This document shows positions 1 through 42,474 of a stretch of 42,474 nucleotides of DNA, one piece after another. Source of the DNA: Nitrososphaerota archaeon (GTDB lineage: Archaea > Thermoproteota > Bathyarchaeia > Bathyarchaeales > Bathycorpusculaceae). The DNA is taken from positions 1-42,474 of the forward strand of contig JAIRQQ010000069.1 in NCBI GenBank assembly GCA_031256395.1, in the 5' to 3' direction. The translations under genes and the position numbers were made by a program. How positions within the stretch are numbered: position 1 is the first letter of the stretch; every line of letters starts with the position of its first letter. The notes beneath the pieces were generated by a model. It was not told the DNA's origin and searched no databases. It was given only the letters and a program-made list of their open reading frames with translations.

Positions 1-582
1 AACTTCAATGTCTTCATAATCGCAACGACTGCAAGTAGTAGTTATTGAACCATCTGCCTCACAAGTTGCAGCTACAGTAACTGAAGAGAGATCGTGACCC
101 AGTGCCATTAATACTTCAGTATACCGCTCACCGTGTGTTTTGCATTCGTATGAAATGTACCCATCGTCTACGCAAGTCGGGTTTAGACGACCGACCTCAT
201 TCCAGTTGTGACCAGTTCCAATACCATCAATAATTCTTGGTGCACCATCTTTGCCTCCAAAATTATTGCCTTGTATAGGTACAAATAAGGTATAACCGCC
301 GATAGTAACATAGGCATTAAAAGTGCCGCTCCCAAAGTCTTTGGCGGGGACATCAACATGGATTGTTTCCACGTCATCCACATACAAAGTCACATGAAAC
401 CAGAGGTTACTTCCAGTTCCGGTTCTTTGAAGGTTAATCCTTATCGCATCGTTTTCTGTGTCATACAAATCCCAATTTGTTCCCGTATTCGCCGCCATTA
501 CCGACATAACAAACATCGATGAAACTAGCAGAGCTACGACAACCGCTATTGATATTTTTTTGAAGTCATTTGTTTTTATCAA
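1..582 (-). CDS. Secreted Cys-motif repeat protein, 3' end beyond window
   Basis: An open frame runs from 582 off the left edge (194 codons visible). It starts at TTG 582; a GTG at 606, directly after an in-frame stop, is the alternative. Residues 1-30 form a signal peptide: a KTNDFKK basic stretch, a hydrophobic SIAVVVALLVSSMFVMSVMA core, then a mature part starting near AANTG. A beta-rich ectodomain follows. From about residue 140 there is a pattern of paired cysteines (TCVDDGYISYECKTHGERYT, then ALGHD, then ATCEADGSITTTCSRCDYED). Such units, spaced by ALGHD, recur in surface proteins of gut Firmicutes and some archaea. The protein is probably exported and displayed on the cell surface. Its ligand cannot be read from the sequence, and its length is unknown because the C-terminus is missing. 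Confidence 0.75.
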   Translation of the reverse strand, partial: MIKTNDFKKISIAVVVALLVSSMFVMSVMAANTGTNWDLYDTENDAIRINLQRTGTGSNLWFHVTLYVDDVETIHVDVPAKDFGSGTFNAYVTIGGYTLFVPIQGNNFGGKDGAPRIIDGIGTGHNWNEVGRLNPTCVDDGYISYECKTHGERYTEVLMALGHDLSSVTVAATCEADGSITTTCSRCDYEDIEV

Positions 583-815
583 ATTTGGTTTCCTATCCGC
601 TATCACCTAACAGACAGGCAAGTAAGCAATACAACATACCTTAAAAAAGTTATTACAAAATAGCAAATACTTCAAACAAACAGTCATTACACACAAAAAT
701 ACAGTAAATCCACATACTCAATACACACTTATTAAGTAAAACTAATAAAACTCATAATTAACCTGCAGTACATAAAGCACAGTTCAAAGGCAATCGGAAC
801 TCTAAGTAGTAACTA

Positions 816-1040
816 TCACCCACTCTGGAGTAGCCTCTCCTCAGCCGCATTGACCAAATTTATAGTAACGCATACGTCATCTCTGCCTCTGAGCGGGTTG
901 GGAACACTGAATCTGGCGGTTATATATCGCAGAGTCAAAACATCAGCCGTTCTTTGGTTTGGATTTTTAGGATTTTGTAGATAAAAAATATCAAATACAC
1001 CATTACGGGAAACGACCGGGATACAGAGATATACGCATCG
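816..1040 (-). pseudogene. Possible gene remnant (74-codon open frame, no start)
   Basis: A stop-free frame of 74 codons lies between a TAA just upstream of 1040 and the TGA at 816-818. It has no ATG, GTG or TTG near its beginning. The translation has ordinary protein composition (for example NPLRGRDDVCVTINLVNAAE near the end) and could be the C-terminal scrap of a decayed gene. An open stretch of this length can also occur by chance. I recognise no family. Confidence 0.3.
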
Positions 1041-1162
1041 TTAATAATGTGTGTAGTCAATGGAAATTTATCGAATCTCTAAATGCCAACTCAAGTGTAT
1101 TAGCGTTTTATGGTCAGTGAAGAGTCTTAGGAGGTTGTGATCGAATTTTTTGGTTATCGATA

Positions 1163-1321
1163 CAGACTGCGCAAAAACACTCGCCTTCAAGAGCCATCGT
1201 TTGTTTTCTTGCTAATTTTAACGTATTCATTTCAACTTTTCACAATTTTTGCATTAATGCAATTAACTCTTCCAAAAAACTGTGGCGTGGCTGTGTGAAG
1301 TATTCGTTATTGCGCAGTCTG
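1163..1321. mobile_element. 159-bp MITE-like element with terminal inverted repeats
   Basis: The left end reads CAGACTGCGCAA and the right end is its exact reverse complement (TTGCGCAGTCTG), with further imperfect similarity inward (AAAAC against ATAAC). The tetranucleotide GATA directly flanks both ends (1159-1162 and 1322-1325), as expected for a 4-bp target-site duplication. The interior has no gene of useful size. The same termini bound the 1.84-kb segment at 25298-27133, so this looks like a non-autonomous derivative of the same transposon family. It lies 57 bases beyond the end of hisI. Confidence 0.7.
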
Positions 1322-1377
1322 GATAGTAGAATAGAGAAAAACGCATTTTTCAAAAATGAGGTTAGTGTGAAGTTTTG

Positions 1378-1719
1378 TTAGAGTAGTTGGTTGTAGAAGC
1401 AACTGTTTTCTCCGGTGTGACATGCGGGGCCGGTTTGTTCGACTAGATATAGTAGTGAGTCATAGTCGCAGTCTGTGCTTACAGAGATTATTTTTTGTGT
1501 GTTTCCGCTGGTTTCTCCTTTTATCCAGATTTCGTTTCGGCTACGGCTCCAATAGGTTGCTTTTTTGGTCTTAAGGGTCAGTTCCACGGCTTCTTTAGTG
1601 GCATAGGCCTGCATCAAAACGGTTTTGGTTTTGGCGTCTTGGGTTATAACGGGGATGAGTCCGTTTCCTTTTGTGAAATCTAGTTTTTTGAGTAGTTCGT
1701 TTGGTGTTATTATTGTCGT
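1378..1719 (-). CDS. hisI: Phosphoribosyl-AMP cyclohydrolase HisI
   Basis: This enzyme opens the adenine ring of phosphoribosyl-AMP, the third step of histidine synthesis. Typical family motifs are present: KGETSGNTQ, the metal-site segment [10 protein letters not shown] and the zinc cysteines of [12 protein letters not shown]. The protein ends shortly after, so it is a cyclohydrolase only; no HisE (pyrophosphohydrolase) part is fused and no hisE is seen nearby. Homology demands an N-terminus ahead of the first ATG (1617), since [20 protein letters not shown] matches the usual HisI beginning. That stretch has no ATG, GTG or TTG. In-frame candidates are ACG 1719, ATA 1713 and ATA 1710, downstream of a GGGGGTGA ribosome site inside hisF. 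I chose ACG 1719, which overlaps the hisF end by 10 bases. It is the last gene of the his operon. Function is sure, start is not. Confidence 0.87.
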
Positions 1720-2516
1720 ATGGTCACCCCCATTTTGTGTAGGTAGTCTTTGACTTTTGGAATGGGACAGTTGTTGTAGTGGAAAATTGAGGCGGCCAGT
1801 GCGGCATCAGCTTTGCCTTCTGTGAATACGTCATAGAGGTGTTTGGGTTCTCCGGCTCCACCGCTTGCAATTATAGGAACATTAACACGCTCACTTATAT
1901 TGCGGGTCAATTCAAGATCGTAACCATCTTTGGTCCCATCTTTGTCCATAGAGGTGATTAAAAACTCCCCGGCGCCTAATTTTTCGGCGTTGGTGGCCCA
2001 TGTTAGGGCGTCTATACCTGTGGGTTTTCTGCCGCCGTAGGTGACGACTTCAAACCAAACGGTGCCCTCGGTGGTTTTTACTGTATTTTTTGCGTTGGTT
2101 GGGGTGTTGGGGTTGCGTTTGACGTCTATGGCACAGACGACGCATTGTCGTCCAAAGGCATCAGCTAGCTCAGTGATTAGGTTGGGGTTTTCGACTGCGG
2201 CTGTGTTAACAGAGACTTTGTCAGCTCCACTACAAAGAATTAGCCGGGCATCAGATACACTTCGAATACCCCCGCCAACTGTGAAGGGTATGTTGATTGT
2301 TTTTGCGACATCTTGGACGTATTTGCGCATGATGTCGCGTTTTTCACTTGAGGCGATAATGTCTAAAAAGACCAACTCATCGGCACCATCGTCACTGTAG
2401 CGTTTGGCCATTTCGGTTGGGGCGCCGGCTGATTTGGGGTTTTGAAAGTTTATGCATTTAACAACTTGGCCGTGGTCGACATCGAGGCATGGTATGATTC
2501 GTTTTGCTAGGGGCAT
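1710..2516 (-). CDS. hisF: Imidazole glycerol phosphate synthase cyclase subunit HisF
   Basis: HisF is the (beta/alpha)8 cyclase that uses ammonia delivered by HisH to convert PRFAR into imidazole glycerol phosphate and AICAR. At 268 residues it has the family's normal length. Catalytic aspartates are in place: [12 protein letters not shown] near residue 11 and CAIDVKRN near 130. The phosphate-binding GGG/GGIRS and ASGGAGEP loops are present. It sits 4 bases after hisA and overlaps the nonstandard start region of hisI. An internal insert (residues about 133-147, rich in N and T) is slightly longer than in common bacterial forms. Confidence 0.97.
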
Positions 2517-2520
2517 ATTG

Positions 2521-3264
2521 TTAGGGTCCTATGGTGGTTAGTGCGTCTCTTAGGGTGAAGCGGTTTTCGTAGAGGGCTTTGCCGATGACGGCGCCTTTGC
2601 AGTTGATTGTTTTTAGTGCGGCTAAATCAGCTATGGAGCCTATGCCGCCTGCGGCGATTATGTTGGTGTTTGAGGATTGTTGTACGGCGTCGGTGAGGGT
2701 TTGGATGTCGGGGCCGTTTAGCATGCCGTCTTGTGCGATGGAGGTTATGAGAAATGTGTGTACCCCTAGTTGGGTGTATTTGTTCAGGGCTTCGTCTACG
2801 GTCATGGGAGTCTCAGTTTGCCAGCCATCGACCATGATGTGGCCGTTGCAGTTATCTAGGGCGACTATGACGGTGTCATCGCCAAATGTTCTTTGGATTT
2901 TTGTGATAGCGGAGGGGGCGCTAAAGGCTAGTGAGCCCAAGATGACTTGGGTGACGCCTACTTGGAGCAGGCTCTCGGCGACTTCGTAGCTGCGTATGCC
3001 TCCGCCGACTTGGAGGGGTAGATTGGTTATGTTTTTTGCGATCTCGGCAATTACGGTGCGGTTGTCGCCTATGCTAAAGGCTGCGTCGAGATCGATTATG
3101 TGGAGTTTGCCTGCGCCCTCGCTTTGCCAGCGTTGAGCGGCTTGGAGGGGGGTGCCGAATTGGGCTTCGTAGGTTTTGGCGGTTTCGGCGGCGCCTTGGG
3201 TTAAGCGGACTATTTTTCCGCCCATTAGATCAATTGCGGGTATTAACTGCATATTGTTTGTCAC
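2521..3264 (-). CDS. hisA: ProFAR isomerase HisA
   Basis: HisA performs the Amadori rearrangement of ProFAR to PRFAR in histidine synthesis. This 247-residue TIM barrel has the N-terminal IPAIDLMGGKIVRL segment with the catalytic Asp, GGGIRSYE, and TSIAQDGMLNGPD, where the second acidic residue follows the altered TSI (TDI is more usual). The C-terminal phosphate loops AAGGIGS and GKALYE are present. The annotated start is GTG 3264, immediately after the hisH stop; an ATG at 3252 (MQLIPAID) is equally plausible. It is co-transcribed with hisH and hisF. Confidence 0.96.
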   Translation of the reverse strand: MTNNMQLIPAIDLMGGKIVRLTQGAAETAKTYEAQFGTPLQAAQRWQSEGAGKLHIIDLDAAFSIGDNRTVIAEIAKNITNLPLQVGGGIRSYEVAESLLQVGVTQVILGSLAFSAPSAITKIQRTFGDDTVIVALDNCNGHIMVDGWQTETPMTVDEALNKYTQLGVHTFLITSIAQDGMLNGPDIQTLTDAVQQSSNTNIIAAGGIGSIADLAALKTINCKGAVIGKALYENRFTLRDALTTIGP

Positions 3265-3873
3265 TTACCGTACTATTATTTTTGCAAAGTTTTTGAGTAT
3301 TTGGATACCTGCTTCGCCGGATTTCTCAGGGTGGAACTGGGTGCCGTAAATATTTTTTTGGGCGATAGCAGAGGTGAAGGTTTGGCCATAATGTGTTTGT
3401 GTGGCCACTATGGTTGGGTCCTCGGGATTAGGATAGAGGGAATGAACGAAATATACGTAGGTGCCCTCTGTGATGTCTTCGAGGAGCTCAGTTGGTTTTT
3501 TGATGTTTAGGGTGTTCCATCCCATGTGAGGGACTTTTACTGTTGTTGTGGGGAGTTGTTTGACTTCTCCTTTGAAGAGTGCGAGGCCTTCTCCGGGTCC
3601 TTCTTGGCTTGTTTGGAAAAATAGCTGCAGGCCGAGGCATATGCCAAGTATGGGGGTGCCTTCTTTGGCTTTGGTGTGCAACGTTTCTTTTACGGGCGCT
3701 AGTTTTTCTAGGGAGGCGGTAAAGTTGCCTACGCCGGGTAGGGCGATGGCGTCTGCTTGGGTTAGGTCTTCTTTGGTGGTGGCTATGGTGGTGGTTAATC
3801 CGGTTTTTTCTAGGGCGGTTTTTAGGCTTAGGAGGTTGCCTGCGCCGTAGTCAAATATGGTTGTGTTGGCCAC
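3265..3873 (-). CDS. hisH: Imidazole glycerol phosphate synthase glutaminase subunit HisH
   Basis: This class-I glutamine amidotransferase feeds ammonia to HisF. The nucleophile Cys79 lies in GICLGLQLFF; His181 and Glu183 of GTQFHPEKSG complete the triad. The oxyanion-hole strand PGVGNF is at about residue 46-51. The length of 202 residues is normal. The start is GTG 3873, directly abutting the hisB stop (TAAGTG), and the stop abuts hisA. Confidence 0.96.
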   Translation of the reverse strand: MANTTIFDYGAGNLLSLKTALEKTGLTTTIATTKEDLTQADAIALPGVGNFTASLEKLAPVKETLHTKAKEGTPILGICLGLQLFFQTSQEGPGEGLALFKGEVKQLPTTTVKVPHMGWNTLNIKKPTELLEDITEGTYVYFVHSLYPNPEDPTIVATQTHYGQTFTSAIAQKNIYGTQFHPEKSGEAGIQILKNFAKIIVR

Positions 3874-4449
3874 TTAGATGACTCCTTTGCTACTAGGCAC
3901 GCCTTTGCGTCTTGGGTCAAGAGTTGTTGCTTGGCGCAGTGCAAGTGCGAGGGCTTTGGTTGCGGCTTCGGCTTTGTGGTGGTCGTTGCTGCCATATAGA
4001 ACCAAGATGTGAATGTTTGCTTGGAGGGTTTGAATGAGAGATTCAAAGAAGTGCACGATGTCTTCGGTGGGCATGTCTTCTATTTTTTTGCCTTTGAGTT
4101 TGAGGTCAAGTTTGCCATAAGGCCGTTTGACTAAGTCAACTGCGGCAAAGGCTAGGGAGCAGTCCATGGGTGCGGCGGCGCTTCCAAAGCGGGTGATGCC
4201 TTCGCGGGTGCATAGGGCTTTGTTTAGGGCTTCTCCTAGGCCCAAGGCGAGGTCTTCTACGCAGTGGTGCACCAAGTCCCCCTCAACAGAGGCGGATATG
4301 TCAATTAGGCTATGGGTGGCCAGAGAGGTTAGCATGTGATCAAGAAAGGGCACCTTGGTAGAGGTGGTGGCTTTGCCTTCTCCGTCCAAGTTGACACTAA
4401 CACAAACGTTTGTTTCTTTGGTTTTACGCTGAACCTCTTGAATTCTCAT
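3874..4449 (-). CDS. hisB: Imidazoleglycerol-phosphate dehydratase HisB
   Basis: This is the monofunctional dehydratase that makes imidazole acetol phosphate. The two duplicated metal-binding signatures are intact: HHCVED at residues 61-66 and NDHHKAEA around 157-164. DHML and ATHS of the first repeat are also present. At 191 residues it matches archaeal monofunctional forms; no phosphatase domain is fused. Its ATG lies inside the 3' end of hisC (26-base overlap), which implies translational coupling. Confidence 0.96.
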   Translation of the reverse strand: MRIQEVQRKTKETNVCVSVNLDGEGKATTSTKVPFLDHMLTSLATHSLIDISASVEGDLVHHCVEDLALGLGEALNKALCTREGITRFGSAAAPMDCSLAFAAVDLVKRPYGKLDLKLKGKKIEDMPTEDIVHFFESLIQTLQANIHILVLYGSNDHHKAEAATKALALALRQATTLDPRRKGVPSSKGVI

Positions 4450-5575
4450 TGGTTTTTTCTCCTTCTTGAATTTGTTTTAGTGCCTCAATTAGTTTAGCAT
4501 TCATCTGGGGCAGGCCCACAGTTATGCGAAAGCAGTTCTCATATTGTAATAGTTTGCCCCATTTTTTTAGTATGATGCCTCGTTTAAGCAGTTTGGTGTA
4601 GAGTTGGTCTGCGGGGGTTTGGGTGTTTATGAGCACAAAGTCTGCTTGGGAGGCAAAGGCTTGGATGCCTTGGATTTGGTTTAGTTGTTCTATGAGATTT
4701 GTGCGCTCAGTTATAAGTGCTGAGACGGCACTTTGGGCTATGGTGATGTTTTCTAGCATTTTTATACCCATGCGAATAGAGAAGCCGCTCACAGGGTAGG
4801 GCAGAGGCGCTTTATCGCGCAGAATCTTGGCTAATTCGGGATTGGCCACCGCATATCCTAATCGCAACATGGCTAGACCAAAAGCTTTGGAGAAGGTGCG
4901 CAGAATAATCATATTGGGAAAATCTTCGATGCGTGAGATAAAGCTATAATCGGCAAATTCGCCATAGGCTTCATCTAAAATCACAATACCCGGAAAAGCA
5001 CGGACTAGTTTTTCGATGTCGTTTGGGTTTAGTTGGTTTGCGGTGGGGTTGTTGGGTGAGCACAAATAGAGTAAGCGCGTTTTCTCTGAAATTGCTCCAA
5101 GCAGGGCGTTTAGATCAAGTGGAAAGTCAGCATTTAGGGGGATTTCGAGGTATTGGCCGCCTTGACGCTTAACACAGAGCCGAGGAATAGCAAAAGAGGG
5201 CGTGAAAGCCACAGCTACATCGCCGGGTTCAATGAATAGCCGTACCATACGATCAATCAGCTCATCCCCGGCATTGCCTACTACTAAAAAGTCCTCAGAG
5301 ACCTTGAGGTGCTGGCCTAGTTTTTGGCGTAGTTTGATTTCTTCGTCCTCAGGATACATGCGCAGATCGATTTCGTCACAGAGCTGTTTCATAATAGCGG
5401 TTTGTTTTGTGCGGTCGATGTAGAGGTTTTCGTTGAAATTGAGCTTAACAATCTCAAGCAACCCCACGCCTAATTGATCGGATAGACCCTCGGGTGTGAC
5501 GCCGGCGCTGTAGCAGTCAATAGTGTTTAGTTTGGCCAATTTTTCATCTAGCCAAACACGGTAGGAGGTGCTCAT
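4424..5575 (-). CDS. hisC: Histidinol-phosphate aminotransferase HisC
   Basis: This PLP enzyme of fold type I converts imidazole acetol phosphate to histidinol phosphate. The PLP lysine is K230 in RTFSKAFGLAMLRLGY. SPNNPT (about 173-178) and DEAYGEF (about 201-207) are the usual cofactor contacts. I chose ATG 5575 (MSTSYRVW), which overlaps the hisD stop in an ATGA arrangement and gives 383 residues; a longer frame to 5680 adds an arginine-rich leader that only mirrors hisD in another frame. The 3' end overlaps hisB. Confidence 0.95.
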   Translation of the reverse strand: MSTSYRVWLDEKLAKLNTIDCYSAGVTPEGLSDQLGVGLLEIVKLNFNENLYIDRTKQTAIMKQLCDEIDLRMYPEDEEIKLRQKLGQHLKVSEDFLVVGNAGDELIDRMVRLFIEPGDVAVAFTPSFAIPRLCVKRQGGQYLEIPLNADFPLDLNALLGAISEKTRLLYLCSPNNPTANQLNPNDIEKLVRAFPGIVILDEAYGEFADYSFISRIEDFPNMIILRTFSKAFGLAMLRLGYAVANPELAKILRDKAPLPYPVSGFSIRMGIKMLENITIAQSAVSALITERTNLIEQLNQIQGIQAFASQADFVLINTQTPADQLYTKLLKRGIILKKWGKLLQYENCFRITVGLPQMNAKLIEALKQIQEGEKTNENSRGSA

Positions 5576-6876
5576 TGTTGAAATCTCGCCTCGATGGCTT
5601 TGGAGTGATTGGGCAGGTTTTCGGTATCTGTTAGGATTTTTACGTTTGTGCGGACTTTTTCTAGGCCTTCTTTGGAGCATTCTGCTATGCTGACTCGGCG
5701 CATAAAGTCGATAACTGAGAGCACAGAAAACGATTGGGCAAAGCCGCCGGTGGGTAGGACGTGGTTGGTTCCGCTGGCATAGTCGCTTAGCGGTACTGGG
5801 CTGTAGGGGCCTATTAGGATTAAGCCGGCAATGAGTTGTTTGGCAAGGGTTTGGGCATTGTTGGTCAGAACTTCTAGGTGCTCGGCGGCAAATTGGTTGG
5901 TTAGTTTGACTGCTTGATCTATATCATCAGTGCAGACGATGATAAAGCCATATTTTGTTAGGGATTCAAGAATTTTCTCAGCTCGGGGTGCTGTGGTTGC
6001 TATTTGGGTGATCCAGTTTTGTACGTCTTGGGCTAGTTTTGGGGAGGTTGTGATAAGGGCTGAGATGCTATCGGTGCCGTGTTCGGCTTGGGAGATTAGA
6101 TCATAGGCGATTAGGCGGGGATCTGCGTATTGATCGGCTATGATGAGTACTTCGCTTGGTCCTGCGGGCATGTCTATGGCAGTGTCTTGGGAGACTTGGA
6201 CTTTGGCGGCTGTGACGTATTTGCTTCCGGGTCCAACTATTTTGCGCACTGGAGCTATGGTTTGGGTGCCATAGGCTAGAGCGGCTATGGCTTGGGCGCC
6301 TCCGATTCGATAGATCTCGTTTATGCCGCATATGTCAGCGGCGACAAGTACCAAGGGGTTGACTGTGCCCTCGGCATCAGAGGGAGAGCAGATTACGATG
6401 CGTTCTACACCGGCGAGTTTAGCAACCAGTGCAGTCATTATTACGGTGCTTGGGTATGCGGCTTGGCCGCCTGGAATATAGCAACCAACGCTTTGCAGAG
6501 GCTGCAACAATGTTTTTACCATGATGCCCTCGTTGAAGACTTGAACCTCAGTTTGGTTGAGGAGCTGTTTTTGAAATATGCTGACACGCTGTTTCATGAA
6601 CTCGATGGCGTTTATTTGTTGTTTTGTGACTTGTTGGTAGGCTTCTTTTATTTCTTGAGAGCTAACGCGCAAAGTGGAGGGGGTGAGGGTTGCTTTGTCG
6701 AATTTTTGGGCGTACTCTATGAGTGCTTGGTCACCCTCGGCTCGGACGCGGTCTATGATGGTTTTTACGGTTGTTTGGAGCTCCGCTTGATTTTGATTGG
6801 TTTGTTGACGACTAAACCAATCAGGGGGCAACTGATTTGCGTTCCACTGTCTTATTAGGGTTGGTTGGTTTTGCAT
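5572..6876 (-). CDS. hisD: Histidinol dehydrogenase HisD
   Basis: This NAD- and zinc-dependent enzyme oxidises histidinol to histidine in two steps. Seen are DMPAGPSEVLIIAD, the zinc-site segment SQAEHGTDS, the catalytic region QFAAEHLEVLT, and the downstream GTNHVLPT ligand histidine. The length of 434 residues is standard. Its ATG lies inside the hisG 3' end (22-base overlap) and its stop overlaps the hisC start. Confidence 0.96.
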   Translation of the reverse strand: MQNQPTLIRQWNANQLPPDWFSRQQTNQNQAELQTTVKTIIDRVRAEGDQALIEYAQKFDKATLTPSTLRVSSQEIKEAYQQVTKQQINAIEFMKQRVSIFQKQLLNQTEVQVFNEGIMVKTLLQPLQSVGCYIPGGQAAYPSTVIMTALVAKLAGVERIVICSPSDAEGTVNPLVLVAADICGINEIYRIGGAQAIAALAYGTQTIAPVRKIVGPGSKYVTAAKVQVSQDTAIDMPAGPSEVLIIADQYADPRLIAYDLISQAEHGTDSISALITTSPKLAQDVQNWITQIATTAPRAEKILESLTKYGFIIVCTDDIDQAVKLTNQFAAEHLEVLTNNAQTLAKQLIAGLILIGPYSPVPLSDYASGTNHVLPTGGFAQSFSVLSVIDFMRRVSIAECSKEGLEKVRTNVKILTDTENLPNHSKAIEARFQQ

Positions 6877-7856
6877 TGGTCGTCGGTTCTCCGGGCAATC
6901 TCGTCAAGTGCTAGCACCTGGCGTGGTTCAAACACCACTAACCCCTGGGCAAGACGACGGATTTTGGGAAGTATGCCTAGGAAACAGTCTTTCTCAATGA
7001 CCGTGTTGACACCTACCCAACCCTCATCGGCTAGGGGACATATAGTTGGATTTTTAAGGGAGGGGAGTTCGGTTAGCAGGGTTTGGAGGTTTTCTTTTTT
7101 GACATTAACAAATATGTGTATACGCTTTGAACCATCGACAACGCCTTTTAGCAGAGCCACAATGTCATAGATTTTTTCTCGTTTCTGGGGATCTTGGAGA
7201 GCTTTTTTATTGGCAATAAGTATAGCAGCAGATGTGAGAACCGTATCAATTATACGCAATCCGTTGGCTTCTATGGTGGTTCCGGTTTCGGTTACATCCA
7301 TGATGCAGTCGCTGTTTTCTGGGGGTTTGGCTTCTGTGGCACCAAAAGAGAGAAAGATTTTAGCTTTCGGATTATCGCCCTTTCGCCACCAAGGCGTAAC
7401 CAACACAGGATCACTCTCACCAAAACGCGCTTTGTACTCAGGAGTACTTTTGAGATACTCAGAGGCAATATTGAGATATTCTGTGCTGACGCGGAAGTTT
7501 TTGCCCTGACTCCAAATAGACTCCATAAACTGACCCAAGGTGGTGCCTGCGGGAACACTTTTAGGCACTGCAATAACTAGGCGGATTTTGCCGTACTCGA
7601 GGTTTTGAAGAATCTCAACATCAGCACGGTTTTCTTTCACCCAGTCCTCACCTGTGATACCTATATCTTGGAGACCTTCGCTGACAAACACAGGGATTTC
7701 TTGGGGCCGCAATACTTTCATCTCAAGCTGGGGGTCATTTATGCTTGGACGATAAGTACGATCGGTTCCGCCGAGTTTGAAACCTGATTTTGAAAAGAAT
7801 TCTGCGGTTGCTTTTTCTAGGGAGCCTTTGGGTATGGCAAATTTTAATTTATCCAT
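6855..7856 (-). CDS. hisG: ATP phosphoribosyltransferase HisG, long form
   Basis: HisG commits PRPP and ATP to histidine synthesis. The N-terminal periplasmic-binding-protein-like catalytic part begins KFAIPKGSLEKATAEFF, and the PRPP loop region is DVTETGTTIEANGL. Residues from about 235 to 320 form the ACT-like regulatory domain that marks the HisZ-independent long form, normally inhibited by histidine. At 333 residues it is somewhat longer than usual because of a charged tail. ATG 7856 is preceded at 6 bases by AGGTGA, so this is the translation start of the first gene of an eight-gene operon. Confidence 0.96.
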   Translation of the reverse strand: MDKLKFAIPKGSLEKATAEFFSKSGFKLGGTDRTYRPSINDPQLEMKVLRPQEIPVFVSEGLQDIGITGEDWVKENRADVEILQNLEYGKIRLVIAVPKSVPAGTTLGQFMESIWSQGKNFRVSTEYLNIASEYLKSTPEYKARFGESDPVLVTPWWRKGDNPKAKIFLSFGATEAKPPENSDCIMDVTETGTTIEANGLRIIDTVLTSAAILIANKKALQDPQKREKIYDIVALLKGVVDGSKRIHIFVNVKKENLQTLLTELPSLKNPTICPLADEGWVGVNTVIEKDCFLGILPKIRRLAQGLVVFEPRQVLALDEIARRTDDQCKTNQP

Positions 7857-7862
7857 AAATTT

Positions 7863-7868
7863 TCACCT
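7863..7868 (-). promoter_or_regulatory. Ribosome binding site of hisG
   Basis: AGGTGA on the minus strand, 6 bases ahead of the hisG ATG, matches the archaeal anti-Shine-Dalgarno core. It fixes the start of the his operon. A TATA-like GATATAA sits at 7881-7887, too close to this site to leave a normal leader, so the real promoter may be further upstream. Confidence 0.6.
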
Positions 7869-8212
7869 AAACATTTAGAGTTATATCTAAGGGTTTTTTG
7901 TTTTGCAAAAACGCTCTGTTGTGGAACTGTGCCCAATTTACAATAACAAATCGACACTAAGCTTTCAATGAAGGCAATCGCCTTGTATGAACGCAATTCC
8001 TCATCATACGTCACTAAAGACACCACAACAGCTGACTCCCTAATAAATTATCGCATCAATACTAGGCTAAATCCTCATACCAAGTACTGCAAAGCTATTT
8101 TTAGAGAGGCAACCTCTTTTAAAAACACTAAATAGATAACCCGCATATAAACAAAACGCGAAACCAACAACAAAAAACCAGCAACCAACCACAAAAACCA
8201 AACGGCCACATT

Positions 8213-8227
8213 TGTTAGATTCTAACA
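8213..8227. promoter_or_regulatory. 15-bp inverted repeat, possible operator
   Basis: TGTTAGA, one central T, then TCTAACA form a perfect dyad in otherwise featureless DNA. It lies 146 bases ahead of the abrB-like gene and 357 bases ahead of hisG. It is too short and loop-poor for a terminator, so a repressor site is possible. The partner protein is unknown. Confidence 0.3.
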
Positions 8228-8358
8228 CAGACCAACATAAAAAAGTAAAATCAACAGCTACATGGTTAAAACGCTGATTTGAGCATTACAACACGAAGTA
8301 AAGTTACTAAAAACTTAACAGCTCAAGGAATGAACTTAGTGTAAGACAGTGTTGTAGT

Positions 8359-8588
8359 ATGGACGCAGATGATGTTGTAACAAAAAAGGTCAGATAACCA
8401 TCCCTGCAAGGCTGCGTAAAAAGTTCAAAATAGAAGAAGAAACACACTTAGAAGTTATTGAAACAGAGAAAGGGATTCTCTTTAAACTAAAAAAATCTAT
8501 TTGGGACTATATCGGATCAGGCGCGGCGTATGCGACCGTTGAAGAAATGAAAAAAGAATTCACCAAACTAAGAGAAGAAGATGCCTAA
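8359..8588 (+). pseudogene. AbrB/SpoVT-type antitoxin gene, frameshifted
   Basis: The frame begins MDADDVVTKK at ATG 8359 and hits TAA at 8395. From 8388 the next frame reads GQITIPARLRKKFKIEEE and continues to a TAA at 8586-8588, giving the classical swapped-hairpin AbrB DNA-binding domain (KKGQITIPARLRKKF) plus a C-terminal tail ending KLREEDA. The two parts join if the A-run at 8382-8387 had seven rather than six bases. No PIN or other toxin follows, so this is a solitary regulator-type unit. It may be inactivated, a homopolymer sequencing error, or read by slippage. Confidence 0.8.
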
Positions 8589-8645
8589 CAGGATCTGCTA
8601 CACCCGATTTTTTATGGATTTTAGCAGCCCAAAAGATGTTGTTGG

Positions 8646-8894
8646 TCAGGTGATGCCTAGGACTTGTTTGATTTCTTTGATTTTTGTGGGGTTGAGTGAG
8701 ATTTGGGTGCCGTAGCTGGTGGGGTGAAATGTTATGTAGCCTAGGGTTCGGAGTTGTTTGAGGATTTTTTCTGCATCGCCACGCATATGTTTGGGGAGGC
8801 CTTTTAGGGCGTTGGTGGTGCTTGTGTGTTTGGCTCCGATATTGTCTCGTTTGTAGAGGTTTTGAAGGATACGTTTGGCGGCTTCTGTTTCCAT
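8646..8894 (-). CDS. Small winged-helix-like hypothetical protein
   Basis: An 82-residue protein of no recognised family. Predicted helices (AAKRILQNLYKR, GDAEKILKQLRTLGYI) followed by a short beta hairpin (FHPTSYGTQISLNP) and a terminal helix look like a small winged-helix DNA-binding fold. CTTTATA at 8921-8927 lies about 30 bases ahead of ATG 8894 and no ribosome site is present, so the mRNA is probably leaderless. It is transcribed divergently from the regulator at 8993. The promoter arrangement supports it as a real gene. Confidence 0.65.
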   Translation of the reverse strand: METEAAKRILQNLYKRDNIGAKHTSTTNALKGLPKHMRGDAEKILKQLRTLGYITFHPTSYGTQISLNPTKIKEIKQVLGIT

Positions 8895-8920
8895 GCTTTG
8901 CGCCTATGTCAATTCCCGCA

Positions 8921-8927
8921 TATAAAG
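8921..8927 (-). promoter_or_regulatory. TATA box for the 8646-8894 gene
   Basis: CTTTATA on the minus strand, centred 30 bases upstream of ATG 8894, is the spacing of an archaeal promoter for a leaderless transcript. Confidence 0.6.
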
Positions 8928-8966
8928 TTGTCCTTAAGATTAATAGCTATTGACTATATAGAAAAT

Positions 8967-8974
8967 ACTTATAT
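8967..8974 (+). promoter_or_regulatory. TATA box for the 8993 regulator gene
   Basis: ACTTATAT is centred about 22-25 bases ahead of ATG 8993 and partly mirrors the divergent promoter. Transcription should begin at or next to the start codon. Confidence 0.55.
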
Positions 8975-8982
8975 GCGTCATG

Positions 8983-8998
8983 ATCCATACGTATGGAT
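8983..8998. promoter_or_regulatory. Perfect 16-bp palindrome over the regulator start, probable operator
   Basis: ATCCATACGTATGGAT is its own reverse complement. It covers the predicted transcription start and the first two codons of the winged-helix gene at 8993, just downstream of its TATA box. A dimeric protein bound here would block initiation, so autoregulation by that gene's product is the simplest reading. Confidence 0.6.
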
Positions 8999-9391
8999 GT
9001 GATAAATATGGGCGAAGAAAACACACACGATCCCGGTCCATTGGAACGTCTCTTTGGCAGCACCTCCGCAACCGCAAGAGTCATAGATTTCATGTCAACC
9101 TTTGACTGCTACGACTACAACAAAAAAGACATCGCAGAAAACAGCAACGTCAGCCAAAAACACGTCAAATACGCCATCGAAAAACTCGAACAATTAGGCA
9201 TTATAAAAAAAACTCGCAAAATAGGTTCCTCAGAAATGTATCAATACGACATGACCAATCAAGCCGCTGAGTTGCTCGAAAAATTCAGTATGATCATCGC
9301 CACACATCAATGCGAAAAAACAGTCGCCGAAGAACTCGCCAAACAACCGGCAACCAAAACAAACCAAGAACCCCTAACCACCCCCGCCTAA
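8993..9391 (+). CDS. Winged-helix transcriptional regulator, ArsR-like
   Basis: A 132-residue protein. Residues about 25-85 form a winged helix-turn-helix: the STSATARVIDFMSTF helix, KKDIAENSNVSQKHVKYAIEKLEQLGII as HTH and recognition helix, then a hairpin wing (TRKIGSSEMYQYD). A further helix (AAELLEKFSMIIA) could dimerise, and the tail is polar (QPATKTNQEP). No metal-binding cysteine cluster is seen, so the effector is unknown. The start is ATG 8993, leaderless by TATA spacing; ATG 9008 is an alternative. A palindrome sits over the start. Targets other than its own promoter cannot be told from the sequence. Confidence 0.85.
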   Translation: MDVINMGEENTHDPGPLERLFGSTSATARVIDFMSTFDCYDYNKKDIAENSNVSQKHVKYAIEKLEQLGIIKKTRKIGSSEMYQYDMTNQAAELLEKFSMIIATHQCEKTVAEELAKQPATKTNQEPLTTPA

Positions 9392-9420
9392 ACCCCAAAA
9401 ACTACAATACACTTCACAAC

Positions 9421-9439
9421 CACGTCATAGATGGACGTG
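9421..9439 (+). terminator. Hairpin after the regulator gene
   Basis: CACGTC and GACGTG enclose a 7-base loop 29 bases beyond the stop. No T-run follows, so it is a weak candidate for a transcript end or processing site. Confidence 0.25.
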
Positions 9440-9639
9440 TAAGTGAGATAGCGGGAAACGGTTTTTAAATTATTTGACCAGGGCTACTTATATTATTGCT
9501 TACAAAATGCGCACTTAGGATTCTCCCCGGTTATCCTCAAATAGGAATATCGCACTCGTGACGCTAAACATTGCGTCTATATAAGCGGCAATAAATAGTG
9601 GAAAAGTAACGTACGAATTACCAACAGAACTAAGAAAAG

Positions 9640-9713
9640 TGGACCGGGGGGGATTTGAACCCCCGACCTCTTGATTGCAAATCAAGCGTTCATACCAGCT
9701 GAACTACCGGCCC
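9640..9713 (-). tRNA. tRNA-Ala(TGC)
   Basis: A complete cloverleaf is read on the minus strand. The acceptor GGGCCGG pairs with CCGGTCC and contains the alanine identity pair G3:U70; the discriminator is A. The anticodon stem CTTGA/TCAAG encloses TTTGCAA with anticodon TGC (9677-9679 in complement). The T arm is GGGGG-TTCAAAT-CCCCC. CCA is not encoded and no intron is seen. A short T-run (CTTTTC) follows the gene, and CTAAATA at 9741-9747 fits a box A about 30 bases upstream. Confidence 0.96.
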
Positions 9714-9740
9714 GCGTCTGCCAAAGTATACATTCTTTGA

Positions 9741-9747
9741 TATTTAG
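9741..9747 (-). promoter_or_regulatory. Box A (TATA) of tRNA-Ala
   Basis: CTAAATA on the minus strand, about 28-31 bases ahead of the mature 5' end of tRNA-Ala, at the expected promoter distance. Confidence 0.45.
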
Positions 9748-9995
9748 GTTTTGCCGATCCATCACAAAAACGGGCAAAACAACACCAAAATAAGAAGCAC
9801 CCATCCGCCAGAGAAGCACAAAATTCGTGTTGCCAAGCGGTTCTATAGAAATAGCGAGCAGACAATCAACGGCGCTTGCTAATGATTAGTCAGCGTGAAC
9901 ATATTATGTTTGTTTGGTGTATGTGCTTTGGTGGTGTTTAGTCAAGTTTTGTTCTGCAAAAAGGTAAGACAAATAACTAAAAACTTGCTTTAGCA

Positions 9996-10820
9996 TTGCA
10001 GATTAGTATGCCTCTGTTTCAGCCTTGGCTAGAAGTAACGACTGTGAGTAACTGCACTATTGACTGCCGTTACTGTCCACAGCGTATTTTTCAAAGAAAG
10101 TATCAGGGCTACAAAGTGCTAAGTTTTGATGATTTCAAGTCCGCGTTGTCTAGTGTGCCAAAGCAGGTGGCGATTCATTTTTCGGGGTTTGCGGAGCCTT
10201 TCTTAAACCCGCAATGTATAGACATGATTGAATATACCCATGCCCAGGGTTACAAGATTAGTTTGTTCTCAACTCTTGTGGGTCTCAAGAGCAAAGATGT
10301 GGAGCGACTCAGACACTGTAACCCTGAGGTTACTTTGCATTTGCCGGATAATTTGGGGAATGCCAAAATTCCACTCACCCAAACATACAAAGACACCCTA
10401 ACCGCAGCCATGAACCAGCTGCATATTACGACGTTTTATGTGATGAATGAGCGCTTTATATCAAATGAGCGGGCAGGATCCTGTGAGGAGACACAAACAA
10501 GAAACTTGCGCAGCTGGTTTTTCTGCGAAAAACTTGCTACACCCCAGTTCGTAATGTTGCCCAATGGTGATGTAACTTTGTGTTGTATGGATTTTGGTTT
10601 AAAACATCCACTGGGCAATTTAGTGTCTCAATCATGGTTTGAGATCACTCAATCTTTGGAGTATCAAAACGTATGTGCTAATCGCTTCAAAATAGACGGC
10701 GAGGTGCTATGCAGAAAATGCGCTTGGGCCTCAGTAAACTTTAGAGCCAAATACTACATCAAACGAATAGTACAAAGACACCAAGCTAAACAATGCATAG
10801 AACACTACTACAAAAAGTAA
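9996..10820 (+). CDS. Radical SAM protein with SPASM-like C-terminus
   Basis: A 274-residue protein. The SAM-cluster motif is C20-TID-C24-RY-C27 (CxxxCxxC). AIHFSGFAEPFLNPQCIDMIE corresponds to the GGEP-type SAM-binding strand (here GFAEP). The C-terminal third (MLPNGDVTLCCMDFG, then HPLGNL, then CRKCAWA) carries extra cysteines like a SPASM or twitch domain, which would hold an auxiliary iron-sulfur cluster. Related proteins act on peptides or other large substrates, but no precursor-peptide gene or other partner is adjacent, so the substrate is unknown. The start is TTG 9996 or ATG 10008; neither has a clear ribosome site. Confidence 0.85.
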   Translation: MQISMPLFQPWLEVTTVSNCTIDCRYCPQRIFQRKYQGYKVLSFDDFKSALSSVPKQVAIHFSGFAEPFLNPQCIDMIEYTHAQGYKISLFSTLVGLKSKDVERLRHCNPEVTLHLPDNLGNAKIPLTQTYKDTLTAAMNQLHITTFYVMNERFISNERAGSCEETQTRNLRSWFFCEKLATPQFVMLPNGDVTLCCMDFGLKHPLGNLVSQSWFEITQSLEYQNVCANRFKIDGEVLCRKCAWASVNFRAKYYIKRIVQRHQAKQCIEHYYKK

Positions 10821-10869
10821 TGTATAATCTATTTTCTGTTAAGCTCAGTTTTTGGTATTAGAGCCACTA

Positions 10870-12117
10870 TCACAATGCATCTGTTTTTTTGACGATGTAT
10901 TCATCGATGGTTTCGGCTATTTTGCGGGAGGCAACAACGGCTTCAACTACGGTTCTTGCTCCTGTTACGACATCTCCGCCGGCAAAGACCCCTTCGCGGC
11001 TTGTGTGACCCAACCCATCAACCACTACCAACCCGTTTTGGCCTAGGTTTATGCCGGTGGTGGAGGAGGCAACAACTGTGCGGGGGCCTTGGCTTATTGC
11101 AATAATAACTGAATCGGCATTGTAGAGTTTTTCTGTGCCGGGGATGGCTCGGGCTTGTTTGTGGCCGGTTTCATCGAGGTATATCTCTGAATCGGCAAAT
11201 ACTACGCCGTCATCGGTGATTTCGGTGGCTAGTTTGTTTAGTTCGAGTCTTGCGCCATCAATTTGGGCGTATTGGAGTTCGTGTTCAGTTGCGGTTATGC
11301 CTGATTTGTCTTTGTGATAAACGATTAAGACTTCTTCGCAACCATGTCGAAGGGCGGTGCGTGCGGCATCCATGGCTACATTACCTGCGCCGATGATGAT
11401 TAAGGATTTGCCGAGGCGATAAACGGAGGGGTTTTTTAGGTATTCGATAGCGAAGTGGACATGTCCTAGGCTTTCGCCTTTGATGTTTAGTTTGCGGGGC
11501 TGCCATACGCCTGTGCCCATAAAGATGGCGAGAAATCCGTCGCGAAATAGATCATCCACGGTTAGGTTTGATCCTATGGTTGTGTTGGGGCGGATTTTTA
11601 TGCCGCTTTGGATTAGGGTGTCCATTAGTTTGTCTACGATTCTTTTTGGCAGACGAAACTCGGGTATACCGTAGCGTAGTATGCCTCCGACTTGGTCGTG
11701 TTTTTCAAAAATTGTTACGTCATAGTTCTTTTTTGCAAGTAAAAATGCGATGGTTATACCGGCGGGGCCTGATCCGAGGATTGCTACTTTTCCGCGGTTT
11801 CGATGGGAACGCACAGGTTTGTAGTTGTATAGATAGTAGTCTGATATGTATTGCTCAATGGCGCTTATAAAAACTGGATTGCCCCTTTTGGCCATGATGC
11901 AGTGTCCTTCACATTGGTCTTCTTGGGGACAAACGTAGCTACACACTAAAGAGAGGGGGTTGTTTTCAAAGAGGAGTTTGCCTGCGTCGAATAATTTGCT
12001 TTCAAGGAGTAATGCGATGGCTTCTTTGATGGGTGTTTTAATTGGACATCCTTTGCTACATAGAGGGTTTTGGCATTGTAAACATCGTTTTGCATCATCA
12101 ATTATGTATTTTCTCAT
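10870..12117 (-). CDS. GltD-like NAD(P)H:FAD oxidoreductase with Fe-S domain
   Basis: A 415-residue relative of the glutamate synthase small subunit. The N-terminal Fer4-type domain has C12, C15, C20, C24 and C59, C63, C69, C73, the GltD cysteine pattern. The FAD fold follows at VAILGSGPAGITIAFLLAKK (about 110), the NAD(P)H Rossmann loop at IIIGAGNVAMDAART, and the FAD-binding FAGGDVVTGARTVVEAV near the end. Stand-alone proteins of this type serve as GltA/GltB partners, as NfnB-like flavoproteins, or as sulfide/ferredoxin oxidoreductases. No gltB or nfnA is next to it, so the partner is open. ATG 12117 has AAGGAGAT 9 bases ahead. Confidence 0.88.
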   Translation of the reverse strand: MRKYIIDDAKRCLQCQNPLCSKGCPIKTPIKEAIALLLESKLFDAGKLLFENNPLSLVCSYVCPQEDQCEGHCIMAKRGNPVFISAIEQYISDYYLYNYKPVRSHRNRGKVAILGSGPAGITIAFLLAKKNYDVTIFEKHDQVGGILRYGIPEFRLPKRIVDKLMDTLIQSGIKIRPNTTIGSNLTVDDLFRDGFLAIFMGTGVWQPRKLNIKGESLGHVHFAIEYLKNPSVYRLGKSLIIIGAGNVAMDAARTALRHGCEEVLIVYHKDKSGITATEHELQYAQIDGARLELNKLATEITDDGVVFADSEIYLDETGHKQARAIPGTEKLYNADSVIIAISQGPRTVVASSTTGINLGQNGLVVVDGLGHTSREGVFAGGDVVTGARTVVEAVVASRKIAETIDEYIVKKTDAL

Positions 12118-12145
12118 ACAAACTCTATCTCCTTACCCCATTAAC

Positions 12146-12159
12146 AAACTATATAGTTT
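12146..12159 (-). promoter_or_regulatory. Palindromic TATA region ahead of the GltD-like gene
   Basis: AAACTATATAGTTT is a perfect 14-bp palindrome with a TATA core, 29 bases ahead of the start codon of the GltD-like gene. It probably is the promoter element. Its distance to the ribosome site at 12127-12134 is short, so the leader would be only a few bases. Confidence 0.45.
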
Positions 12160-12374
12160 TGAAGTTCTCTACCCACTGTTCCCTAAGCCTCAATATTCAG
12201 GTTACAGAGTTAAACTTTGCGTTTAGTTCCATAGTCACTCACTAATGGAGGGATTGTTAGAGCAACTCAAATTAGGCTTCTTAACACGAGTTGCTATTGC
12301 TTAGCGACTATGCACTCTTGGTTTAAGCGATTGTTTTAAAAAGCTATGGTCAAATATACTATTGGAGAAATAAT

Positions 12375-12749
12375 ATGGATATCGTAGGACTATTGATACA
12401 AATAGTTGTTACTATAGTTGTCATTGCACCTATACTGTGGCTTGTTGGCAGAGCATTTGTAGGGAAACACAAAGCTAAATTCACTGATGCCATATGGATA
12501 GTCGCGCTTGGTACAGTCATCAGCGCCATCGTTGGAGCATTATTGGGCGGTGGTGTATGGGGCAGTCTGCTCTCAACAATCATCATGTTTGTTGTGTGGC
12601 TGGGGCTCATTAAGCACTTCTTTGACTGCGGCTGGATCAAAGCATTTGTCATTGCGGTTATCACAGTGGTTGTCGCTGTCATCATATTGTTCCTGCTGGC
12701 ACTCATAGGCATCGGCGTAGGCATAGGCATCGGCGCACTGGGCATATAG
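12375..12749 (+). CDS. Small polytopic membrane protein
   Basis: A 124-residue, very hydrophobic protein with about four membrane spans: residues 5-25, 42-62, a glycine-rich GALLGGGVWGSLLSTIIMFVV span, and 88-115. It ends in a Gly/Ile repeat (GIGVGIGIGALGI). A short loop (GRAFVGKHKAKFTD) is basic and probably cytosolic. Small archaeal membrane proteins of this type are common and uncharacterised. ATG 12375 is preceded by TTGGAG at 8 bases and by an AAATATAC promoter-like stretch at 12352-12359. Function unknown. Confidence 0.75.
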   Translation: MDIVGLLIQIVVTIVVIAPILWLVGRAFVGKHKAKFTDAIWIVALGTVISAIVGALLGGGVWGSLLSTIIMFVVWLGLIKHFFDCGWIKAFVIAVITVVVAVIILFLLALIGIGVGIGIGALGI

Positions 12750-12920
12750 TAGTCCAGTAGCACTCTTTCTTTTTTTAATTGAACTTGATTGTAATATCAA
12801 CTTTCTAAAATAATAGTCGTGTTTAGCAGTTCTTTTGAGCGGTTGTTAGATTAGTTAAACTAAGAACTGAGCGGTTGGGATTGGTTGATGTTTGGAGCTG
12901 ATGCTGTATAGAGGGTTTGT

Positions 12921-12977
<57 letters not shown>

Positions 12978-12995
12978 TTTGTTGGTTGTGGGGGT

Positions 12996-13184
12996 TTATC
13001 GGATGGCTTCGTCTATTCTTTGGTCGCGTTTGGTTTTGGTGACTTCTTTGAATAGTTCGAGGCATTCTTCTTTTGTGGGTGCTTCTATGCCTATGCTTCC
13101 ATAGGCGCCTATGTCGATGCGGTATTTTTTTCTACCGTCGGTTCTTTCTTCTGTTTGGCTTATTTTTACCCGTCTCCCTTTCGT
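12996..13184 (-). CDS. Small conserved-looking protein with nonstandard start
   Basis: The minus-strand frame reads KGRRVKISQTEERTDGRKKY, then RIDIGAYGSIGIEAPTKEE and a helix CLELFKEVTKTKRDQRIDEA ending at TAA 12996. It has the composition of a real gene (basic N-terminus, amphipathic terminal helix), although no family is recognised. Between the upstream in-frame TAG and this protein there is no ATG, GTG or TTG. ACG 13184 would give MKGRRVKIS; ATA 13163 would give a 55-residue form and has GGGAGACGGG just ahead. A TATA-like CTTATAAG lies at 13230-13237. It could also be a gene whose start has mutated. Confidence 0.5.
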   Translation of the reverse strand, partial: TKGRRVKISQTEERTDGRKKYRIDIGAYGSIGIEAPTKEECLELFKEVTKTKRDQRIDEAIR

Positions 13185-13221
13185 TTTTAATTTTTTATTA
13201 TACTAAAACGGATAACTAATT

Positions 13222-13253
13222 ATGTTCCACTTATAAGGTTAGTTCCGGAACAT
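13222..13253. promoter_or_regulatory. Inverted repeat around a TATA-like element
   Basis: ATGTTCC (13222-13228) and GGAACAT (13247-13253) flank CTTATAAG, and GTTCCGGAAC (13242-13251) is itself a palindrome. This lies between the DUF2110 stop and the small gene at 12996-13184, where a promoter for the latter is expected, and looks like an operator around a TATA box. Confidence 0.45.
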
Positions 13254-13261
13254 ACTTAAAA

Positions 13262-14002
13262 TCACGCTTTTTTTGCAGCAAAAACCACAAACACTGCATT
13301 GCGCATATATCGTCCCATCCGTGAAACCAACCCGGCTGCATCAGTACCCAGTTTGCAGACCAAAGCAAACTCAAACAATCCCAACTGTTCTACATCGATA
13401 ACATCGCGGTTTAGTCGGGTCCGTTCAAGTACCTCAGAAACCAGTTCTTTTGATGCACGTAACACAACAAGTCTATCAAGAAGGGACTGCTGCCAACTCT
13501 GCAACAGCAAGGCCTGCTCAGATGACAACTCGGCAGTTAAAATATCGCCATCTTTGGATAGAATTCTAACACTTAGAGGTACTCCCTCAGTGATGGCATA
13601 GGCATCGGTGATTTGTTTGAATCCGAGGTTTTTGCCATCGGCTAGCTGTAGCTGCAAATTTGACAGCGCTACAATGGCGTAGGTAGCTTTGGGTTCAAAA
13701 ACACCCACATCCACCACTATTTGCTGTTTTGCTATATCGATTTTAGAAACATAACCTTTGAGTACCATATCAGCTTCTATGGCATCAAGACTAGTGGGGC
13801 AGATGCCGATTTCTTTGCGTATATATGCGGTTGCTACCGCTTGGTCTTCACCCTCAAGTGTGACCTGAACCCAGCGGTTTGTGGGATTACTTAGAACCTT
13901 GAGATCTACATCGAGGTCTGCGAATTGGGTGTGTAGGGATTCATCTATTTGGCGTATTTGGCCGCCGTTCCAAGCTTTTGTGAGCAAAGTCAGATTAGTC
14001 AT
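13262..14002 (-). CDS. DUF2110 family archaeal protein
   Basis: A 246-residue protein matching the archaeal DUF2110 pattern: an N-terminal alpha/beta part (LTLLTKAWNGGQIRQ), a central beta-rich segment (DMVLKGYVSKIDIAKQQIVVDVG followed by FEPKATYAIV) that resembles an OB/S1-type barrel, and a C-terminal helical part with ELVSEVLERTRLNRDVIDVE. In other archaea such genes neighbour transcription or translation genes, as here. That suggests RNA-related work, but the function is unknown. ATG 14002 overlaps the stop of the HD-domain gene by 8 bases. Confidence 0.8.
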   Translation of the reverse strand: MTNLTLLTKAWNGGQIRQIDESLHTQFADLDVDLKVLSNPTNRWVQVTLEGEDQAVATAYIRKEIGICPTSLDAIEADMVLKGYVSKIDIAKQQIVVDVGVFEPKATYAIVALSNLQLQLADGKNLGFKQITDAYAITEGVPLSVRILSKDGDILTAELSSEQALLLQSWQQSLLDRLVVLRASKELVSEVLERTRLNRDVIDVEQLGLFEFALVCKLGTDAAGLVSRMGRYMRNAVFVVFAAKKA

Positions 14003-14531
14003 GAGTTTCGCCTATTAGGTTTGTTATTTCTATGTGGAGCCTTCTAACTCTTTCTGCTGCCGCCCCAAATCCTGCCGTTTGTAAGCGGCTAATTTCAACC
14101 TCTATGGGTACAACCCCCTTGTCGTTATCGATGCGTTTGTCGGCATAACAAACAATTTTCTCTTCTAAGGTTTGGGGAATATAGTTGTCCTTGGGCCAGC
14201 CTAACTGCTGAGCCTCCTCAGAGCTTATACCCGCACCTACATGGCGCTTGATAATATTTACTAGGTTTGGGGGTAGGTTGAGATTTTGGGCAATCGCTGC
14301 ACCAGCTATGGAGTGGTCAACGCCATGGGTTTTTGAGCGCCCAATATCATGCAACAAAGCACCCGCCTCCACAAGAGACAAATCAATAGATAGGTCGTTT
14401 GCTTGGAGTCTGTTAGCAAGTTCTAGGGCATAGTTGGCAACGGCTATGCAATGGCTGATGACTTGGGGTGGGCAATTGGTTTCTCTAAGAAGCTGGATTG
14501 CTTGCTCCCGGTTTGGAAGCAGAGAATTCAC
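13995..14531 (-). CDS. HD-domain phosphohydrolase (TIGR00295-like)
   Basis: A 178-residue HD-superfamily protein. Metal ligands visible are H27 (ISHCIAVANYA), H61-D62 (ALLHDIGRSKTHG), H73 in VDHSIAGA, and a later D in CYADKRID. This is the layout of the archaeal TIGR00295 family, whose substrate is not known; nucleotide or nucleic-acid phosphodiester cleavage is an inference. The start is GTG 14531, two bases after the TFE stop, and it overlaps DUF2110, so it belongs to the TFE operon. Confidence 0.85.
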   Translation of the reverse strand: MNSLLPNREQAIQLLRETNCPPQVISHCIAVANYALELANRLQANDLSIDLSLVEAGALLHDIGRSKTHGVDHSIAGAAIAQNLNLPPNLVNIIKRHVGAGISSEEAQQLGWPKDNYIPQTLEEKIVCYADKRIDNDKGVVPIEVEISRLQTAGFGAAAERVRRLHIEITNLIGETHD

Positions 14532-14533
14532 CT

Positions 14534-15046
14534 TTATTCGCCTAGTTCTCTGCGCAAGATGTTGACTTTTTCGGAGAGTTTCTCAATCATGACCTCGTTT
14601 GCGAAGTGTGTTAGAGGGTTGCTACACGCTGAGCAGTGAAAAACTAGCTCGACTGCTTCTTCAAAGGGAATACGCTTGCACTCGGGGTTGCCGCAATGGT
14701 AGAAGTCATGATTTTTTTCGTATTCGAGGCGTACGTTGAGTTTTTCAAGAACACGCCGCTTTTGGCTGAGAATAAAGCCTTCGAGTTGGTCGGGTTGAAG
14801 TTTCCAGTGGAAGATAAACCAGCCGGTTTTGGGATCACGGGTACGTCTTAGACTAACTAGGGAGTGATCGTAGAGTTTGTAGAGGATTTTGCGTACGCTG
14901 TTTAGACGTATGGCGGTCTTGTTGGCGATTTCATCATCTGTAATTTCTTCTACGCCTTTTAGATGGTCGATAAGTATTACAGCATCTTGGTCTCCAAGCG
15001 CCAAGGCCACTTTGTTTAGGGTTGTATCATCAATTGTTGATAACAT
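14534..15046 (-). CDS. tfe: Transcription factor E alpha subunit (TFE)
   Basis: TFE is the archaeal homologue of the TFIIE alpha N-terminal half; it helps RNA polymerase and TBP/TFB open promoters. Residues 1-90 form the extended winged helix (TDDEIANKTAIRLNSVRKILYKL), then DPKTGWFIFHWKL links to a coiled helix. A zinc ribbon follows: CGNPEC and, after about 15 residues, CSAC. I chose ATG 15046 (MLSTIDDTT; 170 residues, normal for TFE, AGGA about 10 bases ahead). A longer frame to 15187 adds a Lys-rich stretch overlapping the Trm56 gene. It sits between Trm56 and the HD hydrolase. Confidence 0.9.
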   Translation of the reverse strand: MLSTIDDTTLNKVALALGDQDAVILIDHLKGVEEITDDEIANKTAIRLNSVRKILYKLYDHSLVSLRRTRDPKTGWFIFHWKLQPDQLEGFILSQKRRVLEKLNVRLEYEKNHDFYHCGNPECKRIPFEEAVELVFHCSACSNPLTHFANEVMIEKLSEKVNILRRELGE

Positions 15047-15113
15047 GCTGGAAGTTCCTTTTGACACGCTTAATACTGCATCTTGCTGCAATAAAACTCT
15101 TCGCACAAGACGT

Positions 15114-15746
15114 TTAGAATTCAATGTTGTTTGTTTTAATTTCCTTACCGCGTTCTTTTGGGATGATGCTGATTTTTGCTTTTTCAAAGGGTCTACCTAG
15201 TTCTTGACCCACAAAATATCGATCTAAAAAGAGAGCCAAAGCCGAACACTCAGAATGAGGCTGATTACCCACCGCAACATTAAAATCAGAAATTTCAGAA
15301 GAGTAGAATTCACCCGGCACCTTTTGACTACCCACCAAAAGCATAACATCTTTGTTTTGCGCTTTAATACGGTTTAAAACATCACTGGTTTGAATATTCT
15401 CACCATACGCAGTAAGATGCACAACAATCCCGCCTTGGCTCTTCCAGTCCCGAATCGCACTTTTCCAAGGAATAGACATTTCAAATTTAAAGCCGCCACC
15501 CCAGGTTTGAGTAATTTTGGATATAGTTTCCTCAATATGCCGATCCACGGTATCAGCTAAAATAAAACCAGAAGCCCCCAAAGCCCTAGCAGTTAGAGCA
15601 ACATGGGTTGTAAGCCGCACATCACGCTGAACACGATGACCCCAACGCAAAACCACAACACGAGAAAGACCATTACTACCACTACTACTGCTAAGAGCAG
15701 CAGAGTTATTGTTGTTGTCGAGAGAGGGTGGATTGGAATTTTCCAT
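15114..15746 (-). CDS. trm56: tRNA (cytidine(56)-2'-O)-methyltransferase Trm56
   Basis: This SPOUT-fold enzyme methylates the ribose of C56 in the T loop of archaeal tRNAs. The diagnostic N-terminus VVVLRWGHRVQRDVRLTTHV is present, followed by ALTARALGASGFILAD, the knot segment LLVGSQKVPGEFY, and the SPOUT C-terminal strand NVAVGNQPHSECSALALFLD. ATG 15746 gives a 29-residue Asn/Ser-rich leader (DNNNNSAALSSSSGSNG) absent from typical Trm56; GTG 15656 would remove it. The leader is encoded by runs of AAC and AGT triplets and overlaps the hflX end by 41 bases. Confidence 0.93.
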   Translation of the reverse strand: MENSNPPSLDNNNNSAALSSSSGSNGLSRVVVLRWGHRVQRDVRLTTHVALTARALGASGFILADTVDRHIEETISKITQTWGGGFKFEMSIPWKSAIRDWKSQGGIVVHLTAYGENIQTSDVLNRIKAQNKDVMLLVGSQKVPGEFYSSEISDFNVAVGNQPHSECSALALFLDRYFVGQELGRPFEKAKISIIPKERGKEIKTNNIEF

Positions 15747-16983
15747 TTAAGAGTTGGACCTTCTTTTTTATTTGCGCCATTATGGAGGGTTCGGCTTCAA
15801 AGGTGATGTGTACGGAGTCATTTGTGAATTCTTCTTTGTGGATATCTGCTTTTTGATGTACCCAAGAGATAAAGGGCATGACATTACCGCTCAGAGGTAC
15901 GATAAATTCGCCAGCCACATAGTGTTCAAGCACGCGTAGAACATGTTTTTTGAGTTCGGCAATATTGGTTTGACATTTTGCTGAGAGCAAAAGAGGATTT
16001 TTGATTTTATCTTTGAGAGCCTCAAGTTTTTCGGTTTGTTCTTGGGGGGTGAGACAGTCAATTTTGTTAAGAGCAGTTACAAGGGGGATATCTGTAGCGC
16101 CGAGTTGTTCGATGGTTTGGAGGCAAACATTATTTTTTTTCTCAATAGCGTTTAGGGGTTCGTCTAAGTCTACAACCAATATGATAAGATCAGCAAAAAT
16201 TGTCTCCTCAAGGGTTGAGTGAAACGCCTCAATCAAAGAAATAGGAAGGCGATCAATAAAGCCCACAGTATCCGTTAGAAGAAAACGCCGGCCGCTAAAC
16301 TCAAAGATACGCGTCTGAGTTGAGAGGGTGGTGAATAAACTTTTGTCCACCAGGGCGGTTTCTTGGGTTAGGGAATTAAAGAGAGTGCTTTTGCCTGCAC
16401 TGGTATAGCCTGCTAGAGAAATTGTTAAAAAGCCTAATTCTGCACGCCGCTCTCTTTGCAAAACACGCTTTTCGCGTATGCGGCGGAGTTTTTTGCGTAT
16501 GGTCTGTACCTGTGCTTTTATGGCATCACGATAGATATCTGCTTCATAGACACCCAGCCCCATAAAGCCAGGCTGCTCACTGCCCTTGGAGAGACGCACC
16601 TTTTCGCGGGCATGTCTGAGCTCGTTTTGAAGAGTGGCTAGCTGGATTTGCATCTGCGCCTCAGTTGTGGTGGCGCGTCTACGGAAGAGCTCCAAGATAA
16701 GCTGAAAGCGATCCATAACCTCGATATGGGTAGCTTTAGCCAAGTTGTAGTTCTGCAAAGTGCGAAGCGTATTATCAAAAATTATTTTTTGGGCACCAGT
16801 TGTTTCAACAAGTTTAACCAATTCTTCGACTTTGCCTGCACCAATTTGGTAGCGGGAATCAGGTCGACGGGTCTGCTCCATAGTACCAACTATGGTGTAG
16901 CCAGCCGTTTCGGCTAAGCTTTGAAGTTCTGCTAAGGTGGATTCTTCACGATTTAATCGACGTTGAACTAAGATGGCTTTCGT
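15706..16983 (-). CDS. hflX: HflX-type GTPase
   Basis: HflX is a ribosome-associated GTPase that splits or rescues 70S-type ribosomes. The N-terminal nucleotide-binding domain includes EQTRRPDSRYQIGAGKVEEL, then a long coiled helix pair with GSEQPGFMGLG. The G domain has G1 SLAGYTSAGKSTLFNSL, G2 around LFTTLSTQTR, G3 LTDTVGFIDRLP and G4 TALNKIDCL. The first ATG (16881) would delete the conserved opening KAILVQRRLNREESTLAELQ. Upstream to the in-frame stop there is no ATG, GTG or TTG. ACG 16983 gives MKAILVQRR and lies 10 bases after GGAGG inside the MBF1 gene. The gene overlaps both neighbours. Function is well supported, the start codon is unusual. Confidence 0.92.
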   Translation of the reverse strand, partial: TKAILVQRRLNREESTLAELQSLAETAGYTIVGTMEQTRRPDSRYQIGAGKVEELVKLVETTGAQKIIFDNTLRTLQNYNLAKATHIEVMDRFQLILELFRRRATTTEAQMQIQLATLQNELRHAREKVRLSKGSEQPGFMGLGVYEADIYRDAIKAQVQTIRKKLRRIREKRVLQRERRAELGFLTISLAGYTSAGKSTLFNSLTQETALVDKSLFTTLSTQTRIFEFSGRRFLLTDTVGFIDRLPISLIEAFHSTLEETIFADLIILVVDLDEPLNAIEKKNNVCLQTIEQLGATDIPLVTALNKIDCLTPQEQTEKLEALKDKIKNPLLLSAKCQTNIAELKKHVLRVLEHYVAGEFIVPLSGNVMPFISWVHQKADIHKEEFTNDSVHITFEAEPSIMAQIKKKVQLLNGKFQSTLSRQQQ

Positions 16984-17501
16984 TTGCCAGGGGCCTCCTC
17001 AGCGGGTTTAGTCATATCGATGAGGTCCCCCAAAGTTAAACCTTCACTAGCCATCTTTTTGGGCGTTGTTGCGGTGACTTTTTCGTCTGCAATTGGAACC
17101 ATCAATGTGATTTTTAGGGCGTGTTCTAACTTGCTTGCAAGCTGGTTGGTGGGTATGATTTTACCGGTTTCAATGTGCCGCAACATGGAAGTTTTTTCGT
17201 TGATTTTTTTGCCCAAATCTTCATGAGATAAACATAGTTTTTCTCTGGCTAAGCGGATTTTGGAGGCATAGTCATCAACGACCTCGGTGGTTATTTGCAC
17301 CTGTGCAACAGGAGGTTTTTTCATGATAACGGGGATATGTGCATACGATTTAGTTATGCTGGGCTGTGAAATGGCTACCTCTTCATGCATTACGACTTTA
17401 CCGTGTTTGGAACATTCAACACACACGGTCAGCTTGGCGCCTTCGATTATCGCACGCACGGGATCCGTGTGGATTTTGCGTCCGCAGACTTCACATCGCA
17501 T
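16968..17501 (-). CDS. Multiprotein bridging factor 1 homologue (MBF1)
   Basis: Archaeal MBF1 binds the small ribosomal subunit. The N-terminal zinc ribbon has C3, C6, C27 and C30. A linker precedes a Cro/cI-type HTH (about 80-140): IRLAREKLCLSHEDLGKKIN, then TSMLRHIETGKIIPTNQLAS. The C-terminal tail is polar (TKPAEEAPGKRKPS). At 177 residues it is typical. ATG 17501 has AAAGGTGA 10 bases ahead. It leads the cluster HflX-Trm56-TFE-HD-DUF2110, so one transcript may carry six information-processing genes. Confidence 0.93.
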   Translation of the reverse strand: MRCEVCGRKIHTDPVRAIIEGAKLTVCVECSKHGKVVMHEEVAISQPSITKSYAHIPVIMKKPPVAQVQITTEVVDDYASKIRLAREKLCLSHEDLGKKINEKTSMLRHIETGKIIPTNQLASKLEHALKITLMVPIADEKVTATTPKKMASEGLTLGDLIDMTKPAEEAPGKRKPS

Positions 17502-17588
17502 GTAAAATAATCACCTTTCAGAGAGTTTTATTATGTTGTTATGTTTATACTTGTCGAATTAAGCGCACCAGATGGTTATGATAAACTC

Positions 17589-18056
17589 ATGGAAAACGCA
17601 AAACAAAAAGTCCGATGCATCGCAGACTATCAATTCGGCAAAGGAACCGGCACCAAACTATTCCCCGAAAACATAGAAATCCAGTATTCCCCCCGAACAG
17701 GCAGAATACGCTTCATAAACCTAGACAACAAACGCCTAGCAACTCTGCGCCCAACCGATGGCAGACTATCCCTAAGCCTCACAGCCGCTCAAACCATAGC
17801 AGAACACATCCCAGAAGCCAAATGCTTTGTAACAGTACAAAACGCCGTAGCCCCCTACATCGCCAAAGGAGGAGACGTCTTTGCCGTACATGTTGTAGCA
17901 GTGGATGAAGAAGTATGCGCCAAAGATGAAGTCATTATCACAGATGAAAACCACCAAGTTCTAGCAGTTGGACGTACTCTGCTCTCCAGCAACGAAATCC
18001 ACGCCTTTAAAACAGGCGTCGCAGTCAAAACCCGACATGGCACAAACAAAGAATAA
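17589..18056 (+). CDS. PUA-domain RNA-binding protein
   Basis: A 155-residue protein with the layout of archaeal PUA proteins related to the C-terminus of archaeosine tRNA-guanine transglycosylase. The N-terminal part is KVRCIADYQFGKGTGTKLFP. The PUA domain starts near FVTVQNAVAPYIAKGGDVFA and ends VLAVGRTLLSSNEIHAFKTG. It probably binds structured RNA; no catalytic motif is seen. I prefer ATG 17589 because TTTATACT at 17542-17549 is a good promoter; the longer frame from 17541 would place that promoter inside the gene. It is divergent from MBF1. Confidence 0.85.
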   Translation: MENAKQKVRCIADYQFGKGTGTKLFPENIEIQYSPRTGRIRFINLDNKRLATLRPTDGRLSLSLTAAQTIAEHIPEAKCFVTVQNAVAPYIAKGGDVFAVHVVAVDEEVCAKDEVIITDENHQVLAVGRTLLSSNEIHAFKTGVAVKTRHGTNKE

Positions 18057-18113
18057 GAGAGACTTAGTTAAATTTATCAAGTTCTAGCTGGATATTTGTA
18101 GTAAGGGAATGTT

Positions 18114-18476
18114 ATGCATAAACGTATAAATCCTCGAGAGCAAAAACGCATGATGCAACGCATGGGCATGAACATGGACAGCGTGTCTGATGTGGAACAG
18201 GTTATCATTCGAACAGCTGACAAGGATATAGTTATCGATGAACCCGAGGTGGCGATTCTTCAGGTTCAGGGTCAAAAAATGTATCAGGTTATCGGCGGTC
18301 AAGTCAGTGAGCAGGCCCCCTCAGCTCGAGGCACAACAGCACCAGCCAAACCTATGTTTAGCGAGGAAGATGTACAACTCGTAGCAGATCAAACGGGCAA
18401 AAGTCTGGACAAAGCACGAGAAGCACTAAAAGAAGCCGAAGGCGATTTAGCCAAAGCCATTCTACTTCTCTCCTAA
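18114..18476 (+). CDS. nac: Nascent polypeptide-associated complex protein (aNAC)
   Basis: Archaeal NAC binds emerging chains at the ribosome exit. This 120-residue protein has the basic ribosome-binding start NPREQKRMMQRMGMNMDSV, the NAC barrel (VEQVIIRTADKDIVIDEPEV to KMYQVIGG), a linker rich in Ala/Pro, and a C-terminal UBA helix bundle (FSEEDVQLVADQTGKSLDKA). ATG 18114 follows AAGGGAA at 6 bases. A TTAAATTTATC stretch at 18069-18079 may be the promoter. It follows the PUA gene by 57 bases. Confidence 0.96.
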   Translation: MHKRINPREQKRMMQRMGMNMDSVSDVEQVIIRTADKDIVIDEPEVAILQVQGQKMYQVIGGQVSEQAPSARGTTAPAKPMFSEEDVQLVADQTGKSLDKAREALKEAEGDLAKAILLLS

Positions 18477-18733
18477 TTTCTAATTTTCACAAATTCCAAA
18501 AAAGACATCGCCCAAGTTTTTTGAATTCCAAAATTTGAGCTTTTGTGATATGGTTAGTAAGGAAACCTGTTTTAGAAAATTTGCATATCGACGTAAGCTC
18601 AGATATTAGAAAAAGAAGAGAAACCAGCTGTAAAAGCACAGTCTGGTCTTAAAAGGTTCAAACTTGTAGCACTATAGATTAAACTTAGCTACACATTAGA
18701 GCTATTTTGCAGAGCAAATATGAGATAATATGG

Positions 18734-21700
18734 TTACCACTGTTTCCAGGGTAGTTTATCCATATATTCGTTGAGACTGATGATGCTGTCGTTGTTGTTG
18801 TCTTTTTGTTTGAGTACCTCAACCAGTGCTTCGGCTAGCTGCAGATTTGTAATGACAGGGACGTTGAATTCTACTGCTTGGCGGCGGATAGTGTAACCGT
18901 CGGTTATGATGTCGGTTAGGTTTGAGCAGTGGGTTGCGATGGGTACGTTTATGACTAGATCGATTTTACGTTCTTGGAGATAGTCGAGAATGTTTGGGGT
19001 AACTTCGGGGTCTCTAACTTTGTGTAGCACTGTAGTGGTTACGTTGTTTTGGTTGAGGACTTTGGCGGTGTTAGCGGTTGCATAGATTCTAAAGCCCATA
19101 TCAAAGAGGGATTTTGCGATGGGAACTACGCGTGTTTTGCGTTCTTCATCGCCGCCTACGCTGATAAGTACAGATCCGCCTTTTGGGGGAACCATAAACT
19201 CTGCGGATTGAAGGGCCTTAAAGAACGCATCTGAAAAGTTTTCGCCGATACATGCCACTTCGCCGGTGCTTAGCATTTCAACGCCCAGTACTGGGTCAGC
19301 ACCGCTGAGGCGCATAAAGCTGAATTGTGGCACTTTAACACCTACGTGAGGTGCGGTTTGCATAGGGGAGAGTTTAATGTTGATTTTTTTGCCCAGCATT
19401 GCCATGGTAGCTAGTTCGATGAGGTTTATGCCGCGGGTTTTGCTTACAAAGGGCATAGAGCGGCTGGCGCGCAGGTTGCATTCGATGACATTAACAACGT
19501 CGTCTTTGACTAGGTATTGGATGTTGTAGGGTCCATGGATGTTGAGTGCTTTAACGATACGTATGGTTGCGTCTTCGATGTCTTTTTGTACTTCAGGTTT
19601 TAGTGCTTGGGGGGGTATGGTCATGGTTGCATCGCCGCTGTGTACACCTGCGTTTTCGACGTGTTCCATGATGGCGCCGATGAAGACGTTTTCGCCGTCT
19701 GAGACGCCGTCAACTTCGACTTCTTTGGCGCGGTTGATAAATTTGCTAATGACCACAGGATGGTCACGCGATACTTTGGCGGCTAATTTAAGAAAGTTCT
19801 CAAGGGATTCTTCGTTGTGGGCAACACGCATAGCTGAGCCGGATAGTACATAGCTTGGGCGTACCAGCACGGGGTAGCCGATTTTTGTTGCGAAATGTTT
19901 GGCTTCTTGGATGCTTTGGAGTTTGCTCCAGCTGGGCTGGTGGATACCTAGTTGATCAAGCAGGGCGCTGAATTTACTGCGATCTTCAGCTACGTCAACG
20001 TCTTGTGCGGAGGTTCCAAGCAGTTTTACTCCTGCTTCTGAGAGAGGCATAGAGAGGTTATTGGGAATTTGTCCACCGACACTTGTGATGATACCCAGAG
20101 GGTTTTCTTTTTCATAGATGTCAAGGATGCGTTCAGTTGTGAGTTCTTCAAAGTAGAGTTTGTCGGATACGTCGTAGTCAGTGCTGACGGTTTCGGGGTT
20201 GTAGTTGACCATGATGGCTTCTTGGATGCCGTTCTTTTTGAGTGCCCAAACGGTGTTGACGCCGCACCAGTCAAATTCAACGCTGCTTCCGATGCGAAAG
20301 ACTCCAGCACCTAGGACTATTACTTTGTTGGGGGTTTGGCTGAATTCTATGTCATCTTGATCTCCGCCGTAGGTGAGATATAGATAGTTTGTTTTGGCTG
20401 GCCACTCTGCAGCTAGGGTGTCGATTTGTTTTACAACTGGAATGATGCCTGATTTTTTGCGATATGTGCGGATGGTTGTTTCGTTGGTTTTTTGGCATAT
20501 TGCGATTTGTTGATCGCTAAAGCCGAGGCGTTTGGCTTCGTGGATGATTTCTGCGGCAGAGGGTTCGGTTAGGTTGAGGTTTTTGAGTTGGGTTTCCATA
20601 TTGATGATGTTTTGGATTTTGTGAATAAAGAAGGGATCTATGCCGCTTATACGATAGATCTCCATGACGGGGATGCCGATTTTGAGGGCTTTAACTATTT
20701 TGTAGAGACGCTCATCGGTGGGGTTGGCGACTTCGTTGCGCAGGTGGGCTTCTGTTTCAAGTTCTTCGTCTTCGGGGTTACAAACTAGTCCGATTTTGCC
20801 GGTGTCTAGCATGCGAACAGCTTTTTGGAGGGCTTCTTCAAAGCATCTGCCAATGGCCATGACTTCGCCGACGCTACGCATTTGTGGTCCGACGTGGCGG
20901 TCGGCGTTTATGAATTTTTGGAGGTCCCATCTTGGGATTTTGATGGTGATGTAGTCAAGGGCGGGTTCGAAGCAGGCGGTTGTGACTTCGGTGACTTTGT
21001 TGATTAGTTCGGAGAGGTTGTAGCCTATGGTGAGTTTGGTGGCTATGTATGCAAGTGGGTAGCCGGTGACTTTGCTTGCTAGGGCGCTGCTGCGTGACAT
21101 GCGGCTGTTGACTTCGATGACGCGGCATTCTTCGGATTTGGTGTTTAGGGCCCATTGGATGTTGCATTCGCCCACGATTCCTAGGGCGCGTATGGCGGTT
21201 ATGGATATGGAGCGGATGGTGTGGTATTCTCGGTTAGTCATGGTTTGGGAGGGGGATACCACGATGCTGTCGCCGGTGTGGATGCCCATGGGGTCAAAGT
21301 TTTCCATGTTGCACACGGTTAGGCAGTTGTCGGCGTAGTCGCGCATGACTTCGTATTCGACTTCTTTCCAGTGGCCGACGTATTCTTCTATGAGGACTTG
21401 GTTTATGCGGCTTTGTGCGATGCCTATGGTGGCGATTTCTTTGAGTTCTTTTTGGTTATGGGCAACGCCTGCGCCTTTGCCGCCCAGGGTGTATGCGACT
21501 CGGATCATAACAGGGTAGCCGATTTCATCGGCTATGTCTAGGGCTTGTTTGACGCTGGTTGCGGCTTGGCTTTTTAGGTAGGGTACGCCGGCTTTTTGCA
21601 TGGCTTGGCGGAATCTTTCGCGGTCGCCGGTGTCTTCGATGGCTTTGACAGGTGTTCCTAGGACTTTGACGTTGTATTTTTGGAGAATGCCGCTTTTTTC

Positions 21701-22006
21701 AAGTTCTAAGCCGCAGTTAAGGGCGGTTTGGCCTCCAAAGCCTAAGAGGATGCCGTCGGGGCGTTCTTTGGCTATGACTTTTTCGACGTAGTGGGGTGTG
21801 ACGGGGAGAAGATATACGTTGCCACTTAGGTGGGGGTCGGTTTGGATGGTGGCGATGTTGGGGTTTATGAGGACAGTTTGGATGCCTTCTTCTTGCAGGG
21901 CTTTTATGCATTGGCTGCCGCTGTAGTCGAATTCTGCGGCTTCGCCGATTTTGATAGCGCCGCTGCCTAGGACCATAACTTTTTTTATCCAGTCGAATTT
22001 GGGCAT
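18734..22006 (-). CDS. carB: Carbamoyl phosphate synthase large subunit CarB
   Basis: CarB makes carbamoyl phosphate from bicarbonate, ammonia and two ATP for pyrimidine and arginine synthesis. The single 1090-residue chain has two ATP-grasp halves: residues 1-400 (MVLGSGAIKIGEAAEFDYSG, then YTLGGKGAGVAHN) and 550-940 (VLGAGVFRIGSSVEFDWCGV, then YVLSGSAMRVAHN). A helical oligomerisation domain lies between them, and a C-terminal MGS-like domain (about 945-1070) binds allosteric effectors. It is not split, unlike in some archaea. Its ATG directly abuts the carA stop. In the first half, GKGAG replaces the more usual GTGSG-type loop. Confidence 0.97.
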   Translation of the reverse strand: MPKFDWIKKVMVLGSGAIKIGEAAEFDYSGSQCIKALQEEGIQTVLINPNIATIQTDPHLSGNVYLLPVTPHYVEKVIAKERPDGILLGFGGQTALNCGLELEKSGILQKYNVKVLGTPVKAIEDTGDRERFRQAMQKAGVPYLKSQAATSVKQALDIADEIGYPVMIRVAYTLGGKGAGVAHNQKELKEIATIGIAQSRINQVLIEEYVGHWKEVEYEVMRDYADNCLTVCNMENFDPMGIHTGDSIVVSPSQTMTNREYHTIRSISITAIRALGIVGECNIQWALNTKSEECRVIEVNSRMSRSSALASKVTGYPLAYIATKLTIGYNLSELINKVTEVTTACFEPALDYITIKIPRWDLQKFINADRHVGPQMRSVGEVMAIGRCFEEALQKAVRMLDTGKIGLVCNPEDEELETEAHLRNEVANPTDERLYKIVKALKIGIPVMEIYRISGIDPFFIHKIQNIINMETQLKNLNLTEPSAAEIIHEAKRLGFSDQQIAICQKTNETTIRTYRKKSGIIPVVKQIDTLAAEWPAKTNYLYLTYGGDQDDIEFSQTPNKVIVLGAGVFRIGSSVEFDWCGVNTVWALKKNGIQEAIMVNYNPETVSTDYDVSDKLYFEELTTERILDIYEKENPLGIITSVGGQIPNNLSMPLSEAGVKLLGTSAQDVDVAEDRSKFSALLDQLGIHQPSWSKLQSIQEAKHFATKIGYPVLVRPSYVLSGSAMRVAHNEESLENFLKLAAKVSRDHPVVISKFINRAKEVEVDGVSDGENVFIGAIMEHVENAGVHSGDATMTIPPQALKPEVQKDIEDATIRIVKALNIHGPYNIQYLVKDDVVNVIECNLRASRSMPFVSKTRGINLIELATMAMLGKKINIKLSPMQTAPHVGVKVPQFSFMRLSGADPVLGVEMLSTGEVACIGENFSDAFFKALQSAEFMVPPKGGSVLISVGGDEERKTRVVPIAKSLFDMGFRIYATANTAKVLNQNNVTTTVLHKVRDPEVTPNILDYLQERKIDLVINVPIATHCSNLTDIITDGYTIRRQAVEFNVPVITNLQLAEALVEVLKQKDNNNDSIISLNEYMDKLPWKQW

Positions 22007-23161
22007 TTAGGGTTTCTCCAGAGTTTTTGCGAATTTATCAAATAAAAATTCTGTTTCATAGGGACCGGGTGAGGCTTCGGGGTGCCACTGTACTGCAGAT
22101 ACGGGTTTGGTTTTGTGGCATATGCCCTCGATGGTTTTGTCGTTTGGGTTGATAAACCAGGGTTCGAGGGGTGTGTTTTTGAGTGAGTCGGGGTTTATGG
22201 CGTAGCCGTGGTTTTGGGTGGTGATGTAGCATCGGCTGTTGGTTTGGTCGCGCACAGGTTGGTTTTGGGCGCGGTGGCCGAATTTGAGTTTGTAGGTATC
22301 AGCACCCAAGGCTAGGCCTAGGATTTGGGCGCCAAGGCAGATGCCCATAATTGGGGTTTTTTCGCTGAGTTCGGCAACGGTTTTGATGGTTTGGGTGCAT
22401 TTTTTGGGGTCGCCTGGGCCGTTGCTTATGAATACGCCATCGGGGTTGTAGCTTAGGATTTGTTCTGCGGAGGTATCGTAGGGGACACGTACGACGGTTA
22501 TGCCGCGGTTTAGCAGGCATCGGATGATGCTGTATTTGACTCCGCAGTCGATAAGTACCACTGTTTTTGTACCCTCAACAGAGTAGGTGAGGGGTTCTTT
22601 GATGGATACCTCTTTGACGAGGTTTGTTAGGTTGGGATCTGTGATTTTTTGGTTGTTTAGTTTAAAGTTGTCTAGGTTAGGTTCTTCTCCGGGTTCAAAC
22701 ACCTGTATAATGCCCAGCATTACTCCGTGGTTGCGGAGTTTTTTGGTGAGGCGTCTTGTATCTATGCCATATATGCCCGGTACACCCTCGTCTTCGAGCC
22801 ATTTATCTAGGGTGCGGGTGGATGCCCAGTGGAAGGGTTCATGGCAGAGTTCGTGAATGACTATGCCTTGGGTTTGAATTCGGTCAGATTCGAAATAGAG
22901 CGGCAAGCCCATATCGATTTTTTTGTCGGGAACGCCATAGTTGCCGACCATTGGGTATGTAAAAGTTAAGATTTGCCCCTTATAGGACGGATCGGTTAAT
23001 GCTTCAGGGTACCCCACCATCTGGGTGGAGAAAACTACTTCGCCTGAGGCTTTTGTTGTTGAACCAAATCCTTTCCCGGTGAATAACGTACCGTCTTCGA
23101 GAAGCAGAACCGCTTTTTTGTTTTTTATATTATTGTTGAGCGTACTATATTGAGGAGTCAA
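22007..23161 (-). CDS. carA: Carbamoyl phosphate synthase small subunit CarA
   Basis: CarA hydrolyses glutamine for CarB. The N-terminal domain (AVLLLEDGTLFTGKGFG, MVGYPEALTDPSYKGQILTF) precedes a class-I glutaminase with the nucleophile in IMGICLGAQILGLALG and the His/Glu pair in QWHPEASPGPYETEFLF. The length of 384 residues is normal. FGHRAQNQPVRD differs slightly from the common GHRGxNQPV. The start is TTG 23161, with GGTGA 9 bases ahead; a TTAAAAATTC promoter-like stretch is centred near 23191. It is the first gene of carAB. Confidence 0.96.
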   Translation of the reverse strand: MTPQYSTLNNNIKNKKAVLLLEDGTLFTGKGFGSTTKASGEVVFSTQMVGYPEALTDPSYKGQILTFTYPMVGNYGVPDKKIDMGLPLYFESDRIQTQGIVIHELCHEPFHWASTRTLDKWLEDEGVPGIYGIDTRRLTKKLRNHGVMLGIIQVFEPGEEPNLDNFKLNNQKITDPNLTNLVKEVSIKEPLTYSVEGTKTVVLIDCGVKYSIIRCLLNRGITVVRVPYDTSAEQILSYNPDGVFISNGPGDPKKCTQTIKTVAELSEKTPIMGICLGAQILGLALGADTYKLKFGHRAQNQPVRDQTNSRCYITTQNHGYAINPDSLKNTPLEPWFINPNDKTIEGICHKTKPVSAVQWHPEASPGPYETEFLFDKFAKTLEKP

Positions 23162-23204
23162 AGCCCTATTTCACCATCCAGTTTGAATTTTTAAGTCTTA
23201 CGGT

Positions 23205-23483
23205 TTATTGAGAGTAAAGAGAGCAACCCATGATGGCACTGTTTAGCGTGATCTCAACGGCTGCTAGCGTCTTTGAGTTTTCGATGACTGTTTCAGCGCA
23301 TGTTTTGAGTCTTGCATCGAGTGCTCTTTTGACTTCCGCGGGGGAAGGCCCATCTTGCACTTTATATGTTTCGATTAATTTGTGCAAATTTGTGCATGCA
23401 ACTAGGTCTAGCTCTAACCACAAATTCAAATCCAGTACATTTACTATATAGACAACCTTCAAAAATATTGTTGAATCGTACAT
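23205..23483 (-). CDS. Hypothetical protein
   Basis: A 92-residue frame from ATG 23483 with no recognised family. Its second half (PSPAEVKRALDARLKTCAET, then NSKTLAAVEITLNSAI) is helical and gene-like; the first half is hydrophobic and beta-prone. CTATATAG at 23443-23450 lies inside this frame and would instead support a leaderless TTG start at 23421 (a 72-residue protein). A further TTG at 23504 also exists. It precedes carA on the same strand by 43 bases. Coding status is moderate. Confidence 0.45.
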   Translation of the reverse strand: MYDSTIFLKVVYIVNVLDLNLWLELDLVACTNLHKLIETYKVQDGPSPAEVKRALDARLKTCAETVIENSKTLAAVEITLNSAIMGCSLYSQ

Positions 23484-23730
23484 CCTAACAGCTTGTTTGT
23501 TCAATCAACACACTCCAAAACAGCTAAATCCCGCAGAGAACAAAAACACACCACATACATACCTATCAGAGACATGTGATGCAAAATCAAACTTGTTGAT
23601 CTATCGGTTTGGTGAGCTTGCACAAAATCAAAAAGTGTTGTACAACCAGCAAATAGGTTATTTGGGAGGAAAAAGTGGTTCACATGTCACATAACCGGTA
23701 GGTTGTACCGGTCTGTGATGTGTGGTTGGT

Positions 23731-25068
23731 TTAGTTTTTGATTTTTTTTATAAACTTGGCTAAGACGTTTTCCATGTTTGGATTGCCGATTTCTTGGAGG
23801 TTGTAGGTTACGCGTGTGGTGGGTTTGTTGATTTTTATGATGCGTGCCAAGTCGATTGGTGTGGCGATGACTACAGAGTCGCATTCGGTTCGCTCGATGG
23901 TGGCTGCTAGGTCGTTCATTTGTTGTTCGCCATAGCCCATAGCGGGGAGTAATTTGCCGATGTTTGGGTAGATGCGGTATGTTTCAGCTAGTCTGCCAAC
24001 TGCATAGGGTCGGGGATCGATGATTTCAGCGGCGCCAAAGCGGCGGGCGGCCACAATGCCTGCACCGATTTTCATCTCACCATGGGTTAGAGTTGGGCCG
24101 TCTTCGATGACTAGCACGCGTTTGCCTTTGATAACCTCGGGTTTATCGACGCTTATGGTGGATGCAGCATCTACTACGGTGGCTTTGGGGTTCACACGTT
24201 CAATATTGCTTCGAACTGAGAGTATGCTATCAAAGTCAGCGCTGTCGATTTTGTTGATTACTACTACATCAGCTAAGCGCAGGGTTACTTCGCCGGGATA
24301 GTAGGATAGTTCATGGCCGGGTCTGAGGGGATCGACTACTGCGACCATTAAATCAGGTCGGAAGAAGGGAAAGTCGTTGTTGCCGCCATCCCAGAGAATA
24401 ACATCACAGCCATTTGGGTCGTTTTCTGCGGCGCGCAAAATTGCCTCATAGTCCACACCTGCATAAATTACATTTCCTCGGGAGATGTGGGGTTCGTATT
24501 CTTCCATCTCTTCGATGGTGCAGTTGTGTTTTTTTAGATCCGCAATGCTGGCAAAGCGTTGTACTTTTTGTGCAACTAAATCGCCATAAGGCATGGGGTG
24601 GCGAACAGCGATTACTTTTAAGCCATGAGCCATAAGTACCTCAGTTATGCGTCTAGAAGTTTGGCTTTTGCCGCAGCCAGTACGAACTGCACCTACTGCG
24701 ATGACAGGTTTGGTACTTTTGAGCATGGTATGTTTGGGACCCATCATAGAGAAATCTGCACCCGCAGCATTCACTTGAGCGCCTATACTCATAACCACAG
24801 AGTATGGAACATCACTGTATGAAAAGACACATTCATCAGCATCGAGCTCTTTGATAAGTCTCTGAAGGTCATCTTGGGCATAGATAGGTATACCCTCAGG
24901 GTAGAGACTCCCAGCGAGTTCTGCGGGATATTTACGATTTGCTATGTCTGGGATTTGGGCGGCAGTAAACGCTACTACCTTATAATCTGGATTATTCCGA
25001 AAAAAGGTGTTAAAATTATGAAAATCGCGTCCAGCCGCACCGATTATAATAATTTTTTGTTGTGCCAT
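23731..25068 (-). CDS. Cyclic 2,3-diphosphoglycerate synthetase-like P-loop protein
   Basis: A 445-residue protein whose family includes the cyclic 2,3-diphosphoglycerate synthetase of methanogens. The N-terminal Rossmann-like part starts KIIIIGAAGRDFHNFNTFFR. The P-loop GAVRTGCGKS is at 126-135, and the nucleotide-binding domain continues with ILWDGGNNDFPFFRPDLMV, LADVVVINKID (base-recognition NKxD) and VLVIEDGPTLTHGEM. A C-terminal domain follows. The NKID box would suit GTP as well as ATP, so a GTPase or kinase role is possible. ATG 25068 has AAGGGAA 7 bases ahead. It is monocistronic. Confidence 0.85.
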   Translation of the reverse strand: MAQQKIIIIGAAGRDFHNFNTFFRNNPDYKVVAFTAAQIPDIANRKYPAELAGSLYPEGIPIYAQDDLQRLIKELDADECVFSYSDVPYSVVMSIGAQVNAAGADFSMMGPKHTMLKSTKPVIAVGAVRTGCGKSQTSRRITEVLMAHGLKVIAVRHPMPYGDLVAQKVQRFASIADLKKHNCTIEEMEEYEPHISRGNVIYAGVDYEAILRAAENDPNGCDVILWDGGNNDFPFFRPDLMVAVVDPLRPGHELSYYPGEVTLRLADVVVINKIDSADFDSILSVRSNIERVNPKATVVDAASTISVDKPEVIKGKRVLVIEDGPTLTHGEMKIGAGIVAARRFGAAEIIDPRPYAVGRLAETYRIYPNIGKLLPAMGYGEQQMNDLAATIERTECDSVVIATPIDLARIIKINKPTTRVTYNLQEIGNPNMENVLAKFIKKIKN

Positions 25069-25425
25069 ATTGATTTCCCTTTGGTAAAAATTTTTACGGC
25101 CGTATTAATACTTTTGCACAAGAAAAACAGGTAGTTTAGAAAAGTATGACCAGAATCACTCAACTCTCCACTCTAAATGACCAGAAATTTGGAGCGTAAC
25201 CTTACAAATGGCTAAAAAAGAGAAAGCAACTTTTCAACCGTTAGTTAGAATCTCTATCGGTGTAGTGTGGTATTTTGCAACAAAATATTTGACAGATCAG
25301 ACTGCGCAAAAACGAAGATATTTTTCCGTGTGCGAAAGCGAGTTTTTAGTTAAATTTACAGGTCTTTTCAGGTTCACCCAAAAAATTACCCATAAGACAA
25401 TAGAAAAAGTAAAAACAACAGTTAT

Positions 25426-25677
25426 TTCGGCTTGGAGACATCTTGAGGAGCGGACACGGTGAAGATACCCATAGATGTACAAATTTAGGAGCATTTTGGG
25501 GTCGTAGGGTCGGTTGCCGGTTGGGTTGGGTTTTGCGTATTTGTATCCTAGTTGTCCTGTTCAGATTTTTGGTGTAGGCAGGTATTACTCGGCATATGTT
25601 GTTTTGGGGTATGTATTGGTCTAGGCTTTGGGGATTAGGCTTTGTTGTTTGTTGTCTTGTCCTTGTTTGTAGCGCAT
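25426..25677 (-). pseudogene. IS1182-type transposase, N-terminal remnant
   Basis: From ATG 25677 the minus strand reads MRYKQGQDNKQQSLIPK. After a frameshift it reads LDQYIPQNNICRVIPAYTKN, and after a second LGYKYAKPNPTGNRPYDPKM, then LLNLYIYGYLHRVRSSRCLQ. Together these are the recognisable N-terminal domain (DUF772) of IS1182/IS5-like transposases. After about residue 80 the match ends. The remaining frame runs to the left inverted repeat with unrelated sequence, so most of the catalytic core is deleted. It is non-functional. Confidence 0.75.
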
Positions 25678-25830
25678 GAGGGTGACTCGGGTCAGTTTAG
25701 TTTGTCAGGTATTTATACATACTACAACCGGTAATACACCGTTGTTTCGCACTACACAACTTTGCAGTTTGAAATCTATATGCTTGTGCTTGTACATTAT
25801 GACATAATATAAGCAATTCCAAAAGGAAGA

Positions 25831-25929
25831 ATGCATATGAGCAAAGAAATAATCGGTATATTTGGAAGTAAGCTTATTATGCGTAAGACGATTTTAACTA
25901 GTAAAGGTGATGTTGATGTTTGTGTATAA
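25831..25929 (+). pseudogene. Truncated N-terminal copy of an iron-sulfur flavoprotein gene
   Basis: ATG 25831 or 25837 opens MSKEIIGIFGSKLIMRKTIL, which closely parallels MDKEIIGISGSPIPNSNTDR of the intact gene at 26335 and includes the start of its FMN-binding loop. After GS the similarity is lost and the frame stops at 25929. AAAAGGAAG lies just ahead, so a ribosome site was duplicated too. It appears to be a decayed partial duplication. The frame overlaps the DUF4177 start. Confidence 0.55.
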
Positions 25930-26116
25930 AAGTGAGGTTTTAGTAACAGCTATGAAGTGGGTTAATGATAGTGCTAATGAGGCAGATGTGGCTCGTCTTG
26001 ATGATTTGATTAACAAGCGGACTGAAGAGGGTTGGGAGTTTGTTACGTATTCTTATATGGCAAATGTTGGCGGCATACGTAGTGCTATATTGATTACCTT
26101 TAGAAAAGAAAAATAG
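25916..26116 (+). CDS. DUF4177 domain protein
   Basis: A 66-residue protein with the DUF4177 pattern: an N-terminal strand FVYKSEVLVTAMKW, a helix DVARLDDLINKRTEEGWEFV (the family's G-W-E core) and a final strand IRSAILITFRKEK. Function is unknown; the domain is common in bacteria and archaea as a tiny stand-alone protein. I chose ATG 25916, with AAAGGTGA 5 bases ahead; GTG 25907 and ATG 25910 are earlier options. It lies within the transposon-like segment upstream of the flavoprotein gene. Confidence 0.75.
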   Translation: MFVYKSEVLVTAMKWVNDSANEADVARLDDLINKRTEEGWEFVTYSYMANVGGIRSAILITFRKEK

Positions 26117-26142
26117 CGTCTGTTTAGTTCTAACTGTACATA

Positions 26143-26161
26143 AATGAGATTGATTCTCATT
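26143..26161. promoter_or_regulatory. 19-bp dyad, iron-box-like operator or terminator
   Basis: AATGAGATTGATTCTCATT has 7-base arms and a 5-base centre. Its length and AATGA-type arms resemble Fur or DtxR-family iron boxes, and the next gene encodes an iron-sulfur flavoprotein. It also begins 26 bases beyond the DUF4177 stop and is followed by TT, so a weak terminator hairpin is the alternative. It lies 174 bases from ATG 26335. Confidence 0.4.
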
Positions 26162-26334
26162 TTACAAACACAACAAGTCCAGTACAACTCTGATATAAAT
26201 GCTTACTAAGAGCTAAATGTATACATCAAATCAACTGCTTAGGAACCAAGTTTCTTTTTTATCAACTGTTGAAAATTTATTTATCTGGTCAAGTGATCTA
26301 ATATAGGAAAGTTCTGAGAAGGGAAGAGTAGAAA

Positions 26335-26997
26335 ATGGATAAAGAAATAATTGGTATATCTGGAAGTCCTATACCAAACAGTAATACTGACAGGTTTATT
26401 ATGCATATATTAAAGTCCAGTGGGCTGAGTTATGAGTTTGTCAAATTAAGTGCCATTACAGTGAGACCTTGTTTGGCATGTAAGGCTTGTGTCAAAGACA
26501 ATGTCTGCAAGGTTAATGATGATTTTCCTGAACTTGCCAAAAAGTTATCGTTATCTAAAGCTGTTGTTATCGGTGGATATGCGCCGTACCGGATGATAGA
26601 TGGGTATACAAAGGCATTTATTGAAAGGCTGTGGTCGATGAGGCATTTGCATAGTTTAAATCAGGGTAGAATTGCTGTGACCGTTGTATCAAGCATAGAG
26701 GTGTCAACTGCTCAGAGTGTGCTTTCGAGTTTGGCTGTTGTTATGCAGATGGAGAAGTTTAATCATGTGGCGCAGTTTCACATTGGCGGCAACGTGGCTT
26801 GCCTGACGTGCGGCGTTGGTGGTGTTTGTGGTGTTAGTGGGGCTAGGCGTTTGTTTGGGCCAGATGCTGATATTTCAAAAGATTTGTGTGTTGCTGTCGA
26901 AACGCTACCGGTCTGGGATCAGGGTGGTCGGATTGGTTCTTTAATAGGCCGCTACATAAACGGTGAAATAAAAACGCTACCATCTGTTGAACTTTAA
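26335..26997 (+). CDS. Iron-sulfur flavoprotein (Isf family)
   Basis: A 220-residue NADPH-dependent FMN reductase-fold protein. The FMN phosphate loop is GSPIPNSNTDR (10-20). The compact cluster motif C46, C49, C52, C58 (CLACKACVKDNVC) binds a [4Fe-4S] cluster in Isf of Methanosarcina, where the protein accepts electrons from ferredoxin and can reduce O2 or H2O2. A second cysteine group (CLTCGVGGVCG, about 158-168) is unusual. AAGGGAAGAG lies 6 bases ahead of the start and a TTTATTTATC promoter-like stretch about 55 bases upstream. It is the main intact gene of the transposon-like segment. Confidence 0.88.
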   Translation: MDKEIIGISGSPIPNSNTDRFIMHILKSSGLSYEFVKLSAITVRPCLACKACVKDNVCKVNDDFPELAKKLSLSKAVVIGGYAPYRMIDGYTKAFIERLWSMRHLHSLNQGRIAVTVVSSIEVSTAQSVLSSLAVVMQMEKFNHVAQFHIGGNVACLTCGVGGVCGVSGARRLFGPDADISKDLCVAVETLPVWDQGGRIGSLIGRYINGEIKTLPSVEL

Positions 26998-27255
26998 AGT
27001 TGATGTTTTGGGCCGTTTTTTAGGCCTTTCCAATCGTTTAACGTTGTTAATTATGAAACAGTCGGTTTTTAAGTGTGAGAGGTTGAGTCTAATTTTTCTT
27101 TTCTATCATAGATCTTCGTTCTTGCGCAGTCTAAGATGGATAGAACCACTTGGGCAGGGTGTGTATGTGAATCAAAGTTGTGTTAGTTAGTGTGGTTGAT
27201 TTTTGGGTTATTTGAGTGGAACGTAGCATAATGGTTCAGTCGGTTGCTAAACAAG

Positions 27256-27263
27256 CTTTAAAT
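27256..27263 (+). promoter_or_regulatory. TATA box of the ACT-domain gene
   Basis: CTTTAAAT is centred 29 bases ahead of ATG 27289 with no ribosome site between, which indicates a leaderless mRNA and supports that start over the upstream in-frame TTG-type option at 27262. Confidence 0.5.
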
Positions 27264-27288
27264 GTTCCATTTGGTACAGCAAAGCACA

Positions 27289-27867
27289 ATGACAACTGCT
27301 CAAGAAGTTCGAAATCACCTACGCAATAAACCCTACTTACTTGAAGCTCTCGAAAAGGGCATTGTAAACCTAAGTGAACTCTCACGTCAGCTGCAGACAG
27401 ATCTTAAAACCAGCGATACCAGCGCCATAAAAGCAGCGCTTCGCCGCTATAGTGAGGACCTGCAAAAACATAGACAAAAAAGAGAAGAAAAAGTCCTCCA
27501 ACTCCTCAAACGCAGCGGCATAGCAGTTTTTGACTGCAAATCAGTCATTATAACATCCAAAGAACTCAACTCAGAACAGGGCATGAAAGTAGACCTACTG
27601 GATAAATTTGTTTATCTGATGGATCGAAGTGACTTACCCGAGCGCATAAACGCCTTGGTTAAACATGAAAACTGTACCATGATTGTGGTACACTCACCCG
27701 AAGAACTAGAAGCAACACCCGGAGTTGTCGCATTTTTGGCAACTTTGCTTGCAGAACAAAATGTCAACATCGTAGAATTCATCTCCTGCTGGACCGAGAC
27801 TATTTTGGTGGTTGAGAAAAAAGACAGCCTAAAAACCTATGAGGTTTTATCAAACTTGATAGGCTAA
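27289..27867 (+). CDS. ACT-domain protein with N-terminal helical domain
   Basis: A 192-residue protein. The N-terminal half is helical and HTH-like (AQEVRNHLRNKPYLLEALEK, NLSELSRQLQTDLK, SAIKAALRRY). The C-terminal half (about 115-190) is ACT-like (CTMIVVHSPEELEATPGVVA, FLATLLAEQNVNIVEFISCW, TILVVEKKDSLKTYEVL). The combination suggests an amino-acid-sensing regulator. It stands immediately ahead of thrC-hom-lysC on the same strand, so threonine or lysine pathway control is a reasonable inference, but no operator could be assigned. Confidence 0.75.
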   Translation: MTTAQEVRNHLRNKPYLLEALEKGIVNLSELSRQLQTDLKTSDTSAIKAALRRYSEDLQKHRQKREEKVLQLLKRSGIAVFDCKSVIITSKELNSEQGMKVDLLDKFVYLMDRSDLPERINALVKHENCTMIVVHSPEELEATPGVVAFLATLLAEQNVNIVEFISCWTETILVVEKKDSLKTYEVLSNLIG

Positions 27868-27949
27868 GAAATCAGTAAAGCACCAAAATTATTAATATGC
27901 TAGCCGTCTAATTTTTACTCTCAGAAAGCTACTAAGAAGATAGAGAGAT

Positions 27950-29194
27950 ATGGCCCATCAGGAATGCATAAACTGCAAAACCATCTACGGTACAGAAGAA
28001 GTGATCTATTTCTGCAAAAAATGCGGAGATATCCTCGAAATCAAATTTGACCCAAACGAATTAGCAGAAAACGCAAAAACCACCGAGTGGAAAACCAAAC
28101 CCCTCTCAGTGTGGCGTTACCGACCCTTTATGCCCATTCACGAAACCACCCGACTAATCACCCTAGGCGAGGGCGGCACAGGTCTGCACCACTCCGAACA
28201 CTTAGGTACCGAGTTAGGCATCCAAAACCTCTACATTAAAAACGAAGGCGAAAACCCCACCGGCAGCTTCAAAGACCGCGGCATGACTGTGGGCGTAACT
28301 AAAGCTGTGGAGCTAGGCGCACGCCATGTAATTTGCGCCTCCACCGGCAACACCTCAGCAAGCCTAGCCGCATACGCCGCCCGCGCAGGCATCAAATGCA
28401 CTGTGCTTATACCCGCAGGCAAAATCGCCTATGGCAAACTCAGCCAAGCCATGATCCATGGCGCAAAAGTGTTACAAGTCAAAGGAAACTTTGACGAAGC
28501 CCTAGAATTTGTCTTCAAACTCTCAGAAAAACACAAAGACATCTACCTGCTCAACTCAATCAACCCCTTCCGCGTCGAGGGCCAAAAATCCCTTGGATAT
28601 GAAATCTGCGAGCAACTAGACTATGAAGCCCCCGATCGCATCGTCATCCCAGTGGGCAATGCAGGCAACATAAGCGCCGTCTGGAAAGGACTCACAGAAT
28701 TCTACCAACTCGGCCTAATTAAAAAACTCCCCAAAATGACAGGCATCCAAGCCCAAGGATCCGCCCCAATCGCACAAGCCATCCAAACAAACAGCAACCA
28801 AATCATCCCTGTTGAAAACCCCGAAACCATAGCAACCGCCATACGCATAGGCGCACCAGTAAGCTGGAAAAAAGCAGTCAATGCCATCCGCGAATCAAAA
28901 GGCACCGCCGAAACCGTCACCGACGACGAAATCCTCGACGCACAAAAAATATTAGCACGCATCGAGGGCATCTTTGTAGAACCCGCCTCAGCCTCCTCAA
29001 TTGCCGGACTCAAAAAACTAATCAAAAAAGGCATCATAACAAAAGACGAAAAAGTAGTCTGCATAACAACCGGACACGGCCTAAAAGACCCCGATACCGC
29101 CATCAAACAAAGCGAAAAACCCATCGAAGTTGAAGCAGATATAGCCGCCATAGAGGCAGCACTGGGCCTAAAAAAAGCAATCCTAGCAAGGTGA
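27950..29194 (+). CDS. thrC: Threonine synthase ThrC
   Basis: This PLP enzyme converts O-phosphohomoserine to threonine. A small zinc ribbon opens the chain (C6, C9, C22, C25). The PLP lysine is K108 in NPTGSFKDRGM, and the phosphate cup is VGNAGNISAVW. The length of 414 residues fits the archaeal class. Codon use is strongly C-ending compared with neighbouring plus-strand genes, which may mean high expression. It is followed by hom after 9 bases. No thrB is seen in the window. Confidence 0.96.
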   Translation: MAHQECINCKTIYGTEEVIYFCKKCGDILEIKFDPNELAENAKTTEWKTKPLSVWRYRPFMPIHETTRLITLGEGGTGLHHSEHLGTELGIQNLYIKNEGENPTGSFKDRGMTVGVTKAVELGARHVICASTGNTSASLAAYAARAGIKCTVLIPAGKIAYGKLSQAMIHGAKVLQVKGNFDEALEFVFKLSEKHKDIYLLNSINPFRVEGQKSLGYEICEQLDYEAPDRIVIPVGNAGNISAVWKGLTEFYQLGLIKKLPKMTGIQAQGSAPIAQAIQTNSNQIIPVENPETIATAIRIGAPVSWKKAVNAIRESKGTAETVTDDEILDAQKILARIEGIFVEPASASSIAGLKKLIKKGIITKDEKVVCITTGHGLKDPDTAIKQSEKPIEVEADIAAIEAALGLKKAILAR

Positions 29195-29203
29195 TAAAAT
29201 AAA

Positions 29204-30253
29204 ATGAGAATTATCCTAGTTGGTTATGGCGTTGTTGGCAAAGGCGTAACAACAATTCTAGCACAAAAATACGCTGAAAAAGTAAAAGACTATGGATTTA
29301 ACCCAAAAATCGTAGCCATCGCAGACATTGACGGCGCAGTCATAAACCCCCGAGGCCTAAGCCCCGAAAAACTCGAAGCCATCAAACAAAAAGGCTACCC
29401 CATATCAGCAGACCCCGAATTTGGCAACCCCGGCATAAACGCACTCGAAGTCATCGAATCCGTGGAAGCCGAAGTTGTCGTAGAAGTCACCCCCGTAAAC
29501 ATCCAAACCGCCGAACCCGCAATCTCACATATTACAAAAGCCTTCAAAACAGGCAAACACGTAGTCACCACAAACAAAGGCCCCCTAGCCTTAGCAATGC
29601 CAGCACTCACCGAGCTTGCGGAGTACAACAATGTGTATTTACGCTTCAGCGGCACCGTAGGCGGCGGAACCCCTATGTTAGAATTTGCCAAACGCTGCCT
29701 AGCAGGAGATAGAATCAAAGCCATACGAGGCATATTTAACGGCACAACAAACTATATCCTAACAGAGATGAGCCAAAACCAAGTCGGCTTCCAAGACGCC
29801 CTAGCAAGCGCCCAAAAACTAGGATATGCCGAACGCGAACCCTCAATGGATATTGATGGATTTGACACCGCCTGCAAAGTAGTTATTCTCTCAAACTGGA
29901 TTATGGGCAAAAAAATCACACTAAAAGACGTGGACCGAACAGGCATCCGCGATATAACACTCCAAACACTCACCGAAGCCGCCAAGCGGGGCAACACCAT
30001 CAAACTTATCGGCTCTATTGATGATAACAAACCCACCGTCAAACCCACCGAAATCGCAAAAACCCACCCGCTCTGTGTCAGCGGAGTGCTAAACGCAGTA
30101 ACCTTCTCAACCGAGTACGCCGGAGAGCAAACTCTGGTGGGCAGAGGAGCAGGCAGTATTGAGACTGCAGGAGCAGTTTTAAGAGACCTCCTAGACATAA
30201 AACATAAGTTAGCTAATCGAATGCTAAATAGCAACTCGGAGTCCTACAAATGA
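29204..30253 (+). CDS. hom: Homoserine dehydrogenase
   Basis: This enzyme reduces aspartate semialdehyde to homoserine. The N-terminal Rossmann motif is ILVGYGVVGKGVTTILAQK. The catalytic segment is GTVGGGTPMLEFAKRCLAGD followed by IRGIFNGTTNYILTEM, then GYAEREPSMDIDGFD with its acidic proton donors and the later KL region. At 349 residues it lacks an ACT tail, as usual for short archaeal forms. Its stop overlaps the lysC start as ATGA, so the two are translationally coupled. Confidence 0.96.
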   Translation: MRIILVGYGVVGKGVTTILAQKYAEKVKDYGFNPKIVAIADIDGAVINPRGLSPEKLEAIKQKGYPISADPEFGNPGINALEVIESVEAEVVVEVTPVNIQTAEPAISHITKAFKTGKHVVTTNKGPLALAMPALTELAEYNNVYLRFSGTVGGGTPMLEFAKRCLAGDRIKAIRGIFNGTTNYILTEMSQNQVGFQDALASAQKLGYAEREPSMDIDGFDTACKVVILSNWIMGKKITLKDVDRTGIRDITLQTLTEAAKRGNTIKLIGSIDDNKPTVKPTEIAKTHPLCVSGVLNAVTFSTEYAGEQTLVGRGAGSIETAGAVLRDLLDIKHKLANRMLNSNSESYK

Positions 30254-31659
30254 AGCTAGTCATGAAGTTCGGCGGCACAAGCGTCGGTTCAGGTGTAAAC
30301 ATTCGCCATGTAGCCGGTTTAGTCACAAAGTACGCCAAAGAAAACAACAAAATAGCTGTGGTTGTCTCAGCCCTAGCAGGCGTCACAAACAGCCTTATTG
30401 AAACAAGCTTCCGCGCACAAAAAAGCGATGAGAAATACATCCAAACATTCACCAAAACTCTGCTAGCAAAGCACACCGACGCCATAAAAGAAGCCATCAC
30501 AAGTGAGATAATCCAAAAAGAAGTCATAGAAATCACCGAGAAAAACATAGCAGAACTCGAAAAAATCCTAATTGGTATCTGCTATATCGGAGAATTAACA
30601 CCCAAATCAAAAGACTACGTTATGTCCTTTGGAGAAAGACTATCCGCACCAATTGTTTGGGGAGCCATAAAAGATCACAGTACCCAAACACAGTGGTTCA
30701 CAGGTAAAGACGCAGGTATAGTCACCGATAGCAACTTTGGCGACGCAGACCCACTTATGAACTACACAACTCATCTAGTCCGAGAACGCCTCGAACCACT
30801 CCTTGAGAGAAACATAATCCCTGTTGTCACCGGATTTATTGCCGCCAATCAAGACGGCATAGTCACAACAGTGGGACGCGGCGGCTCAGACTACACCTCA
30901 ACTATACTAGGTGTCGCACTGCAAGCAGACGAAGTCTGGATATGGACCGATGTCGATGGTATAATGACCACAGACCCCAAAATCGTTCCAACAGCCAAGA
31001 TGCTATCCCAGCTTAGCTACAAAGAAGCCACCGAGATGGCAATCTTTGGTGCCAAAGCCATGCATCCAAGAGCACTTGGACCGGTAAGCAAAGCAAACGT
31101 ACCGGTGAGAATTCGTAACACTAACAATCCCGAAAACTCGGGTACCCTTATCACCAAAGAACCCCAAGCAGACGCAAAAGAAGTCACCAAAGCTGTTGCC
31201 ATGTTAAAAGATGTAGCTATGCTAAACGTATATGGCGCCGCCATGGTGGGTGCGCCGGGCAGTTATGCCAAGGTCTTTGATGTATTGGGCAAAAACGGTA
31301 TTAATGTCATGATGATATCAGCCGCAGCCTCAGAAGCCAACATATCGATGATAATAAAACGAGACCTATTGGGCAGAGCCATAAGCAATCTGGAAATAGC
31401 ACTGCAGGAACATGGAGGCATAATCAGTGAAGTCACCGCAGAAGACGATGTTGCAGTTATAGCAACCATAGGCGCTAACATGAAAGGCGCGCTGGGGGTT
31501 GCTTCAAAAATTTTCAGTGCCGTTGCTAAAAAAGGCATAAACATTCGCATGATAGCCCAGGGCAGCTCAGAGCTAAACATCAGCTTTGTCGTTAAAGAAA
31601 AAGATGGCACCGCTGTCGTACAAACAATCCACGAAGAATTTAACCTCGGCAAACAATAA
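30250..31659 (+). CDS. lysC: Aspartate kinase LysC
   Basis: This first enzyme of the aspartate pathway phosphorylates aspartate. It has the N-terminal KFGGTSVGSG motif (6-15), SFGERLSAPI, VGRGGSDYTSTILG and the WTDVDGIMTTDPKIV nucleotide loop. Two ACT domains occupy about residues 320-469 (VAMLNVYGAAMVGAPGSYAK and VIATIGANMKGALGVASKIF), so feedback inhibition by threonine or lysine is likely. The length of 469 residues is typical. It is the last gene of thrC-hom-lysC; TTTTCTTCTTTTAA just after the stop is a pyrimidine-rich archaeal-type transcript end. Confidence 0.96.
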   Translation: MKLVMKFGGTSVGSGVNIRHVAGLVTKYAKENNKIAVVVSALAGVTNSLIETSFRAQKSDEKYIQTFTKTLLAKHTDAIKEAITSEIIQKEVIEITEKNIAELEKILIGICYIGELTPKSKDYVMSFGERLSAPIVWGAIKDHSTQTQWFTGKDAGIVTDSNFGDADPLMNYTTHLVRERLEPLLERNIIPVVTGFIAANQDGIVTTVGRGGSDYTSTILGVALQADEVWIWTDVDGIMTTDPKIVPTAKMLSQLSYKEATEMAIFGAKAMHPRALGPVSKANVPVRIRNTNNPENSGTLITKEPQADAKEVTKAVAMLKDVAMLNVYGAAMVGAPGSYAKVFDVLGKNGINVMMISAAASEANISMIIKRDLLGRAISNLEIALQEHGGIISEVTAEDDVAVIATIGANMKGALGVASKIFSAVAKKGINIRMIAQGSSELNISFVVKEKDGTAVVQTIHEEFNLGKQ

Positions 31660-31730
31660 AACCCAACATATTTTCTTCTTTTAATATCGATAGGTTTTTA
31701 GCCCAACAAAAGGGCAACTTCTTTTCGGAC

Positions 31731-31738
31731 GATATAAA
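31731..31738 (+). promoter_or_regulatory. TATA box of the site-2 protease gene
   Basis: GATATAAA is centred 30 bases ahead of TTG 31765 and there is no ribosome site. This favours a leaderless transcript and the TTG start. Confidence 0.5.
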
Positions 31739-31764
31739 CAAACGTTTATGTGCGCTAGATACGT

Positions 31765-33042
31765 TTGATTGATGAGCGTTCTATATTGACCGAACAGCCC
31801 GAAATAGATACCCAAGAGACTCAAACACCCGAAGAACAGACCGAAGAGAAACGAGTCGCCATACAGTTCCCGCTAATTATCATTCGAACAAAACGCTTCT
31901 CAAAAATTTTCGACCGATTAGGGTCGATGCGGGCTTCACACTACATTTCATGGCTTTTGTTGGTGTTGGTACCGTTTGTAGCCGGTGTAGCGCTCTATCT
32001 CATAGTTAACAGCCTTATTGCGCTGATAAATAACCCAGCTCTTGGCGAAATTTCACGCGAAATGGGCCCCCAAGCGATTTTGATGCTACCAGGGATTAAC
32101 CCTATGTTGCCTATTGTTTATGGCTGGATTGCCATCGTAGTTGCGGTTGTGATTCATGAAGGTGGGCATGGTATTATTGCTCGTAACGTAGGTTTTAATG
32201 TTAAATCAAGCGGGCTTTTGTTCTTTTTGTTTGTTCCCATCGGGGCATTTGTTGATGTGGATGAGGCGCAGGTAAAGAAAGCAAGAGCCAGGCCTTCGCT
32301 CAAAGTGATGGCGGCTGGAGTGGGTGGGAACATTATTTTTGGTGTAACCTGTCTGTTGTTGCTCTTGGTTTTAGTGAGCGGCGTAAGTCCAGCAGTCAAT
32401 GGAGTATATGTTAACACTGTTGCAGAGGGGATGCCCGCAGAGATGGCAGGGCTTATGCCTGGAGATATCTTTGTCTCAATTGATAACATGCCAGTTAATA
32501 ACGCCACAGAGCTACAGACAATAATGAGCAGTAAAACCCCAGGAGACACAGTAGGGGTAGAGGTGATTCGGGGGGATAGCTGGCAACAATCGTATGTAAC
32601 CAACATTACCCTCACAATTTCAGAAGATAACCGTACAATCATGGGAATAACTACCTATGATTTACAGACCGAGCTACGGCTTGAGAATTATCGGACCTTT
32701 TCCATAGATAGGCTCTCAATGTATATGGTTCCCCCTACGCTTGCTTCAGGGTTGGTGCCGTACTCTGATTTTCTGGCACCGTTCTATACTCATAATCTGG
32801 GACCGGTATGGGTAATTCTTGCAAACACATTGTTTTGGCTGTGGTTTGTCAATCTAAACTTGGCCATATTTAATGCGTTGCCCATCTATCCCATGGACGG
32901 CGGCAGAATTGTAGACATACTGCTCAAACGCTTTGCCGGCAACAGATTAAGCGGAAGAACAATCCGGTGGATAACATTGGGCCTAACAGCTATCTGCGCA
33001 ACTTTGATTATAGCAACCATTGTGTTACCCTTCCTACTCTAA
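31765..33042 (+). CDS. Site-2 protease (M50 family) with PDZ domain
   Basis: An intramembrane zinc metalloprotease of 425 residues. The N-terminal tail is acidic (about 1-35). Membrane segments occur near 62-88, 115-140 with the active site H131-E132-G-G-H135, 180-205, 345-372 and 400-424. The third zinc ligand is in NALPIYPMDGGRI. A PDZ-like domain (about 210-285, GMPAEMAGLMPGDIFVSIDN) lies between the catalytic halves. Such proteases release membrane-bound regulators; no candidate substrate such as an anti-sigma-like protein is adjacent. The start is TTG 31765. Confidence 0.9.
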   Translation: MIDERSILTEQPEIDTQETQTPEEQTEEKRVAIQFPLIIIRTKRFSKIFDRLGSMRASHYISWLLLVLVPFVAGVALYLIVNSLIALINNPALGEISREMGPQAILMLPGINPMLPIVYGWIAIVVAVVIHEGGHGIIARNVGFNVKSSGLLFFLFVPIGAFVDVDEAQVKKARARPSLKVMAAGVGGNIIFGVTCLLLLLVLVSGVSPAVNGVYVNTVAEGMPAEMAGLMPGDIFVSIDNMPVNNATELQTIMSSKTPGDTVGVEVIRGDSWQQSYVTNITLTISEDNRTIMGITTYDLQTELRLENYRTFSIDRLSMYMVPPTLASGLVPYSDFLAPFYTHNLGPVWVILANTLFWLWFVNLNLAIFNALPIYPMDGGRIVDILLKRFAGNRLSGRTIRWITLGLTAICATLIIATIVLPFLL

Positions 33043-33278
33043 CACCCTTCTCTTCTTCTTGAGAAAACAAACAGCTAAACACAAGCAACAGATGGCCTGT
33101 AAAAGCGGGTCTATGCTTGTCTTGGAGGATTTGGGTGGTTTGGGTGGAATTTTAGCTTCTGAAGGCAGAGGTGTAGAAGAATGATTAATTAAATAGGTTT
33201 TATCTTCTTTGGTGCCGATGAAGAATCTAAAAAGCTGATTGATGATGCACTCTAGGGTATCTGAGGCAAAAATTGGGG

Positions 33279-33512
33279 TTAGGTTATGACTTTTTTGCGG
33301 ATAAGATAGATCAGCATGCCTAAGCCCGCGATGAATAGAGCGGCACCAATACCTATGGATGCAAAGTAGTTTATGTGTAATATATCAGACATTAGGTATG
33401 GTATGTAGGTTGGTCCGACGAAGATTAACAACATTGCAAGGATGGTCAAGACTATTTTGTTGAATTTTGATTCCATACCACTAACTTGAATTTCTTCTCT
33501 ACGTTCAGACAT
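33279..33512 (-). CDS. Small membrane protein, two spans
   Basis: A 77-residue protein with a charged N-terminus (SERREEIQVSGMESKFNK) and two hydrophobic segments (about 19-40 and 49-71), ending RKKVIT. ATG 33512 has TTGGGTG 6 bases ahead; GTG 33521 is an alternative. It follows the PAC2 gene by 14 bases and is probably co-transcribed. No family recognised. Confidence 0.7.
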   Translation of the reverse strand: MSERREEIQVSGMESKFNKIVLTILAMLLIFVGPTYIPYLMSDILHINYFASIGIGAALFIAGLGMLIYLIRKKVIT

Positions 33513-33526
33513 GCACTGCACCCAAC

Positions 33527-34207
33527 TTATGACTCTTCAATTTGATTGTTCTCAGCTAAACCTTCTTTTATCTCTTTTCCTAAAGCTTTCATTAAAAACT
33601 TGAAAACTGAAAATCCAGCGTTCTTATCAGCCTTAAAACCTAAGGTTGTTCCAAGTAAACTGACGCCGTCGATTTTACGTTCCTTGGCCAAAGCCAAGGT
33701 TAGGCCTGTGCCGCCGACAATTCGGCCTTTACTGTAGATAACCCCGCCCTTTTCCATGAACTCAGTTGCGAGTCTTGGGGAGGTGGCAGCAATATAGACC
33801 TGGGTTTTGTCCTCTGTGATGGGGACACCGCCCATGGTGACCATGAAGTGACAGCCGAGTTTTTCTGCAAAATCAACCACATAATCGCAGACCTCATAGT
33901 GGGCAACGACATCATCAAAGCTGGGTTGAATTTCCCCAGTCATAATAACTAGAGTGTTTTTCTCCATAGGAGCATAGTAGAATTCATAGCGGGGCAGATG
34001 TGCGATGCCCTTGGAGGTTATGGAGATATAATCAGGAAAGGATGGGGAGTACAATTCGGCAAAGGGTTTGGCATCACAAAATTTGATGAGAAAGTGAGCA
34101 GCGATTCTACCGACGTTTCCAAAACCTGGTAGCCCCTGTATGAAGATAGGATTGTCAAGTGGAGGATCTGAGAGTTTACGTAAATACGGCGTGTCCATTG
34201 TAGCCAT
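33527..34207 (-). CDS. PAC2 family protein (proteasome assembly chaperone-like)
   Basis: A 226-residue protein with the PAC2 signature: PIFIQGLPGFGNVGRIAAHF near the start, then VIMTGEIQPS, a central FMVTMGGVPI and GGVIYSKGRIVGGTGLTLAL. Eukaryotic PAC2 helps assemble the proteasome; archaeal relatives are named after it, but the role there is not settled. The start is ATG 34207 (MATMDTP) or ATG 34198. It is followed by a small membrane-protein gene. Confidence 0.88.
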   Translation of the reverse strand: MATMDTPYLRKLSDPPLDNPIFIQGLPGFGNVGRIAAHFLIKFCDAKPFAELYSPSFPDYISITSKGIAHLPRYEFYYAPMEKNTLVIMTGEIQPSFDDVVAHYEVCDYVVDFAEKLGCHFMVTMGGVPITEDKTQVYIAATSPRLATEFMEKGGVIYSKGRIVGGTGLTLALAKERKIDGVSLLGTTLGFKADKNAGFSVFKFLMKALGKEIKEGLAENNQIEES

Positions 34208-34338
34208 CTAGCCTTAGGGAAAGACACCGCCTCTAAAATCCTTTTGCTGGAACTGGAAAAGAAAAAGAAAAAAAGAAACTATTAATATCTGACATCTTCT
34301 AATAGTTACACCGAACCCATTTTTGGGGACAGAAACAT

Positions 34339-34414
34339 AGCGGGGTGGGGTAGCCAGGATCAACCCGCTGGGCTCATAACCCAGAGATCAGTAGTTCAAA
34401 TCTACTCCCCGCTA
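34339..34414 (+). tRNA. Initiator tRNA-Met(CAT)
   Basis: A 76-base cloverleaf. The acceptor AGCGGGG pairs with CCCCGCT and has the A1:U72 end pair typical of archaeal initiators. The anticodon stem ends in three G:C pairs (GGG/CCC) around CTCATAA with anticodon CAT. The T arm is AGTAG-TTCAAAT-CTACT and the discriminator A. CCA is not encoded and no intron is seen. Confidence 0.95.
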
Positions 34415-34552
34415 CTAAAATCAATCCAGACCCAGTTTTATTAAGCAATATAGCGCAAGGCGGCTTGTTGTTTTATTTTTATGTTCATCCAATTGGCGGG
34501 CTCGTTTCGATAAAGGTAAATAAACCAGGGGGGTTAACATAGAACAACCAGT

Positions 34553-36358
34553 TTGGTGAATCTCTTGAAGCAATCTGCAGGATCTTTGTTGACAATCGTT
34601 TTCATCGGATTAATCGTTCTCTCAACAGTATCCGCTCTTAGCGGGGCTTCTGCACAAACCAATAGCTACAGTGTCACACAGGTTGATCATCAAGTGCAGG
34701 TTATGTATTCGGGCAATGTGGTTATTTTTGACACTATACATGTTTCGGGGCAGATATCAAACGGGTTTATGATTGGGGTGCCCTACAAATATAGTGCAGA
34801 GATTCTAAAAGTTATAGCATACGATGAAACACAGGAGTATAGCATCAAACGCGGGGTGCCACTGGATGATCGCAATGGGTTCTACGGTATAGAGGTTAAC
34901 TTTGAGGGTGTTAGTCCAGCCGTTTTTACGGTGGCATTTGTGTTGTCTAATCAGTTAGTTAGCGAGACTGAAAGCGGCGGCTACAATGTGGATTTTCCAG
35001 CCTATCCAAGCTTAACCCAGAATGTTAAAACCTGTAACGTCAACATTACGTTTTCCAACAGGCCCACATCTATTAGCATAAACAAAGCAGATGGAGTACA
35101 GAAAAGCAGCGGCTATGTTAGAACTGATTTGCCAGCCTATACCTATTCAATAGCACAAGCCAATGTCACATTGCCGGTGGGGACGCTTCAGATAGCATCT
35201 GTAAACAGTCTAGATCACAGGATAACCATTGATGCCAAAGGCAATGTCGCGGTAGAGGATACTTATCGGATAACAAATAAAGCGGTTGCACCTCTGGGTG
35301 CTTTTGTTCTGAGTTTGCCACGTGAGGCAACAAATGTGGTTGTTAGAGATCAAACTGAAGAACCGCTACAGTTTAAACTAACAGAAAACTCGGACAGGCT
35401 CTTGGTTAGTGTAGTTTTTGGAGCATTGGTGAATCAGGGTCAAAAAATGAGTTTAACGGTACAGTATAGTTTGCCGGGTGCGGAACTACAAAACGCCGAT
35501 TATGTGCTTAGGGATTTCAAAGTTTTTCCAGACTTTCAGTATCTTGTTGAGCAGGCAACAGCTGTTTTTAGTTTTCCTGAGGGGGCAACACTTGTTTTGC
35601 CTCAGATAACTGCGCTGGATACGTCAGCCACTTTGACACGCAATACCTACCAAGACATACTTACCATAAATGCGGAGGATGTGAGCTATGTTGATTATCT
35701 CACACATCAACAAAGCAGTGTTGGTTTAGCGTATAATTATAATCCAGTATGGGTTTCACTTAGAGCCACATTTTGGGCAGTATTTGGCGCTGTTATTGGT
35801 TGTGTGGGCATTTTTGGTTATCGGATTTACAAATCCAGAGAGGAGACCTATGAGAATCGGGCAGGCAGGATTGCAGCGAGTTCACAACTATTAGAGGGGG
35901 AAATAAACCCAGATCAGCAGCAAACGCCACAGCAGATAACACAGGAAAATATCAAAGATTTCATAGAGACCTATGAGTCTAAAAAACATCTAAAAGCAGA
36001 GCTGCGGTCGCTTGATGCAAAGGCCCAGAAAGGCAAGATACAAAGACAGCAATACAAGCTACAAAAGAAGACTGTAGAAACTCACATTGAGGGTATAACA
36101 CGCAATATAGATCGGAAAAAGGCACTATGGAAACGTGCCGGCGGCATCTATGCGGATTGGGTTATACAAATAGATTTAGCGGAAGCAGATATGGCAGAAG
36201 CTGAGAAGAGTATGGAGAATCTTGCGGTGCTCTATGATAAAGGTGAGATTGCGCGTGAGAATTACAAGCAATCCATGATGGATCATCAGAAGGTCTATGA
36301 TAAAGCAGAAGTAGCGATCAAGGGAATTCTGCAGAGGCTACGTGAAAAAATTCGGTGA
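34553..36358 (+). CDS. Type I surface protein with ribophorin I-like ectodomain and coiled-coil tail
   Basis: A 601-residue protein. Residues 1-36 are a signal peptide (hydrophobic SLLTIVFIGLIVLSTVSALS, cleavage near SAQ). The ectodomain (about 37-400) is beta-rich, in two halves: an N-terminal half with NVDFPAYPSLTQNV and a second with KGNVAVEDTYRITNKAVAPL, then FSFPEGATLVLP. One span lies near 408-432, followed by a cytosolic alpha-helical, strongly charged tail (about 450-600) with coiled-coil character. The FPEGA...Y...NYNPV-span layout resembles eukaryotic ribophorin I of the oligosaccharyltransferase. That is inference from pattern, not a database result. The start is TTG 34553 or GTG 34556. 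Confidence 0.75.
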   Translation: MVNLLKQSAGSLLTIVFIGLIVLSTVSALSGASAQTNSYSVTQVDHQVQVMYSGNVVIFDTIHVSGQISNGFMIGVPYKYSAEILKVIAYDETQEYSIKRGVPLDDRNGFYGIEVNFEGVSPAVFTVAFVLSNQLVSETESGGYNVDFPAYPSLTQNVKTCNVNITFSNRPTSISINKADGVQKSSGYVRTDLPAYTYSIAQANVTLPVGTLQIASVNSLDHRITIDAKGNVAVEDTYRITNKAVAPLGAFVLSLPREATNVVVRDQTEEPLQFKLTENSDRLLVSVVFGALVNQGQKMSLTVQYSLPGAELQNADYVLRDFKVFPDFQYLVEQATAVFSFPEGATLVLPQITALDTSATLTRNTYQDILTINAEDVSYVDYLTHQQSSVGLAYNYNPVWVSLRATFWAVFGAVIGCVGIFGYRIYKSREETYENRAGRIAASSQLLEGEINPDQQQTPQQITQENIKDFIETYESKKHLKAELRSLDAKAQKGKIQRQQYKLQKKTVETHIEGITRNIDRKKALWKRAGGIYADWVIQIDLAEADMAEAEKSMENLAVLYDKGEIARENYKQSMMDHQKVYDKAEVAIKGILQRLREKIR

Positions 36359-36422
36359 TCAACCTAAAACCTTTTATTTTACAGATAGACTTTTGAAGAA
36401 ATATCAGTGGAGGTAAGACAAA

Positions 36423-36602
36423 ATGGTGAAAATCGTTGTCGATCCTAAATGCACTGGATGCGAAACTTGTGCAAACACATGCCCCGTCGGCGTTTATGAA
36501 CTCAAAGACGGCAAATGTGTGGCTAGCAAAGAAAGCGAATGCTTAGTTTGCAGAGCCTGCGAAGCACAATGTCCTGAAGGTGCCATTCAGGTAATCGAGT
36601 AA
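36423..36602 (+). CDS. 2x[4Fe-4S] ferredoxin
   Basis: A 59-residue electron carrier. Cluster I is bound by C10, C13, C16 and C50; cluster II by C40, C43, C46 and C20 (CTGCETCANTCP and CLVCRACEAQCP). It opens MVKIVVDPKCTGC. GGAGGTAAG lies 7 bases ahead of the ATG, the strongest ribosome site in the window, which suggests high translation. It stands alone, 64 bases after the surface-protein gene. Confidence 0.95.
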   Translation: MVKIVVDPKCTGCETCANTCPVGVYELKDGKCVASKESECLVCRACEAQCPEGAIQVIE

Positions 36603-37084
36603 GCAAAAATCTCGCTACCTAACAGAATTTCCCTTTTATTAAACTCATTTTTCAAAAAATTAACAACCAACAACACAAAGATCAACTCAATTAGACACTA
36701 ACAACTAATTGGGCAACTATTGGCAAACAGAAACAAACCACAGAGAGCAAATCTCAACCACAACCAAATCTCTCCATCATCTTAAGTCAAGTTCCGAAAG
36801 TTGGACTCACCTGTTTAAATCAAAAGTTTTGGGTCAAGGATTACTGCTGAAATAGCCCTGTTGCTTAATTGGTTTTGGTTTCTTTGTCTTCGGTAATCTA
36901 GTAACCACAGCATATCCATATTATTGAAACAGTTAGCATGAACTATAAAGCACTTTAGAGAAAATACAATATTGCAAAGGCAAATGGATGACAACCTTGC
37001 TTATGCATACAATTCTTAAAAAAGAATGGAAGCACAAATAAGGCATGACCTATTCAAAAAGGTACAAAGAACGAGCCAAACCGC
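36603..37084. other. Non-coding region after the ferredoxin gene
   Basis: These 480 bases contain no frame that I can support. A pyrimidine run (TTTCCCTTTTATT) 25 bases after the ferredoxin stop may end its transcript. The rest is A/T-rich with no long repeat. Confidence 0.5.
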
Positions 37085-37939
37085 ATGACATCAAATGATA
37101 AATATGTACACGATAAAAATGCACTTATAATTATATTAGTAGCTGCCGCTTTGTTCTTAATGTTTACTATACAGCCTTACAATATTTCTTGGATAAAACT
37201 AGTATCAATTGGCTTAATTGCCGCCAGTGTCGTTGTTTGGTTAGTGTCAAATAGTTCACTTCGGCGAACAATTAAGTATGTACTTGTTGTTGTGTCGATT
37301 TTTGCTATAAGTTTTTCAGCAGTCGAGGGCTATATGCTACACAATATGGGTTATCCTCCAACGTTTGACTCTTCACAGCCTAATGATATCCCTTTCTACA
37401 CAGACGAATTTAATGTCTCTCTAACAGAATTAGTTCAAAGTGCAAAAAGTACGCCGGCATTTAGGCTTCTTATGTTGGAATATCCTGGCGAAATTAGTAT
37501 TGAAAACATAGTTTTAATGGACAACTCTGTTGGTTTGTCTTTTTATTTTGTATCAGCTAATGTTCACGTTAGCATTAGTTCCAACACGTTTAGTGGTAAA
37601 CCTTATCAGGCATCAGTTAGTGGCTGGGGGAAGTCTTCTTTTGCTCAAATGTATCCTCGCCAACAAACACATGCTAAGGATCTTGAGCAAATTGATAATT
37701 TAGGGCTTCAGTGGTATTACGATCACGCTATAGAAGCTTACCAAAACAAAACAGGGGTAGCTCCAGAGATAGACAGCGTGAGCGTATCTATCCAGGCGCA
37801 TACCCCTCCAGAGTATCAAGGGTTGCAACTAGGCATATTTGGCTCATGCATGCACAAAGATAATGGTTATAAAAGCGTTTTTTATGCCAATTTTCATCCA
37901 AATGGGACAATAATCGACATAAAATGCTTTAATCAATAA
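37085..37939 (+). CDS. Membrane-anchored hypothetical protein
   Basis: A 284-residue protein with three N-terminal spans (about 13-29, 36-54 and 63-81), then an outside domain from about 90. The domain begins after GYMLHNMGYPPTF and contains Tyr/Ser-rich beta stretches. No catalytic motif or family is recognised. Its A/T-rich codon use differs from the C-ending metabolic genes, as is common for accessory genes. The start ATG 37085 has no good ribosome site. A decayed recombinase follows on the other strand, in keeping with an accessory region. Confidence 0.65.
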   Translation: MTSNDKYVHDKNALIIILVAAALFLMFTIQPYNISWIKLVSIGLIAASVVVWLVSNSSLRRTIKYVLVVVSIFAISFSAVEGYMLHNMGYPPTFDSSQPNDIPFYTDEFNVSLTELVQSAKSTPAFRLLMLEYPGEISIENIVLMDNSVGLSFYFVSANVHVSISSNTFSGKPYQASVSGWGKSSFAQMYPRQQTHAKDLEQIDNLGLQWYYDHAIEAYQNKTGVAPEIDSVSVSIQAHTPPEYQGLQLGIFGSCMHKDNGYKSVFYANFHPNGTIIDIKCFNQ

Positions 37940-37975
37940 CTCATCGAAAACACAAACAACACCAACAACCACTAA

Positions 37976-38198
37976 ACCAGGCCATTTTGCCGTTTGCGGC
38001 TATGAGGCAGTATTGGTCTTTGAAAAGAAAAGTACGCCGCCAACGCGCACATGGTTAATAGTTCGCTTGGTCGCAGAACGGCTTCAAAGAGCACAAGGAT
38101 AACAGGATTACGTTTGTTGGTGACGGCTTTAGTATAGCGGTTATTTCTTCTTGGGTGAGCAGGTTTTCGGGGGTGACTTTGAGGTTTTTCTCTTAAGG
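37976..38198 (-). pseudogene. Degenerate tyrosine recombinase (phage-integrase family)
   Basis: Three minus-strand frames in succession read NLLTQEEITAILK, then KAVTNKRNPVILVLFEAVLR followed by PSELLTM, then KDQYCLIAANGKMAW. Aligned, this is the opening of an XerC/D-type catalytic domain (LLTxEEIxxIL, then the R-x-x-E-L-L box holding the first catalytic Arg, then the beta hairpin with GK). At least two frameshifts and loss of the rest make it non-functional. It lies between two accessory surface genes. Confidence 0.65.
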
Positions 38199-38275
38199 TG
38201 ATGTGTTAATGCATATATTGGTGCGGTTAATTATTATTTTTGAATTTATAGATGTAGTTGTGAGGGGTTATTTGC

Positions 38276-39532
38276 ATGCGTGTGAAGGGGCAGTCTAAGT
38301 TTAATTTACACGGTCAGCGTTTGTGTAGTAGTAAGGTTTTGTTTTTTGTTTCTTTGTTGTTTGTGATGTTGGTTTTTTCCTGTTTGGTTTCTATGTTTAG
38401 TGCGGTTTCGCCTTTTGTGTTAGGTGCTTCTAATACCGTGGTCAGCAATGAAGCAGAACTTACGGCGGCTGTTAATAATGCGCCATCGGGGGTATCTGTT
38501 GTTATTGCTTTTGATAGAGATATTATAATTGTAACTCCGCTTGAGATTTTGAAGGGTAAAGATATTAGGCTGGTAAGTGAGCCAGAGACTGCAAATTTTG
38601 GGATAGTTGGCTCTTTTGATTCTGCTACTATCTCAGTTGGGGATGGCGGGGTCTTGAGTATTGATGGCATTAGTGTAACCCACGAAAATGGCTATGCAGG
38701 GTGTGGGGTATATGTTGGTATCGGGGGCACACTTCGCATGTATAGCGGCAAGATTTCAGACAACCAATTCTCTACTGCTAAGGGTGGTAATGGGGGTGGT
38801 GTATACAATGATGGTACTTTTGTTATGTCGGGTGGTATAATTACCAACAACACAGCGCGCTATTATGGTGGTGGAGTGGCCAACTGGGGAGATTCTTTTG
38901 TGATGTCGGGTGGTGAGATTTCTGGCAATACCGTTAGTGATAGAGGCGGGGGTGTGTACCACGGAAAGGGCGAATTTACTATGTCGGGTGGTGAGATTTC
39001 TAATAACTGGGCTGACTTTAGTGGTGGCGGGGTGCATAGTCGTGTGGATACCTTCACTATGTCGGGTGGTGTGATTTCGGGCAATACAGCTAACAATTGG
39101 GGTGGTGGTGTGTTTAACCAAGATGGCGAGTTTACTATGTCAGGCGGCGAGATTTCGGGTAATACCGCGAAATCTGGTGGGGGTGTGCTCAACACCGGTA
39201 ATTTTACTATGTTGGGGGGTAAAATTTCTAAAAATACCGTGCACGGACCTAGTAGTTTTGTAGGTGGTGAGGGGTTTGGTGGTGGTGTGAGTAACTGGGA
39301 GGGTACTTTTGAGTTGCGTGGGGGCAAAATTTCGGGCAACAAGGCTTCTAATGGGGGCGGTGATGTGTATTATCTTGGTGATGCGTATTATTTTGGTGTG
39401 AAAGATTCTGAGCTTATTATTTGTGTTGGTGTTGTGTTTGTGGTGTTGGGTGTTGTTGTGGCGATTATGCTTTTTATGTCCAAAAAAAAGCGAAGGGCTC
39501 ATGTGACAGAAAAATTGAGCAATAGTATTTAG
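38276..39532 (+). CDS. Beta-helix adhesin-like surface protein with MSGGEISGN repeats
   Basis: A 418-residue protein. A signal segment lies at about 20-50 (LFFVSLLFVMLVFSCLVSMF). Residues 57-148 form a non-repeated parallel-beta start (VSNEAELTAAVNNA). Residues 150-365 contain about eight imperfect units of 22-25 residues of the kind FTMSGGEISGNTA...GGGVYN, a right-handed beta-helix pattern also found in polymorphic outer-membrane and Gram-positive adhesins. A span at 380-401 and a basic KKKRR stop-transfer tail anchor it in the membrane. It is likely displayed outside the cell and may bind host or matrix components. ATG 38276 has GAGGGG 9 bases ahead. Confidence 0.85.
   Translation: MRVKGQSKFNLHGQRLCSSKVLFFVSLLFVMLVFSCLVSMFSAVSPFVLGASNTVVSNEAELTAAVNNAPSGVSVVIAFDRDIIIVTPLEILKGKDIRLVSEPETANFGIVGSFDSATISVGDGGVLSIDGISVTHENGYAGCGVYVGIGGTLRMYSGKISDNQFSTAKGGNGGGVYNDGTFVMSGGIITNNTARYYGGGVANWGDSFVMSGGEISGNTVSDRGGGVYHGKGEFTMSGGEISNNWADFSGGGVHSRVDTFTMSGGVISGNTANNWGGGVFNQDGEFTMSGGEISGNTAKSGGGVLNTGNFTMLGGKISKNTVHGPSSFVGGEGFGGGVSNWEGTFELRGGKISGNKASNGGGDVYYLGDAYYFGVKDSELIICVGVVFVVLGVVVAIMLFMSKKKRRAHVTEKLSNSI
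38723..39371 (+). repeat. Tandem coding repeats of the adhesin
   Basis: About eight imperfect units, roughly 66-75 bases each, share the DNA core ATGTCGGGTGGTGAGATTTC with small changes. They encode MSGG(E/V/I)IS(G/N)N. Such repeats can recombine and change the number of beta-helix turns. Confidence 0.8.
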
Positions 39533-39611
39533 AGTTAACTTTGTTTAGTAAATATTCTCAGATCTAAATACCGAGCACAACATGCAAAATTTAGGTTATA
39601 AAACAGAACAG

Positions 39612-39794
39612 TTAGTCTTCTTCTATGTTTAGAAGAAACTCTATGATTCTGCCTATTTGTTTAGCTGTAATTGTGTCAAGGATTTGTTCTTCGTCGATGT
39701 TTAGGAGAGGGTTATCAGCTTGCATAGTTACAGGTATGGCTACTTTTGCTTTAACACTATCTGCTTTGTTACTTCGAAGTTCGAAGTGGCAACC
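39612..39794 (-). CDS. Hypothetical small protein
   Basis: A 60-residue frame from ATG 39794 (MGCHFELRSNKADSVKAKVA, then a helical acidic end EEQILDTITAKQIGRIIEFL). A TTTACATAAAAAT stretch near 39820-39832 lies about 30 bases ahead of that ATG, consistent with a leaderless transcript. ATG 39818 and ATG 39875 are earlier in-frame starts. It is divergent from the parvulin gene. No family recognised. Confidence 0.5.
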   Translation of the reverse strand, partial: GCHFELRSNKADSVKAKVAIPVTMQADNPLLNIDEEQILDTITAKQIGRIIEFLLNIEED

Positions 39795-39914
39795 CATCAG
39801 ATGGAGCACATTTAACATTTTTATGTAAATTCCACAAACAACCAATTGTGCATACTGCATACAAGTAAACAGCAAAACATAATTTTCATGGAAGACACCT
39901 TAAAACAAGCAAAA

Positions 39915-39922
39915 GTTATATT
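39915..39922 (+). promoter_or_regulatory. TATA box of the parvulin gene
   Basis: GTTATATT is centred 27-28 bases ahead of ATG 39946, with no ribosome site between, the signature of a leaderless archaeal mRNA. Confidence 0.55.
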
Positions 39923-39945
39923 GTCAACCCACCTAAAATACAGTC

Positions 39946-40221
39946 ATGTCAATCAAAGTCCACTGTTGCCACATACTGGTCAAAACCCTAACAGAAGCCA
40001 CCGCAGTAAAAACCCGCCTCGACAAAGGCGAAAAATTCGGTGACACCGCCAAACAGGTTTCATTATGCCCATCAGGCAAAAAAGGCGGAGACCTAGGCAC
40101 CTTCACAAGAGGCAAAATGGTTAAAGAATTTGAAAAAGCCGCATTCGAACTCCAAAAAGGCCAAATCTCAAACCCAATCAAAACCACATACGGCTACCAC
40201 ATAATAAAACGCATAGAATAA
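39946..40221 (+). CDS. Parvulin-type peptidyl-prolyl isomerase
   Basis: A 91-residue single-domain PpiC/parvulin that speeds cis-trans isomerisation at prolines. It has the family's opening CCHILVKTLTEATAV, the SLCPSGKKGGDLGTFTRGKM loop, VKEFEKAAFEL and the C-terminal TTYGYHIIKRIE strand. No signal peptide is present, so it acts in the cytoplasm. It is monocistronic and leaderless. Confidence 0.95.
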   Translation: MSIKVHCCHILVKTLTEATAVKTRLDKGEKFGDTAKQVSLCPSGKKGGDLGTFTRGKMVKEFEKAAFELQKGQISNPIKTTYGYHIIKRIE

Positions 40222-40453
40222 CAACAACCACACTCTTTAGCCACAGCTAAAGTACTCTTTTTAAAAAATCATCAAAAACAATCAACAGGATACAAACAAA
40301 CATACACATAAATTTACTAACAACCCAAAAAGAAACAGAAGTCATATTCATCAAATTCTCGGCAGATCCAAACTGCAAACATGCACTTGCGAAAGTCATA
40401 TAAGAGTTTAGAGTTAACTTGAGGTGTATTCAACTAATTTTGAGTTGAGCTAA

Positions 40454-41644
40454 ATGACTAAAATCAGTCTTAAAGAGGGAACCAGCTGGGTCGGCGTAGT
40501 CGACTGGAACATACGAGACTTTCACGATTATGTAACATCCTGCGGCAGTAGCTATAACGCCTATCTAGTACAAGATGAAAAAACTGCACTAATAGACACC
40601 GTAAAAGCAACATTTTGCAATGAATTAATCACACACATCTCAGAATTAACCCCACTTGAAAAAATCGACTACATCATAGTCAACCATGTAGAGATGGACC
40701 ACTCAAGCGGCCTGCCCATCATAGCTAAACTCGCTAAAAACGCCAAAATCTATGCCACCGCACGAGGCAAAGAAGAACTCATCAAACACTACGGAGCAGA
40801 ATTTGAACGTATTGAAATTGTCAAATCCGGCGACAAACTCAGCCTAGGCAAAAAAACACTCACCTTCTTTGAGGCCCCAATGCTGCACTGGCCCGACAGC
40901 ATGTTCACCTACCTAATTGAAGACAAAATCCTAATGCCCAATGACGCCTTTGGCCAACACCTCGCCAGCTCAGGCCACTTCGATGATGAAGTAGACCAAG
41001 TAGTTCTAATGCGAGAAGCCATCACCTACTACAGCAACATTCTCACCCCCTTCGCACCACTTATCGTTAAAAAAATCCAAGAAATCATTGACATGAAACT
41101 ACCCATCGACATCATCGCCCCCAGTCACGGCATCATCTGGCGCAAAGACCCCATGAAAATCGTCAACGCCTACATGGAGTGGGCAACCGGCAAAATCATG
41201 AAGCCAAAAGTGGCCATAGTCTTTGATACCATGTGGGACAGCACCAACAAAATGGCCCGAGCCATCGGAGAGGGTATAGCAAGCCAAGGCGTTGAAGCCA
41301 AACTGTTTAAACTCCGATGCACAGAAAACACCGAAATAGTCACCGAAATCACCGACTCAAAAATAGTCCTAGTAGGCTCACCCACCCTCAACAACGGCAT
41401 GTTCCCCTCAGTAGGCATGTTTCTCACCTACATCACCGGACTAAAACCCAAAGGCAAACTATGGGGCTTCTTTGGCTCATATGGCTGGGGAGGAGGCGCC
41501 ACACGAAACATGATAAAGATGGCAAAAGAAGCCGGCTTTGAAGTCATAGAACCCAACATCGAATTAAAATGGGTCCCAACCGAAGAAGAAATCAAAAAAT
41601 GCTTCGACTACGGCGTACAAATCGCCCAAAAAGCCAAAACCTAA
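40454..41644 (+). CDS. Flavodiiron protein (FprA-type)
   Basis: A 396-residue oxygen- or NO-reducing flavoprotein. The metallo-beta-lactamase-like domain holds the diiron ligands H78, E80, D82 and H83 (NHVEMDHSSG), a His in the MLHWPDSMFTYL stretch, Asp in PNDAFGQH and a His in APSHGIIW. The flavodoxin domain starts near residue 252 (VAIVFDTMWDSTNKMARAIG) with FGSYGWGGGATRNM binding FMN. FprA in methanogens uses F420H2 to reduce O2 to water; other forms use rubredoxin. It points to an anaerobe with oxygen defence. CATATAAG near 40397-40404 may be the promoter. Confidence 0.94.
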   Translation: MTKISLKEGTSWVGVVDWNIRDFHDYVTSCGSSYNAYLVQDEKTALIDTVKATFCNELITHISELTPLEKIDYIIVNHVEMDHSSGLPIIAKLAKNAKIYATARGKEELIKHYGAEFERIEIVKSGDKLSLGKKTLTFFEAPMLHWPDSMFTYLIEDKILMPNDAFGQHLASSGHFDDEVDQVVLMREAITYYSNILTPFAPLIVKKIQEIIDMKLPIDIIAPSHGIIWRKDPMKIVNAYMEWATGKIMKPKVAIVFDTMWDSTNKMARAIGEGIASQGVEAKLFKLRCTENTEIVTEITDSKIVLVGSPTLNNGMFPSVGMFLTYITGLKPKGKLWGFFGSYGWGGGATRNMIKMAKEAGFEVIEPNIELKWVPTEEEIKKCFDYGVQIAQKAKT

Positions 41645-41708
41645 CCCCCCTCAATTTTTGTTAAAAACTAATACAAATCAAAAAAAAGAACAGAACAAAA
41701 AAAGAGCA

Positions 41709-42474
41709 CTATGCTCGGGGTATTTGATAGTGCTTGGAGTCCACTAGGTCTTTTCCATATACCAATCCATCTCGTGCACCCATTTTTGTCACGCATTTTG
41801 AGGCGATAAAATTGCCCAATCGGCCGCATTCAAAGATAGGTTTGTTGTGAATCAACCCATAGAGAAAACCTGCATTAAAAGCATCACCGGCACCGGTTGT
41901 GTCAGCAACAGGAACTTTGAAAGGCTCAATAGTGCGTTTATCGGTTCCGTTTGTTACATAACAACCCTTAGCTCCGAGTTTAACTGCTATGATTTTAACA
42001 CCCATCTGCAAAAGCAACTCGGCACCTTTGGGAACATCAGTCTCGCCTGTGAGATGCTCAAGCTCAGCCAAGTTAGGCATCATAACATAGCTGTTTTGAA
42101 TCAGGGGTTCTATTGCCGATAAACCCTTTTGAACATAGAGTGCACCAGGATCAAAGCTGACTTTGACACTATCGGGTAGAAAGCTCATGAGTTTTTTTTG
42201 GGTTCGGAAGGATTTATCACCGACAAAAGAAGACAGATGGAGAAATTGAGTATTGGTGATATAGTTTGCTTGCAACTCACGGAATTCAATGTTATCGTTA
42301 ACCCCGGGGTTTATGTAGAGAGCCCGGGCACCTTTTTTATCGACAAAGCCCAAACAGACGCCGCTTTTGCCTTTAGGGGCGCGTATTATGCCATCTGTGT
42401 TAACGCCCTCGGTTGTGAAGCAGTTTAGTTGGAGATTACCTTGGTGATCATCAGCGACTTTGCCGATAAAGCCC
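41709..42474 (-). CDS. PfkB-family carbohydrate kinase, N-terminus beyond window
   Basis: The minus-strand frame stays open to the right edge, giving at least 255 codons. The first visible part (GFIGKVADDHQGNLQLNCF) is the early substrate-lid region of a ribokinase-type fold. The C-terminal signature DTTGAGDAFNAGFLYGL contains the catalytic Asp and the anion hole. Homology suggests about 50 residues are missing. The substrate may be adenosine, ribose or another sugar and cannot be set from this part. The stop lies 65 bases from the flavodiiron gene, facing it. Confidence 0.9.
   Translation of the reverse strand, partial: GFIGKVADDHQGNLQLNCFTTEGVNTDGIIRAPKGKSGVCLGFVDKKGARALYINPGVNDNIEFRELQANYITNTQFLHLSSFVGDKSFRTQKKLMSFLPDSVKVSFDPGALYVQKGLSAIEPLIQNSYVMMPNLAELEHLTGETDVPKGAELLLQMGVKIIAVKLGAKGCYVTNGTDKRTIEPFKVPVADTTGAGDAFNAGFLYGLIHNKPIFECGRLGNFIASKCVTKMGARDGLVYGKDLVDSKHYQIPRA

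Follow-up and report, generated by a model that had tools for sequence, protein, structure and literature searches.

The AUU start codon of infC, the gene of initiation factor IF3, is conserved among bacteria, and HflX, like IF3, acts on ribosomes. The hflX locus described here resembles infC in that a gene whose product acts on ribosomes has a start codon other than ATG, GTG or TTG (collectively NTG), but it differs in domain (archaea versus bacteria), in product (HflX GTPase versus IF3) and in codon (ACG versus AUU), and the overlap with the gene mbf1 is found only in hflX. Published work describes autoregulation of infC made possible by its AUU codon (Butler et al. 1987, cited in PMC9845219). 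Conserved non-AUG starts of chloroplast genes, described in the same source, are likewise thought to tune output; chloroplast ACG can, however, be edited to AUG, and editing is unlikely for archaeal hflX (PMC9845219). The neighbourhood of mbf1 and hflX was described for Crenarchaeota, in an account the available part of which does not address the start codon of hflX (PMC3062615). A homologue of HflX is named in a title as a ribosome-splitting factor (PMC6310831), and archaeal MBF1 is reported to bind both the 30S subunit and the 70S ribosome (Blombach 2014, cited in PMC6301793).

In the available part of a review of archaeal initiation, AUG, GUG and UUG are named as start codons (PMC7531240). 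In a study of start codon switches in prokaryotes, 61,358 ancestral AUG starts were counted and switches to GUG, UUG, CUG and AUU were listed; the word ACG is absent from its main text (PMC5622118). Among the open-access matches listed, no conserved archaeal ACG start and no treatment of the start codon of archaeal hflX were found by title or abstract.

The hflX gene in the window

The analysed stretch of DNA, 42,474 nucleotides in length and hereafter called the window, belongs to the assembly designated G000. It lies in a Bathyarchaeia genome: the relatives that a protein search brought up all belong to this group, and the closest of them with a name are Candidatus Bathycorpusculum. The features discussed are collected in Table 1.

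Table 1. Coordinates of the features of the window discussed in the text
Feature	Positions	Strand	Remarks
hflX coding sequence	15706..16983	-	ACG start to TAA; Pfam domains, PDB HflX matches
ACG, inferred hflX start codon	16981..16983	-	ACG in 57/68 genomes of the order; same codon TTG/GTG in outgroups
GGAGG, Shine-Dalgarno-like	16994..16998	-	10 nt before ACG
mbf1 (HTH_3)	16968..17501	-	Stop TAG 16968-16970; shares the first 16 nt of hflX, in a different frame
hisI	1378..1713	-	Likely start ATA 1713-1711 or 1710-1708, not ACG 1719-1717; Pfam PRA-CH
Small gene	12996..13163	-	Likely start ATA 13163-13161, not ACG 13184-13182; without Pfam match
tRNA-Met, anticodon CAT	34339..34415	+	ARAGORN; initiator-type anticodon stem GGGCTCATAACCC

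The reading frame of hflX extends from stop to stop over positions 15706-16998 of the minus strand. The upstream in-frame TGA is followed by the codons GGA GGC CCC TGG CAA ACG AAA GCC ATC, and the first NTG of the frame is the ATG at 16881, codon 35. The Pfam domains GTP-bdg_N, GTP-bdg_M and the GTPase domain MMR_HSR1 were identified in the encoded protein in the order of the HflX family, and solved HflX chains in the PDB match it between residues 12 and 404; by sequence similarity, the gene is a true member of the HflX GTPase family. Since the match to GTP-bdg_N begins at residue 15, a start at codon 35 would truncate this domain.

The original prediction, made from the window alone, was that hflX lacks NTG at its start, that the ATG at 16881 lies too late for the conserved N-terminus, and that the gene begins at an ACG located 10 nt after GGAGG. 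The lack of NTG and the placement of ACG after GGAGG are borne out by the window itself, and the internal ATG, which would cut GTP-bdg_N, stands at an unconserved codon. There is good support for ACG as the hflX start. The homologous codon is ACG in 61 of the 99 genomes read. A misread base (T at 16982) had been named as a possible source of the unusual codon; the recurrence of ACG across these separately assembled genomes rules out a sequencing error. The orthologues do not have the ATG of codon 35 in common, and an internal start at this position was ruled out as well.

Conservation of the start codon and overlap with mbf1

The comparison at the level of the order comprised 68 genomes, namely, 59 usable genomes of the 61 searched, eight further genomes of the same family and G147; G002, without a match, and G038, whose match sets in only at query residue 20, by the edge of a contig, were left out. 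The codon homologous to the ACG of the window is ACG in 57 genomes, ACA in four, ATG in two, ATA in two, and ATT, GTG and GCA in one each; a non-NTG codon is therefore present in 65 of the 68 genomes (57 with ACG and eight with others), and ATG or GTG in three. The 61-genome search covered nine families of the order. ACG was found in eight of them, and the ninth, f3, is represented by the sole genome G038, in which hflX is cut off. Among the 23 named loci L002-L024, which largely duplicate the 68 genomes and were kept outside them, ACG is present in 21, ATG in L016 and ACA in L023.

A stop codon is located immediately before codon 1, in the same frame, in seven of the 68 genomes, which rules out a more upstream start in those. 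Three genomes have an NTG in frame after the upstream stop and before codon 1. One is L044, which also has ATG at codon 1 itself; in L078 and L081 this NTG precedes ACG by 8 and 6 codons, so that ACG need not be the start in these two. Where codon 1 is not NTG (65 genomes), the position of the first NTG downstream varies widely, between codons 6 and 141. The homologous ACG codon is very likely the start codon of hflX. Initiation at a near-cognate codon farther downstream, such as ATC or ATA at codon 4, is highly improbable: 55 of the 68 genomes have ATC or ATA there, but the remaining 13 have GTC, CTC, GTA, CTT or another codon, the NTG of outgroups and the ATG or GTG within the order align with codon 1, and the GGAGG of the window would be 19 nt away.

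According to Fitch parsimony for the 68 genomes, positions 1, 2 and 3 of the codon underwent 2, 5 and 4 changes, versus a median of 28 and a minimum of 17 changes at the 39 four-fold silent sites of hflX, a comparison that does not separate the constraint of the overlap from selection on the start codon. By this measure, the start codon of hflX evolves more slowly than silent sites, and the overlap alone does not account for this. In the FastTree phylogeny of HflX proteins, ACG looks by eye like one old gain with a few losses. Where it was lost, mostly ATA or ATT took its place, or else ACA or GCA with CTG, ATT, ATA or GTA as the preceding codon. In these ACA and GCA members the start may for this reason sit one codon upstream; as start codons, ACA, GCA and GTA would all be poor. 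The use of ATG or GTG in three genomes of the order indicates that the weak start is dispensable.

The gene before hflX, to which Pfam assigns the domain HTH_3, is named mbf1 here as a presumed member of that family. Relative to mbf1, hflX is in the -1 frame in most genomes, and NTG followed by A at the start of hflX would read TGA in the usual mbf1 frame, which forbids T there. T at position 2 of the codon would create an mbf1 stop in 42 of the 68 genomes, every one of which has ACG. In another 18 the mbf1 stop precedes position 2, and the codon is ACG in nine, ACA in four, ATA in two, and ATT, GCA and GTG in one each; in six genomes T would be silent in mbf1, and the codon is ACG in five and ATG in one. 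The 24 genomes unconstrained by mbf1 therefore include 14 with ACG, eight with other non-NTG codons and two with NTG. In L082, the ATG at the start of hflX itself ends mbf1, and in L095 mbf1 was not found in the stretch examined.

These counts bear on the explanation by overlap only, according to which the TGA formed by NTG and A would truncate MBF1, the weak start would be a by-product, and translational coupling would give enough HflX. In the 42 constrained genomes the overlap is enough on its own to account for the missing NTG, L082 also agrees with this explanation, and the drop of the ACG share to 9 of 18 after the mbf1 stop suggests that part of the conservation of ACG comes from the overlap. 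However, NTG is present in just two of the 24 genomes free of the constraint, ACG is retained in five of the six where T is silent, and in L310, of the more distant family f29, T for C would give AAT for AAC in mbf1, both encoding Asn. This explanation is unlikely as a complete one; the scarcity of NTG among the unconstrained genomes led to its rejection as the sole cause, and it was retained as a part cause. The overlap with mbf1 appears to help to keep ACG and does not alone explain the missing NTG.

A start codon would be unneeded if programmed ribosomal frameshifting produced an MBF1-HflX fusion. The predominant -1 frame and the upstream GGAGG are compatible with this, and Mbf1 is reported to prevent frameshifting in yeast (PMC6301793), but the mbf1 stop was found from -84 to +35 relative to hflX, in part before it, and in all three frames among 70 distinct sequences, so that one fixed shift cannot serve all; moreover, no slippery heptamer was apparent by eye, and ATG or GTG occupies the same codon in three of the 68 genomes. 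With neither a constant frame relation nor a shift site, the fusion was ruled out as a common mechanism, and its probability is very low. Still less probable is RNA editing of C to U, by which ACG would become AUG as at chloroplast starts (PMC9845219). The ATA, ATT, ACA and GCA codons of eight of the 68 genomes cannot become AUG in this way, and editing would shorten MBF1 in 42 genomes. We know of no archaeal precedent for it.

Shine-Dalgarno matches and RNA openness were determined for 67 of the 68 genomes, one having too little upstream sequence. A match of at least 5 nt to AGGAGGTGAT was found for 55 of the 67 hflX genes versus 105 of 448 other starts. The distance from GGAGG to the start is 10 in 48 of the 53 hflX genes with GGAGG, longer than at the 16 other starts with this motif, where it is 7 or 8 in ten and 10 in one. 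The mean openness of the RNA from -16 to +3 differs little, at 0.57 for the 67 hflX genes and 0.49 for 103 other starts. RNAalifold, applied to 34 of the 68 hflX sequences, detected no conserved RNA structure around the start (consensus energy 0). Of the ATG-bearing loci, L044 has no GGAGG upstream, as if a strong Shine-Dalgarno sequence were no longer needed, and L082 retains it.

Start codons in other lineages and in other genes

In the outgroups L119-L124, L126 and L128, the homologous codon is TTG or GTG. Among 21 loci from other orders of the class, assessed by eye, ACG was seen in four, NTG at the site or a few codons before it in 14, and neither in three (L132, L133 and L136). The phylum outgroup consisted of 40 loci picked by hand, mostly high-scoring, from 115 genomes of the same phylum with a match; an in-frame NTG is available in 33 of them. 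The other seven (L279, L280, L281, L284, L285, L298 and L299) have no NTG between the conserved beginning of the protein and the Shine-Dalgarno region or stop that precedes it, and L279 has an in-frame NTG farther up, ahead of the Shine-Dalgarno sequence. In family f29, with eight usable loci of nine matches among 22 genomes, hflX starts with ATG in three, ATA in three, ACG in one, and ATT or TTG in one; in L309 and L310 an in-frame NTG is also present before the Shine-Dalgarno sequence. In family f49, hflX is without NTG or a clear near-cognate codon in five of 11 matched genomes (L316-L319 and L322), and in these five mbf1 was not found beside hflX in the stretch examined.

The original prediction had counted hisI and a small gene of the window as further cases of an ACG start. 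Both indeed lack NTG and have an ACG in frame, but the orthologues place the start elsewhere. Among 30 orthologous hisI loci, read out of 46 matched genomes, ATG is present in 24, one or two codons after the place of ACG, and ATA in six, including the window. In the small gene, GGGAG comes only after ACG, and the ATG of the orthologues aligns with the downstream ATA; the aligned codon in orthologues is ATG or ATT, and NTG is absent from seven of 12 genomes, which have ATA or ATT. ACG was ruled out as the start of the two genes in favour of ATA, at which both probably begin.

At the hisI locus, the hisF stop overlaps the hisI start (window positions 1708-1719), and in relatives a single G/A difference pairs a TGA or TAA stop of hisF with an ATG or ATA start of hisI. 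The small protein family (L149-L178) is represented by one to three copies in 21 of the 61 genomes, all of one genus, and a tandem CAGC repeat is located just past the small gene, at about 12921-12977 of the window.

Start codons of the genus were surveyed in about 0.96 Mb from 12 genomes, which yielded 539 reading frames, sorted into 120 ortholog groups. In the shared start column 459 frames have NTG, 43 have a non-NTG codon and 11 are gapped, and 26 frames belong to four groups without such a column. Across these 120 groups, ACG is not among the 43 non-NTG codons, and in many of the 43 frames an NTG lies only a few codons away. The column chosen for hflX itself (group 23) was a later one, near codon 35. 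The four groups without a shared column and eight more were given a closer look. One of the groups overlaps the tRNA-Met gene, and another is presumably a tRNA translated as protein. The gene at 14745-15656 of G004:C1 (in L225), which we take from its motif to be metallo-beta-lactamase-like, has an apparent CTG start, and two relatives have ATG or TTG. The claim of a lineage tolerant of ACG initiation is not borne out by the survey, nor by hisI and the small gene, which point to ATA. The genus seems to accept near-cognate starts (ATA, ATT and perhaps CTG) in a few genes. No other conserved ACG start turned up among the 120 ortholog groups of the genus; hflX is the only deeply conserved one seen and represents a separate case.

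Probable initiation at ACG and its possible role

The tRNA-Met of the window is presumably the initiator, as judged from its stem sequence. The exact pattern GGGCTNNNAACCC was found with the anticodon CAT in 21 of 31 genomes and with CGT in none, the remaining ten being without a CAT match to a pattern that would miss other stems. The anticodon CAU would pair with ACG with one mismatch.

The position of ACG, its conservation, the strong Shine-Dalgarno sequence and the persistence of ACG where the mbf1 frame does not need it were shown for the genomes compared. The reading preferred here, with a probability of roughly 0.68, is that hflX of Bathyarchaeia uses ACG as an old, selected weak start codon, read by the ordinary initiator tRNA. 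The CAU anticodon would tolerate the single mismatch, and the strong GGAGG inside or near the end of mbf1 would assist initiation. The non-NTG start would date to the ancestor of the order and probably also to that of some sister orders. We infer that ribosomes really start at ACG and that the output is low and regulated; the combination of a weak codon, a strong Shine-Dalgarno sequence and long spacing suggests low or conditional output. Purifying selection would keep the weak start, which would hold HflX at a low level or tie it to the stringency or state of initiating ribosomes.

The AUU start of infC for IF3 would be the bacterial parallel of such a selected weak start. Like infC, hflX has a non-NTG codon at the homologous start across distant species (65 of 68 genomes, 57 with ACG). 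A selected weak start of the kind known from bacterial infC, here in another domain, gene and codon, appears to be the best explanation. Because HflX acts on ribosomes and MBF1 binds the 30S and 70S particles, feedback through initiation is plausible. A more specific version, in which mbf1-hflX would be the archaeal counterpart of the infC circuit, is tentative and rather doubtful: ACG would sense the stringency of start selection or the state of the 30S subunit, possibly set by 30S-bound MBF1, ribosome trouble would raise HflX, and the near-cognate starts of family f29 would be a separate gain.

Common gene callers consider only ATG, GTG and TTG as starts. For this reason, HflX of this order of Bathyarchaeia is probably annotated 5 to 140 residues short in most genomes, as estimated from the positions of the first NTG. 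If the preferred reading is true, the retention of ACG across eight families of a single order would offer a rare natural example in which to study start codon choice by archaeal initiation factors. It would also suggest that archaea, like bacteria, have control by means of a deliberately poor start codon.
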